Assembly: GCA_946699065.1 (NCBI GenBank)
Contig: CAMPDV010001966.1
Coordinates: 29,181 to 93,180 of the forward strand
Source: Loxodes magnus
Taxonomy: Eukaryota > Ciliophora > Karyorelictea > Loxodida > Loxodidae
DNA: 64,000 nucleotides
Direction: 5' to 3'
Below are positions 1 to 64,000 of the stretch, one piece after another. The position numbers and the translations under genes are program-made. Positions within the stretch are counted from its first letter, which is position 1; each line of letters starts with the position of its first letter. Below the pieces are notes generated by a model. That model was not told the origin of the DNA. It did not search any database and worked only from the letters and a program-made list of their open reading frames with translations.

Positions 1-897
1 ATAATTAGCATCTACATTTTAAATATCTATTTACTATATAAAGTATGATAATTCGTTTACAATAATTAATTATCTTGTCTTTCAACAACAAGAAAGGACT
101 TAACTTTAAAGTATTTTATTTATATTTAGGTTTCAGAATAATTCTTAATTTTCTTAATGTTTTTAATTTTGATTGAAAGATTTTAATAATTGTAATTTAT
201 AGATAAAATAAAATACTTTGTATTTTGATTGAAAAATGTTAAGATAAATAGACATAATTTTAAAAGTTTAATAGTCTTAAATAGTTTTAATTACTCCTTA
301 TTCTTTAATATATTTCTTAAATAATTAGTTATCATCTTTTTGAATATTAAAATGGATTTAAAGACTAAAATTTTTCTTCTTAAGTCTTTAGATTTATTTT
401 CATTTAAAATTAACATATTTAACATATTAAAAAAAATTTAACTGAATTGAAAATTAAATTTTTAAGATGGTGATGAGGAAATATAAAATTCAGTTTTCAA
501 GTAAAATCTAAATCTTTGAGTTGAACCAAAATTAAATTAAGAATTCTAAAAAATTAAAAGAACCAAAATTTAAAATAAGTAGATGTAAGGAAAACAATGA
601 AATATAAACATAAAAACGATTTAAAATAATTTATTTTTTAAATATTTGTTAATAAAATATTAATAGATAATTAATAGATAATTAGTATAATATAATTATA
701 TTAAGTATTAATTAAATATTTAATTTTTTACATAGACTTTATTTATTTGTATTCTGCTTTACTCTATTAATAATTATCTTAAATATATTTTAATTAATAT
801 TATATTTACCTAATTGTTTATATTTTATAAATAGTTATGAATGTATAAATTGTTTCTTTAATTTATATTTTTAAAGTTGTTTTAAGATTCTATTAAG
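1..897. other. A+T-rich DNA, no gene recognised
   Basis: The stretch is almost pure A and T with runs of TTTAA and TTATTT. I saw no protein-like reading in either strand under the UAR=Gln, UGA=Trp code and no RNA gene. Confidence 0.4.
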
Positions 898-1338
898 TCA
901 AATAAACTATTAAATAGTTTTAATAGCTTAATTTTATCTAAATAAAATTACTTAATTTTAAACAATTTTATTTTATTTCTTTATTACTGTCATATATCTT
1001 ATAATCATATGCATATAGCTTTTTTATCTCTAAGATAATATCTTTCCTTGAATATTGTACTATCAAATATTTTATTTTTTTATTTAACTTAATCAAAAAC
1101 TTTAAATTTTTTATCTAAGTTTTCTTCATTATTTTATTTTATTTATTTATAGAAATATTTCCTATAAATTATTATCAAACTTGGATATATGTAAGTTTTC
1201 TAATAATTAGCATTATTTAGTAGTTTTAATTTAAAAAATATTTTAACTTTCATAATTATAAATAGATAGTTAAATTTATTTCCTTTCTCCATTGTTGGTA
1301 CTATAAAGACATTTATAAAGTGTATAGAACTCCTTCAT
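898..1338 (-). CDS. hypothetical protein, 146 aa
   Basis: Starting at the ATG whose first base is 1338 the frame reads MKEFYTLYKCLYSTNNGERK and stays protein-like (mixed E, S, N, Q, W) to a TGA at 898-900. TGA codons inside (for example in IKQWRKL and IQSFWLS) are read as Trp. No family is recognised; no membrane segment or zinc motif is visible. The start is the first good ATG but the frame is open a little upstream. The call rests only on amino-acid composition and on the stop, so it could be chance in this code. Confidence 0.35.
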
Positions 1339-3566
1339 TTATAGATTTTTATCTTATTTTATAATAATTTTTGATTTTACTCTTCTTACATAAAAATTTA
1401 CTAGGAAATTTCATGGATTTTTGTTAATTAGGATTTAAATTTGATTGAAATTAACGAGATAGCTGGGTTCAGCTTAAAAGGTATAATTGAATAATTTATT
1501 AATATAGAAAAACGAAAAATTATTAATACATGTTGAAAAAGGAAAATACATCTATATGGTAAGAGGAAACTCAGAACAGAGACCATTTATTTAGAGGTAA
1601 ACCAGATAAAGAGAAATTTAATAAAAATATTAGTTACCATCGATAATATTTAATTTTAAGACATAAAATGAAAACAGGCTACCATTCCAAATTTTCATAT
1701 CATTTTTATTTACAAATGAAAAATACCTTAACTTTTAATTTACTAAAATTGTTCTTTTTTCGCATTAGGAGATTAAGCTAATTTTTGATTAAATTTAATC
1801 CTTAAGTTAGCATTTTTAGTTTACCTAAATAAGTAATAGCAAAGTCAAATAAATTGGAAAGGAGTGTAGAAATATACTTATTTCATCTCTATCATTAAAG
1901 AATTTATTCACTATACTTTAAGGAGTAAAAGTGAAGAACTCAAGCATAAGTTAAAGCAATCGAAAGTATTTTATTTATTAACAAAAAATGTCGGAGAACA
2001 ATCGTAAAAAATTGTTCTTGAAAAATGACTCTGAATTCATAATACTATAAACAGTTCATATGCTTTTATACATTATTAAACTTTGATTTATCATTTTTGA
2101 TATTTTTGTTACAAAAATAAAAAAAAGAAAATTGATAAATCGAAAAATTGATACTTAAGTAGAAAATTAAGGAATTAAATTTATTTAGAAATGATGAATA
2201 ATATTTATAAAATGTCATAATTTTCTCTTCACTCATTCAGGTTTCGCAATTCTCTTTTTTGGTTCGTTTTTAGGTGCCATTATTATAAAAATTTTATAAA
2301 TTTACTCTTAAAAGGAAAATGCAACCAGAATCTTTCAGATATAATAGTTAAAAACTTAAAAAGATATTCAGTAAAAAATATATCGATTAAGTTTAAACCA
2401 TTTAATTAAGTTTAAGGTATAAAACCCTTTATTAGCGTTTAATAAAATTAAGCTTTTAAATGTTAAAATTCAAGGATAAAATTTATTTAATTTAAAATAT
2501 AAAAATGAATAAACTGACTTCAATCTAAAAGTTAATGCTTTGAACAGATATAAAAAATTATAAAAAGATATAGAAAATTAAGTTCTATATTAAGTCTCTT
2601 ATAATGAAAAAGATTAAAATTTGTTTTAAATAGAGCAGAATCAGCTTTAATATAGCAATAGGTTACTAGTAATATTTTATTTTATATTATTTTATTTTCG
2701 ATATCACTCTCATTTTCATTTTATTCTTGCTCCTTTTCAATAAAAAAATCTCATTTATTCATGCATAAATTAAATTTTTTATAAATAGTTTCTATCTCAC
2801 TTTCAAATCTAGAAAAATTATTGTTTTTAACTATATGGTTCTCATTTATTAATATACGAAAAATGTTTACTTTAAGTTAAAGAATATTTATCTAGAAGGT
2901 ATAATATTGTTTAGAATTTTTCAACGATAGTTCTGTGTAAAATCTTATTTAATAATAAATTATATAAAAAAAGCTATAATTTAATCTAAAATTTATAAAC
3001 TAAAACTTTTACGTTTCTTAATAAATCTCAAAGATTTATTAAGCTCAGATTGATATATAGTCGATTATTAAAGTGAGATATTAGTAAAGTTTATTTGAAA
3101 TAGTGTAAAATTATTCTAATTTTTATAGTTTTAATCTATTATTTTTACCTTATATATTAAAGTAAAAATTAAATTTTATCTTCATACCTTTTCATTATTT
3201 CTGAATTATTAATTTGAATATTAAAAGTATCATAATTATTATTAATTGAAAGAACTGGAATTCTATCAGTAGAATATTTAGTTTAATAATTATTATATTT
3301 AAGCTTTTAAAATACCTTTAATAAGCTTTATATTTCAAATAGTTATAGTAAGAAACTTTTATTATGAAAGCAACTTCAACTTAATCATTTAATTCTTTAT
3401 TAGATTAAATTTAAATTAGTTTCTTTATAATAATTGAAAGCAATTCTAAAGAGGCCATTTTAATTTCTTTATTTGTAATACTTTCAAATTATTGCTTATT
3501 AATAAGTTTAGTAAAAGAAAACACATAAAATGTATTTAATCTAAAGTCAGAGAAAAAAAATTAAAA
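1339..3566. other. A+T-rich DNA with one weak ORF
   Basis: No recognisable gene. A plus-strand frame from the ATG at 1989 begins MSENNRKKLFLKNDSEF and could be the 5-prime end of a gene, but the rest is low in complexity and I do not call it. The segment around 1450-1485 resembles 48517-48550 over about 30 bases. Confidence 0.3.
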
Positions 3567-4360
3567 ATGGAGTCTCAAAATCTTGTCCCCGGCTTTTTTT
3601 TGAGCAAAGAAGTGATAAAAGCTCTAGAGAAAAAGCAGGCATAAAAAAAGTATCAAGAGCCTTCTTCTCCTCACTTACAAAACTAATAAAGAACCTAATA
3701 ACTATAATAAATTCCTCCTAAAGTAATATGAAGAAAGGAATCTAATATAATAACAGGAAAAGAACTTCCATCAAAGATAATTAAAAAGGAAATCAATATT
3801 TAACAGTTAGTATTTGAAATATCCAATCTCTAGGAAGAGATTAAAGTGCTTATGTATGAAAATTAAGAACTAAGAAATTTATTATCGCTTGGATAAGATA
3901 ACTTAGAGATTAGAATTATTAACTAAGAAAGGGAACTCCAAGCATATTGGAACATTTAAACTGAACATAGATAAGAAACAGCAAGACTTGGAAATATCGT
4001 ATAAAAACAAGAGTTGGAGTTTATTAAGCAAAATAATATTAGTACAAACATAACTAATTAGACAAATTAGATGGAGATAGAATAAAAAGAGGTTATAAAT
4101 CTAAAAAAATCAGATAAGTAAGGAAGAAATGCTACTACTGTAAGAGTAAGTGACATTTGTACAAGAATTACTAAAAATTTTAGAATTTCAAGAAAAAATT
4201 TGGCATAAAGAATAAGAAAAATACTAGAGGCTCTATTGTAACTAGAATGGAGATATTTACAGAAGAAAATGATGAGTACCTTTTGAAATAATAAAAACAA
4301 GAATTCAAAGAAACTGAGAAGACCTTAGTGAAGATAATTTCATTAGAATGTCAAGAATGA
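3567..4360 (+). pseudogene. retroelement ORF1 (gag-like, CCHC remnant)
   Basis: The frame opens at ATG 3567 with MESQNLVPGFFLSKEVIKAL, runs through a Q/E-rich coiled-coil (about residues 60-180) and, after a one-base shift in the A7 run near 4108, reaches KKCYYCKSKWHLYKNY, a CCHC zinc-knuckle pattern whose last Cys is Tyr. The order N-terminal basic stretch, coiled coil, knuckle matches the other ORF1 copies in this window (15012, 31730, 30420). This is what gag-like ORF1 proteins of LINEs look like: RNA-binding partners of the reverse transcriptase. The shift and the lost Cys suggest a dead copy. Confidence 0.6.
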
Positions 4361-5051
4361 TGAGAAGTGTTGCTGATAAAACAACTTATTTTAAACGGTG
4401 TCCAGATTGGCACTGTTGAACATTTTAATTACATTATCATTATTATCTAAAGTCTGACTAACCTTAATCTAAACTAAAAATTATGTATCTTCTAAATTTT
4501 ATGAGTTACTAAAGACTTATGATTAGTTTTAGAAGTATTAGCTTCATATAAGCAGAGTTGTAAAAATAAAGATATTATTTTAAGTATTAGATTTGTAGTA
4601 AACTATATTCGGAAAATAAAATTTTAGAATTACTTATTTAATAGAAAAATGCCATCTTTATTTTATTTTTCCTACTATTTACAAAGAACAATAATATCAT
4701 AATGAAAAAATTATCATTTCTTAAATAATAAAAAATTAAACAAGTTTGACTAAAAGAATTAATATAAGCATTAGGTTAACTTTGCTTAATAAAATGTTTA
4801 TTAAATATAGAATCTTATTAATAAACTATTTACTAATTAATATGTTTTAATTTAAAAATAATTTAAACATTGTATTTTACTAGAGTTAAACATAAAATTT
4901 AATAACTAAATTCAAGCTAAACTATTTTATCAGACTACCAACATTTTAGAATCAAATTCTCAATGGAAAGCTTTACAAACTCAAAATTACCAAGAAGTTC
5001 TACATATAATCCTTCTACTAAAATATTATTATATAACTTTATTTAAAAAAG
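4361..5051. other. no gene recognised
   Basis: A+T-rich with a short island (4390-4425, TTAAACGGTGTCCAGATTGG and following) that may be retroelement debris after the ORF1 copy. Confidence 0.3.
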
Positions 5052-5345
5052 ATGGACTTTGTCTCTAAAGGCTACGAGAAGAATTTCTCAAAGATGAATT
5101 TACATAGAAGTAAGCCTCCTAAATTTGGGCCAGACTAATTTCCTCATCATGGGTTGGAATTCTACCTGTAATCACCGGTTAGTGTCCTTTTCTTTGGAGA
5201 ATTGGAAGCACAACTTTGCCCAAAATTAGAAGAGAATATGCTATGGGAATATTGGGATTTAAAGAAACTTAAAAATTTACTTTTCAAAGAGATGCGCGCT
5301 ATTGAGGGGATACACACTCTATAATAACATTTTTATTATAAAAAA
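5052..5345 (+). mobile_element. LINE-tailed non-autonomous element
   Basis: A G+C-richer island of about 290 bp. From ATG 5052 one frame reads MDFVSKGYEKNFSKMNLHRS and continues through GELEAQLCPKLEENMLWEYW to the end, so it probably derives from a retroelement protein. Its 3-prime end (about 5289-5345) is a diverged version of the conserved tail found in the other elements here: AAAGAG, then TGCGCG, then ...CTCTATAATAACATTTTTATTAT. The shared tail ties it to the same family as the elements at 6871, 29711, 27412, 32922 and 61941. Confidence 0.55.
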
Positions 5346-6124
5346 TTATTTAACCTTTAAGATTAAATGTTTATATGAGCTATGAGTGCTTATTTTAGAA
5401 CTTAATTTAAAGTAGAACTTGCTTACTATAAAACTTAAATAGAGATATTCTTTTTTTATAAATAATTATCATATACTTAATAAAATGATTCACTTTTAGA
5501 AATAAAATATAGCTTCACTGTTATTTATTTAGCATAATAAAATTAATGTCTAATTAAGAGAGATAAATAAATAATAAATTTTAAGCTGTTTAATTTAAAT
5601 TTATTCCTTTTATTTGTTTTTGTCTTTTTTAATTAATAATTTCTATATTTTATTAATATGATGCTTTAAATAAAAATAGTGTTAGATATAAATAGTTTAT
5701 AATCCTTTTAGTAAAAACATACTTTTTAATTAGAAAAATACTTTTAATTATAGATTTTCAATGCTGCTAGATAGTTTAAATAAGCAATTATATTTAATTT
5801 GATTAACTATATATAATTATTAAGATTTTAATTAAAAAGAAGTGATAAATAAAAGTAAATAGAAATAATAATTAATTAAAGTTAATTTTATATAACTTAA
5901 ATATTTTAATTATTAATTTAAAATTATTACTTAAATTATTCTTGTAGATGTAAGGATTTAATTTATATTTCATAGCTATAGAAATACTAATTTAACTATT
6001 ATATTTAATTATGAAAATTAATCTTTATATTTTATCTTAAACTTTTCAAATAAATTTAAACAAAAAATTAATTATAAAAATTAAAAGTCTAGGCCAAGCT
6101 ATATTTTTCAATCCACATACAAAA
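5346..6124. other. A+T-rich DNA, no gene recognised
   Basis: Low-complexity A+T sequence; nothing supported in either strand. Confidence 0.35.
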
Positions 6125-6138
6125 CTCGATTAAACAAT

Positions 6139-6690
6139 ATGGAGTAAGCTTTACAGAATACAATCTGAGAACAATTAGAAAATTTGAAATTTTGCAGTAA
6201 ATTGAAGACCTTAACGATAAAATATCTTGCATAATAATTTGTATAATTAAACTTCAAAGAAAATAAATAAATAATCTGAATCTTAAATTGTTCTTAGTGA
6301 TTCTATGGAAACTGAACTTATAATTCTAACTTTCAGTATAGAATAAAGAAATTGCTAATACTGCAATAAAAATAGGATAATTAGTTAGAAAATACAGAAT
6401 TTTTAAGAGAATTTTAAGCCTTGAAAAACAAAATTGATTTTACTCTTATATGCAAAATTAATTATGCTGATGATGAACTTTATAAGAAATGGAATTAATA
6501 TAAATAGCGATATACGCAATAAAAAAGATTGAGTAATTCATATTTGGAAACTAACCAGACTGGAGAATGGTAAACTATGAAGATTAAGAAGCTTTTAAAT
6601 AACTATTACAAGAATGTATAATTCAAAAAAAGGAAAAAGATAGCAAACTATAGACATAAGCTTTAAATTGATTAAACTATCGATGTATGA
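6139..6690 (+). pseudogene. decayed ORF of unknown origin
   Basis: From ATG 6139 the sequence is clearly more complex than its surroundings. Protein-like pieces occur in more than one frame: KINYADDELYKKWNQYKQRY (about 6455-6515) and, one frame over, NYEDQEAFKQLLQECIIQ (about 6575-6635). No single frame carries both, so the gene is either broken or contains an unseen short intron. No domain recognised; the coiled-coil-like composition is like the ORF1 proteins nearby. Confidence 0.3.
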
Positions 6691-6870
6691 AATTATATAA
6701 TGAATAATTATTCTATTAAAATAATAAATTAAAATGTTCTATGTCTAAAATATATAAAATTGATTTAATCGAATGAATTTTAAGTTTAATAAAACTTAAA
6801 ATAAATTGTTAGAAATATAAAATTATATTTGAGCCTTAACTAAAAAACTTATTAAATATATATATAATCA

Positions 6871-7182
6871 ATAAGGAGAAACAATCCTCCAACTGAAACC
6901 GACTTAAACTCTGGTACCAGGAAGTACCCCATAGGTGAAGAACCAGGCAAGAGAAAAGAAGAAAAGATCGAAGAGGCATCAAGTAGCATTAATGATGAAA
7001 GATGCCAGATACTAAGGTCTCTTAGAGTAGTATTCCAATCGCGGCTCTATAGAAGACAAATTCACAAGCTAATGCTAGCACTGTGAAAGACTTCAACAAG
7101 AATTTTTTAACTTTAAAAATCTTATTAAAGAGCTGCGCAACATTGAGATGCTACGCGCTCTATAATCACATTTATTTATTTA
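6871..7182 (+). mobile_element. short LINE derivative A, copy 1
   Basis: About 310 bp, clearly G+C-richer than the flanks and closely similar to 29711-30015. The 5-prime part encodes PPTETDLNSGTRKYPIGEE, the same peptide that begins the ORF1 copy at 30905-30420, and the last 60 bases are the conserved hairpin tail (TTAAAGAGCTGCGCAAC ... GCTACGCGCTCTATAATCA) followed by CATTTATTTATTTA. It therefore looks like the two ends of a LINE joined after deletion of the middle, and it has been copied at least twice in that form. Confidence 0.7.
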
Positions 7183-7745
7183 ATAGAAAATTTTAATATT
7201 TTCTTATTCAATTATTTTAATCTATCCGTAACTATTTAAATTATTACTTTATAGTACGATATTTATGTACTTTTTAAATATTAAAGTACAATTTCTTTAT
7301 TTAGAAGCTAATTTTAAAATTTTTAACTAAAACAAAAAAATATAAACATTATTTAAATAGTTTATATTAAAAAACTAACTGTCTTAGAATTATTAAACTC
7401 AAGCTTATTTGTAATTATATTTAAAATGCTTTATACTTTAATTTATTTCTTAGACTATTTTAATAAAATAAAAATTATTAATAAGCACTTATTTAAAGTA
7501 ATATATTTAATTTATTACAAAAATTTAAACTCCAATTATTTTCTTAAATTTTAGTATGTATTTTAAGATTTTAATTAAATCTAGATCTATTTTACAAATA
7601 TTTTTAAATCTATTGAAATAAAAATTTTATTAAGTAAATGTTTTTATTCCCAGTAAATAAAATTTAAAATCTATTAAAAATTAATATTTTATTTATTTAG
7701 AGATTCGCTGATTAAATTAATAAAAAATTGAGTTTGGATTATTTT
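7183..7745. other. A+T-rich DNA, no gene recognised
   Basis: Low-complexity A+T sequence between the element and the next gene. Confidence 0.35.
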
Positions 7746-8560
7746 ATGTTTCATCTTAATACTAATAACTTTGTAGTATCTTAAGATTTATTCTTATAAA
7801 TAGGTCAAGGAAATCCAATAAAATTTAACCTAGCCCAAATCCGCTAATTTCTTGCTGAAATTCATTACATTACATTACCATATAAGTGCATTTTTGAAAC
7901 AGCTTCATTTACTAAGCAAAATCTCCAATGTTGCAAGCAATCTCCCTTTCAGTTAGATTGTTATCGATTCTGTAAATTACTCTAAAAGTAAACACTAGAA
8001 AACACTTTCGAGATTTTAACGCTAACATTTTTAGATATTACATGATAATCATACAGCTATCACGAAGCAAACTGCAAAATCTTAAAGAGTTTCAATAAAT
8101 TCTACTAAGCGCTTAATATATAAATCTCATAAAAAAAATTTACAGAACAGATATCTAGAACGCAAATAAGTGGTCAAAGTAAGATTCTTCTTTAACTAAA
8201 GAAAGCTACTATTTTTTAGAATGTCACAGAAGAATTGAATGATCATGTACAGAATTCGCCAACTTTCCAAATATTTGGTTAATCCGCCTAGCTTAGTAGA
8301 TTTCATAAAGGATAATATTTTCAATTTTTTTTATTTTCAAAATGCCCAGAAGCAGGAAAAATATTTTTCTAACTTAATGAATCAAGAATTTCTTATGATC
8401 CTATCAATCCTAGAGATAACAAGAGATAGTTAATGAGGGAAAATTCCAGATCCCATCTCAAAATACAACAGAATTTTACACCACATTTTTTTATAATAAT
8501 AGTAATTATTATTATAAGCATGATTCTGCCAATAATAGATAAGCCACGAACCGCTATTTA
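7746..8560 (+). CDS. hypothetical protein with C-terminal hydrophobic tail
   Basis: From ATG 7746 the frame reads MFHLNTNNFVVSQDLFLQIG and remains convincing for about 250 codons, including CCKQSPFQLDCYRFCKLL and RISYDPINPRDNKRQLMREN. TAA and TAG are used often as Gln and one TGA as Trp (LDITWQSYSYHE). Near 8490 the frame enters a stretch of Ile that could be a tail anchor. No in-frame TGA occurs before the opposing gene, so the true end is uncertain; a one-base change in the T7 run at 8486-8492 would give a Q/L-rich end with TGA at about 8522. Family unknown. Convergent with the next gene. Confidence 0.55.
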
Positions 8561-8596
8561 ATTTTAATAATATTTATGTTTTTTTCTTGTTTTATT

Positions 8597-9790
8597 TCAT
8601 GCATCTCATCTTCTTTCTTTTAGTTAAATTCTTTTTCCTCCATTTCATATGTTCCTTACCAATTAGATTTTATTTCTATCGTAAGGTTTCTTTATAAAAT
8701 TATCAATTATTTCTGCATTTGATCCCTTGTTTTCCTTTTTCTCTTTTTCTTATGCTATGATATCTGTTTTAACTTTTATGACTCCTCTTAATTTTGTCTC
8801 TATGTTATTTTGGTATCGTATTAGTATTTCTTATTTAAAGTTTTGCTTTTTTACTTTTTGTTAATTCATTATATAAGCAGATACGTTAATGCAATCAGCT
8901 TTATAAATTTTCCTTTTTAATTTTTTGTGTATATTCTTATTTCTCTTATTCCATGATTCTTTGATAAAATCTTCTACTATATAGTCTATTTGACTAATTA
9001 GATTCTCCTTAATAGATGGTATACATTGATCAAATTTATTGTTTCATCAAGTTATATAAGCTATCTTTAAAATAAATTGTGTTTTATAGTTCTTGACTCT
9101 TTCTAGGTGTAGTTTTTTCAACTTTCCACATAATAAATTTCTTGCCTCTTAGTATTCTTCACGAACCTTTTTAATATGAGCTAAATTTTATTCCTCAAAT
9201 TAGCATATATCTATACGTTGTATTGCCTACAAGATATCTTCTTTAAGAGCTTTATTAGTTCTATCACATTTTGTGATTATTCTAAATAATTACTATATTT
9301 TTTGCTTTTTTATTTATGATATTTAAGATAGTTGGATGTCTTTTGATGCAATTTCCATTCAACTATCACAATAAGTAAGTCAAGCTTTTATATTCTATAT
9401 TCATTCTAGTGTTCTACAGAGCTATGGAATTTTAATTATTCTTGCATAAAAATCTATCTTTTTACACTAATTTTTTAGAGTTAAAATTTGATCATAGAGT
9501 TGAAAGTTTGCATTGTTTTTTTATTTTTTTTCAAATATGAAGTTATTCTTCTTTGCAACTACCAAATTAAAACTATATGCTAAGTATTTTAATTTATTAG
9601 CAATTTTCTTCTGAATAATAGCATTTTTTTCAGAATACTATTATAATTTTTTACATAATTGCTCTTTTTCTAATATTTCATTCTATACGCAAAAAGGAGC
9701 ATTTATTAGAGCTCTTAATAGTTTAAGCTGAATAATTTCAAAAATTATAAGCATTTCCTTTTCTAATACTTATTCTATAGTGATATCCAT
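8597..9790 (-). CDS. hypothetical coiled-coil protein, about 395 aa
   Basis: The minus-strand frame from ATG (first base 9790) reads MDITIEQVLEKEMLIIFEII and is continuous to paired TGA codons at 8606-8608 and 8597-8599. Many internal TGA codons sit where Trp is plausible (LEWIQNIKAWLTYCDSWMEI; AYITWWNNKFDQ). The protein is helical and charged, with coiled-coil-like stretches in residues 30-110 and 200-290, and no domain I can name. Gene density and the tail-to-tail arrangement with 7746-8560 support it. Either of the two final TGAs could be the stop. Confidence 0.6.
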
Positions 9791-10020
9791 TTACTACTAT
9801 ATCCAAAATTAAATTTACAAAAGCTTTTTATACTATTAATGCATTTTAAGATGCGGTACCTTTTATATTGAATTTTATTCAGTTTTCAACCTTGGAATTT
9901 TTAAGATTCAATTAGCCTAAAACTAGATTTAATTGATACGATATATTTTATTTTATTAAATACCCTAGGTATTTATATTATTTACTTTTTCTATTGTAAT
10001 TCTAGTTATTCTTATAAATA
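9791..10020. other. no gene recognised
   Basis: Short A+T-rich spacer between the unknown gene and the palindrome. Confidence 0.35.
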
Positions 10021-10877
10021 AAAATCCAAAATTAAATGTTTGGTATTCTTGGAGGTATTTCAACCTCTTTCCCGCCTACCTCTACTAGAGATTAAATATA
10101 AAAGTATGAAAATCTCTACAACTCTTATCCTTGCCATGCATGTTTTCCTTGAATTCTTCTTTTACCTAGAGGCTAGATTTCTTTTTTTTGTTAATTTTCC
10201 CAAGTTTTTAGCAATATAATCTTTCTCTTTTTTCTTTCTATTTTTAGTTTATGTTGTCTTTTCTTTTTGTTTCCAGTTTCTTCTAGAAGTTTCAGTATTC
10301 TTATTTTAAGTTTTTATTATCTAGTATCTTTTCCATATATGCTTTCTTAGATTAAAATAATAGTATATTTTCACTTCTCCTTTAGGTTTAAATTTTTAAT
10401 TATTTTCTTCTTCGATTATCATTGGGTCATTTCCTTATTCTTGTAGATGCATTTAACGCTACGATTTTCGCTGATTTTCTTCTATTTTTTCTATTTTGTT
10501 GATTAGCTCTAGTCTTGTGAAATATTTTAAAATGAGTTAAGATCTCTTTCTTAGGCCATGAGTATCGATTCTATTTCCTCTGCAATTTCAAGTTTTTCCA
10601 TTAACTTATTATTGTCTTTCTTCAATTTTTTTACCTCTTCCTGGAGGTCCAGCACCACTTTAATCAGCTAATCTTAGCTTATTTACTACTACGTAGTGAG
10701 ATTCGAGACTTTCGAGAGCATTATATTTTTAGCCTATTTTCTAGGCATTTCCTCAGAGGTGGGAGATTCATCCTGATGGATGACCTTGCGCCTTTTTCCT
10801 GGTTCTAGACTATCTAGGTTATCATTAAATCCAGTTTTTTAGAGATGAGAAACATCCTGATTTGAATCCTGACATCT
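10021..10877 (-). repeat. left arm of 0.86-kb palindrome (ORF1 copy)
   Basis: This arm is the reverse complement of 11134-11992 with only occasional mismatches; for example GACATC with CAGGATTC on one side answers GAATCCTG with GATGTC on the other, and both outer ends carry the CCTCCAAGAATACC sequence. Read on the minus strand it holds the same decayed ORF1-like coding sequence as the right arm, so the two copies are head to head around a 256-bp centre. Confidence 0.85.
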
Positions 10878-11130
10878 TTTTTATTCCTTTATTAAACATT
10901 AATTATAAAACTAAGCTTATATATTTATTTTTTCTTTTTAAGTATTTAAAAGCTTTCTAATTAACATTTTTCATTTATTCATATTTTTTAATAGTTACCA
11001 AGTATATTAAAAACTAATTTCAATAAAATAAAAGTATCTCTTTGTAAAGCATAATTAAATTCTTTTAGCAAGTTTTGTTCGCTCAAAATGATAAATCTGA
11101 ATAAAAAATTAATAATGAAATCTAAACATA

Positions 11131-11960
11131 ATGAGATGTCAGGATTCAAATCAGGATGTTTCTCGTCTCTAAAAAACTGGATTTAATGATAACCTAGATA
11201 GTCTAGAACCAGGAAAAAGGCGCAAGGTCATCCATCAGGATGAATCTCCCACCTCTGAGGAAATGCCTAGAAAATAGGCTAAAAATATAATGCTCTCGAA
11301 AGTCTCGAATCTCACTACGTAGTAGTAAATAAGCTAGGATTAGCTGATTAAAGTGGTGCTGGACCTCCAGGAAGAGGTAAAAAAAATTGAAGAAAGACAA
11401 TAATAAGTTAATGGAAAAACTTGAAATTGCAGAGGAAATAGAATCGATACTCATGGCCTAAGAAAGAGATCTTAACTCATTTTAAAATATTTCACAAGAC
11501 TAGAGCTAATCAACAAAATAGAAAAAATAGAAGAAAATCAGCGAAAATCGTAGCGTTAAATGCATCTACAAGAATAAGGAAATGACCCAATGATAATCGA
11601 AGAAGAAAATAATTAAAAATTTAAACCTAAAGGAGAAGTGAAAATATACTATTATTTTAATCTAAGAAAGCATATATGGAAAAGATACTAGATAATAAAA
11701 ACTTAAAATAAGAATACTGAAACTTCTAGAAGAAACTGGAAACAAAAAGAAAAGACAACATAAACTAAAAATAGAAAGAAAAAAGAGAAAGATTATATTG
11801 CTAAAAACTTGGGAAAATTAACAAAAAAAAGAAATCTAGCCTCTAGGTAAAAGAAGAATTCAAGGAAAACATGCATGGCAAGGATAAGAGTTGTAGAGAT
11901 TTTCATACTTTTATATTTAATCTCTAGTAGAGGTAGGCGGGAAAGAGGTTGAAATACCTC
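11131..11960 (+). pseudogene. ORF1-like coiled-coil gene in right palindrome arm
   Basis: From ATG 11131 the frame reads MRCQDSNQDVSRLQKTGFND, then a charged region and a coiled coil (LIKVVLDLQEEVKK). After the A8 run at 11379-11386 the coiled coil continues one base out of frame as LKKDNNKLMEKLEIAEEIES. Downstream is Lys-rich with no clear zinc knuckle. The order of parts resembles the ORF1/gag-like proteins at 3567 and 15012. The frame break indicates decay or an assembly indel. The left arm carries the mirror copy. Confidence 0.55.
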
Positions 11961-11992
11961 CAAGAATACCAAACATTTAATTTTTGATTTTA
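11134..11992 (+). repeat. right arm of 0.86-kb palindrome
   Basis: Reverse-complement partner of 10021-10877, separated by 256 bp. Identity is high along the whole arm, including non-coding outer ends, so the inversion duplicated a unit rather than two independent insertions landing head to head. Confidence 0.85.
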
Positions 11993-12117
11993 ATAGCTAA
12001 AATTAGTTTAAAGAGAGGAAAATTTGGATGGAAAAGATAATTTTATTATTTATTTTATTTTTTTGACTCTATATAAGCAAAAATATTAGTATAAATATTT
12101 TTATATAATAGAAGATT

Positions 12118-12184
12118 TTAACTTAACTTAACTTAACTTAACTTAACTTAACTTAACTTAACTTAACTTAACTTAACTTAACTT
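12118..12184. repeat. (TTAAC)n pentanucleotide array
   Basis: About 13 perfect copies of a 5-bp unit (ACTTA on the plus strand), just 3-prime of the kinase stop codon. Confidence 0.95.
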
Positions 12185-12222
12185 ATTCATTAATAAAATG
12201 TTAAAGTTGCTAAATTTATTTT

Positions 12223-14572
12223 TCAAAAGTATTGACGATTTTCCCAGTCAAAAAACTAATCTATACCTGGTCTTATTTTTTAAGAACATGCACTATTTTT
12301 TCCTATTATTTTAGGTTATTTTTCAGGTTTGATTTCTTAATCTTTATTAATCATTAAGAATTTTTATTGGAATTTTATTTCATTTAACTCTTCGAGATGA
12401 GATTAAATTCTTTTGTAATGACTTAAGATTTAACTTTATTGATTTGAATCTTTTCTTCTATAAATTTTATAAATTGGAGCTTTTTATTCTTAAAGCTTAT
12501 TTTAATAATTTTAGCTTTCCTTTTTTTATTCGAAGAATGTCTCTAAATCTTATGATATGTTGCGTTATTGTAAATTTAATTAGTCGCTTTTTATTATGTC
12601 GTATAAACAAATACACTCTTCACAGTTATTTCTTCACTTTCCAAACAAAATATCTGAGTTGCTACTTATTCAATATCCTATCATAAGCTATCCATTTTAA
12701 AATCAGCCTTCACATTTCTTTATGAAGTTTTCACTCTTATAAATTCATAGTTCTCCATACCCATTCAGCTAATTCAACCTAAAGCTTCCTATATAAATAT
12801 TTTTTTAATTATCAATCATCAACCCGTAACCTTCTATTTAGCCGAAAGCGAAATTGCCTTGATAATAATATTCTTTTGTTAGCAATTTTCCATTTCCATG
12901 AGGTAAACCACTATCTAAATCTACTTATCCTACATACTATTAACCTAACATAGTTTTTTAAACTTTTTATATCCAGTAGTTAGATTTTAGCTTGTTTGTA
13001 TGAATTTAAAAATGAGATATCTTCATTAAAATTTCTAAGAGTTCGTAATTTAAATCTAGATCTGGAATAACTTAATCTGTATTAAATTCTGATACTTCTT
13101 GAAGCTTAATTTTAATATAGCTATTTGGTAGTCCTTCATATTTTAAAGTGTCAAATGTTTCTTAATTAAATTATTGTTCTGCTTTTATAATTTTTTGAGA
13201 TGACAAACTTAAAGATTAAGATGAAATGAGAAATAGATTATCATTTGATTCACTTTCACTATTAACTATATTAATTTTCTCGGCTTTTATATATTCAGGA
13301 TAAATCACTAAATTCTAGAACTTTTTTCAATCTTCTACAAAAATGCTATACAACTCATCAAAATCAGGTCTATCATTTTCATTTATTTAGAGCATAAATT
13401 ATAGAACTATTCTGAAATGAACATTTTCTATATTCTAAAGTGTTTATTATAACTAAGATGCACTAAACTCATTAAGTGCTTTGATAAAATCGAAAGTAAT
13501 CATTTAGTAGAAAACTGCTCCTAAGCTTCATACATCAGATTTAAATGAATTTGTAATTAACATTTATTAATTGTTTTCAATTTTTCAATTGTAAAGAACT
13601 TAAGGAGACATAAACATAGGAGTTCCACAGTATTATCCTTTCATTTCCTCTTAGAAAATAATTGAGATATCGAAATCTATTATCTTCAGGTTGTTATTTT
13701 CATCTAAAACTATATTATCAGTTTTAATATCTTGATTTGCAATTCCATGCATTTAAAGTTATTTATAACCTTCTATAAGGTTTAAGAAATGGTTCTCAAG
13801 TTCTTCATCGGTATAAGGCTATTAGGATTTCTATCTTTTTTCTAACTCCTACTTTAATGATCCTTAATCGTAAAATTTCTATAAAATATCTATTTAATAA
13901 AGAGATTTTTATTTATCTTCAAAATTAGGAATTAACAGCTTTATTACGTCTAAAATTTCTGCTACTTGCTCTATTTTCAATACCTTTAATTTAGGTAATA
14001 AGAAAGCTTCAGCACTTTTTAGATACCTTTCATCATTTGTTTGTAATTATTTGATAAGAATCTTTTTATCAAATTTGATATCTCTAGCTATATAAATAGT
14101 ATCTTTCAAAAAGAATTATTTCTAATCAATAGTTTCTCTGTATTTCTATTTTTTAAGCGTTTTCTCAATGTAATACTTATTCCAAAATTACTTTTTATAC
14201 TATTATATGCTTTTTAAGTATCACTTAGGGAATCTAGTTTCTCTAATCTTGGTATCCTTAGATCAGTGTTGGAATTAACTTTTTTTAATCCTTTTTTAAT
14301 TAATCTTATAAAACCCATCCCTATCCCTATCCCCATCCCCATCCCTATCCCCATCCCCATCCCCGTCCTTTTACAAATTTGGCTAATTGTTTTTTAATCA
14401 TACTATACATTTATGAATCATCAACACTAAGTTCTTAAATATTTTCCAACTGATAAAAATCTTGATCTTAATCACTACTTTGCTATTAAAAAAATTCTAT
14501 TTTAGAGTTATTAATATTTTCTATTAAGGTTTTACTTTAAAATAATAATTAGAATTTCCCAGCTTCTATCAT
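12223..14572 (-). CDS. protein kinase with C-terminal MORN repeats
   Basis: Minus-strand gene. The start ATG (first base 14572) opens MIEAGKFQLLFQSKTLIENI. The kinase domain shows YIARDIKFDKKILIKQL (ATP-Lys region), HGIANQDIKTDNIVL (catalytic loop, ANQD for HRD), IIDFD (DFG equivalent), GTPMFMSPQVL (activation segment) and SDVWSLGAVFYQM, where W is TGA at 13528-13530. After a Ser-rich linker come MORN-type repeats (GLPHGNGKLL, YYYQGNFAFGQIEGYGL, YIGSFRLNQLNGYGEL), which usually bind lipid or fold as scaffolds. It ends with a Q/K-rich tail and TGA at 12223-12225. The N-terminal frame and the kinase frame differ by one base; a 70-nt GT...AG segment spanning the hexamer repeat at 14313-14366 would join them exactly. 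The changed HRD makes activity uncertain. Confidence 0.8.
14313..14366. repeat. CCCYAT hexamer array (GGGRAT on the gene strand)
   Basis: About nine hexamers alternating CCCTAT and CCCCAT. On the kinase coding strand this is a run of GGGGAT and GGGATA units, able to form a G-quadruplex. It lies where the kinase reading frame changes, either inside a short intron or as Gly-Asp or Gly-Trp coding repeats. Confidence 0.9.
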
Positions 14573-14952
14573 TTGCAGACATTAAGGACATTAGATAGCA
14601 TTTTTATTTTATAAATTTCCTTTTAATTATTTTATGATTATTTTGATTTAGCAATTTATGCATATAATGCAATTACAAAAAACAAACTTTAGATTCATTA
14701 TTTATGCTTATACACATATCAAGCATCTTTAGTTGAAATTTATCTATAGAGCCACATATAGGATTAGATATACAATTTAACCGAGACTACTAATAATTTC
14801 ACATTAAGCATACTGTCTAGTTCACAAAAATTTAGAATAAATTGAATATCTCGAACTATAAGTCACACTATAACTAAATATTTAATTGAAATTTTATTTA
14901 ATTGCTTCCTGGTACTTCACTTATTTAGTAATAAGCTAATTCTTGTATTTAT
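14573..14952. other. no gene recognised
   Basis: Upstream region of the minus-strand kinase gene; probable promoter. No ORF or motif supported. Confidence 0.35.
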
Positions 14953-15011
14953 TATAATTTAGAAATTTAAGTTATAGATATTTATTCTTTTAATAATATA
15001 TAAAAGAATAA

Positions 15012-15822
15012 ATGGAATTTCATATCGGGCAACATCTTAGTAAAGGCGAGAAAAAGAAGGCTAAAAAAAGCTCTTCTTATTTAAAATTAAAAACAGCAGG
15101 CCACTGAGAACTCAAGCTCCTCATCTCCTTATTAAGGTAAGCGCATGGTTGGTCCTGAAACTTATGGAATTGACGCAGAACAAATAGGGTAACTTAAATC
15201 AGTTATCAAGAAACAAGAGGAAACTATTTATAACCTTTCGATTTAACTTAGAGAAATTTTAACCAACTATGATCAACTAAACAATGAAATAGATTAACTC
15301 AAGACTATATTGGTAAATAACAAGTAAATTACTAGATAATAAATTTGATCTTAATCTTAATAACCTCCATCATCAAGTGTAGCAATGCAGGTCGAAGTTG
15401 TATAAGAAAACTAAATAATCTCTCAATCTGCAGTACAACAAGTTGAAGAAGGAAATAGAATTGAAACAATTTAAATGAAAACAAGAATTGATTAAATTGA
15501 AAGATTTTTGAATTTAAAAACTTAAACGAAAACCTAAAGAAAAAAATGCTTATTTTGTTAATCTCAAAATCACTTATTAAGAAAATGTTGAAACTTTTAA
15601 ATGCTCAAAAGAAATAATGAATAAAAAACATGAAAAGAGATCACAAGACTATTTATAACTAAAAATGGAGTTTATAAAAGAAAATTGTTCCAGTCAAAAG
15701 ATTCTGTGCATGAACTTTTAGGTTAAGCTTCCAACACAAAAAGCTTGTGGAATCCAACCACATAAAAAAATAGTGGTCATCGAAAGCAGGTTGCAAATCC
15801 TGTCAAAGATAAACACTTTTGA
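15012..15822 (+). CDS. retroelement ORF1, CCHC zinc knuckle (copy 1)
   Basis: Frame opens MEFHIGQHLSKGEKKKAKK at 15012; a one-base shift in the A7 run at 15065-15071 is needed to enter ALLIQNQKQQATENSSSSSP, after which a single frame holds a coiled coil (EQIGQLKSVIKKQEETIYNL), a Q/S linker with TGA as Trp, and RKKCLFCQSQNHLLRKCWNF, an intact C-x2-C-x4-H-x4-C knuckle, ending at TGA 15820-15822. This is the organisation of gag-like ORF1 proteins that coat LINE RNA. Copy 2 at 31730 has the same shift, so the break is older than the duplication, or the shift is programmed. Confidence 0.65.
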
Positions 15823-16375
15823 ACTTTAAGTATATTATATTATTATATTAATAATATATAAAATTAAAGAAATATAAAATTAAATTAAACTTTTATTTTA
15901 GTAAAACAATAAAATAATTTATTTATAATCTTAAAATTTTATTTACATTTTTAACTTTTAAAATTTATATTAAATGGAATAGCTTTAGTGCTACAAGTGT
16001 AAGCAACTTTATGGCTTTTTAAATTACTCTCCTAAAACTCTAACGTACTCATGTTATTTGCCTTTATTGCTGCATTTAATCATAAATTTATATCAATCTT
16101 TTCATGTGTCCTTTAGATTTCCACATGTTTGAAGCATAGATTTTTAAAATAAAACCTGATGTGAATATTTTATAATTACTAACTATTAAATCCCAGAAAA
16201 CAGAATAATAAAATTAACTCTAAGATTAGTTTGCTAGAATCCAAAACTTAGTAATGGACAATAAAAATAATTTATAGAGATATTGTAAGAGTTAAGTGAT
16301 ATAAACTATAATAGTAAATATAAAAGAATAAATAACTTAAAAGTTTAATTACTCTAAATAAATTAAATAGATTAA

Positions 16376-16717
16376 ATATTAGGCAGGCTATTAATTAATT
16401 TTAAACTTAAAGAGTTTTGGACTGCAACTTCTTGCAGTTTAACGACCCCAACACTCCCTTCATGGGATAACGGGGATATCCTGTTGCTTTCGAAAAGCAA
16501 CTGCCAGGGAGCTCCATCGCTATGGGCAGCCAGGCTTCAAGCCCCTACCAGGAGTGGATAATCAAAAGGAAGGCGTTCCATTGCAAAGGTTGATTTTGAC
16601 CAGGGACTTTATCAGCGACAGGAAAGGAACTTGTTCCTAGCCATAAAGCCAGAAAGTATGATTCAGAAGGTCAATCTCAGCTCCCACCATCTTTTTAATT
16701 ATATTAGGCAGGCTATT
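16376..16717. repeat. 17-bp target-site duplications flanking SINE C
   Basis: ATATTAGGCAGGCTATT occurs at 16376-16392 and again at 16701-16717. The paralogous gene has a single copy of it (reverse complement at 23999-24015), i.e. an empty site. Confidence 0.9.
16393..16700 (+). mobile_element. SINE C, structured RNA retroposon (copy 1)
   Basis: A 308-bp G+C-rich insert, unlike its surroundings. It has no protein reading but several perfect hairpins: ACTGCAA/TTGCAGT near 16430, TTGCTTT/AAAGCAA near 16485, AGGAAC/GTTCCT near 16630. It ends CCACCATCTTTTT, a Pol III type terminator. A B-box-like GGCTTCAAGCCC lies near 16535. With 17-bp target duplications and an empty paralogous site it is a retroposed small RNA. 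The parent RNA is not identified. Confidence 0.75.
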
Positions 16718-17747
16718 TAATCTATAAAATAGAATAAACAATTGTATGGAAATAAAATAATAGAGGGATATGTAAATAGTCAATTATTAGAATAAAATAA
16801 CAAATAGATTCAAAGAAATAAGTTTACATAATCTGTTTTAACTTTGCAAAGAAATAATTCGCTTTATAAATCAGAAAGATAATGATCACTCTGGACAAAA
16901 AATTAAAATATAGAGTCAATCAAGTAGAATCATCAAAACATATCCAAGTTAATAGAAATCAGATTAAAATTTACTGAAACTATCAAAACAATAAAATATA
17001 TTGATTAAAAACCCTAAAAATAATATAAAACAGATGGAGAACATATAACTGAATAATCCTAATAAAATAATGAAGAAGCAACTTGAATACTAGAGTTTAA
17101 TGAAAAGTTATTAAGAGAATAAGACTATTTTGAAATACGCGAATAAATAGAAATTTAGTTTTAGTAATATTTTTCAAGTATAGTAGATTCAAGAGAGGCT
17201 GCTTAAAATAGATAACTTCTTGATATCTTGCTACTAGAAATTGACTAAAAACTAAAAACGTTTATTTTTCACTAAATATAGTATCTATAATGAATGAAAG
17301 ATTACAGGGCAGAGAAATTTTCTGACTTTTAAAGTGAATGAAGATTGCTATATTTATAAAATAGCTGTTTTGGCTAGACATTAAATTTCTTAAACTATTT
17401 ATATTAGAAAACTTTATATTCATAAAGGTAACAAAGCTCATCCAGATTTTTAAAGCGAAATTATTCATTCCTTTGAAGAATCTTTAGAACTTGATTCTAA
17501 AGATACTAAAGCAGTCGAGCTAATTAGAACATAAAATTAATTTATAAATATATCGGCAACTAAATTTGCACTTTTGATTGTGTTTGAAGGTGGAAATTTT
17601 TATACTGGAAGCTTAGAAGATTTCAAAACTTTTATAAAAGTAAAATAATAGACTCTACAACTTTATGAAACTTAAGACATTCCAAAAGGTGATTCTTCTC
17701 TGTAAAAATGAGGACCATTAGTAGACTTCTTTATATTTTTTGATTGA

Positions 17748-18009
17748 AAAACTCGCTAAGATTAAAAAAAATTAAAAATAATTAAATTTTAAAATTAAAA
17801 TTAATTAAAGCACTAGGTTAGTAATAAGGTTGATTATAAAATATTAATTTATTATTTGCTTTATTTAATAACCATTTAGATTTAATAACTATTTATACTT
17901 TTTATTTTTAAGATATTTTAATAATGTTTCTTTATTTAAAACTTTAGAAAAATCTTATAATTTTAATTTATAACTTTAAAGAAATATAGTTTAAATTATA
18001 TAATCTCAT
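17748..18009. other. no gene recognised
   Basis: A+T-rich spacer downstream of the RING pseudogene. Confidence 0.35.
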
Positions 18010-18537
18010 TTTTATAGAACCAAATGGATTATTTTATTTGTCAGCTTCTTATAAAATCTTGAAGAAATGAAGGCTTTCATTTGTCTAATTTTATTTTTTG
18101 TTTATTTTAATAAATCTTCATCTGCAATGCATTTCAGCACTATTTTAAAGAGCTTTTTCAATTTAATCTTTATCACTTTTTACTCCACTCTATTTTATTT
18201 TCTAATTCTTTATTTTTGTTTTATTAAAATTGTTCTTTAATTTCTCTATCTTCAAAATATTTAGTCTCTAATTATTTATCCTAAAATATATTTCTTTATA
18301 ATTATTTTTAATTTCTGGTAATTTTTATATTTTCAAATTACTAAATTTTTTTCCTAAAGTTCAGTTTAAGTTTAATCTATAGCAAGGCTATAATTCCAAC
18401 TAGTTAATTTCATTTAACTAAGATTTATAAAATTCCAAGAATCATTTTAGAATTTCATTTTTTTCATTCTATTAAAGCTTCAAATAAAGCTGCAATAGAA
18501 ACTTTTTTTGTCTAAATTTAAAGAAAAAAAGAAGCAT
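18010..18537 (-). CDS. hypothetical coiled-coil protein
   Basis: From ATG (first base 18537) the frame reads MLLFFFKFRQKKFLLQLYLK and continues without a break through LQQNEKNEILKWFLEFYKSQ, EIKNNYKEIYFRINNQRL and SDKDQIEKALQNSAEMHCRW to about 18020. Three TGA codons fall at plausible Trp positions. The exact stop was not identified. No family is recognised; the middle third is strongly coiled-coil-like. Confidence 0.4.
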
Positions 18538-18683
18538 TAAGAGAAAGAAAAAGCTTAAAATATATAATTAAATTTGCTTATAATATAAAGCTTAAAAGTT
18601 AAAATGAGGGATTCAAATACTTGTTTAAAACTAAGATAGAGTGGTGATTTATATGTAACTTAAGCTATTAAATCAATCAAAAA

Positions 18684-19571
18684 ATGAAAAGGAAAATTTA
18701 TTATAAAAATTTAGGTGCAAAGTTAGATAATACCAAGTGGATTTAAACTAAATCTGAAATTTCTGATATTAATAAAAAATATAAGAACCATTTTATAAGC
18801 GATGTAAAGACTTGTAAAGAATTAAGAAATTTAAATAAGTTAAATTTAAAATTAATAGCTAACTTAATAAGCATAATACTGAGAATTTAATCTAAAAATA
18901 TTTATAGAGAGTAAAGCAACCAAAAAAATCTATTAATTGGACATTCTAATACATAATAATTAAGCATTTAAGATTTATAAATTAAAGACTTAAAATAGGA
19001 AATATAACAAAGATAAAATATTAGAAAATATTTAAATTTAAGAAATTATATATGATGGATTTTTAATTGAAATATATCTTATAATTTTGTAAAGGACCAA
19101 ACAATTAAAAAAATTTTATAGAAAGATAAAATTTTTATAAAAAGGAATATCATAAATAAATAAAATTCTGAGAAATATTAATTATAAATAAATTTAATAA
19201 CTAAATATTAAAGTCTTATGCAATAAAACTAAATAATAACTAAATTTTGTGTTTATCTTTAATTTAGTAAATTTATTTATATTAAATAGTCATAAGTTTT
19301 AAATTGAAAGAATATTTATTAGTAAGAAGTCTAAGTATAGAAAAACCATATTATAATTTTTATTAAGTTTGAAAATATTCATGCTTTTTAATTTAAATCT
19401 AAGCAAACTTTGGCTATTATTATTTGTGAAAATAAAGTTAATTTTAGCTTCTATAATTTTATTTTAATAATCCTTAGAAGTATCTCATGTTACTTAATAT
19501 AATTAAAAGGCTAAAAAATAAAAATTTATTTAATTTATTTTAAAAATATTGCTATAATGAAATAGCATTGA
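18684..19571 (+). CDS. hypothetical protein, 295 aa
   Basis: ATG 18684 opens MKRKIYYKNLGAKLDNTKWI and the frame stays protein-like to TGA 19569-19571, passing HSNTQQLSIQDLQIKDLKQE, NYIWWIFNWNISYNFV (three TGA codons read as Trp) and FENIHAFQFKSKQTLAIIIC. The second half has hydrophobic beta-like segments. No family recognised. Followed 47 bp later by another plus-strand ORF. Confidence 0.45.
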
Positions 19572-19618
19572 TAGACTTTTTAATTAATTCATAAAACTTA
19601 ATTATTACTCGAGTGTAA

Positions 19619-20161
19619 ATGGATTTTTTCCTTCCAATTCATAAGATCCAAAATAATAATCATTTTAAATTATTGCAAAACACATTTTTTAGTTTGATAG
19701 CAAATCTAACTGCAACTATTACTATAGAATTTTAAAAATTATCTTTTAAACCTTTAAATTATCAAATTTATTAAGAACAAAAAGCTTATAAATGTTTTTC
19801 TGAATCCCTGGATCATATTTTAAAATTTTTAACTCTAGCAGTTATATTAAAGATCTTAGGTGTTAATAAAAGTCTATAATGCTAATAGTAAGCTGATTAC
19901 ACTACTTAAAATTTGTAAACGCCTAAAAGGAAGCAATTTAATTAAGAAAGAAAAATATTTTATTTTTTCTTTAATAGAAATTTGTAAATTTCGTTAGACA
20001 AATTTGATTAGGCAAATATCTATATATCCTTTATTTTATTTCTCTTCTAAAGCTCTCTTTAACTCCACTTTATTAGATTACTAAATAATCCATTCCTAGT
20101 AAGAAATTTATTAATTTTCCGCTTTTTACATAGTTAAGATTTATTAATCAAGATTCCTTGA
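19619..20161 (+). CDS. hypothetical protein
   Basis: ATG 19619 opens MDFFLPIHKIQNNNHFKLLQ; the frame gives NLTATITIEFQKLSFKPL and YKCFSESLDHILKFLTLAVI and runs to TGA 20159-20161. The last 60 codons overlap the opposite-strand gene and look less protein-like, so the true end may be nearer 19960. Family unknown. Confidence 0.4.
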
Positions 20162-20591
20162 ATAATTAGCTTAATCTTTAGGACATTAATTCTTATATCT
20201 ATCTAAGAGAGCTTTCAAAATTTTAAATTCTCTAAGTTACATTAATGCTTGAATAATTATTGCATGAATAACATTTTTCTTTTATAAGAAATATTCTTCT
20301 GATCCTAATTCTTATAGTTGGCTAATAATCTTATTTCTATAATTATTCCAACATAACCATTTAATTCTAAATTAATTATTTTCTCGATAATTTTTGTTAG
20401 AGAAATTTGCTTCTTTGTTCTATGATGGTAAAAAATTAATCTCATTTTGATCTAAATGAACTCTTTTATTTTTCCTCTAAATAAAATAAATAAATAAATA
20501 ACGCTTAAATTACTTATACGCTTTCTCAGTTGTTTCTATTTAATTTCTTTGAAATGTTTGTGTCTTGAAATAATTTTTAATTTATTTCCAT
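19980..20591 (-). CDS. hypothetical protein with a 43-nt intron
   Basis: ATG (first base 20591) opens MEINQKLFQDTNISKKLNRN. The frame NNWES is joined to RKNKRVHLDQNEINFLPSQN by removing 20477-20519, a 43-nt segment beginning GTATAAGT and ending TTTATTTAG on the coding strand. Downstream the frame reads IKWLCWNNYRNKIISQLQEL, HAIIIQALMQLREFKILKAL and NKVELKRALEEKQ. It is helical and soluble; I do not recognise the family. The 3-prime end was not fixed. Confidence 0.5.
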
Positions 20592-21298
20592 TATTTTTTC
20601 TATTTTAAGATGATATTTGGAGCTTATTTACTTTATTTAAGTTATGCTTTTTAGTGTAATTTATAGAAAATTTCCAGATTATTAATTTTTATTCTCTTCA
20701 AAAATAAATTGAATAAAGTTACTTAAAATTTATTTTTTAAATTAAAGTTTTGAAAAATCGTATAGCAGCAAAAGGAAAGGAAAAAAGCAAAAATAAAAAG
20801 TTTACTAGTCTTTTTAAATTAGTCTAAGTTATCTATGAAAGTAGCTTTATTTTTTAATTATCTAAGTAAATAATTACTATAAATCAATGGTTATTAAGCT
20901 ATTTATCATTAAATATAGTTGCTCACACTCCTAGTTATTTTATATTTTCTTTATTAAACATACTAAAACTTATTATTATGTTTTATCTCTTAAAATTGTT
21001 TAAATAATCATTAATAATAGCTATCGAAATAATTTCCTTTTATAGAATTAAGCAAATGGAGTATGGAAGGTTTAGATAGCTAGAATAATTATAGAAGTAG
21101 CTTATCGTTTTGGTTTAAAGCTTCTATTTAAGTAACTATATCTATTACTTTTAAGAACCTTTTTTTTATTTTTTTATTTATGTTCCTTGCTTTATAATGA
21201 ATAGCTATTTTGAAACATCCTACGATGAATTTTGTAATTTATTAATTAGGAAGAAATTATAAAGAGGAAATCATTATAAAATTAAGTTAAAAAGAACA
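20592..21298. other. intergenic, no gene recognised
   Basis: Lies between divergent starts at 20591 (minus) and 21299 (plus), so it probably contains both promoters. No motif assigned. Confidence 0.4.
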
Positions 21299-22855
21299 AT
21301 GAAAGAATAAGCTTTCAATATAGATAGTAAGTTAGTGAAATAAGGAAAGAAGCGCTTTAAAATAAATAAATCTTCTTATTTTCAGACAGCTGAATGATTT
21401 AAGGCTATGATATATGAAATTATACAAAGGAAGAATATAAATAAAAAAAGGAAATATAATTAATTAATAGTCAAATAAATATTTAAATGAAGCAACTTTT
21501 ATAAAGCTAATTATTTCTATATCAGATAGAAATAAAGAAGATAAAATTTTAAATTAAATAAGTATCATCACAATTATATTTTATAACTAGATAATTCTTC
21601 TAGTTTAACTATTTCACTAAAGAATTATTTAAAAAAAGTTCTTAGTATAAATCTTAAAATGGATAATATTAGCATTCATCCATAAATACACAATTTTTAT
21701 AAATTTAAAAAGTATTTAGTATCTTAAAAAAATCTAGCATTATAGACCAAGAATAAGCATTCATATATCATAATTTTTGGAAATTATTCCTTAATCAAAA
21801 AATATAAGCCTTTTAGTAAGTTTCTGTTAGAATTGTGGAAATTGATTTAAACTAATTAAAATTAAGTTTTTACCTAATGAAATCAAATTTTCAGCTTTTA
21901 TGAATGTTTAGATAATTAAAAAGGAGTTTATAGCTTACCTTTATTGTTTTTTTTCGTTATCTTTCCCTATAGATTTGTTAAAGATTTGAATGCTCTCAAT
22001 TAATTAATTTACCTTAGAAAACAAAAGAAGGAATATTTTAAAATTTAAAATTAGATAAAAATCTACAGTGAAGCAATTTAAAGTTTGAGAAGTATTTAAG
22101 TACTTTTAAATTAATAAAATACTTAAAGATTAAAGAAATAGCTGAAAGAATTCTAACACAGAAATAACTTAAGAGAGAAATTAACGAAAGAGTAGATAAA
22201 TATTTGATTTAGTATTAATTTAATTAAAGGATATAAAGCTAGATTTAATGATTAGGGTGAATAATAGTGACTAAGCTAAGCTTTATATATTTATCTTGTA
22301 ATAGATATATTTTGTAGATATATCATATAGACATTTCTTATATCTTATTAAGTTTTACCTTGCTGTAAAATGAAATGATTCATTTGAATGCCTTTTGATG
22401 GAAGACATAAATATAACTTAATACATATTATACTCTATTAAAATCAGCAAACTTCTCTTTTTAATTTGGCTCTTGATTGCTAATTATATAGAGATTAATT
22501 AGAGACTTACTATAAAATATTTAGTAAACATGCTAAATACACCATCTGCTATTTTTTATTCTACTTACTAAATAAATGAATGCAATAAATCATTATTAGT
22601 TTACTTTTAAACTCATTAAATAGAGAATTTAGAAATAAAAAAGAAAAATCAGCTTTATTAAGCATTTAAGGCTTGTATTAATTAAAAAAGATCTACAAGG
22701 ATACATTTAGATTCTAGATAGCATGTGACTAGGATTTCAAGTAAAATACATTTCATTAATTTAAATATAAAGCAATATATATTCAAAGTGATAATTGTAT
22801 TCTTAAATCTATTAATGTTCAAGAAATATAAGTTTATTTGTCTAACCTTAGGTGA
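21299..22855 (+). CDS. hypothetical protein, 518 aa
   Basis: ATG 21299 opens MKEQAFNIDSKLVKQGKKRF and one uninterrupted frame runs to TGA 22853-22855. TGA codons read as Trp occur in AEWFKAM, IFKWSNF, INIWFSI, QQWLSQA, MKWFIWMPFDGRH and NKWMQQ. In the inverted paralogue at 57235 the first of these is TGG (VEWFKSM), direct evidence for TGA = Trp. The C-terminal half (YIYLVIDIFCRYIIQTFLIS ... LLNSLNREFRNKKEKSALLS) looks like a folded helical domain; family not recognised. It is convergent with the RING gene 100 bp downstream. Confidence 0.65.
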
Positions 22856-22954
22856 TTTATTTAATTTAAGTTGAAAAATAAAGATAAGTTTGTTGCTTAT
22901 TCCATAGTATAAATTAAATAATGTAAAAGTTTATAAAATAAGTTTTGTATATCA

Positions 22955-24425
22955 TCAATCAAATGCTATAAAGAAATCTACTAGTGGTCCTTTTTTGTAA
23001 AGAGAAGAATCACCTGCTGGAATGTTCTAAGTCTCATAAAGTTATAGAGTATATTACTTTACTTTTATAAATGTTTTGAAATCTTCTATGCTTCCAGTAT
23101 ATAAATTTCCACCTTCAAACACAATCATTAAAGTGTAAAATTAATTTCCCGATATATTTATAAATGAATTTCATGTTCTAATAAGTTCGATTTCTTTGGG
23201 ATCTTTAGAATCAAGTTCTAAAGATTCTTCAAAAGAATGAATAATTTCGCTTTAAAAAATCTGGATGAGCTTTGTTGCCTTTATGAATCTAGAAACTTCT
23301 AATATAAACAATTTAAGAAATTTAACGTCTAGCCAAAACAGCTATTTTATAAATATAGCAATCTTCATTCACTTTAAAAGTCAGAAAATTTCTCTGCCCT
23401 GTAATCTTTCATTCGTTATAAATGCTATACTTTATATTTAATTTAAATCTTAAAGTTTTTAATTTTATGCCACATTCTAGAAGTAAGATATCGAGAATTT
23501 ATCTATTTTAAGCAGCTTCTTCAGATTCTACTATACTTGAAAAATATTACTAAAACTAAGTTCCAATTTATTCGTGCATTTCAGAGTAATCTAAATCACT
23601 TAGTAATTCTTACTTAGCTTCCAGTATTCAAGTTGCTTCTTCGTCATTTTATTAGGATTATTCAGTTAAATATTCTCCTATTGTTTTATATTATTTTCTA
23701 ATTTTTATATCATAATATTTTATCTTTTTGATAGTTTCAGAAGCTTTTAGTCTGATTTCTAGTAACTTAGAAATGCTTTGATGATTTGTACTTGATTGAC
23801 TTTATAGTTTAATTTTTTGTCCATAGAGATAGGGATTTTTTTAATTTATGAAGTTAGTTAATTCTTTGTAAAGTTAAAAAAGATTTTGTAAATTTATTTC
23901 TTTGAATCTATTTGCTATTTTATTCTAATAGATGATTATTTACATATCTCTTTATTATTTTATTTCCATATAGTTGTTTATTTTATTTTATAGATTAAAT
24001 AGCCTGCCTAATATTTAATCTGTTTTAGTTATTTTAGAGTAATTTAACTTTTAAGTTATCTATTCTTTTATATTTATTAGATTATTTTAAGTTTATATCA
24101 CTTAACTCTTCCAATATCTCTATAGGTTATTTTTATTTTCCATTACTAAGTTCTAGATTCTAGAAAACTAATCTTAGAGCTATTTTTATTACTCTATTCC
24201 TTGAGATTTAGAAATTAGTTATTATAGAATAATCTCCTCAGGTTATAGTTAATTAATATTCACTTCAAATACCTGGAAATCTAAAGGACACATAAAAAGA
24301 TTGATATGAATTTATGATTAAATGCAGCAATCAAGGCAAACAACATGAGTACATAAGAGTTTTTTAGGAGAATAATTTTTAAAATCGTAAATTTGGCTAC
24401 AGTTATAGCACTAAAGCTATTCCAT
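22955..24425 (-). CDS. RING-finger protein (TRIM-like), about 490 aa
   Basis: ATG (first base 24425) opens MEQLQCYNCSQIYDFKNYSP. The RING pattern C-x2-C, then LLCTHVVCLDCC, then MCPLD follows in residues 6-60; the last metal ligand is Asp. A long Q/N/K coiled coil (residues about 90-330) leads to a conserved C-terminal domain (YIYKIAVLARRQISQ; LMIVFEGGNLYTGSIEDFKT; QNIPAGDSSLYKKGPLVDFF). It ends with tandem TGA at 22952-22957. One T in the run near 23250 is in excess for a single frame. RING plus coiled coil suggests a ubiquitin ligase; the C-terminal domain would be the target-binding part. This is the best-preserved of five copies in the window. Confidence 0.75.
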
Positions 24426-24485
24426 TTAATATAAATTTTAAAAGTTAAAAGTTTAAATAATTTAATTACAAACTAAAATTAAAAT
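24426..24485. promoter_or_regulatory. divergent promoter between RING and glycosyltransferase genes
   Basis: A 60-100 bp A+T-only spacer, TTTAATATAAATTTTAAAAG and following, conserved at 55150-55211 and also upstream of the RING copies at 15974 and 32692. Genes point away from it on both sides. Confidence 0.4.
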
Positions 24486-25240
24486 TATTAATATCCTTTA
24501 TATTTTGGCTATAGTAGGATGTATAACTATATTTCTAGGTATATTTAACTCACTTAAAATTAGGATAAAGGGAATTTAAGAAAATAAGCTAATTTTACTG
24601 AAATACAAATATTAAGATAGGAACTTTAGTCATTTAGCAAGAAATGTATATTTAATGTAAAATAAATTACTATTGACTGAAATATTTCGAATCCTCCTTC
24701 TAGTAATCTTTTATTTAACTTATAGTGAGATTAATAATTTTTTATTCATGGTTCACTTAATTATTTTGATTTTCCTGAGTTTGCAAAATTAAAATTAATA
24801 ACAATATGGATACAATTTAGTTTTGATTCATTAAGATACTAAAAATAGTAAATTTTAAACTATTCTTATGCCTTTGATACGAATAAGCTTATCAAAATAT
24901 AAGAAAATATTTCCTATATAAGGAAATAAAATATAAGGATATAGTCCATTAAATGACAACTGAGCCTATTTTTTATATCTGGGTTATTATCCAAATCATA
25001 AAAACTAAAAAAAACTTTAAAAAACTTGGTTCAGATAAAAGATGCCAATATATTTATTAGATACCTAAATAACACAAGGCTTCTGGTATAATATTTAAAT
25101 GTTGCTTACTGCAAGTGGAACAAGCTTCTTTAACAAGAAAAAAAATGAATAGAAGCCAAAAGCTTAAATTAGAATAAACTAGAGAATATTCTCAATATAT
25201 GACTGAGATAATAGTATGAAATGATTTAAATAAGTCTAGT
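24486..25240 (+). pseudogene. truncated glycosyltransferase copy
   Basis: Reverse-complement match to the 5-prime third of the gene at 55190-53095: both contain the signal-anchor region (LYILAIVGCITIFLGIF here), the SNPPSGHLQ equivalent and the ASGTSFFNKK equivalent. Frame-shifts and the abrupt end near 25240, before the catalytic part, mark it as a dead fragment. Confidence 0.7.
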
Positions 25241-25449
25241 CTATTAAACTTTCTTAGAAAATCATTATAAATAATCTTGGTTTTTCTAAGAATAATATAT
25301 TTATTTATTATCATATCTTACATGCAATATAGGATTTAAATAAAGAGTAGGTTTTAAGAAAACTTAAGAAATTATTTTAAATTCTGGTTGCTTTAAATTT
25401 AAACTTAGATATTATTAGATTATTTTTCTATTATTGCTCTATATTTTAG

Positions 25450-25960
25450 TTTTAAAATTTATTTATATATTACATACTTAGAATTTAAAACTTAATCTAT
25501 AATAATTTTAAGGTTTATAAAATATCTTAAAGCTTGCTTTTATAGAAATCTATCAAATAAATTATGTTTTTATTTCTTAAAAGTTCCTTTCTCTTCACTA
25601 ACTAATTTTAGCAAACAAGTTGCTTACTGTGATTCCAAATGTATATAGTAATATATTTTCGCCTTCTATTTAAGATATTTGATAAAAAGCTTTTCATTAG
25701 AATTAAGTGCTTTTATACGTTTTTTTTCTTGTAGACTTATTCTATGTAAGTTATTCCAAAACCTGGTAAATTAATAAGAAAAATTTGGGATAACTAACTT
25801 CAAACTAAATCAAAATGCTAGATATTTATTGGCTTAATCTTATCCTTATTTCTACCTTTGGTATTATCGTTCTTAAAGTGTATAATAATTTAATTTTTTA
25901 TTAACGTGGAAATTAAATAATCATAAGCGTCAAATGATCAGAGTAAAAATATTAATTTAA
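25450..25960 (-). CDS. hypothetical protein fragment
   Basis: Minus-strand reading gives INIQHFDLVWSQLSQIFLIN and, one base over, ISLQEKKRIKALNSNEKLFI, IYYYIHLESQQATCLLKLVS. Both look real, so one indel near 25770 is likely. No start or stop is fixed and no family recognised. Confidence 0.3.
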
Positions 25961-26439
25961 TAATTGATAATTCACACTAAAGCTTAGCATTATATATTTT
26001 TATTTATAATTTAGCAAGCATTGGATATGTTTAATACTAGTATTTATTAGTTATGCTTTAATTAAATATCAGATGCTTAATTAAATATATTGTAAATTTT
26101 AGCGGAAGAGAACAAGCTTAAATTCATAAAATGATTATTATACATAATTTATTTTATTTTAAGTTGATATTAATAAGGTATTTTTACTTAAAGATATAAG
26201 CTTAATCCTTATATAAAAGAACTTTAAATTCAAAGTTTAAAGCTTATTAAACATTTAAGATATTCATACTAAATATTTTTATTTTTGCTTATTTAGCTTA
26301 TTTTAAAGGATCACTTTTATTATTTTCAAAAATTAAATAGTTTAAGGATTTGATAGCAAAAAATTTATTATATCCCTTAATTTTAAATTATATCTGCTTC
26401 TGGAAAAAATTATTATGAGAAATTAATATTTTTTATAAA

Positions 26440-28360
26440 ATTCTAAGCTTACTCTTTACTTTAGCCATCTTTATGTTTATCATTTATTTTAAAGGTTTTT
26501 AGTACTTTTTATTAATTTTAAGATTATTTATCTTTCTAGCTTTTATTAATAATTTCTTCAACTTTAATATCATGATTCAGATTTAAAAAAACACATAATT
26601 TTAATTTAGCTTTCCTTATTATTGCTTCCCTTTACTCCTTTTTATTTAAAAAGAATTTATAATCAAATCTATTAACTTAGTTACGCTAGTAGATTCTTTA
26701 AATTTTATCTGTTTCAAATAGTTTTTAAGTAATATGTTTCAAAGCTTTATGAAAATTACATTTCACAATATCTCTTTAAGCGAACATTTTTTAGATTCAA
26801 TTGTTCTCCCAACAAATCCATAAGCAACTGTTTTAATTTTAGTTTTTTTATTTAGTTCCTTACAAATCTAATAACCTCTTAACCCATTAAAATGATAGGA
26901 TAAAACTTAATTCTAAATTATTAGATTTGAGACTATCTAACAATTATATAGGTTTGGATACTTCTTATCTAATTTTAGACTTTTACTTTTAAAAATTTCA
27001 CTTTTTTCCTAAAATTATTTTAAATCCTGATAAATCAAAATAATTTTTTGTAAATTCTGCCTTATTATCATTATTAGCCTTTTCTTTTATACATTTTTCT
27101 TATAAATTCTTTTGTAAATAAATTTTTTATTCCTCCAACTATAATGAGAGGATCTAATATAACACTAGGATTAGCAACAGTTTCAGGAAGATTTAAATTA
27201 CATTTGTTTCAATAATCATTCTTAATATCATATTTTCATATATCACTCAAATATTAATCATTTTAATTTACTCCTCCAAATGAATAAATATTTTCTTCTT
27301 TTTTATCAGTTACTAAAGTTTATTAGAATATTCCAAATGGAAATTAAGAACAGTATTATTTTTTATTCTAATTTCCTATCTTTAATTTTTCTACTGTATT
27401 TAAGTAATTACTATTATAGTTTTTCGAAGGTGAACAACAAGGTCATCTTCATCAGAGGTTGGGGAAGTTAAGTACCCATAATCGACTTTATGTCTTCCTC
27501 TGCTTTGGTTTGGCCTCGAGACATAAGATTCTTAGACCTTCGACGTTGGCTTGACTTGATTTCGTTTTATTTTTAATACTGGAACAAAAAAGAAATAATA
27601 TTGCGAGCTTCATCAGAGGTAGGTAATTTAAGTACCCATAATTGACACATGTCGTCCTCTGCTTTGGTGATGCAATGAGACACAATCCTGCCATGTCCTT
27701 GGATTTCCAGCAAGTATTAAAGATTACGAGTATTCTAAAATTATATCAGTATTGAACATTTTTATCAGTACTGAATAATTATACCAGTATTGAACAAGGT
27801 TTATCAGTATCTGATAATTTTATCAGTAACAAACATTCTTGTCAGTATGAAACATTTTTTTTAAAGAGTTGCGCACCCAACGAAAGTGCTACGCGCTCTA
27901 TAATCAAATTTATTTATTTATTTATTTATTATTATTACTAAAACCTCCAACTACATAAATAAAGCTCTAAGCTGCTGCTATTCCGAAATCAACTCTTCCT
28001 TAGTTAAGTTCATTAGTTTCTCTACTATTTCCTTAAAATTCGAATTATCAAGTTTCTTTCAATCCTAACTCATTTTTTTTCCTCCGACTAAGAATAATTA
28101 ATTTTTATATTCAATACTTCTACTTAAAGAAGGAACTTTTACTTATATTTCTATATTTTTTTATTTATTCTGTTTTTATATTAAATAACAAAAGAAATTT
28201 AGTTTCTATTATGAATCAGTGAATATATTATGATTCCTTGTGAATATAATCTTTTTATCTTGCTTATTTTATATCTTCCTAAATAATTTTTTAATCATCT
28301 TTCTTAGGTTTAGTTATTTCTTCTGCTATAATTTTAGAATTTAAGTCTGTTAAGATTTGG
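26440..28360 (-). pseudogene. Kelch-repeat gene interrupted by SINE-like element B
   Basis: Minus-strand Kelch blades are clear on both sides of an insertion. Upstream: NQLFLVGGKKNELGLKETW and GRVDFGIAAAQSFIYVVGGF (about 28110-27936). Downstream: NNYLNTVEKLKIGNQ, EENIYSFGGVNQNDQYLSDI, WKYDIKNDYWNKCNLNLPET, ILDPLIIVGGIKN (27415-27080). The break falls between two Asn codons of one blade and holds 27412-27935. A further stretch to 26500 (LNKKTKIKTVAYGFVGRTIE) loosely resembles the end of a receiver domain, in another frame. Kelch propellers bind partner proteins; this one is split, so presumably dead unless another copy exists. Confidence 0.7.
27412..27935 (+). mobile_element. SINE-like element B, copy 1
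   Basis: About 520 bp, also at 32922-33447 and 61941-62440 (both inverted). It has a G+C-rich head containing two diverged direct repeats of about 65 bp (CATCAGAGGT ... CTCTGCTTTGGT at 27450-27513 and 27610-27667), then six degenerate repeats of about 20 bp built on TATCAGTATTGAACA (27745-27850), then the shared hairpin tail and (ATTT)n. No coding potential. Its 5-prime end is about 10 bp shorter than the other copies. Confidence 0.8.
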
Positions 28361-28559
28361 AAAGGATATTAATGAAGGTGAAATAATTTTGTCATTTGAG
28401 TTATTCATTTAGAATACTTGATCTTAGATGAGTTGAGTGAAAATCATATTTGAGTTATTGTTCTCGTAAAAGTGTTTTATTAGAATTATATTATAATGTG
28501 TTATTTGAGTGAATTAGATTTAAAAGCTATTAGCTAATAATTTATTATATTTTTACTTA

Positions 28560-28960
28560 TTTTATTTTACTTTTCTATTATTTTAACTCTTCAGTTCCTT
28601 AAGTTTCTATTCTTATTGCTATCTTTTTATAATTTATTCTTCATTCTATTTCAGTATATTTACTCACTCATCGTTAATAAATAAATCTTCGAATTTGAAT
28701 CTAACACTTTATAGCAAATACAGCAACTCATTTAATCCTATAAATACTTCTAAGTCTTTAGAATTAAACTGCAGAAAGTATGTCCACAAGGTAAGAAAGT
28801 AGGAATAACATTAGTTAAGTTAAAAGGATAGAAGCAACACTAGCATAGTGAGATAGATTATATTTGATTATAAATAATTGATTAAAGGAGGTTTAAAAGG
28901 TATAATAATAACAGTTTAGATAAGAAATAAAATATTAGTATGATGAAAGGAAATTTTATA
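28560..28960 (-). CDS. RING-like zinc-finger fragment
   Basis: Minus-strand reading gives ISLCQCCFYPFNLTNVIPTF then LPCGHTFCSLILKTQ and MSCCICYKVLDSNSKIYLLT, i.e. C-x2-C ... CGHTFC ... C-x2-C, a RING finger missing one ligand. A Lys-rich helical region follows. No ATG was found upstream in frame, so it may be a remnant or have an upstream exon. Confidence 0.4.
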
Positions 28961-29710
28961 ATTTAAGTTTAAATATCTGCTATAAAACATATTTGCTGAT
29001 AAAGATTCTTATTTAAGAAGTATTTTGATATAATTTATATTAGTTTTTAATTAAAAGTTGTAAATGAAGTTTTTAATTTCCATAAGCTATACATTAAAAG
29101 AGGATTTAACTTAAAAGATTGATTGAAATAAGGTATTTATAGTAGACTAATATAGTTTAAAGTAAATAACTATAGTTATCTTATGAGAAATTTAAAAATA
29201 GAAAATATAAAAAATGAATGAAAGTTAAAAGAATAGTAAGTTATAATAAATATTAGTATACAAATATTTTAAAATAAAATAATAATGTAAAATGTATGTG
29301 ATATTCATAAATATAGTAAATATTCATAAAAATACATATAATTTTACTTTCTAAATATAAATTATTATTATAATATAAGAAATTCTAAATAGTTAGCTTA
29401 AAGCCTAAAATAATTAATAAAACTAATAAAAACTGATTAAACTAAAATTAATTAATTTATAAATACTAGAAATAAATTAAAATATTTATAATTAAAAATT
29501 TATAAATAAAAATAACAAAATAATTTAAACTTATATTCAAATAAAATACTTCTAATCAAAAAACTATTATCTATATCATAAATACTATAAAAAAACTATT
29601 ATTATTATTTTATATTTATAATTATTCAAAATTATCAGTAATTCATATAAAATTAAAACATCAATGTAAGAGAAGTTATATATCATAAATATTAATATTA
29701 TATATAAATA
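28961..29710. other. A+T-rich DNA, no gene recognised
   Basis: Low complexity with AATTATA runs; nothing supported. Confidence 0.35.
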
Positions 29711-30015
29711 GGGAGGAGCAAACCTCCAACTGAGACTCACTTAAATTCTGGTACCAGGAAGTACTCCATAGGTGAAGAACTATCCAAGAGAAGACGAGAT
29801 CGAAGAGGCATCAAGTGCAATAATGACGAAAGATGCTCGATATTCAGGTCTCTTAGGGTAGCATTCCGAGCGCGGTCATATAGAAGACAAAATTTGCAAG
29901 GGAATGCTAGTACTGTGGAAGACTTCAACAAGGAATTTTTTAACTTTAAAAAAATCTTTATTAAAGAGCTGCGCAACCTTGAGGTGCTACGAGCTCTATA
30001 ATCTCATTTATTTAT
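29711..30015 (+). mobile_element. short LINE derivative A, copy 2
   Basis: Second copy of the 6871 element. Here the whole insert can be read in one frame: PPTETHLNSGTRKYSIGEEL, then NNDERCSIFRSLRVAFRARS, then DFNKEFFNFKKIFIKELRNL, EVLRAL, then TAA read as Gln. So it may still encode a peptide of about 95 residues made of an ORF1 start joined to a LINE end. It ends with the conserved hairpin tail and ATTTATTTA. Confidence 0.7.
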
Positions 30016-30419
30016 AAGAAAAATAACTATAAAAGGAATAATATTTATAAACTTAATTTATTTAAATTTTTTAAACATTATATTATTAAAGTAGATTAAT
30101 ATAAAAATTATATTAAGGTACAAACTAATATTTAATAGGCTACAACTATAAAATTATTTATCTTGTTCTTATAAATTTAAAAATTTGGTCAAAAAAATAG
30201 TTTATAGGTAATAGATCTATTTATGATAGAAAATTATTTAAAAATAGCTGAAGAAATAAACAAAAGGAAATATAGAATTGTAGGATATTTTATTCTGTTT
30301 AGAATTTATTTATCTGCTTAGAAACTAAATATAAAAATTTATAGATTATATTTAAAATTATAATTTCTTAATATTCTATTTCATAATTAATTAAATAATT
30401 AAAAATAGTTTTGCAGTAG
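30016..30419. other. A+T-rich DNA, no gene recognised
   Basis: Nothing supported between two retroelement insertions. Confidence 0.35.
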
Positions 30420-30905
30420 TTCATGACCGCTGTTCAAAGAAGTTTATAAATTTGTGAGAAGGTGGCTCTTGAATATCATAAAGTTTTCTTCTTTAAGTTC
30501 TGTTTAATATAATCATAGCAGTTGTTAATTTTCTTTTCTTCTATAGATTTATCTTTCTTGATTGCAATAAAGTTGTTCTCTTTTTCTTTTTTCCTAGATT
30601 CAATAATGTTTTTTAAATTTTAAGAATTTTCAGCAATTTCTATATAAATGTTATTAGCTACTACAGTAGTAGCAGCGGTTCCTTTTACTTATTTTCATTT
30701 TTCACTATTATTATTAATTGTTTTCTTTTTTTATTTCCATGCTTTTAAATTGGGAGTTAAGGTTTTAACTTTGAAGAATGATTTAAAGCTGTTAATTTTA
30801 GTCCTATATCCTTTAAGCTTAGTTCTTCGCCTATGGGGTACTTCCTATTACCAGAGTTTAAATCAGTTTCAGTTGGAGGATTGATCCTCCCTATTTATTA
30901 ATATA
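30420..30905 (-). mobile_element. retroelement ORF1 with CCHC knuckle, inverted
   Basis: On the minus strand the insert starts GGGAGGATCAATCCTCC and reads PPTETDLNSGNRKYPIGEEL, the same head as element A. After a charged linker a second frame gives KRNRCYYCSSQQHLYRNCWK, an intact C-x2-C-x4-H-x4-C zinc knuckle, then FKKHYWIQEKRKREQLYCNQ. It links the head of element A to a full ORF1 protein. Frame change and missing 3-prime end indicate a broken copy. Confidence 0.65.
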
Positions 30906-31670
30906 ATATAATTTTACAATTTGCAATAAGACACTCATACTAATCTTTAGTACAGGAGCATTTAAAAAGAGTAAATAGTTTAATTTGTGGTAGTTAATAA
31001 GATAATCCAAAAGTTGTTAAAATGATTTAAGATAGACAAAGTGATGAAGAAATTAAATTTATCTCTTATTTAAAAGAAATTATGATGGAAAATACTAATT
31101 AAAAGAGAGATTAAATATAAATAACTTTTGAATATTTTGGCATAATAAATAGTTGATAATCAGATAAATAGTTTCATATATTTAGTATTAAGAAACTTTT
31201 AATTATAATTTTCAAGTATTAAATAAAAAATTAAATTAATACATAAAATATCTTCCAAATTTTTAAATTCGAAGAAATCTTAGTGAGAAAATCCTTGAAA
31301 TTAGATGCTTTAAAAGAGTAAAAAATCAGCGTAGATGTAAAAGAGTATATAAAAGTATATTAAAGTAAAAAAGAAATTAATTAAAGAATTAAATTAATTC
31401 CTATAAAAATCAAGAAAATTAGATAAAGAAATAAAATTCACTTAATTGTTTAGGCAAGTAAAAAAAAAGAAGAAAATAAAATAAATATTGCTTGAAATAA
31501 ATAAGGATAATTTGTTTATACTTTACAAAATAAAATGCTACAAAAATAAAGAAAGAGAAACTAAATTTAAGATATTTTTACTGTTGAAAATATCAATAGT
31601 AGTATTAGAAGTTTAGTAGGAATCATTTAATAAGTTTTTAAGCAAAATTTTATATAGTTATTTAATTTAA
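30906..31670 (+). pseudogene. host gene fragment between two retroelements
   Basis: A single protein-like frame, ICGSQQDNPKVVKMIQDRQS, DEEIKFISYLKEIMMENTNQ, FEEILVRKSLKLDALKEQKI, VQASKKKEENKINIAWNKQG, TVENINSSIRSLVGII, runs from the edge of the inverted ORF1 insertion to the start of the composite segment. It has no natural start or stop; both ends are cut by insertions. Family not recognised. Confidence 0.5.
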
Positions 31671-31729
31671 AATAATTTAGAAATTTAAGTTATAGATATT
31701 TATTCTTTTAATAATATATAAAAGAATAA

Positions 31730-32540
31730 ATGGAATTTCATATCGGGCAACATCTTAGTAAAGGCGAGAAAAAGAAGGCTAAAAAAAGCTCTTCTTATTT
31801 AAAATTAAAAACAGCAGGCCACTGAAAACTCAAGCTCCTCATCTCCTTATTAAGGTAAGCGCATGGTTGGTCCTGAAACTTATGGAATTGACGCAGAACA
31901 AATAGGGTAACTTAAATCAGTTATCAAGAAACAAGAGGAAACTATTTATAACCTTTCGATTTAACTTAGAGAAATTTTAACCAACTATGATCAACTAAAC
32001 AATGAAATAGATTAACTCAAGACTATATTGGTAAATAACAAGTAAATTACTAGATAATAAATTTGATCTTAATCTTAATAACCTCCATCATCAAGTGTAG
32101 CAATGCAGGTCGAAGTTGTATAAGAAAACTAAATAATCTCTCAATCTGCAGTACAACAAGTTGAAGAAGGAAATAGAATTGAAACAATTTAAATGAAAAC
32201 AAGAATTGAATAAATTGAAAGATTTTTGAATTTAAAAACTTAAACGAAAACCTAAAGAAAAAAATGCTTATTTTGTTAATCTCAAAATCACTTATTAAGA
32301 AAATGTTGAAACTTTTAAATGCTCAAAAGAAATAATGAATAAAAAACATGAAAAGAGATCACAAGACTATTTATAACTAAAAATGGAATTTACAAAAGAA
32401 AATTGTTCCAGTCAAAAGATTCTGTGCATGAACTTTTAGGTTAAGCTTCCAACACAAAAAGCTTGTGGAATCCAACCACATAAAAAAATAGTGGTCATCG
32501 GAAGCAGGTTGCAAATCCTGTCAAAGATAAACACTTTTGA
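31730..32540 (+). CDS. retroelement ORF1, CCHC zinc knuckle (copy 2)
   Basis: Same as 15012-15822, including the A7 run that separates MEFHIGQHLSKGEKKKAKK from the coiled-coil frame, the intact knuckle KKCLFCQSQNHLLRKC and the TGA end. Coding-neutral and amino-acid changes are few, so duplication was recent. Confidence 0.65.
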
Positions 32541-32691
32541 ACTTTAAGTATATTATATTATTATATTAATAATATATAAAATTAAAGAAATATAAAATTA
32601 AATTAAACTTTTATTTTAGTAAAACAATAAAATAATTTATTTATAATCTTAAAATTTTATTTACATTTTTAACTTTTAAAATTTATATTAA

Positions 32692-33631
32692 ATGGAATAG
32701 CTTTAGTGCTACAAGTGTAAGCAACTTTATGGCTTTTTAAATTACTCTCCTAAAACTCTAACGTACTCATGTTATTTGCCTTTATTGCTGCATTTAATCA
32801 TAAATTTATATCAATCTTTTCATGTGTCCTTTAGATTTCCACATGTTTGAAGCATAGATTTTTAAAATAAAACCTGATGTGAATATTTTATAATTACTAA
32901 CTATTAAATCCCAGAAAACAGAATAAATAAATAAATAAATAAATTTGATTATAGAGCGCGTAGCACTTTCGTTGGTGCGCAACTCTTTAAAAAAAATGTT
33001 TCATACTGACAAGAATGTTTGTTACTGATAAAATTATCAGATAATGATAAATCTTGTTCAATACTGGTATAATTATTCAGTACTGATAAAAATGTTCAAT
33101 ACTGATATAATTTTAGAATACTCGTAATCTTTAATACTTGCTGGAGGTCCAAGGACATGGCAGGATTGTGTCTCATTGCATCACCAAAGCAGAGGACGAC
33201 ATGTGTCAATTATGGGTACTTAAATTTCCCACCTCTGATGAAGCTCGCAATATTATTTCTTTTTCGTTCCAGAATTAAAAATAAACGAAACCAGTGCCGA
33301 AGGTCTAAGAATCTTATGTCTCGAGGCCAAACCAAACAGAGGAAGACATAAAGTCGATTACGGGTACTTAACTTCCCCAACCTCTGATGAAGACGACCTT
33401 GTTGTTCACCTTCGAACAACTATGGCGGTTTTTAAATATATATATAATAAAATTAACTCTAAGATTAGTTTGCTAGAATCCAAAACTTAGTAATGGACAA
33501 TAAAAATAATTTATAGAGATATTGTAAGAGTTAAGTGATATAAACTATAATAGTAAATATAAAAGAATAAATGACTTAAAAGTTTAATTACTCTAAATAA
33601 ATTAAATAGATTAAATATTAGGCAGGCTATT
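32692..33631 (+). pseudogene. RING gene 5-prime fragment, copy D
   Basis: Starts MEQLQCYKCKQLYGF and carries the same 2-bp loss in the RING as copy 15974, so it derives from that already broken gene. It is split by element B and ends at the SINE C insertion point (33615-33631); the C-terminal domain is absent. Confidence 0.75.
32922..33447 (-). mobile_element. SINE-like element B, copy 2 (nested)
   Basis: Inverted relative to 27412-27935. Its (AAAT)n tail and hairpin are at the left (GAGCGCGTAGC near 32955), its head at the right (CGAACAACTATGGCGG, 33413-33428). Copy 1 of the composite segment has the uninterrupted site (CAGAATAATAAAATTAAC at 16200), which dates this insertion after the duplication. 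Confidence 0.85.
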
Positions 33632-33940
33632 AATTAATTTTAAACTTGAAGAGTTTTGGACTGCAACTTCTTGCAGTTTAACGACCCCAACACTCCCTTC
33701 ATGGGATAACGGGGATATCCTGTTGCTTTCGAAAAGCAGCTGCCAGGGAGCTCCATCGCTATGGGCAGCCAGGCTTCAAGCCCTTACCAGGAGTGGATAA
33801 TCAAAAGGAAGGCGTTCCCTTGCAAAGGTTGACTTTGACCAGGGACTTTCTCAGCGACAGGAAAGGAACTTGTTCCTAGCCATAAAACCAGAAAGTATGA
33901 TTCAGAAGGTCAATCTCAGCTCCCACCATCTTTTTAATTA
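33632..33940 (+). mobile_element. SINE C, copy 2
   Basis: Same structured 308-bp sequence as 16393-16700 with a few substitutions, and the same CATCTTTTT end. Only the left target copy is present (33615-33631). Confidence 0.75.
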
Positions 33941-34024
33941 TTATTTAAAGGTAATTATCTCTCTAATTATACTTCCTTTGTATCTTTAATATAATATTTA
34001 TAATTATTAATTATATGAAAAAGT

Positions 34025-34095
34025 GCGCTATCCGGGACTCGAACCCGGGTCAACTGCTTGGAAGGCAGTTATCCTAACATCTGGACTAATAGCGC
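34025..34095 (-). tRNA. tRNA-Gly (UCC anticodon)
   Basis: The reverse complement folds as a full cloverleaf of 71 nt: acceptor GCGCTAT/ATAGCGC, anticodon arm ACTGC-CTTCCAA-GCAGT giving anticodon TCC, T arm CCGGG-TTCGAGT-CCCGG with a canonical B box. No intron. It decodes GGA, the natural Gly codon in this A+T-rich genome. Confidence 0.95.
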
Positions 34096-34400
34096 CTTAT
34101 TTTATAAGACATCATTCTTATTTAAACTAAATTGATTGATGAATTGAGATTTATTGTAGAGGCCATTATAGATCTTTTAACTACTTCTATTGAATACTTA
34201 AGGGAAGTAATCTCTAGATAAAAGGAGACTTAATTAATTTCTTACGAAGCTCATATTTATTTGCCAATTCTTACCAGTAGATACGAGATATTGGCAATTA
34301 CTATTGACCAACATAATATAATATGATATCTAATTTATTTTTGGAGGTAAGCTTAATATTTCAAAATTAAAACTAGAAATAGCATTAGCACTTGGTCAAA

Positions 34401-35274
34401 ATGGAATATTTCTGATTTATTTTGTTTAGAATGTTCTTAATTGATCCAAATTAGATATAAGCTATTTTATTAACTCCTTTCAGTCTTATTTTCTAAATAT
34501 TATAATTAATTTGTTCAATCTTGTTTATGTGGTTTCTTAATCTTATAAAAAAGGATAAAGCATATCTTAATTATAAGCTTAATAAAGAAGCAATGACACT
34601 TTTATTTTATCCTTATAGTGATTTCTTATTTCTAATATAAATTGACTAAATCTTAAAGGAGTTTAACTATCTTATGAGTACATAAAGACATTATTTATTA
34701 TGATTCATACCTCTTTATATGTCTAAGCATTCATTTAAGACTTTTATTCATTTTCTTTGATCGTTTACTTCTTACAAACTAGTTTATATAAATATCTAAA
34801 GCTACAATTATTTAAAAAGAAGGATTATGATAATCTTGACAATATAAAGCAAAATAATACCTAACTTTAATATTTCACAAGCAATCTAACTTAGAAGTTT
34901 AAAAGTAAATCTCTTTATCATTGTTAGTAAATATAGCATATAGCTATTATTTAATCCTTTATAGCTAAATATTATTTTTATAGCATTGTTAGAATAAAAA
35001 ATTATCTAATAATGGCCACAAACAATATTTTTATTGCTTAACTATACTTCTAAACTTAGAGAGGTCGTGGTGGATCCAAGATCTTGAAGGGAACGAATTT
35101 ATATAATTATCTTCCCTTGATATGAGCTCAAGATTTATGATTATGGAGTATGCATTTATTACTCATAGTAATCCCTGCTTGTAGAAACTTGAGTGTAAAG
35201 TATCTTAGTAATCACATAAAGAGAAAGTTCAGAGAAAGGACCGTATAAAAATCATAGCTGTCATTAAACATTGA
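34401..35274 (+). CDS. multi-pass membrane protein
   Basis: ATG 34401 opens MEYFWFILFRMFLIDPNQIQ. Several long hydrophobic helices follow (FSLIFQILQLICSILFMWFL; HYLLWFIPLYMSKHSFKTFI; LLFNPLQLNIIFIALL; WPQTIFLLLNY), consistent with six or more membrane spans. The C-terminus, one base out of frame, reads WWIQDLEGNEFIQLSSLDMS and ends at TGA 35272-35274. The spacing and the late WPQ-Q-rich span recall XK-related scramblase-like proteins, but I cannot establish this. TGA is read as Trp at several places. Confidence 0.5.
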
Positions 35275-35637
35275 TAATTTAATATCTTAAATTATTAAAT
35301 TAAAAAGAGAAAATACTTATTTAAGCATTTTATTAGTCTTCTTGATAATTAACTATTGCTCCAATTCGACGAATTAATAAATTACAATTTCATCTAATAG
35401 TTTATAGAATTTAGTAGTTAAATACTAATTTATAATAATATAAGCATTATAAAAGCTATAATCCTTTCAACTTTTTATCTTTATTATTATTACAACAATT
35501 GTGTTTATAAAGACGCAACTAATCAAGCTTTTTTTATTTAGAACTTTTAATTAAAGAATGCTTGTGCTTTTTATATTTTCTTATTAAATAAGCTAGATTA
35601 TTGTATATTTTAGACTTAATCATCTAAATTAAAAGTT

Positions 35638-37648
35638 TCAAAGTTTAGCAGTATAAGTAATTAGAAAAAGCGGAAGGCATAGATTATTCTCGTAAACGAT
35701 ATGCATTCCATGTCCGTTTGTGTAACTATCTTTACCTCCAAGCGACTCTTTGGTGTTATTAAAGCCTTATCCTGCTGTTGATTAATCACCTGTTATAACA
35801 TCTACTAAGAGCATTTAGCATTTCTAATCTTTAGAAAAATGAGTATAGCCTTAACAAAATTAAAAGCTCTCATGGAAATAAATTCCTTTACCATACAAAC
35901 CTTGCTTTGCGAATTCTATCTTTAGTCCAATTTTGTCTTAAATTATAAGAGAAGGATCATTTTATCTAGTACCGTGAAAGAGTAACTTTCTATCAACAGG
36001 TTTGCCTTACTTTTTGGTGAGTAAGTCTATATTAGCTCTAAATCTTATGTACTGATCATAATTGAGAATTCTTTAAATGGTTAGAACTTTTACTTAACTG
36101 GTTTTATTTATCAATCTTAATATCTCATGCCAATCTGCGCTGTCTTCTTATAGAAATACAACATCAAAATTTCTTAATCTATTTATTTCTTGAAATCCTG
36201 GAATTTAGAATCCACTAGCACTCTGCATTTTACTACATTAAAATATAGCACTGTGATTTTCTTAACAGTATGGGACATATGTAAGCCTCACAAATTAAGC
36301 ACTACTAGAACTTTATTTTGCATGAAAATTGATATTCAGATAAATACTTATCTATAAACTATTTAGGTACTTTCAACTGTCCTTCTTAAATTGCCATTTA
36401 TTCGGTTATCTATTCTATGAAATAAAACTTTAAATCAATTTCGTTTTGCTCTATATATTTGGTAAGAAGCTAAACGAACTTTTCTTTCTTAATGAAGTCT
36501 TAAAGGAAACCTTAATAAAATACCAATTCTTTTGTTTTTTCATCATCGTATTGAGCTCATACCATAGCCTAGCAACTTTGCAATACTCCATATCCATTTT
36601 ATAATAAAGACTTCAACATGCTAGCTTGAAATTCAAGTATATTATATAAGTCTTCTATTTGAAGTTCTCTAAAATTACTTGACATATTTGCCTTATTTTA
36701 GTTAAGGAAAGACTCTTAATCACTAACAAGAATTACGCATTCTTTATTTTAGCATGTTTAGCAATTTATTATATTAAATCTATTTAACTTGGCTAAATCA
36801 ACTTATTCTTTCCTGAATAATTCTTTTTCGCATTCTTTTTCTCCATGAGTTTTTTATTTGCATATACAGCAAAAGTTCTCTTTACATATAAAACAGTAAA
36901 ATTTATTTTCATTTTATTCGAGTTCTTGTTCTCTTTCGCATTATCCACATTGGACTATTTTGATTGCTTAATTTTTACTATTGATTTTATCTTATATTTA
37001 TATGAACTACTAAGATAATCTTCCTTTTTAAGCTATTATAGCTACTTCACTTTCTTTTAATAATTTCTAGCAAATTAAGCATTCTAGTGTGATATCTAGC
37101 TAAGACAACTTTTAAATTAATCTTTAAATTAGAGGTTCGTAGCATGTTTTATGGTCACATTTTTCAGTATTATATATTTACTTATTCTAAAGTCACTTTC
37201 TACAATGCTAGCAAAACTAATATTTTTGATTTATTTCTTAAATAGCTGAGTAGACAATCTGTTAATCTATTACTTGGTTACACTCACATTTAAATTTGCC
37301 ATAAGGAATGTTACTTTATGGAATGGATTGCTGAGAAGGTAGTTCTTTTTTATAAGTTTCAAAAATGCAAAAAAGACAGTAGAAGTGATTACATCTCAAC
37401 ATGCTTACTATATTATCTGGGTTCTCTTATAAATCTTCTATTCTTTTGCACCTTACACAGCTTTTTCAAATTTGTATATTTTTAAATTGAGCTGACTTTA
37501 CTGTTATTTCCATATTCGAGTTTTTCAAGTCTGCACAAATTTTATAAATCATCTACTACAAGTCAATTTTCCTCATTTGACTATCTAGTAGCTCTTTTTG
37601 CAAAATGTTGATTTATTCATTCAAGCTTAAATTTGAAGAATTTTACAT
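35638..37648 (-). CDS. RING/IBR zinc fingers fused to a PARP catalytic domain
   Basis: ATG (first base 37648) opens MQNSSNLSLNEQINILQKEL, a coiled coil. Then RING: SCVRCKRIEDLQENPDNIVS, MLRCNHFYCLFC, KCECN; then Cys/His pairs FCQHCRKW, KCDHKTCYE, LECLICQ; then an IBR-like unit VQCGQCE, KFYCFICKENFCCICK, THGEKECEKE. This is the order of RBR ubiquitin ligases. The C-terminal third is a PARP-type ADP-ribosyltransferase: DWHEILRLI, LLFHGTR, GLYGKGIYFHESF, MLLVDVITGD, GMHIVYENNLCLPLFLITY, TGA at 35638-35640. Triad H-Y-M implies mono-ADP-ribosylation. Zinc fingers and catalytic domain are in different frames; a 37-nt GTATTT...AAAG segment near 36330 would join them, or a one-base indel. Confidence 0.75.
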
Positions 37649-38400
37649 TTTTTAATTGAGAAAAATAGCTAAAAATTATTTTAGAAACTATTTAATTAAT
37701 TTAAAGCGTCTATCACATAATAAGCACTTATCCTCTAATATTCAAGTCTATTAGTTAGCAGGATTGTATAAGTAAGAAATTTATATGTGAATTCTCAAGC
37801 AAATAATAAAAAAGATTTTCCTTAATTGTTTCATTCTCGGAATTACTTCTTTGGATTTATTAATTTCATGTTATATTTGCATTCTCAATTTATACTTCCT
37901 TACTTTCGCATTTGATGGCAGATATATTTTATTTTAGATACTTATGAATTTATTTATTTAGAATGAAGCTTTTAGAAAATGCTTCCTTTGGAAAATTTCA
38001 AGAGTATTTTACTTTCAATTTGTTTTTATTAACTCCTTGAGCTTCTTATAATTAATATTTAATATTTATCTTATATTTTATAGATCATTCATACCTTTTT
38101 ATTTTATACCTTTAGTCATTTTAAATTTTTTAGACAACTTTCTTTCAACTTTAATTTAATATTCCTTTGATTCTTATATTTTAAGCTTTTACTTTATAAG
38201 TTTATCAATTTTAAATATCTGATAATTTATTTATTTAGATATTTTCCAGAAATAAATTCTTTTTGCTTTAGTGAGAAAAATAAAGACATATTATTTCTCT
38301 TAGTCATATAAATAAATTTAATCTCTTCGTTAAATAAAAAAGAAGTGTATTTAGCAATATATTCTATTAATTTAATTTTTCTTCTATTTCTTATCATTTA
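37617..38400 (-). CDS. hypothetical protein upstream of the RING/IBR-PARP gene
   Basis: Minus-strand reading gives MIRNRRKIKLIEYIAKYTSF and FNEEIKFIYMTKRNNMS near 38390-38250, then in another frame ESKEVQIENANITWNQQIQR and QSCQLIDLNIRGQVLIMWQT, ending TGA at 37617-37619. The end overlaps the proposed start of the RING/IBR-PARP gene by about 32 nt, so either that start is later (ATG near 37573) or the frames need revision. An alternative frame is open from ATG 38092 into the RING gene but is less protein-like. Confidence 0.35.
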
Positions 38401-40397
38401 GGCTTTACTGTTTTTTAGACTTTTTAGATTTTACTTATTTGCCTAAAACTAATTTAAGTTATAGGCATTTTTAATATTCTTTGCACAGAGATAAGGATAT
38501 TCTTTACAAGCATTAAATTACTATTTGATGAAATTAATTAAAAATTTAATCAAATATAATAAAAAACGTAAGAATCTCTACATCCGTTAAATCTATTTGA
38601 GTAGCTAAAGTAACTTATTTGAACTAGAAATACTAAAAAATTAAATTTAATAAAAGAACTTTTCTTTCTAAATGCTAGGCAAAAAACTTTTTCTTTAAAA
38701 AGACACCAAATCATAGAATCGTAGGTAAGATTCTAAAATTAATTTTAAAAAATAATACAAATTTTTTTGATATAAAATGAGATAAAAAACAGGTTAAATT
38801 ATGAAAATAGATATCAGCAGCAATAATAATTAGCAGCTAGACTAACTGGTAATTTCTAAATTTATTAAATAATAAGCATATCTTATTCTAATCATTTGAT
38901 AGATATTTTATAAGCATGCATAAATTAATAAATTATAATTGTTAAATTAATTAAATAAGCTTTAGATTTTATTCATGTATTGCTAGCTCTAAATAAGAAA
39001 ATTCTCTTGTAAATTTTTTTATATATCCTTTTTATTTTAATGGAATATATAATTAATTTATGTATAAAGCAAACAAAAAGAAATAGACAAATATATTAGC
39101 CATAGCTTTTACCCTACTTATTTAGACCTCTTTTTTATTATAGATATATGATTTTAAAAAAGCCAAAATTATTATTTTTCTTTTGATGATTTATTTTAGC
39201 TATTTTACTCAAAAATCATAATGCTTTAATCAAATAAAAATGTATTATCATTTTAATATTATAATAATTATTTTAATATTTTTATTAATCCTAAAATAAC
39301 AAATAGAAGCAAAATAAATTACATTTTTTATTATATAATCCTTGCTATCTGTGAATAAGCGCCTTAGATACTAACTGAGCAAGATAATTCTTTTAAAAAA
39401 TCAAGATATCTAATCAAAGCAAAGTAAAAATTTGAAATTAAATAAAATCTGCATAAAAGAAAGAGAAAATCGATGATAAACATTTTCAAAACAACATATT
39501 TTAAATTTTTTTAACTTATGAGTAGGTTATAATTTCTTTATTCTTAATAATGAATTTATAAATTTTATTTTTTGTTTAATTTTAAAATAATATTTTACTC
39601 AAACTAAACTATTTTTATTTATTTATTTATTTTTTTAAAGTTTTTTAATTAATTTTATCTTTTAATTTTTTAATTTTTATTATTTTTAAATGTTTTAATA
39701 AAAAATAATATACCTAAAACTTCAATTTTACATTTTTAATACCTTTAAATTCAGAAAATCGACTAATTTTATTTATATTATTAGTATAAAATGCTATAAT
39801 TTATTTCCTTTTTAAATTTTTTTTTATATGGAGATTATTTTATTATATTTTATTTAATAAATTTATTATTTTAAATACATTTTTTTTCTTTCTATTATAT
39901 TTTAACTATTTTAATTTTTTTTTCTTCTTCTTATTCTTCTCTTCGTTAAAAAATTAATGTTTTTACGTTTAATCATAATTATTAGAATTTTTGTATTTAA
40001 ATTTATTTTATTATTTTACTTTTTTATATTTTAGCTTTTTATTAATTTATTGATACTAAATTTTATTATTTTATACATTAAATATATATCTTTTAATAAA
40101 AATTGTTTTTTGCTATTTTAATGAAATTTAATTGCATGTTAATTTACTTTTTCTATTAATTTCTATTGAAAATATATTTTATTGTTTTTATATATTTTTT
40201 AATATTTATTTATATAAAATTTAGTTTTCTTATTAATGTACTGATACTGCAAATTAATTTATCTGATTTATAAAATTTTTTATATTTTTACTTATTAAAC
40301 TTTTTAAAATCTTCTAATTTTATGTGATTTAAATTAAAATTAGTTTCTTCTTTTCTTTATTTATTAGTTTTTTAATTAGTTATATAGATAATTAAAT
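38401..40397. other. A+T-rich DNA, no gene recognised; T-rich 39500-40380
   Basis: No supported gene. From about 39500 the plus strand becomes strongly T-rich (long runs of TTTTTATTT). Confidence 0.4.
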
Positions 40398-40646
40398 ATG
40401 GAATCGAAGAGAAATAGTAAAAGGAGTCAAACTTCAAATTATTATTTTTTTATTGCTCCCTTTGGATTGTTTTATGAGATATTTTGCCTATTTAATTATT
40501 CCTGGAAGAAGAGTCTTCGCAATAAAGACTATTGGAATACAATCTTTTGTAATTTCTGCTTTTGATTTGCAGAGTAAAAGGTGTCTCTGCACAGCCTAAA
40601 TATTAGGTAAAGAAGATCAATCCTCAAACATAGCTTCTTGTAATGA
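40398..40646 (+). CDS. small ORF, 82 aa, in a compositional island
   Basis: ATG 40398 opens MESKRNSKRSQTSNYYFFIA; the frame continues PFGLFYEIFCLFNYSWKKSL and NKDYWNTIFCNFCFWFAEQK and ends TGA 40644-40646, with one internal TGA as Trp. It is the only complex sequence within about 3 kb and sits at the point where the plus strand switches from T-rich to A-rich. Cys and aromatic content is high. No family recognised. Confidence 0.45.
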
Positions 40647-42259
40647 TATTTTTTTTACTATCTAACTTCCTAAAATCCAAAATCCTGAGCTTTTAGCATA
40701 AATAATATTTTTCATAAAGTTAAAGTAGTAAAATAAAAAATACTTAAAATAAAGTAAAAATAATAAAAATGATGAAAATAAACAATTTAAAATACTAAAA
40801 TATCTATAATAATGATAAAAATTAAAATTAAAGATAAATATTAAAAATACCTAATTTTATAATATAAAAATTAATAAAATTAATACAAAAATATATTAAA
40901 AATAATTATACAAAATTAGTTAATAAAATATTAGCAATTATTAAAAAAATCCTATTTAATATGCTAAAAACAAAGGGAAAATAAAAAGCATAAGTACTAT
41001 TAATGAAAAATTCTTCACATATTAATATATTAATAAAAATTATAAAAATTATCATTAATATTTATAATAAAAATATAAATATTCTACAACAATAAAAAAA
41101 TAAAGTTTTAAATTAATTAATTTTTTAAATTAATTAAAAGAAATTTAGAAAGATAATTTATATTTTAAATAATGTAAAGCCAATAATAATAATAAAATGT
41201 TTATATTAATTATTTTAATTAATTAATATAATAATAATTTTTTATATAGATATATAATAAACATTTAATCTATTATAATAATTATAATCCTTATTAATAT
41301 GGTTATTATAAAATAATTTTTAATTACAAAAATAAAAAATATTTAACTTTTTAGTAGCTTGATGATGAATGATCTATATGAAGAAAATAAATGAAACTAA
41401 AATTAATTTAAATCAAATAATATTAATTTAAATCAAAAGCACGAAGAAAAGGTGATTTTATTATGTTTATTTATATCTCTTAGTATATGACATGTTAGCA
41501 ATTTCTAAATATTTTATAATTGTTTATTTTTTACTTTTATTACTATACAATTCAAATCCCAACAGAGATTATATTCTTAAATGAGATTTATTTATTTTAA
41601 TAATAATATAAATTAAATAAAGGATAAAAATATAAAGAAAGAGAGAAATTAGATTGAATTATAGTAAAGAATTAGCATAGAATAATTATTATATAAGCTA
41701 AAAATTAAATTTATTTATATTAAATGGAATAGCTTTAGTGCTATTCTAATTAGATACTAATTACTTTTATATAATAGATGAACAATCTTATCTTTCTTCT
41801 CTAGTGGAATTATATTTATATCCACTTAGCATAGAATTAACTTACAAATGATTTCTTTATAAACTTTAAGTAAACTAAATTAAAAATAAGAAATTATCTT
41901 ATTCAACTATAGATATTAAAGTTTATTATTAGCTAGAAATAGAATATTTAGAACAAAATCCATATAAAATAAATAGAAAATGTTAAAGTCATAAATAGTC
42001 TAAGTTAAAAGCAGCGACTAGAAGCGAGCAAGATAAAATTAAAATTAGCAAACTGATTATATACGTTAAACTGTAATATTTATACTCTATAGATAGATTT
42101 AATAGTTATAATAGTTATTTTTTATCTATAAAATATAAAGTGATAGTTCAGCTTTTAAAAACATTTAATTTAATAGAAAGATTTAATATAATATAGAATA
42201 TTCTTAGTTATAAATAAACTATTAATAAATAATTTATAGCAAAAACTTATTTTTGTATT
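40647..42259. other. A-rich then mixed DNA with a RING-gene scrap
   Basis: The plus strand is A-rich to about 41260. At 41717-41752 a short scrap, TTTATATTAAATGGAATAGC and TTTAGTGCTA, matches the start of the RING gene family. Confidence 0.4.
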
Positions 42260-42590
42260 ACACTTTATCTTTAATTAAAGTTGAGTTTACTTGTCTTTAG
42301 AAAATTAAGGCTTTTCTATAAATTTTTTATTTTAGCAAACTTAAATTTAATTTTAAATGGCTATTCATTTAAAAAAGGATTGATAGTTAACTTAGAAACT
42401 GAATCAAAGATTTTATTTATTAATTTAATAGTCTCTAATAGCATCTCAATAAAAAAGGCTGAAGATTAAATTAGTTTACAAACAAGCAACTATGTCTTTT
42501 GTTTAATAATTTGCGAGATAAACATAATTTACTAAGCTTTTTTAATCATATAAATTGCCGAATTCCTTTCGATATGACCTAAAGTATTAA
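42260..42590 (+). CDS. possible ORF, unknown
   Basis: A plus-strand frame reads NLNLILNGYSFKKGLIVNLE, SNSISIKKAEDQISLQTSNY and ends with TGA near 42578. No ATG in frame upstream. Weak: composition only. Confidence 0.2.
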
Positions 42591-43131
42591 AATAAATATA
42601 TGAAACAAAAAAATCTAAATTAATTTATATAATTTAGGTATTAATTCTCATTTTATATACCTTATAGAGTAAGTATTTCTGAAATTTATAAGATTGTAAA
42701 AATAATAAAAACTAAAATATGAGTAAAATATACATAAAGGTTGCTTATTTCTATTCAATTTTCACATTTAGATATTTAGATATTTATCCCTTTATTTTGA
42801 AATTTATAATCTTTTATGTAAAGCCAAGATAATAAATATACTAATTTGGTAAATCAAAAAGCTCAACTTTCTAGCATCTGCATAAAATGATACTAAGCAG
42901 GGCTAATAAAAATATGTTAATAGGCTATAATAAGAATGATTTATAAATTAACAAACTAGTGCTGTTTAGTTTAATAGATGATTGTTTATTTTATAAATGG
43001 CAATTTCTAGAATAATTTATAGTATAAGTTAATGTTTATCTTGCAACTAAGTTATAATGATGATTCTTTTATAAAGATTATAAAATTATGAAATAATTGC
43101 TTTATAAACTATTTTTCTCTTTATCTTTATA

Positions 43132-46092
43132 ATGAATCAAGACTGAATTTCAGAATATGGTCTTAATAATATTAGATAAAAGCTAAATTTATCTGAACTT
43201 AAAAGTGAACAGTTGGCGGAATTTAGCTTATAAGAAACAGAAGATCTTTCAGAGACTTTGAAATTAAGTAATCAAGAAAAAGTCTAGCTGCTAGAAACTT
43301 GACGAAAGATAAAAGACTGATGAAGTAAAATAAAATAGTTTAAACTAGAACGAATATAGGAATAATTGCTAAAGCTGTTTCCTTGTGAAAGTTCTTTCAT
43401 AAATCTAAATTTAGATTAGGTCATAAAAATATTTTCTGATAATTAGATTCAGTTAATAGGAACTGAAATTAATAAAATAAAGCTAGCTCATAACAAATTG
43501 CGAGAATATTAACAGTTAGTTAATTCATCTTAGCAAGAAAATTAAAAGGAGAACTAAGCCGTACTATAAAATACTAACTAACAAGAAAATATAATGTTTG
43601 CCTAATAAAAGCAGAGCGAATAAATTTAAAACGAATAATTATCGCAACAGATCTAACTATTAGATTTAAATATTGTTCACTAAGATTCCAATTAGATTGA
43701 AGAGATAAAAAAGATATAATTCGATAATTATTAATTTCCCATATATAAATTGTGATTAAAGAAATAGAAAAAAAAATAAAAAAAAAAGTTAAAAAAAAAA
43801 TTAAAAATTAAAATTAAAAAAGATTTAATAGAGGTATAAGGAACTTAGTTTTAAATCAATTAATTTATACAAAAATTTGATAAGTTAATTTCAAAAATAG
43901 AAACTGAATAAATTTAGTTAAGCTAAGATTCTTTATAGAAGTTTCAATAAATATATCTATGCAAATAAGAGTAAAAAAATAAGTATGAGAAATTAAGAAA
44001 TGATTATCCATTCTGTGCATTTTAAATTTTGAATTAATCTCTTTAAATTGAAGGAGTTTCTGAGAATAAAGAACAAGCGAAATAAAAAATAAAGAATGAT
44101 TTCGAAGTATTAACATAATTTGTTATATCCATAGAATAGGAAAAGTTTCAATGTATATAAAATATTTAGAAATTGAATAGGCAATTTTTAACTTTATTTC
44201 AGAACTAGGATATAATTTCCTATAAATTTGGCGAAGATTAAATTTATATTAAAGCATATAGCAAGAATACTTAAATTAACTTGTAAAATCAAATAAATAC
44301 ATTAGTTTAGTAGATAAAGCTTGAGGAGAAAAAAATAGAGATCTATAGTATTTCAGAGCTCTAATATTATAAAAGCGAAGTAGGTTAGCAAGATCTTTAA
44401 ACTTTAAGTTAAGTTAATGAAATCCAATTAACTTTATATGTAAAAGTGAAATCCAATAAATTTAAGCCATAATCATTATAAACTTAATAACCTAATCTTT
44501 CCTATGAGTGGTAATGAAAAAATGATTTTGGGAAATGAACTTCTTATCCAAAAATTGTATAGCAAAAAATTGAGGAAAGTTATGCTTAGAACTAAATACA
44601 GAAATGCTTAATCATAGTACCTTCTGATGAAGACAGTTAGTAAAAATATCTTTAATTAGATTTTATAGCTTAAAAATAAACTAATAATTAAACTTAGTTT
44701 AAAAGAGACATAAGAAGAGTGGAAAGCAATTTTCAAGCACAGCAATCTATTAAATCTTATGATTGACAATGACTAGATGATTAAAAATAATGAAATTCAT
44801 ATGATTAAGCAAGTTAACTTGAAATAGAAGAAGCTTTCTAAAAGGATAACAAAAGTAAAATGTGGATTAGCCTAGTTTCAAATAATACAAAATAGCCAAT
44901 TAAATATAAAATTAATTTTGTTAAGATGGTCTAGAAAAATATAAAAACAAAGTTTGAAAGGCCTTTACAAAGAGTAGTATTAAGTAACTCTTAAACATCA
45001 TAAGCTGAAAACTAGTGGCTCTGGATAGAAGACTCTACTTATAAAGCTTTTGACCTCCAAATAAATAATTAGATAGACTAAGCTTTTTAATAAGGATAAG
45101 AAAAAATCTATATTAAAATGAACTTTGTTAAATATGAAGTAGATTTAGTTAAAAACAACTTATATAATATATATATCAATGAAGTGATGAAAATAGTTAA
45201 AACATAGATATAAAAACCAATAGGTTATATAATCCTAAAGGGATTATTAGAAGATATAGAGTTAAGCACTATAAAATTTTAGGAATTCTAGAGTTGTAAA
45301 TAAGTTAGTGTAGACAATTTTGAAAAAGCACTCGATATTGCTAAGTAGCATAATGTGCTTTTAATTTTCAAGGATAATGAATTTTTCCTTTTGGGATATA
45401 CGAGTGAAGTATAGAAGGCTAAGGAAAAGTTGACAATCATTAATTATGGTATTTGAAATAATGCAAATCAGTTAGAAGTAAAGTATCCTGAATATTGAGA
45501 GTAATCATAATAGCTTTATTGCTAATATGATTTAAGCTAAAATTCAAAATTGTTTAGACAAATTTAGACCAATTTCAATAAAACTGTTCCACAAGGTAAA
45601 GTTGTAAGAATATCTGTCATTTAAAATAAGGCCCTATACTAAAGATATTGAAACGAGTTATAAATTTTAAAAAATATATATGGAAAGAATCCAAGAGTAG
45701 AACATTTATATCATGGAACTAAAGGAACACCTCCAGAAGAAATATGTAAAGGAGAAATAGGAATTGATAATAAATATACATTGGAAAAAAGCATTTATGG
45801 AAAAGGCAATTATTTTGCTATTGAAGCTTCTTATTCTAATAATGGTTACGCTTACAAGGTACCAAACCAAAATATTTAATACTAGATGATTCTGTGTGAC
45901 GTTATTGTTGGAGAAGTTTTCTAAGCTTAAAATTAGCAAAAATATTAATATCCTCCTATTAATACTAACTTCACTAGTTTTGAAAAGCGGTATGACTCAA
46001 TAACTAACAAAACTTAGATGTATATAGTATTCGAAAATGAAAGGGCTTATCCTTCGTTTATCATTACTTATAACTTTGCTAAAGCACCTTGA
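43132..46092 (+). CDS. PARP with SAM-like, KH-like and three WWE domains, 986 aa
   Basis: One uninterrupted frame from ATG 43132 to TGA 46090-46092. Residues 1-65 are a SAM-like domain (MNQDWISEYGLNNIRQKLNL). A Q-rich linker and Lys-rich tract (about 205-230) lead to a KH-like region (LNQSLQIEGVSENKEQAKQK). WWE domains begin near residues 457 (SYEWQWKNDFGKW), 542 (SYDWQWLDDQKQW) and 625 (ENQWLWIEDSTYKAF); several of these W are TGA, and the conserved MxQxN Gln of WWE2 is TAG (44932). The C-terminal catalytic domain has HLYHGT (H861), YGKGNYFA (Y894), YSNNGYAY and MYIVFENERAYPSFIITY, with M963 where polymerases have Glu. WWE domains bind ADP-ribose chains; the H-Y-M triad predicts a mono-ADP-ribosyltransferase of PARP10/14 type. 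Confidence 0.9.
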
Positions 46093-46176
46093 AATATACT
46101 TTATTTTCTTATTAATCAGTAAATTTTATAGTAAATGTATAATTATATAAACTAAAGGAATATAAATAAATATAAA

Positions 46177-46800
46177 ATGATAAAACATTTAACTTAAATT
46201 GCTATATAACAAGCATTATATAGTTCAACTTCTCATCAATAAACAGCAAATTCTTTAATTAAACATACTCAAAATTTATTTTTAAATGTCTGATAATAAA
46301 ATAACGAGAATTATATACTTTTAGACTTATAAAAAGAAATAAATTATACATAGCTATTGAAGATTACACTACAACAAGCAAAAGTTTTAAACTTCCTTAC
46401 TTATGTAAACTAAATAAACAATAGATATAATAAAATGTATTATTTGCTAATAAAGCGTTATTAATTTTTAGTTTTCTTTAAAGAAAAAGTTTACAATATA
46501 AAATGATTATTTCGAAATAAATTCCTACTCTATCCAATTTTTAATAATTATAATTACACTTAAAAGAATCTATTTAAAACAAAATTTAGCAAGCAAAGCG
46601 AAGAAACTAAGTTGAATAAGTATACAATAAATAAACTTTTTTTAATTATGAAGATAGAAATTACTTTCAACAAAGGGCTTAGCAGTAATTATAAATTCCT
46701 ATTGAATATGACAGTCTAATTGAATAAGTATTATTAAGATTTAACTAAGTTTAAGTTTTACTATTATTTCTCTTTTTACTTATTAATTCTTAAGCTTTAA
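46177..46800 (+). CDS. hypothetical protein
   Basis: ATG 46177 opens MIKHLTQIAIQQALYSSTSH; QQTANSLIKHTQNLFLNVWQ and SKQSEETKLNKYTINKL follow. The rest is rich in I, L, N, Y and K and less convincing. No stop fixed, no family recognised. Confidence 0.25.
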
Positions 46801-48894
46801 TTAAAAGTTCTTAATTTATTAATAAAAAGGAACTATAAAGGTTAAAAGATTCTATTATGCTTGATACTTAAAACATCTCAACGACAAAATATTTGACTTA
46901 TAATTTAGGTAATCCTTTAAAGAATAGATGTAATCTAAGTTATTTAGAATTAATATAGTAAATTTAATAGCGAAAATTATGATTTTGTTTGCTTAAAAAG
47001 TTGATTTAATAAGCTTTTATATTCCACATAATTAAAATATTTACTCTTCCTAATTTTTATCCTTTTAGATTTAAATAAATGATGGATAAGTATTATAATA
47101 ATTTCATATGCTTGAAATCTAAATTTATTATATTAAAATATAGAGAAATCTCATTTTAAAGACTTTAGTAGTTAGCACTTTAATAAGTTATATAAATTTT
47201 AAAATGATGCTATATATCTACTTCTGAAATAGGTCTTATAGATTCTAAAAATTATTTAATTTAAAAATTATTTTAATTTATATTCAGGTGATGAAATAGA
47301 ATCGCTTTTATCATTTATAGAGTTCAACTCAAATTTTAGAAGTATAGATTAAAAAATTTATTTTGATTTAGATATAAAATATTATAAATTTTCAATTTTA
47401 TTATTCCTTTTTATTTCTAACTAAGTAGCATAATGAAAGACATATAATAATATCATTTTAATTAAATTATTTTCGCTTTTTTTGTATATAAATTAATTTA
47501 CCAACTTAAAAATAAGCTTTAAAAGATAATTTTAAATTTTAGAATTAATTTATTAAACTTAGTGAGTTCCACAAGAGTTCCTTATTTAAAATTATTTATT
47601 TGATGAATAGATTAAATGGAGATTTAAGCTTTATACACCAATTTTGATTAATTAATAATTTTAAATCTAAAGAGAAATAATATTTATCATCTTTAAATAT
47701 TTGCCAAATCTTATGTTTTTCTTATTTGTTAAATAATATTTATTTATTTATTTAAAATTACAAATAACTTGATATTACTATATTTGCAAATACCTTTAGA
47801 TAAAAATTATTAAAGGTTTTAAATTACTCTTTCATATATAAAGTTTATTTAGAGGAGAGAATTCTTAATAGATATAGCCTTAACAGTAGATAAGAAAGTT
47901 TATATTTAATTAGTCTCATTATGCTTACATTTTTATTATTTTTAAAATCTTAAGTTTCATTGTTTTAGTAATTAAATATTCTATTTTTCTCCTAAATTAA
48001 TACATTCTTAATAAAGTCTAAACTAAATATAATTCTTAAACAGATCTATTAATAAATATTTTCATGGATGAAATTATAGGTGAAACACTTCTAAACTTTA
48101 TTTTTGATTGAACTACAATGTAGATAAAAGCAGAAACTATAAAGAAAGATAAGCAAATAGGCTTTTCAAACTGTAACTAATTTAAATTAAATGTCTAAGT
48201 ATTATCTTTAGTTATATAAGCAAACATAAAAAGTTAATTTACATTCAGTTGAATTCATGGTATTTGAAAATCCCACAAGATAAATTAATTTTTGTTTTAA
48301 AAAGTGGAGATTAAAAGTTTAAATTATTGCATTGAAATAAATTATATCAATAGGATTTAAATTAGATTTATAATAAATTTTTTTAAATTTTATCAACTAA
48401 AATTTATTTTTACATTTCTTAATAAATTAATTTAAAATGCTAACACCCATTAATACTTTAAGTGGGTTTAACTGGTCAATTTCATTGTCTGTGATATAAA
48501 AATAAAGAAAAGTAGAAAATTTAAGAGATAGCTAGGTTTATTTTAAGAGGTGATGCAAATATCTTTGCTAGCTACAATTTTTTTAACTAAGTTTATTTTA
48601 TTATTTTTAAGTTTTGTTTGCTCGTTTTCATTGCTATAAATATTACAATTGAGCAAGCAAATAATTAAGTCTCTAAACTTTACTTATAAACTTTAAAGAA
48701 ATTTAATTTATTATTTTTTGTTTTTTATGCATGAATATTTGATTTAAAATAAAATAAAAATTATGGAGTCATAAGAGTATTAATAGATAGTCTTTTTAGA
48801 ATATAAAATAGAGTAATTGTAACAATTGATTTGATATTGCTAAGAACCAATTATTAAGAATCAAATTTATAATTTTTATAAATGTTAAGTTATT
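46801..48894. other. A+T-rich spacer between two convergent genes
   Basis: No gene recognised. A small island at 48440-48580 (AACACCCATTAATACTTTAA and following) is a little more complex but matches nothing I know. Confidence 0.35.
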
Positions 48895-50364
48895 TCAAGC
48901 TTTTTCTTGTCTTGATCTTTAACTTACTTTGTCCAAAAACTCCATATTCTCAGAATTTACTTAGATATCCTCTTCTTAAAAATCGTATTGAGATTCCAAA
49001 TTCTTAAGTTTATTTTGAAATATATTGAACTTTTCTTGATCGAATGCTTGGAGTTCAAATACGATATATTGCTTATTATATAAATTACTCTTTAGAATAT
49101 TTTTATTTTATAAAATTTGTTTTAATTGTTTGCTGTTTTTTAGTTGGTCAAACTTCTCCTTCTCTATTCTAGTTTGAAAATATTTTACCGTTTAATAAGA
49201 ATCTTCTATTTTAGACTTTGCTTAATTTAAATTATTAGAAGTTCCTTCTATTTATAATTATCTTATCGAAATTTTAAAAGAGCAGCCTTAAAAATATTTT
49301 CGTATATTTTTGAAACCTAAACTTTACTAAGTTTCAGATAGATACTTTCTTTCGAAGGATGAAAGAGATTCTTGACTAAGCTCTAGTTTTTCTTTTTTTA
49401 AGCTTAAGTTTAATCTTTCAAAAGATCTCTTAAATTTATTTATAGAACTTCTTTATCCCTACATCTCTATATAATTGCAATAAAGATCAACTTATTCTAA
49501 ATCAGATATTTTTTCCCTTTAAGTTTCTTAAAGTCATTAATAGTAAATTGGATATTTGTAGTTCTCAAATTATATCCTTTATTTTTCGCTATAATAATAA
49601 TCAAAAATAGTTTGTTATTTCGTTAAGTGTTTCTATTCCCCTTCATCTTCTTAATTTTATTAAGTAAAATCATTTTCCAATTTTACTTCCTAGGAATTTT
49701 GGATGTTTTCGTTATTTTAAACTATACTAGCGACTAAAACATTTTAAGGTAAATTTTCTTAATATTTTGTATTATTAAGTTACTTTCGAACTTATTATAG
49801 TTGTTGAATTTAACTCAAAGTTAGTTCCATTAACTCAAATAGCTCTTATAGTTCTTGCTCACTATAACTAACTAATTGTTCAGCTGTAATTCCACTATTT
49901 TCTAACTGGTTTCTAATATTATTTAAATTGCTTTTTGAAATTCAATCTAAGGACTCTACTTTTTGAGTATTTTTGTTTTAACTTTAATTTAACATTAGTA
50001 ACTTTTTAGCTTGTTCTAGCTATTAAATCTAGCTAGGATTTAATTCCATTAGTTCATATAAATCAGATAATTCTTACTCCGTATAACTTACTAAATTTTC
50101 TTCTGTCATGCCACAATTTTCTAATTAGGTCCTAATATTGTTTAAGTTATAATGAGATATTCAATCACTATCTAGTTTCCTTTTCAAACTTTGCTTAACT
50201 TAATTTATCTTCTATATTTAGCTTTAATTCAGTTCCATTAGTTCAAAAAGGTCTAATAGATCTTGCTCTTTATGATTTATTAACTATTCATCAGTCAGAC
50301 CACAACTTTCTAACTATTTTCTCATACTATTAAGATTAAATTTCTGAATTCAATCTTCTTACAT
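48895..50364 (-). CDS. SAM-like repeat protein, catalytic-less PARP paralogue, 489 aa
   Basis: ATG (first base 50364) opens MQEDWIQKFNLNSMRKQLES and one frame runs to TGA 48895-48897. It starts with three tandem repeats of about 80 residues: DWIQKFNLNSMRKQLESCGL, DWISHYNLNNIRTQLENCGM, DWISKSNLNNIRNQLENSGI, each ending near L-E/F-L-M-E-L. These match the single N-terminal domain of the PARP at 43132. The similarity goes on: QFENYKYPIYYQWL versus QFDNYQFPIYKLWL, YIEMQGQ versus LIEVQGT, LQIEGTSNNLNQAKSKI versus LQIEGVSENKEQAKQKI. It then ends in a coiled coil without WWE or PARP domains. It may regulate or compete with the enzyme by shared oligomerisation. Confidence 0.85.
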
Positions 50365-50559
50365 TTTAAACTTAGAATAAAGCTTCTTAATATTTTAAGG
50401 TATATTGTAATTTAATTATTATAAGGTAACTATATAGATAATTAGCATGATATAATATGAAAAAATAGCTTTCTAGACTTAAGCTTAACTTTATATTATT
50501 TTATTAATTATATTAATGCTTATGCTTTCAGTGCTTATCTAAATTTTATCAATTTACTC

Positions 50560-50921
50560 ATTTACTATATTTGCTATTATAGATTAAGATTGACTTCTAA
50601 TGAAGATACAGCTTAATTTAAGTTATTACCTATATTTGTGCTTAGATTAAACTTTTTTTTACATAATGGTGATTTATGCTTAACATTCTTAATTTTTAAA
50701 TTTAAATATTTCTTTGGCTTTTTCTTTAGTTGCTGGCCTCTAAATTAAAAAATACTCTTTTTATTTACTTTTTTAGTTGAAAAATGTTTCTTTTTCCTTT
50801 AATATTTATATAGTCATTTCTGTTTTAAATTATGACAACTCTAAGGAAAAGAGCCTCAATTATAATGATTACTATCAAATTAATTTAACTTTCTTGCTCT
50901 GTCTCGTGGAATGATCCTCAT
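50560..50921 (-). CDS. small basic hypothetical protein
   Basis: ATG (first base 50921) opens MRIIPRDRARKLNQFDSNHY, then NWGSFPQSCHNLKQKWLYKY, GQQLKKKPKKYLNL and AVSSLEVNLNL. Very Lys-rich, about 115 residues seen; stop not fixed. Another frame (KTEMTIQILKEKETFFNQKS, IQRPATKEKAKEIFKF) is also plausible, so this is uncertain. It lies just upstream of the SAM-like gene on the same strand. Confidence 0.3.
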
Positions 50922-52292
50922 TTAATAGAGTATTATTTATTTATTAATTAGGTTGTATTATTTATTTTATATATAAACTTCTCTTTATTAAAACTTCAAT
51001 ATGATTCAGATTTATTAGAAGCTACTATTTTCTAGCTGAATTATTATAATTAATTATTTTCTTTAATTATATTTATTTAATTTGATTGCTATTAGTTTTA
51101 ATAGATAAAGGTAGCTTCTCTATAATTGAATGCTATAAAATAGATTACTTTTTACCTTTATAGACATATTATAAGCTTAAACTATATAAATTTAGTAAGG
51201 AATTAAAGAGAATATAGATATAAATTTGCTTTTATCTTTAAATTAAGCAGAAATTAAAGATAAATGGTTTATCTAAATTATCCTTACAAGTTTATTAGTT
51301 ATACTTTAATTCTTTTTATAGTTGCTTATGGTTATATCATTTCTTTACTTAACTTTAGAAATTTAACTAAATTTAATTTAACTTAATTCTTAACTTTAAG
51401 TCAACATTAAAGGAAAGCTATCATTAAATTTAGAATTTATAGACAATTAGCAAATCAGAGGATATGCTTATGGTTTATGTGACTTATTAACTTTAATTAA
51501 GCCAACAAAAACGTATATTAAGATTTTACGTACAGGATACATAACTAAACCAATAAATCGTTGGAATAGATATAATTATGATATTCTACTGAAAAGTAAA
51601 TAAACATAATTTTAGATTTAATAAAGAAACTTCTAGATAAGTTTATACTAAAAGCTAATATAAACAAAAATAGATAAGATAAAAAGAATAAAATAATAAA
51701 CTAGCTTTAAAATAAAAAATATTTATTTTTATTCCAGGATGCATCTCACTAAGTTGGAATAAAATGGAAGAAAATTATCTTTCATTTATAAGTTAAACCT
51801 ATAACAAATTTTAGTCAATAATAAAATAAAAAACGAATCTACATTTACGCTAAAAACTCAAGGATTTTAATATATTTTGACTTGGGCATTATGACTAAAA
51901 AATCACGAAAGCTATTAAGTTAAATAATATTTAAAGAAAAGTATATAAATTTTATAAAATAACTATCTTTCTTTATTAAATTAGTATTTTTATTTAAAAA
52001 GGATATAAAAATTAATTTTAAATCATATACTAAAAGTTTAAAGAGAGATTCTATATAGTAGCCACATAATGTATAAGGGAAATATAACTTAATGTAAGGA
52101 GTCTAATAAAATTATGTATTATTTGCTATTATAAATTGAGAATATTAGCATCAATATGATTAAGACTTATAAATGCATTAGTCTAATAGATTTTATATCT
52201 TTCAGAGTTTGGACTTCTCTTTAAATTGATATTCAGAATATTAATAATCAAACATTTTTATATATTTAAGCAAAGTTTAAGCATAAATATAA
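50922..52292. other. A+T-rich DNA, no gene recognised
   Basis: Nothing supported in either strand. Confidence 0.3.
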
Positions 52293-52363
52293 GGCTCTAT
52301 GGTGTAAGGGTAGCACGTGGGCCTACGGAGCCCAAAATTGGGGTTAAAATCCCTGTAGAGTGG
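52293..52363 (+). tRNA. tRNA-Arg-like (ACG anticodon), possibly degenerate
   Basis: Folds as a cloverleaf: D arm GTGT/GCAC with GG in the loop, anticodon arm TGGGC-CTACGGA-GCCCA giving ACG, T arm TGGGG/CCCTG. The T loop is TTAAAAT instead of TTCRANN and the first acceptor pair is G-G, both unusual. A T5 tract follows (52365-52369), as for a Pol III gene. It may be a tRNA-Arg with an eroded B box or a pseudogene. Confidence 0.6.
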
Positions 52364-52364
52364 C

Positions 52365-52369
52365 TTTTT
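52365..52369 (+). terminator. Pol III T5 terminator
   Basis: TTTTT begins two bases after the tRNA-Arg-like 3-prime end. Confidence 0.6.
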
Positions 52370-53094
52370 ATTAATGTTTATAAAAATGTAGGTTAGTGAA
52401 TTAAATAAGGAAAAGAGTGATTATAATATCAGTATCCATAGCTAAATAGATCATATTATAAGTAAATACTCTCTAAATTATAAATACAAATATACTAAAT
52501 TAGATGCTCTAATATATTTACAATTTGAATATTTTATTGATAACTCTATTTAGAATCTAAAATAGAAGTTAAAGCTCTTGTAAATTCCTTTTATCTATCC
52601 AAGCTCTAATCTTTAGTTATAATTGATAAATTAAAAATACTAATTTAGATCTAAAGCTGTAAGATAACTATTTAAATGACTTAATTAATATTAATGCTGA
52701 TGATTATATCTCTAGAAGATAAATCTGAAATAATATTAAATATTCCTATATACTTTTTACTAAAAGCTTGAAGGTATATAGTAAAGATATACTATAAAAG
52801 GATTAAATACTTAATTAATAAATAAAACCTAATAAGCACTTCTAAGACTTCTTGCTTTCTTTGTGTATTTAAATTCTTAAGCTTGCTATGCTAAAAGATG
52901 TATACCTTCTATTTTAATTTCAACATAAGATTAATATTAAAGCAAGTTAGCAATACTAAAAATATATAAGTCAAATATTAGCTGCTTTAATATGCTAAAT
53001 GTGTTTCACAAAAAGAGATGCAAATATTTTAGAAAGGCTTCAGAGGTAATTCTCATGGATTTATAAGATGTAAAGCTATGAAATTAATAAATAA
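52370..53094. other. A+T-rich DNA, no gene recognised
   Basis: Nothing supported. Confidence 0.3.
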
Positions 53095-55190
53095 TCAAAT
53101 TAAATTATTAGAAATGTTAATTAAATAGTCCCAGGAAAAAAAGAAACTGGAGACGTCATTAACAGTTTTATATGATGGTATTATAATAGTAGGCATAGAG
53201 TTATTATAGCTAACTGAAAAATCTACTATCTTTATGTCTTCTACTAGATCTAAGATCCATTATTTTTTCAGCCTTATTTTATGAATACTATCTTTAGTTT
53301 TCCCTCCCTTATGAATTCCTCTACTAATAACAGGACTTAATATTGTTTTACGCAAGTTTAAATTAAAGTATCATAGCATTCTTGTTGGTCAGTCGCATCC
53401 TGTAAATATAATTTTAAAGTCAGGTCACATATAGTTTGGGACGATAAAATTGAAACTTCATTCTATTTTATCGATATAAAATTGAAAAAGAGACTCATGC
53501 TATGTTAAATTGGTAGGCGAAGTTGTCAATAAAACAGCTCCGATTCTTTTACCCCAATTAGCGCTATGAATAAATTTTTGATTTACTCATTTACTATATT
53601 CGAAAAAATCTTTAGTCATAACTACATCTTCTTCACAGTAGACGACTGATTTAGCTTTCAAATGACTAAAAGTTATATTAAATAGAAAAAATGCATTTGA
53701 AGCGCTTTTAAATTAAATAAACTTTTTTCTAAATAGTCGTTCATATTCTACTTCAGGATGCATTACATAAATTATATTCAGTATACCTTTGCTTTTATGC
53801 TTGTTTATTAAGTCTGTCACATTTTCATAGTTTCCATCTTAAGATATTATAATAATGGTTTCTTTAATTCCATCAGCTTTCTCAAGAGACTCTAAAGTTT
53901 CTCTCAGATTTTCTAATCTTTTATAAACTGGCATTATAATAGGAAACAGCTCTTCTTATTTTAAGCTGAGTCTTCCTATTAATTGTTCGTATTAGTAACG
54001 GACTTAGTCATAAATTTCAGGATGCCATTATTCAAAACTATAAGGATTGCAAGCTTCTTAGTGAATATGCATAATAGGAGTAAATCTTTAATCAGCAAAT
54101 TAGCCATAATGATTTTTACTTATCTGGAAAACATCTTAAACTGCATGAATCTAGTTTTTTTCTTCTTGCATTGGAATAAAGTTATAGTATTCACTCTTCA
54201 TGTAAGTCTTTTTAAAATAATTCCCTAAACTATTTTTAAAGGCTAGATCTTAGTCTCTTGAAATTTAGTCTAGTAGTTTATATTAATTTTTAATGTAAAA
54301 GTTCATAAACTTAAACCAATTAAAATTTCCTACTATTTCTTTACTCAACTAATGTATTGGTAATTTCTCAATCACTTAAGCACCTAATCTAAATCTTCTT
54401 CCAGTTTACATTAATCTATAGTAGTTTTAGTCATATATTGAGAATATCCTTTAGTTTATTCTAATTTAAGCTTTTGGCATCTATTCATTTTCTTTCTTGT
54501 TAAAGAAGTTTGTTCCACTTGCAGTAAGTAGTATTTAAATATTATACCAGAAGCCTTGCTCTATTTAGGCGTCTAAGTAAATATATTAGCATCCTTTATC
54601 TGAACCAAGTTCTAAAAGTATTTCTTTTTTATTTTAATGATTTTTATTTATAACCAGATATAAAAAATAACCTCAGTTGTCATTTAATGGACTACATCCT
54701 TATATTTTATTTCCTAATATTGCAAATCTCTTTTCTTATATTTGGATTAGCTTATTCGTATCAGATGCATAAGAATAGTTTCAAAGTTACTATTTTTAGT
54801 ATCTTAATGAATCAAAACTAAATTATATCCAAATTGATATTACAAGCTCAGGAAAATCAAAAGAATTAAGTGGACCATGAAAAACAAATTATTCACCTCA
54901 CTATAAGTTGAATTAAAGGTGGCCAGAAGGAGGATTCGAAATATTTCATTCAATAGTACTTTTATTTTACTATAACTATACGTATTCCTTGCTAAATGAC
55001 TAAAGTTACTAATTTAATATTTTTATTTCAGTAAAATTAGCCTGTATTCTTATTCTTCCTTTATCCTAATTTTTAATTTTAACTGAGTGAAAAATTCCTA
55101 CAAATATAGTTACAAATCCTACTATAACCAGAATATAAAAGGTATTCTAAATTTTAATTTTTAGTTTGTAATAAAATTATTTTAACTTTT
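53095..55190 (-). CDS. type II membrane glycosyltransferase, GnT-I (GT13)-like
   Basis: Minus strand. Near the N-terminus FYILVIVGFVTIFVGIF is a signal anchor, as in Golgi type II enzymes. A lumenal region follows (SNPPSGHLQFNLQWGEQFVF, KIQGCSPLNDNWGYFLYLVI, TASGTNFFNKKENEQMPKAQ). The catalytic part shows ELFPIIMPVYKRLENLRETL, ETIIIISQDGNYENVTDL and VVYCEEDVVMTKDFFEYSKW, which match the N-acetylglucosaminyltransferase I family pattern (SQD, then E-D-D metal site, then DFFEYF). End LINISNNLI, TGA 53095-53097. No ATG is present upstream of the anchor in frame, so the start is unresolved (intron or assembly error). It is divergent from the RING copy at 55212. Confidence 0.65.
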
Positions 55191-55211
55191 AACTTTTAAA
55201 ATTTATATTAA

Positions 55212-55720
55212 ATGAAATAGCTTTATTGCTTCAAAGTAAACAACTTTATGACTTTTAAAATTATTCTCCTAAAATACTCTAATGCACTCATACTCTTTGC
55301 TTCACATGCTGTACTGAATAGTAAATTCATAGCCATTTTTTCATGTGTCCTTTCGATTTCCAGGTATTTGAAGTAAAGATTAATTAAATATAATCCTGAT
55401 TTTTAATGGAAATTATTCATTCTTTTGAAGGATTTTATGAATTAGAAACTTCATATCCTGGAGCAGTCAAACTTATTAGAACATGAAATTAATTTATAAA
55501 TATATCGGCAAATTAATTTTATACTTTAATGATTGTGTTTGAAGGTGGAAATATGTATACTGGAAGCATAGAAGATTTTAAAACTTTTGTAAAAGTAAAG
55601 TAATATACTCTACAACTTTATGAAACTTAAGACATTCCAACAGGTGATTCTTCTGTGTACAAATAAGGGCCATTAAGAAAACTTCTTTATAGCCTTTGAT
55701 TGAAAATATATAAAATTGAT
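55212..55720 (+). pseudogene. RING gene copy E, internally deleted
   Basis: Starts MKQLYCFK in place of MEQLQCYNC, has lost RING cysteines, and jumps near 55405 directly from the RING region to the C-terminal domain (TLMIVFEGGNMYTGSIEDF equivalent, then QDIPTGDSSVYK). The coiled coil is missing. Dead copy. Confidence 0.75.
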
Positions 55721-55739
55721 TTAATAAACTTTACATTAT

Positions 55740-57235
55740 TTAATTTATAATATGGAATAAACAAACAGACTTATCTTTATTTTTCAACTTTTATTAAATA
55801 AATCAACTAAGCTTAGACAAATAAACTTATATTTCCTGAACATTTAATAGAATTAAGAATTCTATTATCACTTTATATATATATTGCTTTATATTTAAGT
55901 TAATGAAATGTATTATTTTACTTGATATCTTAGTCACATGTTATCTAGATTCTAAATGTATCCTTATAGACCTTTTTTAATGAATATAAGCCTTGAATGT
56001 TTAGAAAAGTTGATTTTTCTTTTTTATTTCTAAATTCTCTATTTAATGAGTTTAAAAGTTAACTAACTAATGATTTTATTGCATTCATTTATTTTAATTA
56101 GGTAGAATAAAAAATAGCAGATGGTGTATTTAGCATGTTTACTAAATATTTTATAGTAAGTCTCTAATTAATCTCTATATAAATTAGCAATCAAGAACTA
56201 CCAAATTAAAAAGAGAAGTTTGCTGATTTTAATAGAGTATAGGATGTATTAAGGTATATTTATATCTTCTTTCAAAAGGCATTCAAATGAAGCACTTCAT
56301 TCTACAGAAAGGTAAAACTTAATAAGATATAAGAAATGTCTTTATGATATATCCACAAAATATATCTACTTCAAGATAAATAAATAAAGCTTAGAGTAGT
56401 CACTATTGTTCCTCCTAATTATTAAATCTAGTTTTATATCCTTTAATTTAATAATACTAAATCAAATATTTATCTACTCTTTCATTTCATTTCTCTCTTA
56501 TGCTATATTTCGAAGTTAGAATTCTTTCAGCTCTTTCTTTAATCTTTAAGCATTTTATTAGTTTTAAAGTAATTAAATATCTCTCAAACTTTAAATTATT
56601 TTCACTGTAGATTTTTATCTAATTTTTAATTTTAAAGTATTTCTTCTTTGCTTTTCTAAGATAAATTAATTTAATTAAGAGCTTACAAATCTTTAATAAA
56701 TCTATAGTGAAAGATAACGAAAAAAAAGCAATAAATGTAAGCTATATACTCCTTGTTAATTATCTAAACATTCATAAAAGCTTGAAACTTAATTGCATAA
56801 GTAAATAAGTAATTTACATTAGTTTAAATCATTCCACAATTCTAAAGAAACTTACTACAAAGCTAATATTATCCCTTTTCAGATTTTTGCTAAGGCTTTT
56901 TTAAATTAATTCTTTAGTGAAATAGTTAAACTTAAAGACTTATCTAATTATAAAATATGATTGTGATGATACTTGTTTAATTTAAAATTTCTTCTGCTTA
57001 TTTCTATCTGATATAGAAATAATTAGCTTTATAAATAGTTGTTTCATTTAAATATTTAGTTGACTATTAAAGAATTAGATTTCCTTTTTTTATTTATATT
57101 CTTTCTTTGTATAATTTCATATATCATAGATTTAAACCATTCAACTGTTTAAAAATAAGAAGATTTATTTATTTTAAAGTTCTTCTTTCTTTATTTCACT
57201 ATCTTACTATCTATATTGAAAGCTTATTCTGCCAT
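55740..57235 (-). pseudogene. frame-shifted copy of the 518-aa gene
   Basis: ATG (first base 57235) opens MAEQAFNIDSKIVKQRKKNF and matches 21299-22855. It keeps the first Trp as TGG (VEWFKSMIYEIIQRKN) where the other copy has TGA. One extra base near 57035 and later indels break the frame. Confidence 0.75.
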
Positions 57236-57240
57236 TATAA

Positions 57241-57686
57241 TATTTTAACTTAATTTTATAATGCTATAACCTTATAAATAACTATCAACTCATCAAATTT
57301 TATCATTAAATATATTATTATTTTAAAGATCTATACCGAAGTATAAGCAATTTATTTGATAGATTAGTATTATTATAAATAGCTTAAATTGCTTTATATG
57401 AAACTAACTTTTTATTTCCTTCAATTTTAAGATTTTTTAGTGTATGATTATATCGATCTTTCTAAGGCTAATATGCTATCTAGTTTACTCTTATTTTAAT
57501 GCCTATTTATTTATAAAGACGGTATTTTATATTTTTAGGAACTGTATATTTGTTTATAGATTTAAGTTTGGTTAAAATAAAAATCCTTAATTGATAAATG
57601 AAATAGAGAACAAATATTCTATGTAAATATACACTAATGAAGATATAGTCAATTAATCAAATAATTTCTTTATATGAAGTTGTAGC
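57241..57686. other. no gene recognised
   Basis: A+T-rich spacer between a pseudogene start and the histidine kinase 3-prime end. Confidence 0.35.
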
Positions 57687-60187
57687 TCAACAGTCGTATT
57701 TTTTTATTTCTTTCAAAATATCTTAATTTTTAGATGGCTTGAATAAAACCTTATTCATCCCAGCTTTCAAGCATCTTTCTACATCTTGCTCATGTGCATA
57801 TGCTGTATATCCTACTATGGCTCCTTGGTAGCCTATCTACCTCAAAAATTCTTACTGCCTCCCATCCATTTAAAACTGGCATTTCGCAATCCATTATTAT
57901 TACTTGAAACTATTTACAGCATTTGCTTCTTAATCTTTATTTTACTTGGTCTACAGCTTCCTTTCCATTCACAACTGCTTTAAAAGTATAGTTGTTTTCT
58001 TCTAAAATTTATGATAAAATCATTCTTATTATCTCTGAATCATCTACCAGCAAAATTTACTCACACTAGCATATGGTGGGGATTCTACTTAAATAAGAAT
58101 CAAAATTTTCCAAACTATCAAAGGAAGGGATCATCAGCTAGCTCTATTTCTCAAGCATTTAAGAAGAGGTTATTAGCATTTTGATAGTCTTGGCCTTCTT
58201 CTTAATTTTTCTATTTCTCTACTGTTACTCAATAATTTAATGCTTCATAACTTTGCTAATATTTTTAGATTTTATGTTAAACGAAAACTTGCTGAATTTA
58301 TTAAGTTCTGATTTTATTTTATATTCTACTCTCCTAGTAACAAAGCTATTTTCTGAGCTATATACAACCACATTCCACATCCTTAAGGTTTATCTAGATC
58401 TATTTCTTGTCTATCAAACAATTGCTTGAATAAATATTTCTGCTTTTCTTCACTTATTCCTACTCCACTATCTTTCACTCATACTTTATAGTTTATGAAC
58501 TCGTTGTCTTCATTTATTAATTCGCTTTTTTTATTCCTAGATAAATAAACCCTGAGTTTGTATATTTCAAAGCGTTGGCTAAGAAAATTTGTAGAATAAA
58601 GAGAATTTTTTATTTATCTGTAGAAATCTCTTCAGGAACGTCAAACTTGATAAACTATAAAAGTTGAATTGGTTTACTTTGAATATGAAACTTAATAGTT
58701 TTAAAAGCTTCTTCAAATAAAGTTTTTATATTAATTACTTCATACACTAGCTTTTGATTTTCATCTTATAAGAACTAGGTTAAAGAGAGTGTCATGTTTA
58801 TTAGGTTTTAGCTTTCTTATTCTATTATTTCAGCCTTATAAACTGATTCACTATGTCGTATTCTACTTATGCTCTTTAATTTAATTTTTCTCACTTTAAA
58901 TAGAAGGACTTTTGATTTAATTATTGATTCTGCTCTGTTTATTTTAGCTCTAAAGTTGGATTTTCTTAGCGTCATGGTTTCTTCGCCTTCTTTTTCAGAT
59001 AAAATTTCAGAAATTTATTGAAAAGAAAGATTGCTCCAAATTTCTTCCTTACTCTCAGTGTCTTTTTTATTAGAAAAAGACAAGGAATTTTAGATTTACT
59101 GAGCCATGCTCATTATTAGAGTAGTAGGATGTCTTACTTGGTGATTGAACTCTCTTAGAAACAGAGTTTTATACTTATTAGATAAGTTTTATCTCTCAGC
59201 ATTATAAGATTCAGTCAAGTTATTAATATTAAGTAGCACTGCTTCTTCATTTTCCCATATAGTATTAAGAGCTTAAATTTAGAAATACATTAACTTGGAG
59301 CTTTTCTTTAGCTTCCAAAATTACTTTACTTTCACTATATAATTTTCAGACTATTCTTAACTTTTTGAGTCGATGTATTTATCAAGCGCTTATTTGAAAG
59401 TATTTCCGATGACTTAACTAAAGTCAGCTCTTTCAAGGAATTCATAGAAACAGGCAGTGTTAATCATTTTTCTTAGTAGTTTATTGCTGTACATTATTTA
59501 GTTTTAGTTGAAGATTATTATCCCTGTATTACAGTTGTTAGTAAGAAACTTCAAAGTCTATATTTGCTTCTGAATCAGAAGCTGCTTTTCAAAGCATTCT
59601 TTGGTGAACTTCTGATTGTTAATAATAGTACTGAAACTTATTCCGAATGCTATAAAGAGAGTCATGAAAAGTTCTGACTTAATAGTGTTGAAAAAACCAT
59701 TTCAAATAGCAAGCCCAAAGCTTGTAAAGATTTAAAGAATTATAAATATTAAGGTTAGCTTTTAGTTCTTGAGATATATATTGTTGGACATTGGAATCAT
59801 CAACACAAAAAGAAGCGAAACTCAGGTATCGTTAGCATTCTGCAGTGAGTATTTAAAAGATTTAAATATGAAATAAAAGAAAAGAGCGAAGGCAGGAACT
59901 TTACTATTTTCAAAATATCTTCACGAAACTTTAATTCCTTCCATTATCAGAACTCTTATGCACGATATCAGTACTTGCTCGGATTCTTGATACCACAGAA
60001 TACTTTAAAAAAGTTAAAAGTAAACAACTGGAGTAATGATGAAATATAAGACTGACTGATCATTTCTAATAGCTTAGTTAATAAATGTTTGGTACCCCGC
60101 TTTTCTTTAGAAGGCTCCATATTTAATAATTATGCTTTATTAACTAAATTTATCCTAAAAGAATCATATATCAATTAAATATACCAT
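57687..60187 (-). CDS. hybrid membrane histidine kinase with receiver domain
   Basis: ATG (first base 60187) opens MVYLIDIWFFQDKF. Membrane spans follow (SVLYFIITPVVYFQLF; FALFFYFIF; SLLFVLMIPM; LTLIFIILQIF; LFMTLFIAFGISFS), then a PAS-like region (LTNNCNTGIIIFNQNQIMYS, ACFYEFLERADFSQVIG), the H box REFNHQVRHPTTLIMSMA (near 59130-59143), N box IFLANALKYTNSG, G boxes VKDSGVGIS and GCGMWLYIAQKIALLLG, and a receiver with ILLVDDSEI, IIMDCEMPVLNGWEA (Asp at 57889-57891), IVGYTAYAH and MNKVLFKPS. Stop TGA 57687-57689. Two one-base breaks occur in an A7 run (near 58530) and a T5 run (near 57850). It would autophosphorylate on His and pass phosphate to its own Asp. Confidence 0.85.
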
Positions 60188-61299
60188 TTCATGCTATACT
60201 CAGTATTTTTTAAGTTCTCATTATATCAGCTTGCTAAAAGTAAAGCAGTATATCTTATGTATTATTCACTAGCTACTATATCAACTATAACCTACTTCTA
60301 GTTTAAGCTTTAAATTCTCATTAACAATTAAGAGTTTTCTTTATAGTGATTAATTAAAATCCTTATTAAATGAATCAAGGAATAAATTATGATATCAAGG
60401 AAGAAGTTAAGCAAGCAAATATCAATTACTAAAATAAATAGCTAAAAAGTATGCTCTACTATGTTTCTATGATTTTCCTTTATCTTTACTAAAATTATAG
60501 CTAATTATACAATGCTTCAGCACTAACTATTTACAATAGCCTTGTTTATGTCTTACTTTAATGAAGGATTTCTATTCTTGTGTATACTCTTTAAAAGCTT
60601 AGATTAAAATTATTAAAAGCTAGTAATAATGAAATCTTTAAGAACTAGAAGATATTAACAAATATTAATTAGTAAGAGAAGCTTTCATTATCTTGTATAA
60701 TCAACTTTAGTAGTAGAAACTAATGCTAGCTTCTAGTGATTCCTTTGTATATATCTAGTTAAATTAATTGATAAATAAATTAAGCTTTATAGTAATAAAA
60801 TTAGGTTATCATTTTTCATATTACTAGTAAAACAAAGCAATCATTTAATAAAATAATACCCTTAAGTATCACATTTTCTGTGCTTACTTAGTAGATGTAA
60901 TTATTAATTTCCTTGTATGAGTTTGTATATATTTAATACCATTTATTACAGTTTCATTCTGAAAAACTAACTTTAAAAGGTTTATATAAATATTTTAATA
61001 TAATGAAAGTAATTTAAATTTTAAACTTCATATGTTTAAAAAATAATCTCTTTAGCTTTTCCTTAACTATCTTAATTCTGATAAATTAAATATATAAGGA
61101 ATTAAATTAATTTTAATTAGTAACTTAGTAACTCCTTTATTGATAACTGAGAATCCTTTCTGTTAAATAAGCATTAAAATGTAACTAAGGAACTACTTAA
61201 TTTTAGTAAACGGTAAATAGATCTCATTTATAGAAATCCTTAACTTATCAATTACCCATCTTCTAAATAAAATTTTCAAATTTTCAAATTTTAAGAAAT
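60188..61299. other. A+T-rich DNA, no gene recognised
   Basis: Upstream of the histidine kinase; probably its promoter. No other signal. Confidence 0.35.
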
Positions 61300-63860
61300 T
61301 ATTCAACATATTCCAAATGCCAGGCAGCTGGACCTGATGGAATAAAGGGTGAACTCATCAAGTATGCTAGAGAAGAGTTACAATAAATAATTCACTGTTT
61401 TATCAATAATATGATGCGACTTTAATAAATTCCATAAAAGCTGAATACCTCCATTATCATTCCTATTTTCAAGAAAGGTAGTAAGAGTGATTGGAAAAAC
61501 TGAAGTCCAATTTCCCTTATGAATACTATATTGAAGATTTACGACAAGGCTTTAACAGAAAGGACTTACAAAATTCTTTAAGAACGAAACCCCCATACAT
61601 CCTGTATAAATGGGATTTCTCAAGAAGAGACAAACAGCCCACTAAATATGATAATTGTAGCAGATAATTGACCTCTATTAGAGTAAAGGGAAAGATTAAA
61701 CAAGGATGCTTGCTACTCCTATTGATGTTGAGAAGATGTTTGATGATATTGAGAGAAGACACTTTTTCAACATCTTAGGAGAATAAAACTACCTCTGGGA
61801 TTGATACTGACACTAGAGTCTTTCTACAGTAACCTGAATTCCTCTTTTCTAATCGATGGGTAAACAACTCGACGACTTCGGTACAACAATGGAGTTATGC
61901 AAGGGAGCTCACATGGTCCTATACTCTCCCTCCTATATTATGATATAAATAAATAAATTTGATTATAGAGCGCGTAGCACTCTCATTGATGCGTAACTCT
62001 TTAAAAAAAAAACGTTTCATACTGACAAGAATGTTTGTTACTGATAAAATTATCAGATACTAGTAGACCTTGTTCAATACTGGTATAATTATCAGTACTG
62101 ATAAAAATGTTCAATACTGATATAATTTAAGAATTCTCGTAATCTTTTCTACTTGTTGGAGGTCCAAGGACATGGCAGGATTGTATCTCATTGCAACACC
62201 AAAGCAGAGGACGACATGTGTCAATTATGGGTACTTAAATTTCCCACCTCTGATGAAGCTCGCAATATTTTCTTTTTCGTTCCAGAATTAAAACTAGAAT
62301 AGGCCAGTCCCGAAGGTCTAAGAATTATGCCTCGAGACTAAACCAAAGCAGAGGAAGACATAAAGTCGATTATGGGTACTTACTTCCCCAACCTCTGATG
62401 AAGATGACCTTGTTGTTCACCTTCGAACAACTATGGTGGTTTAAAATTTTTTTTTTTAATAGTAATCAGATATCTATAGGAAAGAAATACACATCTAGGT
62501 ATCAATCTGCAAATATGAACTTTGTATGAGAGTGTGGTCAGATGACCTTATACTCCTTTCTTGTTCTGCTTAAAGGATGTAATAACTTATAGATTAATGC
62601 AACAGAGATGTTCAGTGAATTTTTCCGTAAATTAACACTAGTAAATGTGAAGCAATATAATTTGTTAAAAAAAGAAGAGCTAAAAATATCGAATTAAAAT
62701 TGAAACTGGAAGGTTAACATATCAAATAGAAGAATCAAGTGACATACCTTAGAGTCATAATACAAGAAAATGATCTTTTGATCAATCACTATAAATAGAG
62801 AATTTAAACATATTTAGAATCGGTAAAAAAATGCATTTATACTCTCAGCCGATACAAAAATATTACTCCCTGACACTTAAAATGCTTTGTCTCATGTTTA
62901 CGTCGCCTAAGGCTGAATATGGTGGAGAATTGGTTCCTTGAACTATAATGAGAGGCTCATAGTCTATGAAAGAGAAGATAAACAAAAGTATGCGTATAAT
63001 TGCGAGGAAGGCTTTACAGTCGCCTATCTCTGTCTTTAATGAGTCCTGTTACATAGACTTTAACTGACTCCCTTTTGAGCATATTATGGCTAGACGCTTT
63101 TTCCGTTTCTACTTTAAAATACGGAAAGAAGCTAGGACTTATCCGGAATCCGATATAGGAAGACTCTTTGAATGCAATTGAAACTAAAAATCCTTGCATT
63201 TTTAGTAAGTTAAAAGGATGCTTTAATATTACGGAATTAACAATGACGATCAAGCCATGATTTCTAATTAACTTTCTTTTGAGAATCTTATTGAAGAAAA
63301 AATAAGAAACAACTTCTATTAAGAAGCAACTATATGATATAGAGACATGCCTACTGCACAGATATTTAGAGAGCAACTTGTAGGACTTTTGAAATTTCCT
63401 GAAATAAATTACACTAAACTAAGCAAATAATATAAAAAAGAAATCATCTCAATCTTTAAATTACGAACTAATTCTTACAGTTTTCAATATGACTTACATA
63501 TGCGTCATTATCCTGTAAAAAATTACCTCTGTAAATGTGGAGGAAAAGACATATTTAGACATATTTTCGAATGTGTCTACTATTAGGACATATTTACAAA
63601 TATCTCTGATCAATTTCCTGGAAAAAACTTGGAAAAACTAGTAACTCACGATTAACTCTACATAAACTAGCAGTTCACTTCTCATAAGTAAATGGATGCA
63701 GATCTTAAGATAAAAATTTTTCATAAGAATCTACGAAAAAAAAGAATTGAAATTGTAGAACAAAACACAGATAATTGATTGGAACCTAAAGAAGAATAAT
63801 AAAAAAGCACAAGAAACAACGGGGAAAAATTGGAAGATGAAAAGAACGATGCTTGAACTT
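61300..63860 (+). mobile_element. decayed LINE ORF2 (reverse transcriptase to C-terminal CCHC)
   Basis: RT motifs are in order: AAGPDGIKGELIKYAREELQ, IIIPIFKKGSKSDWKNWSPI (both W may be TGA or TGG), TPIDVEKMFDDIERRHFF, NNGVMQGSSHGPILSLLYYD, then after a nested insertion VWSDDLILLSCSA (WSDD for YADD, 62535-62546) and NTSKCEAIQFVKKRRAKNIE. A long C-terminal frame from about 62880 (KAEYGGELVPW, RIIARKALQSPI) to TGA 63854-63856 includes LCKCGGKDIFRHIFEC, the CCHC typical of LINE C-termini. Several frame changes and the 5-prime truncation (no endonuclease seen) show it is dead. Such an enzyme would mobilise the short tailed elements. Confidence 0.85.
61941..62440 (-). mobile_element. SINE-like element B, copy 3
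   Basis: Inverted insert inside the LINE RT. Left end carries (AAAT)n and GAGCGCGTAGCA, then the 20-bp repeats, then the G+C-rich head ending CGAACAACTATGGTGG. It separates RT block GVMQGS...YYD from the WSDD block. Confidence 0.85.
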
Positions 63861-64000
63861 TTTGAACATCATTAAAATGAAATATCTGGTTAAAATCAGT
63901 AACTTCATTTCATTAACATTTTTATTAAAGTTGATTTCTTTTTCTTCTTAAATTGCAACTTTTGTTGAATATAGTCATGTTAGTTTTAGTTCAAGTAATG
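63861..64000. other. downstream of LINE, unassigned
   Basis: Possible LINE 3-prime untranslated region; the conserved hairpin tail is not seen before the window ends. Confidence 0.3.

Follow-up and report, generated by a model that had tools for sequence, protein, structure and literature searches.

Loxodes magnus is predicted to encode, in many copies, a single protein chain in which RING- and RBR-type fingers precede an ADP-ribosyltransferase (PARP) domain. By sequence comparison, the fingers consist of an extra N-terminal RING and a module homologous to the RING1-IBR part of RBR ubiquitin ligases, and the PARP is of the PARP12/14 type. The gene that we studied lies in a window of 64,000 nucleotides (C1966:29181-93180), the whole stretch of DNA that was analysed, in an assembly of 705,730,643 bases (705.7 Mb); the somatic assembly of L. 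magnus is given as 706 Mbp (PMC11441545). The features of the gene and of its closest neighbour are collected in Table 1.

Table 1. Positions (in the window) and supporting evidence for the finger-PARP gene, its domains and residues, and the neighbouring WWE-PARP gene
Feature	Position	Strand	Evidence
Whole finger-PARP gene	35638..37648	-	ATG at 37648; TGA 35638-35640 taken as stop
N-terminal RING (residues 64-123), CxxC..CxHxxCxxC..CxC	37280..37459	-	zf-C3HC4 E=6.4e-4; RNF4 profile match; eight ligands in 7/11 rows
RBR RING1-like finger (residues 146-193), CxxC..CxHxxC..CxxC	37070..37213	-	Aligned to HOIP RING1 and seven same-genome RBRs
IBR (residues 234-273), CxxC..CxxCx4CxxC..(H)..C	36830..36949	-	PF01485 E=6.4e-4, window segment
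First CxxC of degenerate third RBR domain (C296, C299), with C304	36737..36763	-	Aligned to first CxxC of Rcat in same-genome RBRs
Helical insert (residues 312-445), invariant G-x-G-x2-QSCQA-x2-W; possibly UBA-like	36314..36715	-	Invariant positions in alignments A1/A4
In-frame TGA read as Trp (W364)	36557..36559	-	Column of 11 members: TGA in 10, TGG in 1
1-nt homopolymer length difference, shifts the window frame	36272..36274	-	Absent in 11/12 other near-identical copies
Second half of last finger (residues 450-471), CxxCx4CxxCx3Hx5C	36235..36301	-	Ligand conservation in A1
PARP catalytic domain (residues 488-666)	35650..36186	-	PF00644 E=2.4e-12
Triad His H558 (HGT)	35974..35976	-	Invariant, 11/11
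Triad Tyr Y590 (GIYFHE)	35878..35880	-	Invariant, 11/11
Third triad position Met M648 (GMHIVYEN)	35704..35706	-	Invariant, 11/11
Divergent neighbour gene, three WWE domains and PARP	43840..46092	+	WWE 1.1e-25, PARP 4.1e-13

Gene structure, genetic code and the gene family

In the window, fingers and PARP follow each other on the minus strand from 37,648 to 35,638, and the coordinates and anatomy given by an earlier sequence-only reading proved correct. The two parts lie in different frames: the finger part starts with the ATG at 37,648 and the PARP part ends with the TGA at 35,638. The frame change falls inside the last finger and goes with a homopolymer length difference of one nucleotide. 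An intron is not needed to explain it, because this difference is absent from 11 of the 12 other near-identical copies in the genome. The 37-nt intron that had been proposed for the region 36250-36450 is therefore unsupported, and a 16-nt intron, which we also considered, was set aside on the same evidence. For Loxodes introns, a modal size of 17 nt is reported, with sizes under 16 nt negligible (PMC11441545).

Including that of the window, the near-identical copies occupy 13 loci and are 98.5–99.3% identical. One uninterrupted frame of 669 codons, followed by TGA, runs through fingers and PARP in eight of the 12 others, and the window copy is longer by 1 nt. L027 and L028 reach the end of the PARP in frame with several indels in between, while L038 and L039 do not reach it in frame. 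The only one of the 12 aligned copies to share the 1-nt difference near 36,274 is L039, which is itself rich in other indels. In the window, the difference comes either from an error in the assembly or from a broken allele. A response regulator gene at 57690-58120 (minus strand) slips frame in a T run in a similar way, through an assembly indel or as a broken copy; since this gene also shifts frame at a homopolymer, small length errors may be common in this region.

Under NCBI table 27, TAA and TAG are read as glutamine. This is the code reported for L. magnus, with TGA as tryptophan or stop (PMC11441545). With TAA and TAG assigned to glutamine and TGA to tryptophan, the apparent stops within the finger-PARP gene become tryptophans. 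The window copy has three in-frame TGAs (codons 61, 152 and 364). We counted 34 TGAs in the 11-member alignment of the family; the 12 that fall in columns with a clear majority are all in tryptophan columns, and the other 22 are in variable columns. In the neighbouring WWE-PARP gene, TGA sits at tryptophan positions of the WWE domains, as judged by eye. The tryptophan columns of the family and the TGAs of the WWE gene together rule out TGA as an internal stop. A real stop between the fingers and the PARP, which the sequence-only reading had named as evidence against a single gene, was thus not found: the in-frame TGAs are read as tryptophan.

A genome search with the finger half gave 69 matches, which merged to 60 loci. 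The PARP half could be shown at 42 of these loci, the other 18 being unread. At 24 of the 60, a PARP match lies directly downstream on the same strand. Among the other 36, four near-identical copies (L031, L032, L038 and L039) hold the whole gene, and a PARP is also carried by 13 fetched relatives (L044-L050 and L053-L058) and by L074 (contig C180). The frame changes inside L050 and L053, and L053-L056 start in another frame. Two further loci, L018 and L073 (contig C386), were reached via their PARP. L017 keeps the last finger and the PARP, with the N-terminal fingers absent from the stretch fetched. The 11-row alignment A1 is composed of one near-identical copy and ten chosen relatives, which are 36–52% identical to this first row, and a co-linear fusion in a single frame is also found in diverged relatives at 35–55% identity.

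Rates of substitution, calculated by the method of Nei and Gojobori, were usable for six of 55 pairs, among L060, L061, L063 and L064. For these six, dN/dS was 0.31–0.46 in the fingers, 0.17–0.34 in the insert and last finger and 0.22–0.38 in the PARP. Three near-identical pairs (L044, L054, L057) had too few changes for their values, up to 1.1 in the fingers, to be of use, and the 46 remaining pairs were excluded as saturated or nearly so. In the six measurable pairs, purifying selection acts on both halves of the gene. A selection of 31 PARP domains from the fetched loci was placed on a tree, with L014 omitted as the same locus as L062. In this tree, which has several long end branches, 13 finger-bearing PARPs form one group against nine WWE ones, and L018 has no settled place. 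The finger-PARPs also stand apart from five PARP1-like genes (L001-L005, labelled by eye). No relatives of the finger-PARPs were found in viral contigs or in bacterial and archaeal genome contigs; since the searched collections were viral, bacterial and archaeal, this has no bearing on other ciliates.

Fingers, insert and catalytic domain

The N-terminal RING begins with the pair C64/C67. The match of the window finger segment to Pfam zf-C3HC4 (Table 1) is below the curated cut-off. With a profile of nine family members, the first finger matches RNF4 at 1.9e-5 in a two-RING chain and, weakly, at 0.0058 in a single-RING chain. All eight metal ligands are present in the window gene and in 7 of the 11 rows of A1, a count to be read with the caveat that L054 and L057 start in another frame or are unplaced. 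The RING is degenerate in L048 and has Asp for His in L062. In most rows, the last ligand pair has C-x-C spacing, and Ile or Val follows the first Cys in seven of the eight rows that keep the first pair. In active RING-type E3 ligases, a linchpin Arg usually follows the last ligand. No Arg is found at this place in the 11 rows of A1, which have N, T, Q, K or S instead.

The fingers behind the RING had been described as standing in RBR order. This held for RING1, the IBR and the first CxxC of Rcat; it did not for the rest, with an extra RING in front, a last finger that is split and no catalytic Cys. Seven RBRs of the same genome served as our yardstick (an eighth, L066, was dropped because of its broken frame). 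By hhalign, the family aligns with these seven over RING1, the IBR and the first Rcat CxxC (94.4%, E=9.3e-8). A repeat of the profile comparison scored 55 (92.8%, E=4.1e-7); 100 column-shuffled controls averaged 15.1 and reached 21.8 at most, and the reversed profile scored 20.8. L018 alone gave no significant match to the RBR profile (probability 4.3%). The finger half had zero matches among solved structures at E<=10 with phmmer. In the nine-member profile, the second and third fingers matched TRIM2 (1.4e-6), TRIM3 (1.2e-5) and the RING1-IBR of HOIP/RNF31, the last with a whole-chain E value of 3.9e-5 and one of 4.3e-4 for its best stretch; this search returned no Rcat match. The profile searches that the sequence-only reading had proposed thus recovered an RBR relationship in the finger half and, as described below, a PARP. 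AlphaFold models predicted from the single sequences, with no alignment, were of no use (mean pLDDT 32.6 for the finger piece and 28.7 for the PARP piece of the window).

In the RING1-like finger, seven ligands are invariant in the 11 rows and one RING1 ligand is not conserved. The IBR segment of the window scores under the Pfam curated cut-off, and an IBR match at E<=0.1 is found in 8 of 11 members (best 1.5e-5). Its seven Cys are invariant in the 11 rows and the His is kept in seven of them; among the eight unbroken near-identical copies, His 268 is Asn in three. C296 and C299 are constant in all 11 rows of A1. In the A1 family, about 150 residues then interrupt the third RBR domain, which is contiguous in L018 and L073. 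In the second half of the last finger, all 11 rows share C450, C453, C458, C461 and H465, and 10 have C471; in L018, the second and third ligands of this finger are spaced as in Rcat (by eye).

The place of the Rcat catalytic Cys, five residues before C450, is occupied by Ile in 11 of 11 rows of A1, and by eye a Cys is also absent from this place in L018 and L073, which are without the insert. All seven same-genome RBRs have this Cys (alignment A3). The complete ligase that the sequence-only reading implied for the RBR part is therefore not borne out. In the window gene, the Cys nearest to this place is C443, which is Ser in four of the eight unbroken copies and Cys in no other row of A1. The insert itself gave a UBA match in one of nine members (E=0.0059) and no significant match to solved structures. 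It contains the one invariant Cys outside the fingers, C359. We do not favour C359 as a surrogate catalytic residue, because its surroundings look UBA-like and it stands, by eye, where a helix of this kind would have a small residue.

The C-terminal half had been read as an ADP-ribosyltransferase with HGT, YFH and an H-Y-M triad, and this was confirmed by the Pfam match and by the invariance of H558, Y590 and M648 (Table 1). The PARP piece of the window scores 47.2 bits against PF00644, with a curated cut-off of 26.7, and 9 of 11 members match this family at E<=0.1. The closest solved structures are PARP12 (5.3e-7) and PARP14 (8.5e-7), and the PARP profile of the family matches PARP14 at 6.7e-15. 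The third triad residue is also Met in L074 and, by eye, is not Met in L018 and L073.

Possible functions and related proteins

We prefer to see in these proteins a mono-ADP-ribosyltransferase guided by a module that docks onto the ubiquitin system, and not a canonical RBR ligase, and we give this interpretation about an even chance. The RING or RING1-IBR part, perhaps together with the possibly UBA-like insert, would dock onto a charged E2, onto ubiquitin or onto proteins that carry it. The PARP would then put single ADP-ribose units on a nearby target, which could be the substrate, the E2 or ubiquitin. We infer the binding of E2 or ubiquitin by the fingers as well as this order of events. 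Mono- rather than poly-ADP-ribosylation would be expected because the triad is H-Y-M, and a non-acidic third triad residue has been linked to mono-ADP-ribosylation (PMC2964712). The sequence-only reading had suggested a single chain with both chemistries. RBR-type fingers and an H-Y-M transferase do occur in one chain; since both the Rcat Cys and the RING linchpin Arg are missing, only ADP-ribosylation is likely of the two putative chemistries.

It is also possible, with clearly less probability, that the N-terminal RING is an active ligase of the scaffold type and that the PARP marks the same substrates, which would then carry both marks or a hybrid ADP-ribose-ubiquitin. Such hybrid chemistry is established for DELTEX enzymes (PMC12687431). 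The RNF4 matches and the Ile or Val after the first RING Cys are consistent with an active RING, and another RING-PARP fusion of the same genome, L011, has a RING that matches better (zf-RING_5 8.9e-6). However, the linchpin position and the C-x-C spacing of the last pair argue against ligase activity, and none of the 12 Pfam families that the 11 members match at E<=0.1 is the Deltex C-terminal domain.

One could go further and propose a ubiquitin-docking and ubiquitin-writing module that was fused to a mono-ART and multiplied into dozens of loci, giving a single enzyme able to write the two marks or a hybrid. This family, the neighbouring WWE-PARPs and the second RING-PARP would then add up to a large ADP-ribose/ubiquitin arsenal, plausibly for intracellular defence, in a genome that is crowded with retrotransposons and does not undergo extensive DNA elimination. 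We regard this scenario, setting included, as speculative and somewhat less probable again.

The fingers might instead lie outside the ubiquitin system and serve the PARP only as modules for binding protein, RNA or DNA or for dimerisation. The degenerate third domain and the varying IBR His and RING ligands would fit this idea, as would a dN/dS that, in five of the six measurable pairs, is larger for the fingers than for the PARP, and the loss of the N-terminal fingers from the stretch fetched for L017. We nevertheless consider it unlikely, since the 11 rows do not vary in the RING1-like ligands, the IBR Cys or most of the last finger, and the RBR profile match is still recognisable. Quite improbable is a canonical RBR ligase with a PARP attached, in which ubiquitin would form a thioester on an active Cys and then be transferred. 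The RING1-IBR homology and the invariant C359 could be cited in its favour, but the Rcat position lacks a Cys in the 11 rows of A1 and in L018 and L073, C443 is not conserved even among near-identical copies, and C359, by eye, stands where a UBA-like helix would have a small residue. That the fusion is an artefact, made of two adjacent genes or a pseudogene, is hardly credible: the window copy and some relatives are frame-shifted, but the frame is unbroken in most near-identical copies, the single-frame fusion recurs in diverged relatives and both halves are under selection.

Ubiquitin and ADP-ribose signalling meet through separate partners (PARP9-DTX3L, DELTEX, RNF114), and a few single chains combine them. 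The sequence-only reading had them linked by separate proteins, which is right for PARP9-DTX3L and overlooks single-chain cases described in PMC2964712 and PMC4245714: a Dictyostelium protein with U-box, macrodomain and PARP, and fungal proteins with PARP and UBCc. The Dictyostelium protein, DDB0232928 or pARTg (the cited passages suggest that these are one protein), has an N-terminal U-box, a macrodomain and a C-terminal clade-3 PARP (PMC2964712, PMC4245714, PMC5087659). Like the finger-PARPs, it combines an N-terminal E3-type domain and a C-terminal PARP in one chain. The finger-PARPs differ from it in having a RING and RBR-derived fingers in place of the U-box, and Pfam matched no macrodomain in any of the 11 members (E<=0.1). 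Proteins of the PARP6/8-like type that carry a UBCc (E2) domain are reported from fungi, moss and algae (PMC2964712, PMC4245714); they also join a PARP to a ubiquitin-system domain in one chain, but according to these sources the domain is of the E2 type and the PARP belongs to another clade.

Among RBR ligases, HOIP/RNF31 and RNF216 have a RING1-IBR and a first Rcat CxxC that align in order with the finger-PARPs, which differ from them by the extra front RING, the third domain split by the insert, the lack of the catalytic Cys and the PARP behind. The mono-ARTs PARP12 and PARP14 have the catalytic domain and the H-Y-nonacidic triad in common with the finger-PARPs, but according to PMC4245714 this type carries CCCH fingers, WWE domains or macrodomains in front and not RING/RBR. 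The DELTEX ligases and PARP9-DTX3L couple ubiquitin and ADP-ribose, as the finger-PARPs may do; in the DTX proteins, as far as PMC12687431 describes them, a RING is joined to a DTC, the domain that Pfam did not find in the finger-PARPs, and the PARP is a separate partner. We found no description of an RBR-PARP fusion in the open-licence PMC literature, a scope outside which most subscription papers lie. A PARP with a ubiquitin-system domain is thus already known, and RBR-derived fingers on a PARP are a new variant. A family with many members that combines RBR-derived fingers with a PARP of the PARP12/14 type is a natural test of whether one protein can write or read both marks together. It is also an example of an RBR ligase module losing its Cys and being put to a new use, perhaps targeting, and the size of the family in one ciliate bears on why PARPs of the PARP12/14 type expand.

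Neighbouring PARP genes and other features of the window

The WWE-PARP gene lies head-to-head with the finger-PARP gene in the same multi-copy segment, and nine copies of the segment, including that of the window, hold both genes among the matches listed. At least 82 PARP matches were found in the L. magnus genome, with near-identical copies counted apart. Several of them are on contigs C92 and C10, and the loci read there are mostly WWE-PARPs. L011 (C10:1445656, plus strand) has a helical-looking stretch besides its RING, and its PARP falls within the WWE group, so that fusions of the RING-PARP kind appear to have two separate origins in this genome.

Pfam searches in three frames (E<=0.01) did not bear out a reverse transcriptase that had been suspected by eye at 61.5-63.8 kb. 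A GC-richer stretch, with translations that recur in pieces (by eye), is found at about 33.1-34.0, 27.4-27.7, 16.2-16.9 and 62.1-62.6 kb and is perhaps an interspersed repeat. The window also holds an inverted repeat (10153-10773 and 11149-11859) with an identical translation on opposite strands, a tRNA-Gly(TCC) at 34023-34095 (minus strand) and a tRNA-Arg(ACG) at 52293-52364 (plus strand). Two further protein-coding features were recognised on the minus strand: a protein kinase domain at 13300-14421 (Pkinase E=4.3e-23) and an MGAT2/GT2-like glycosyltransferase at 53200-54498 (MGAT2 E=1.2e-7), which has TGA codons where tryptophan is plausible.
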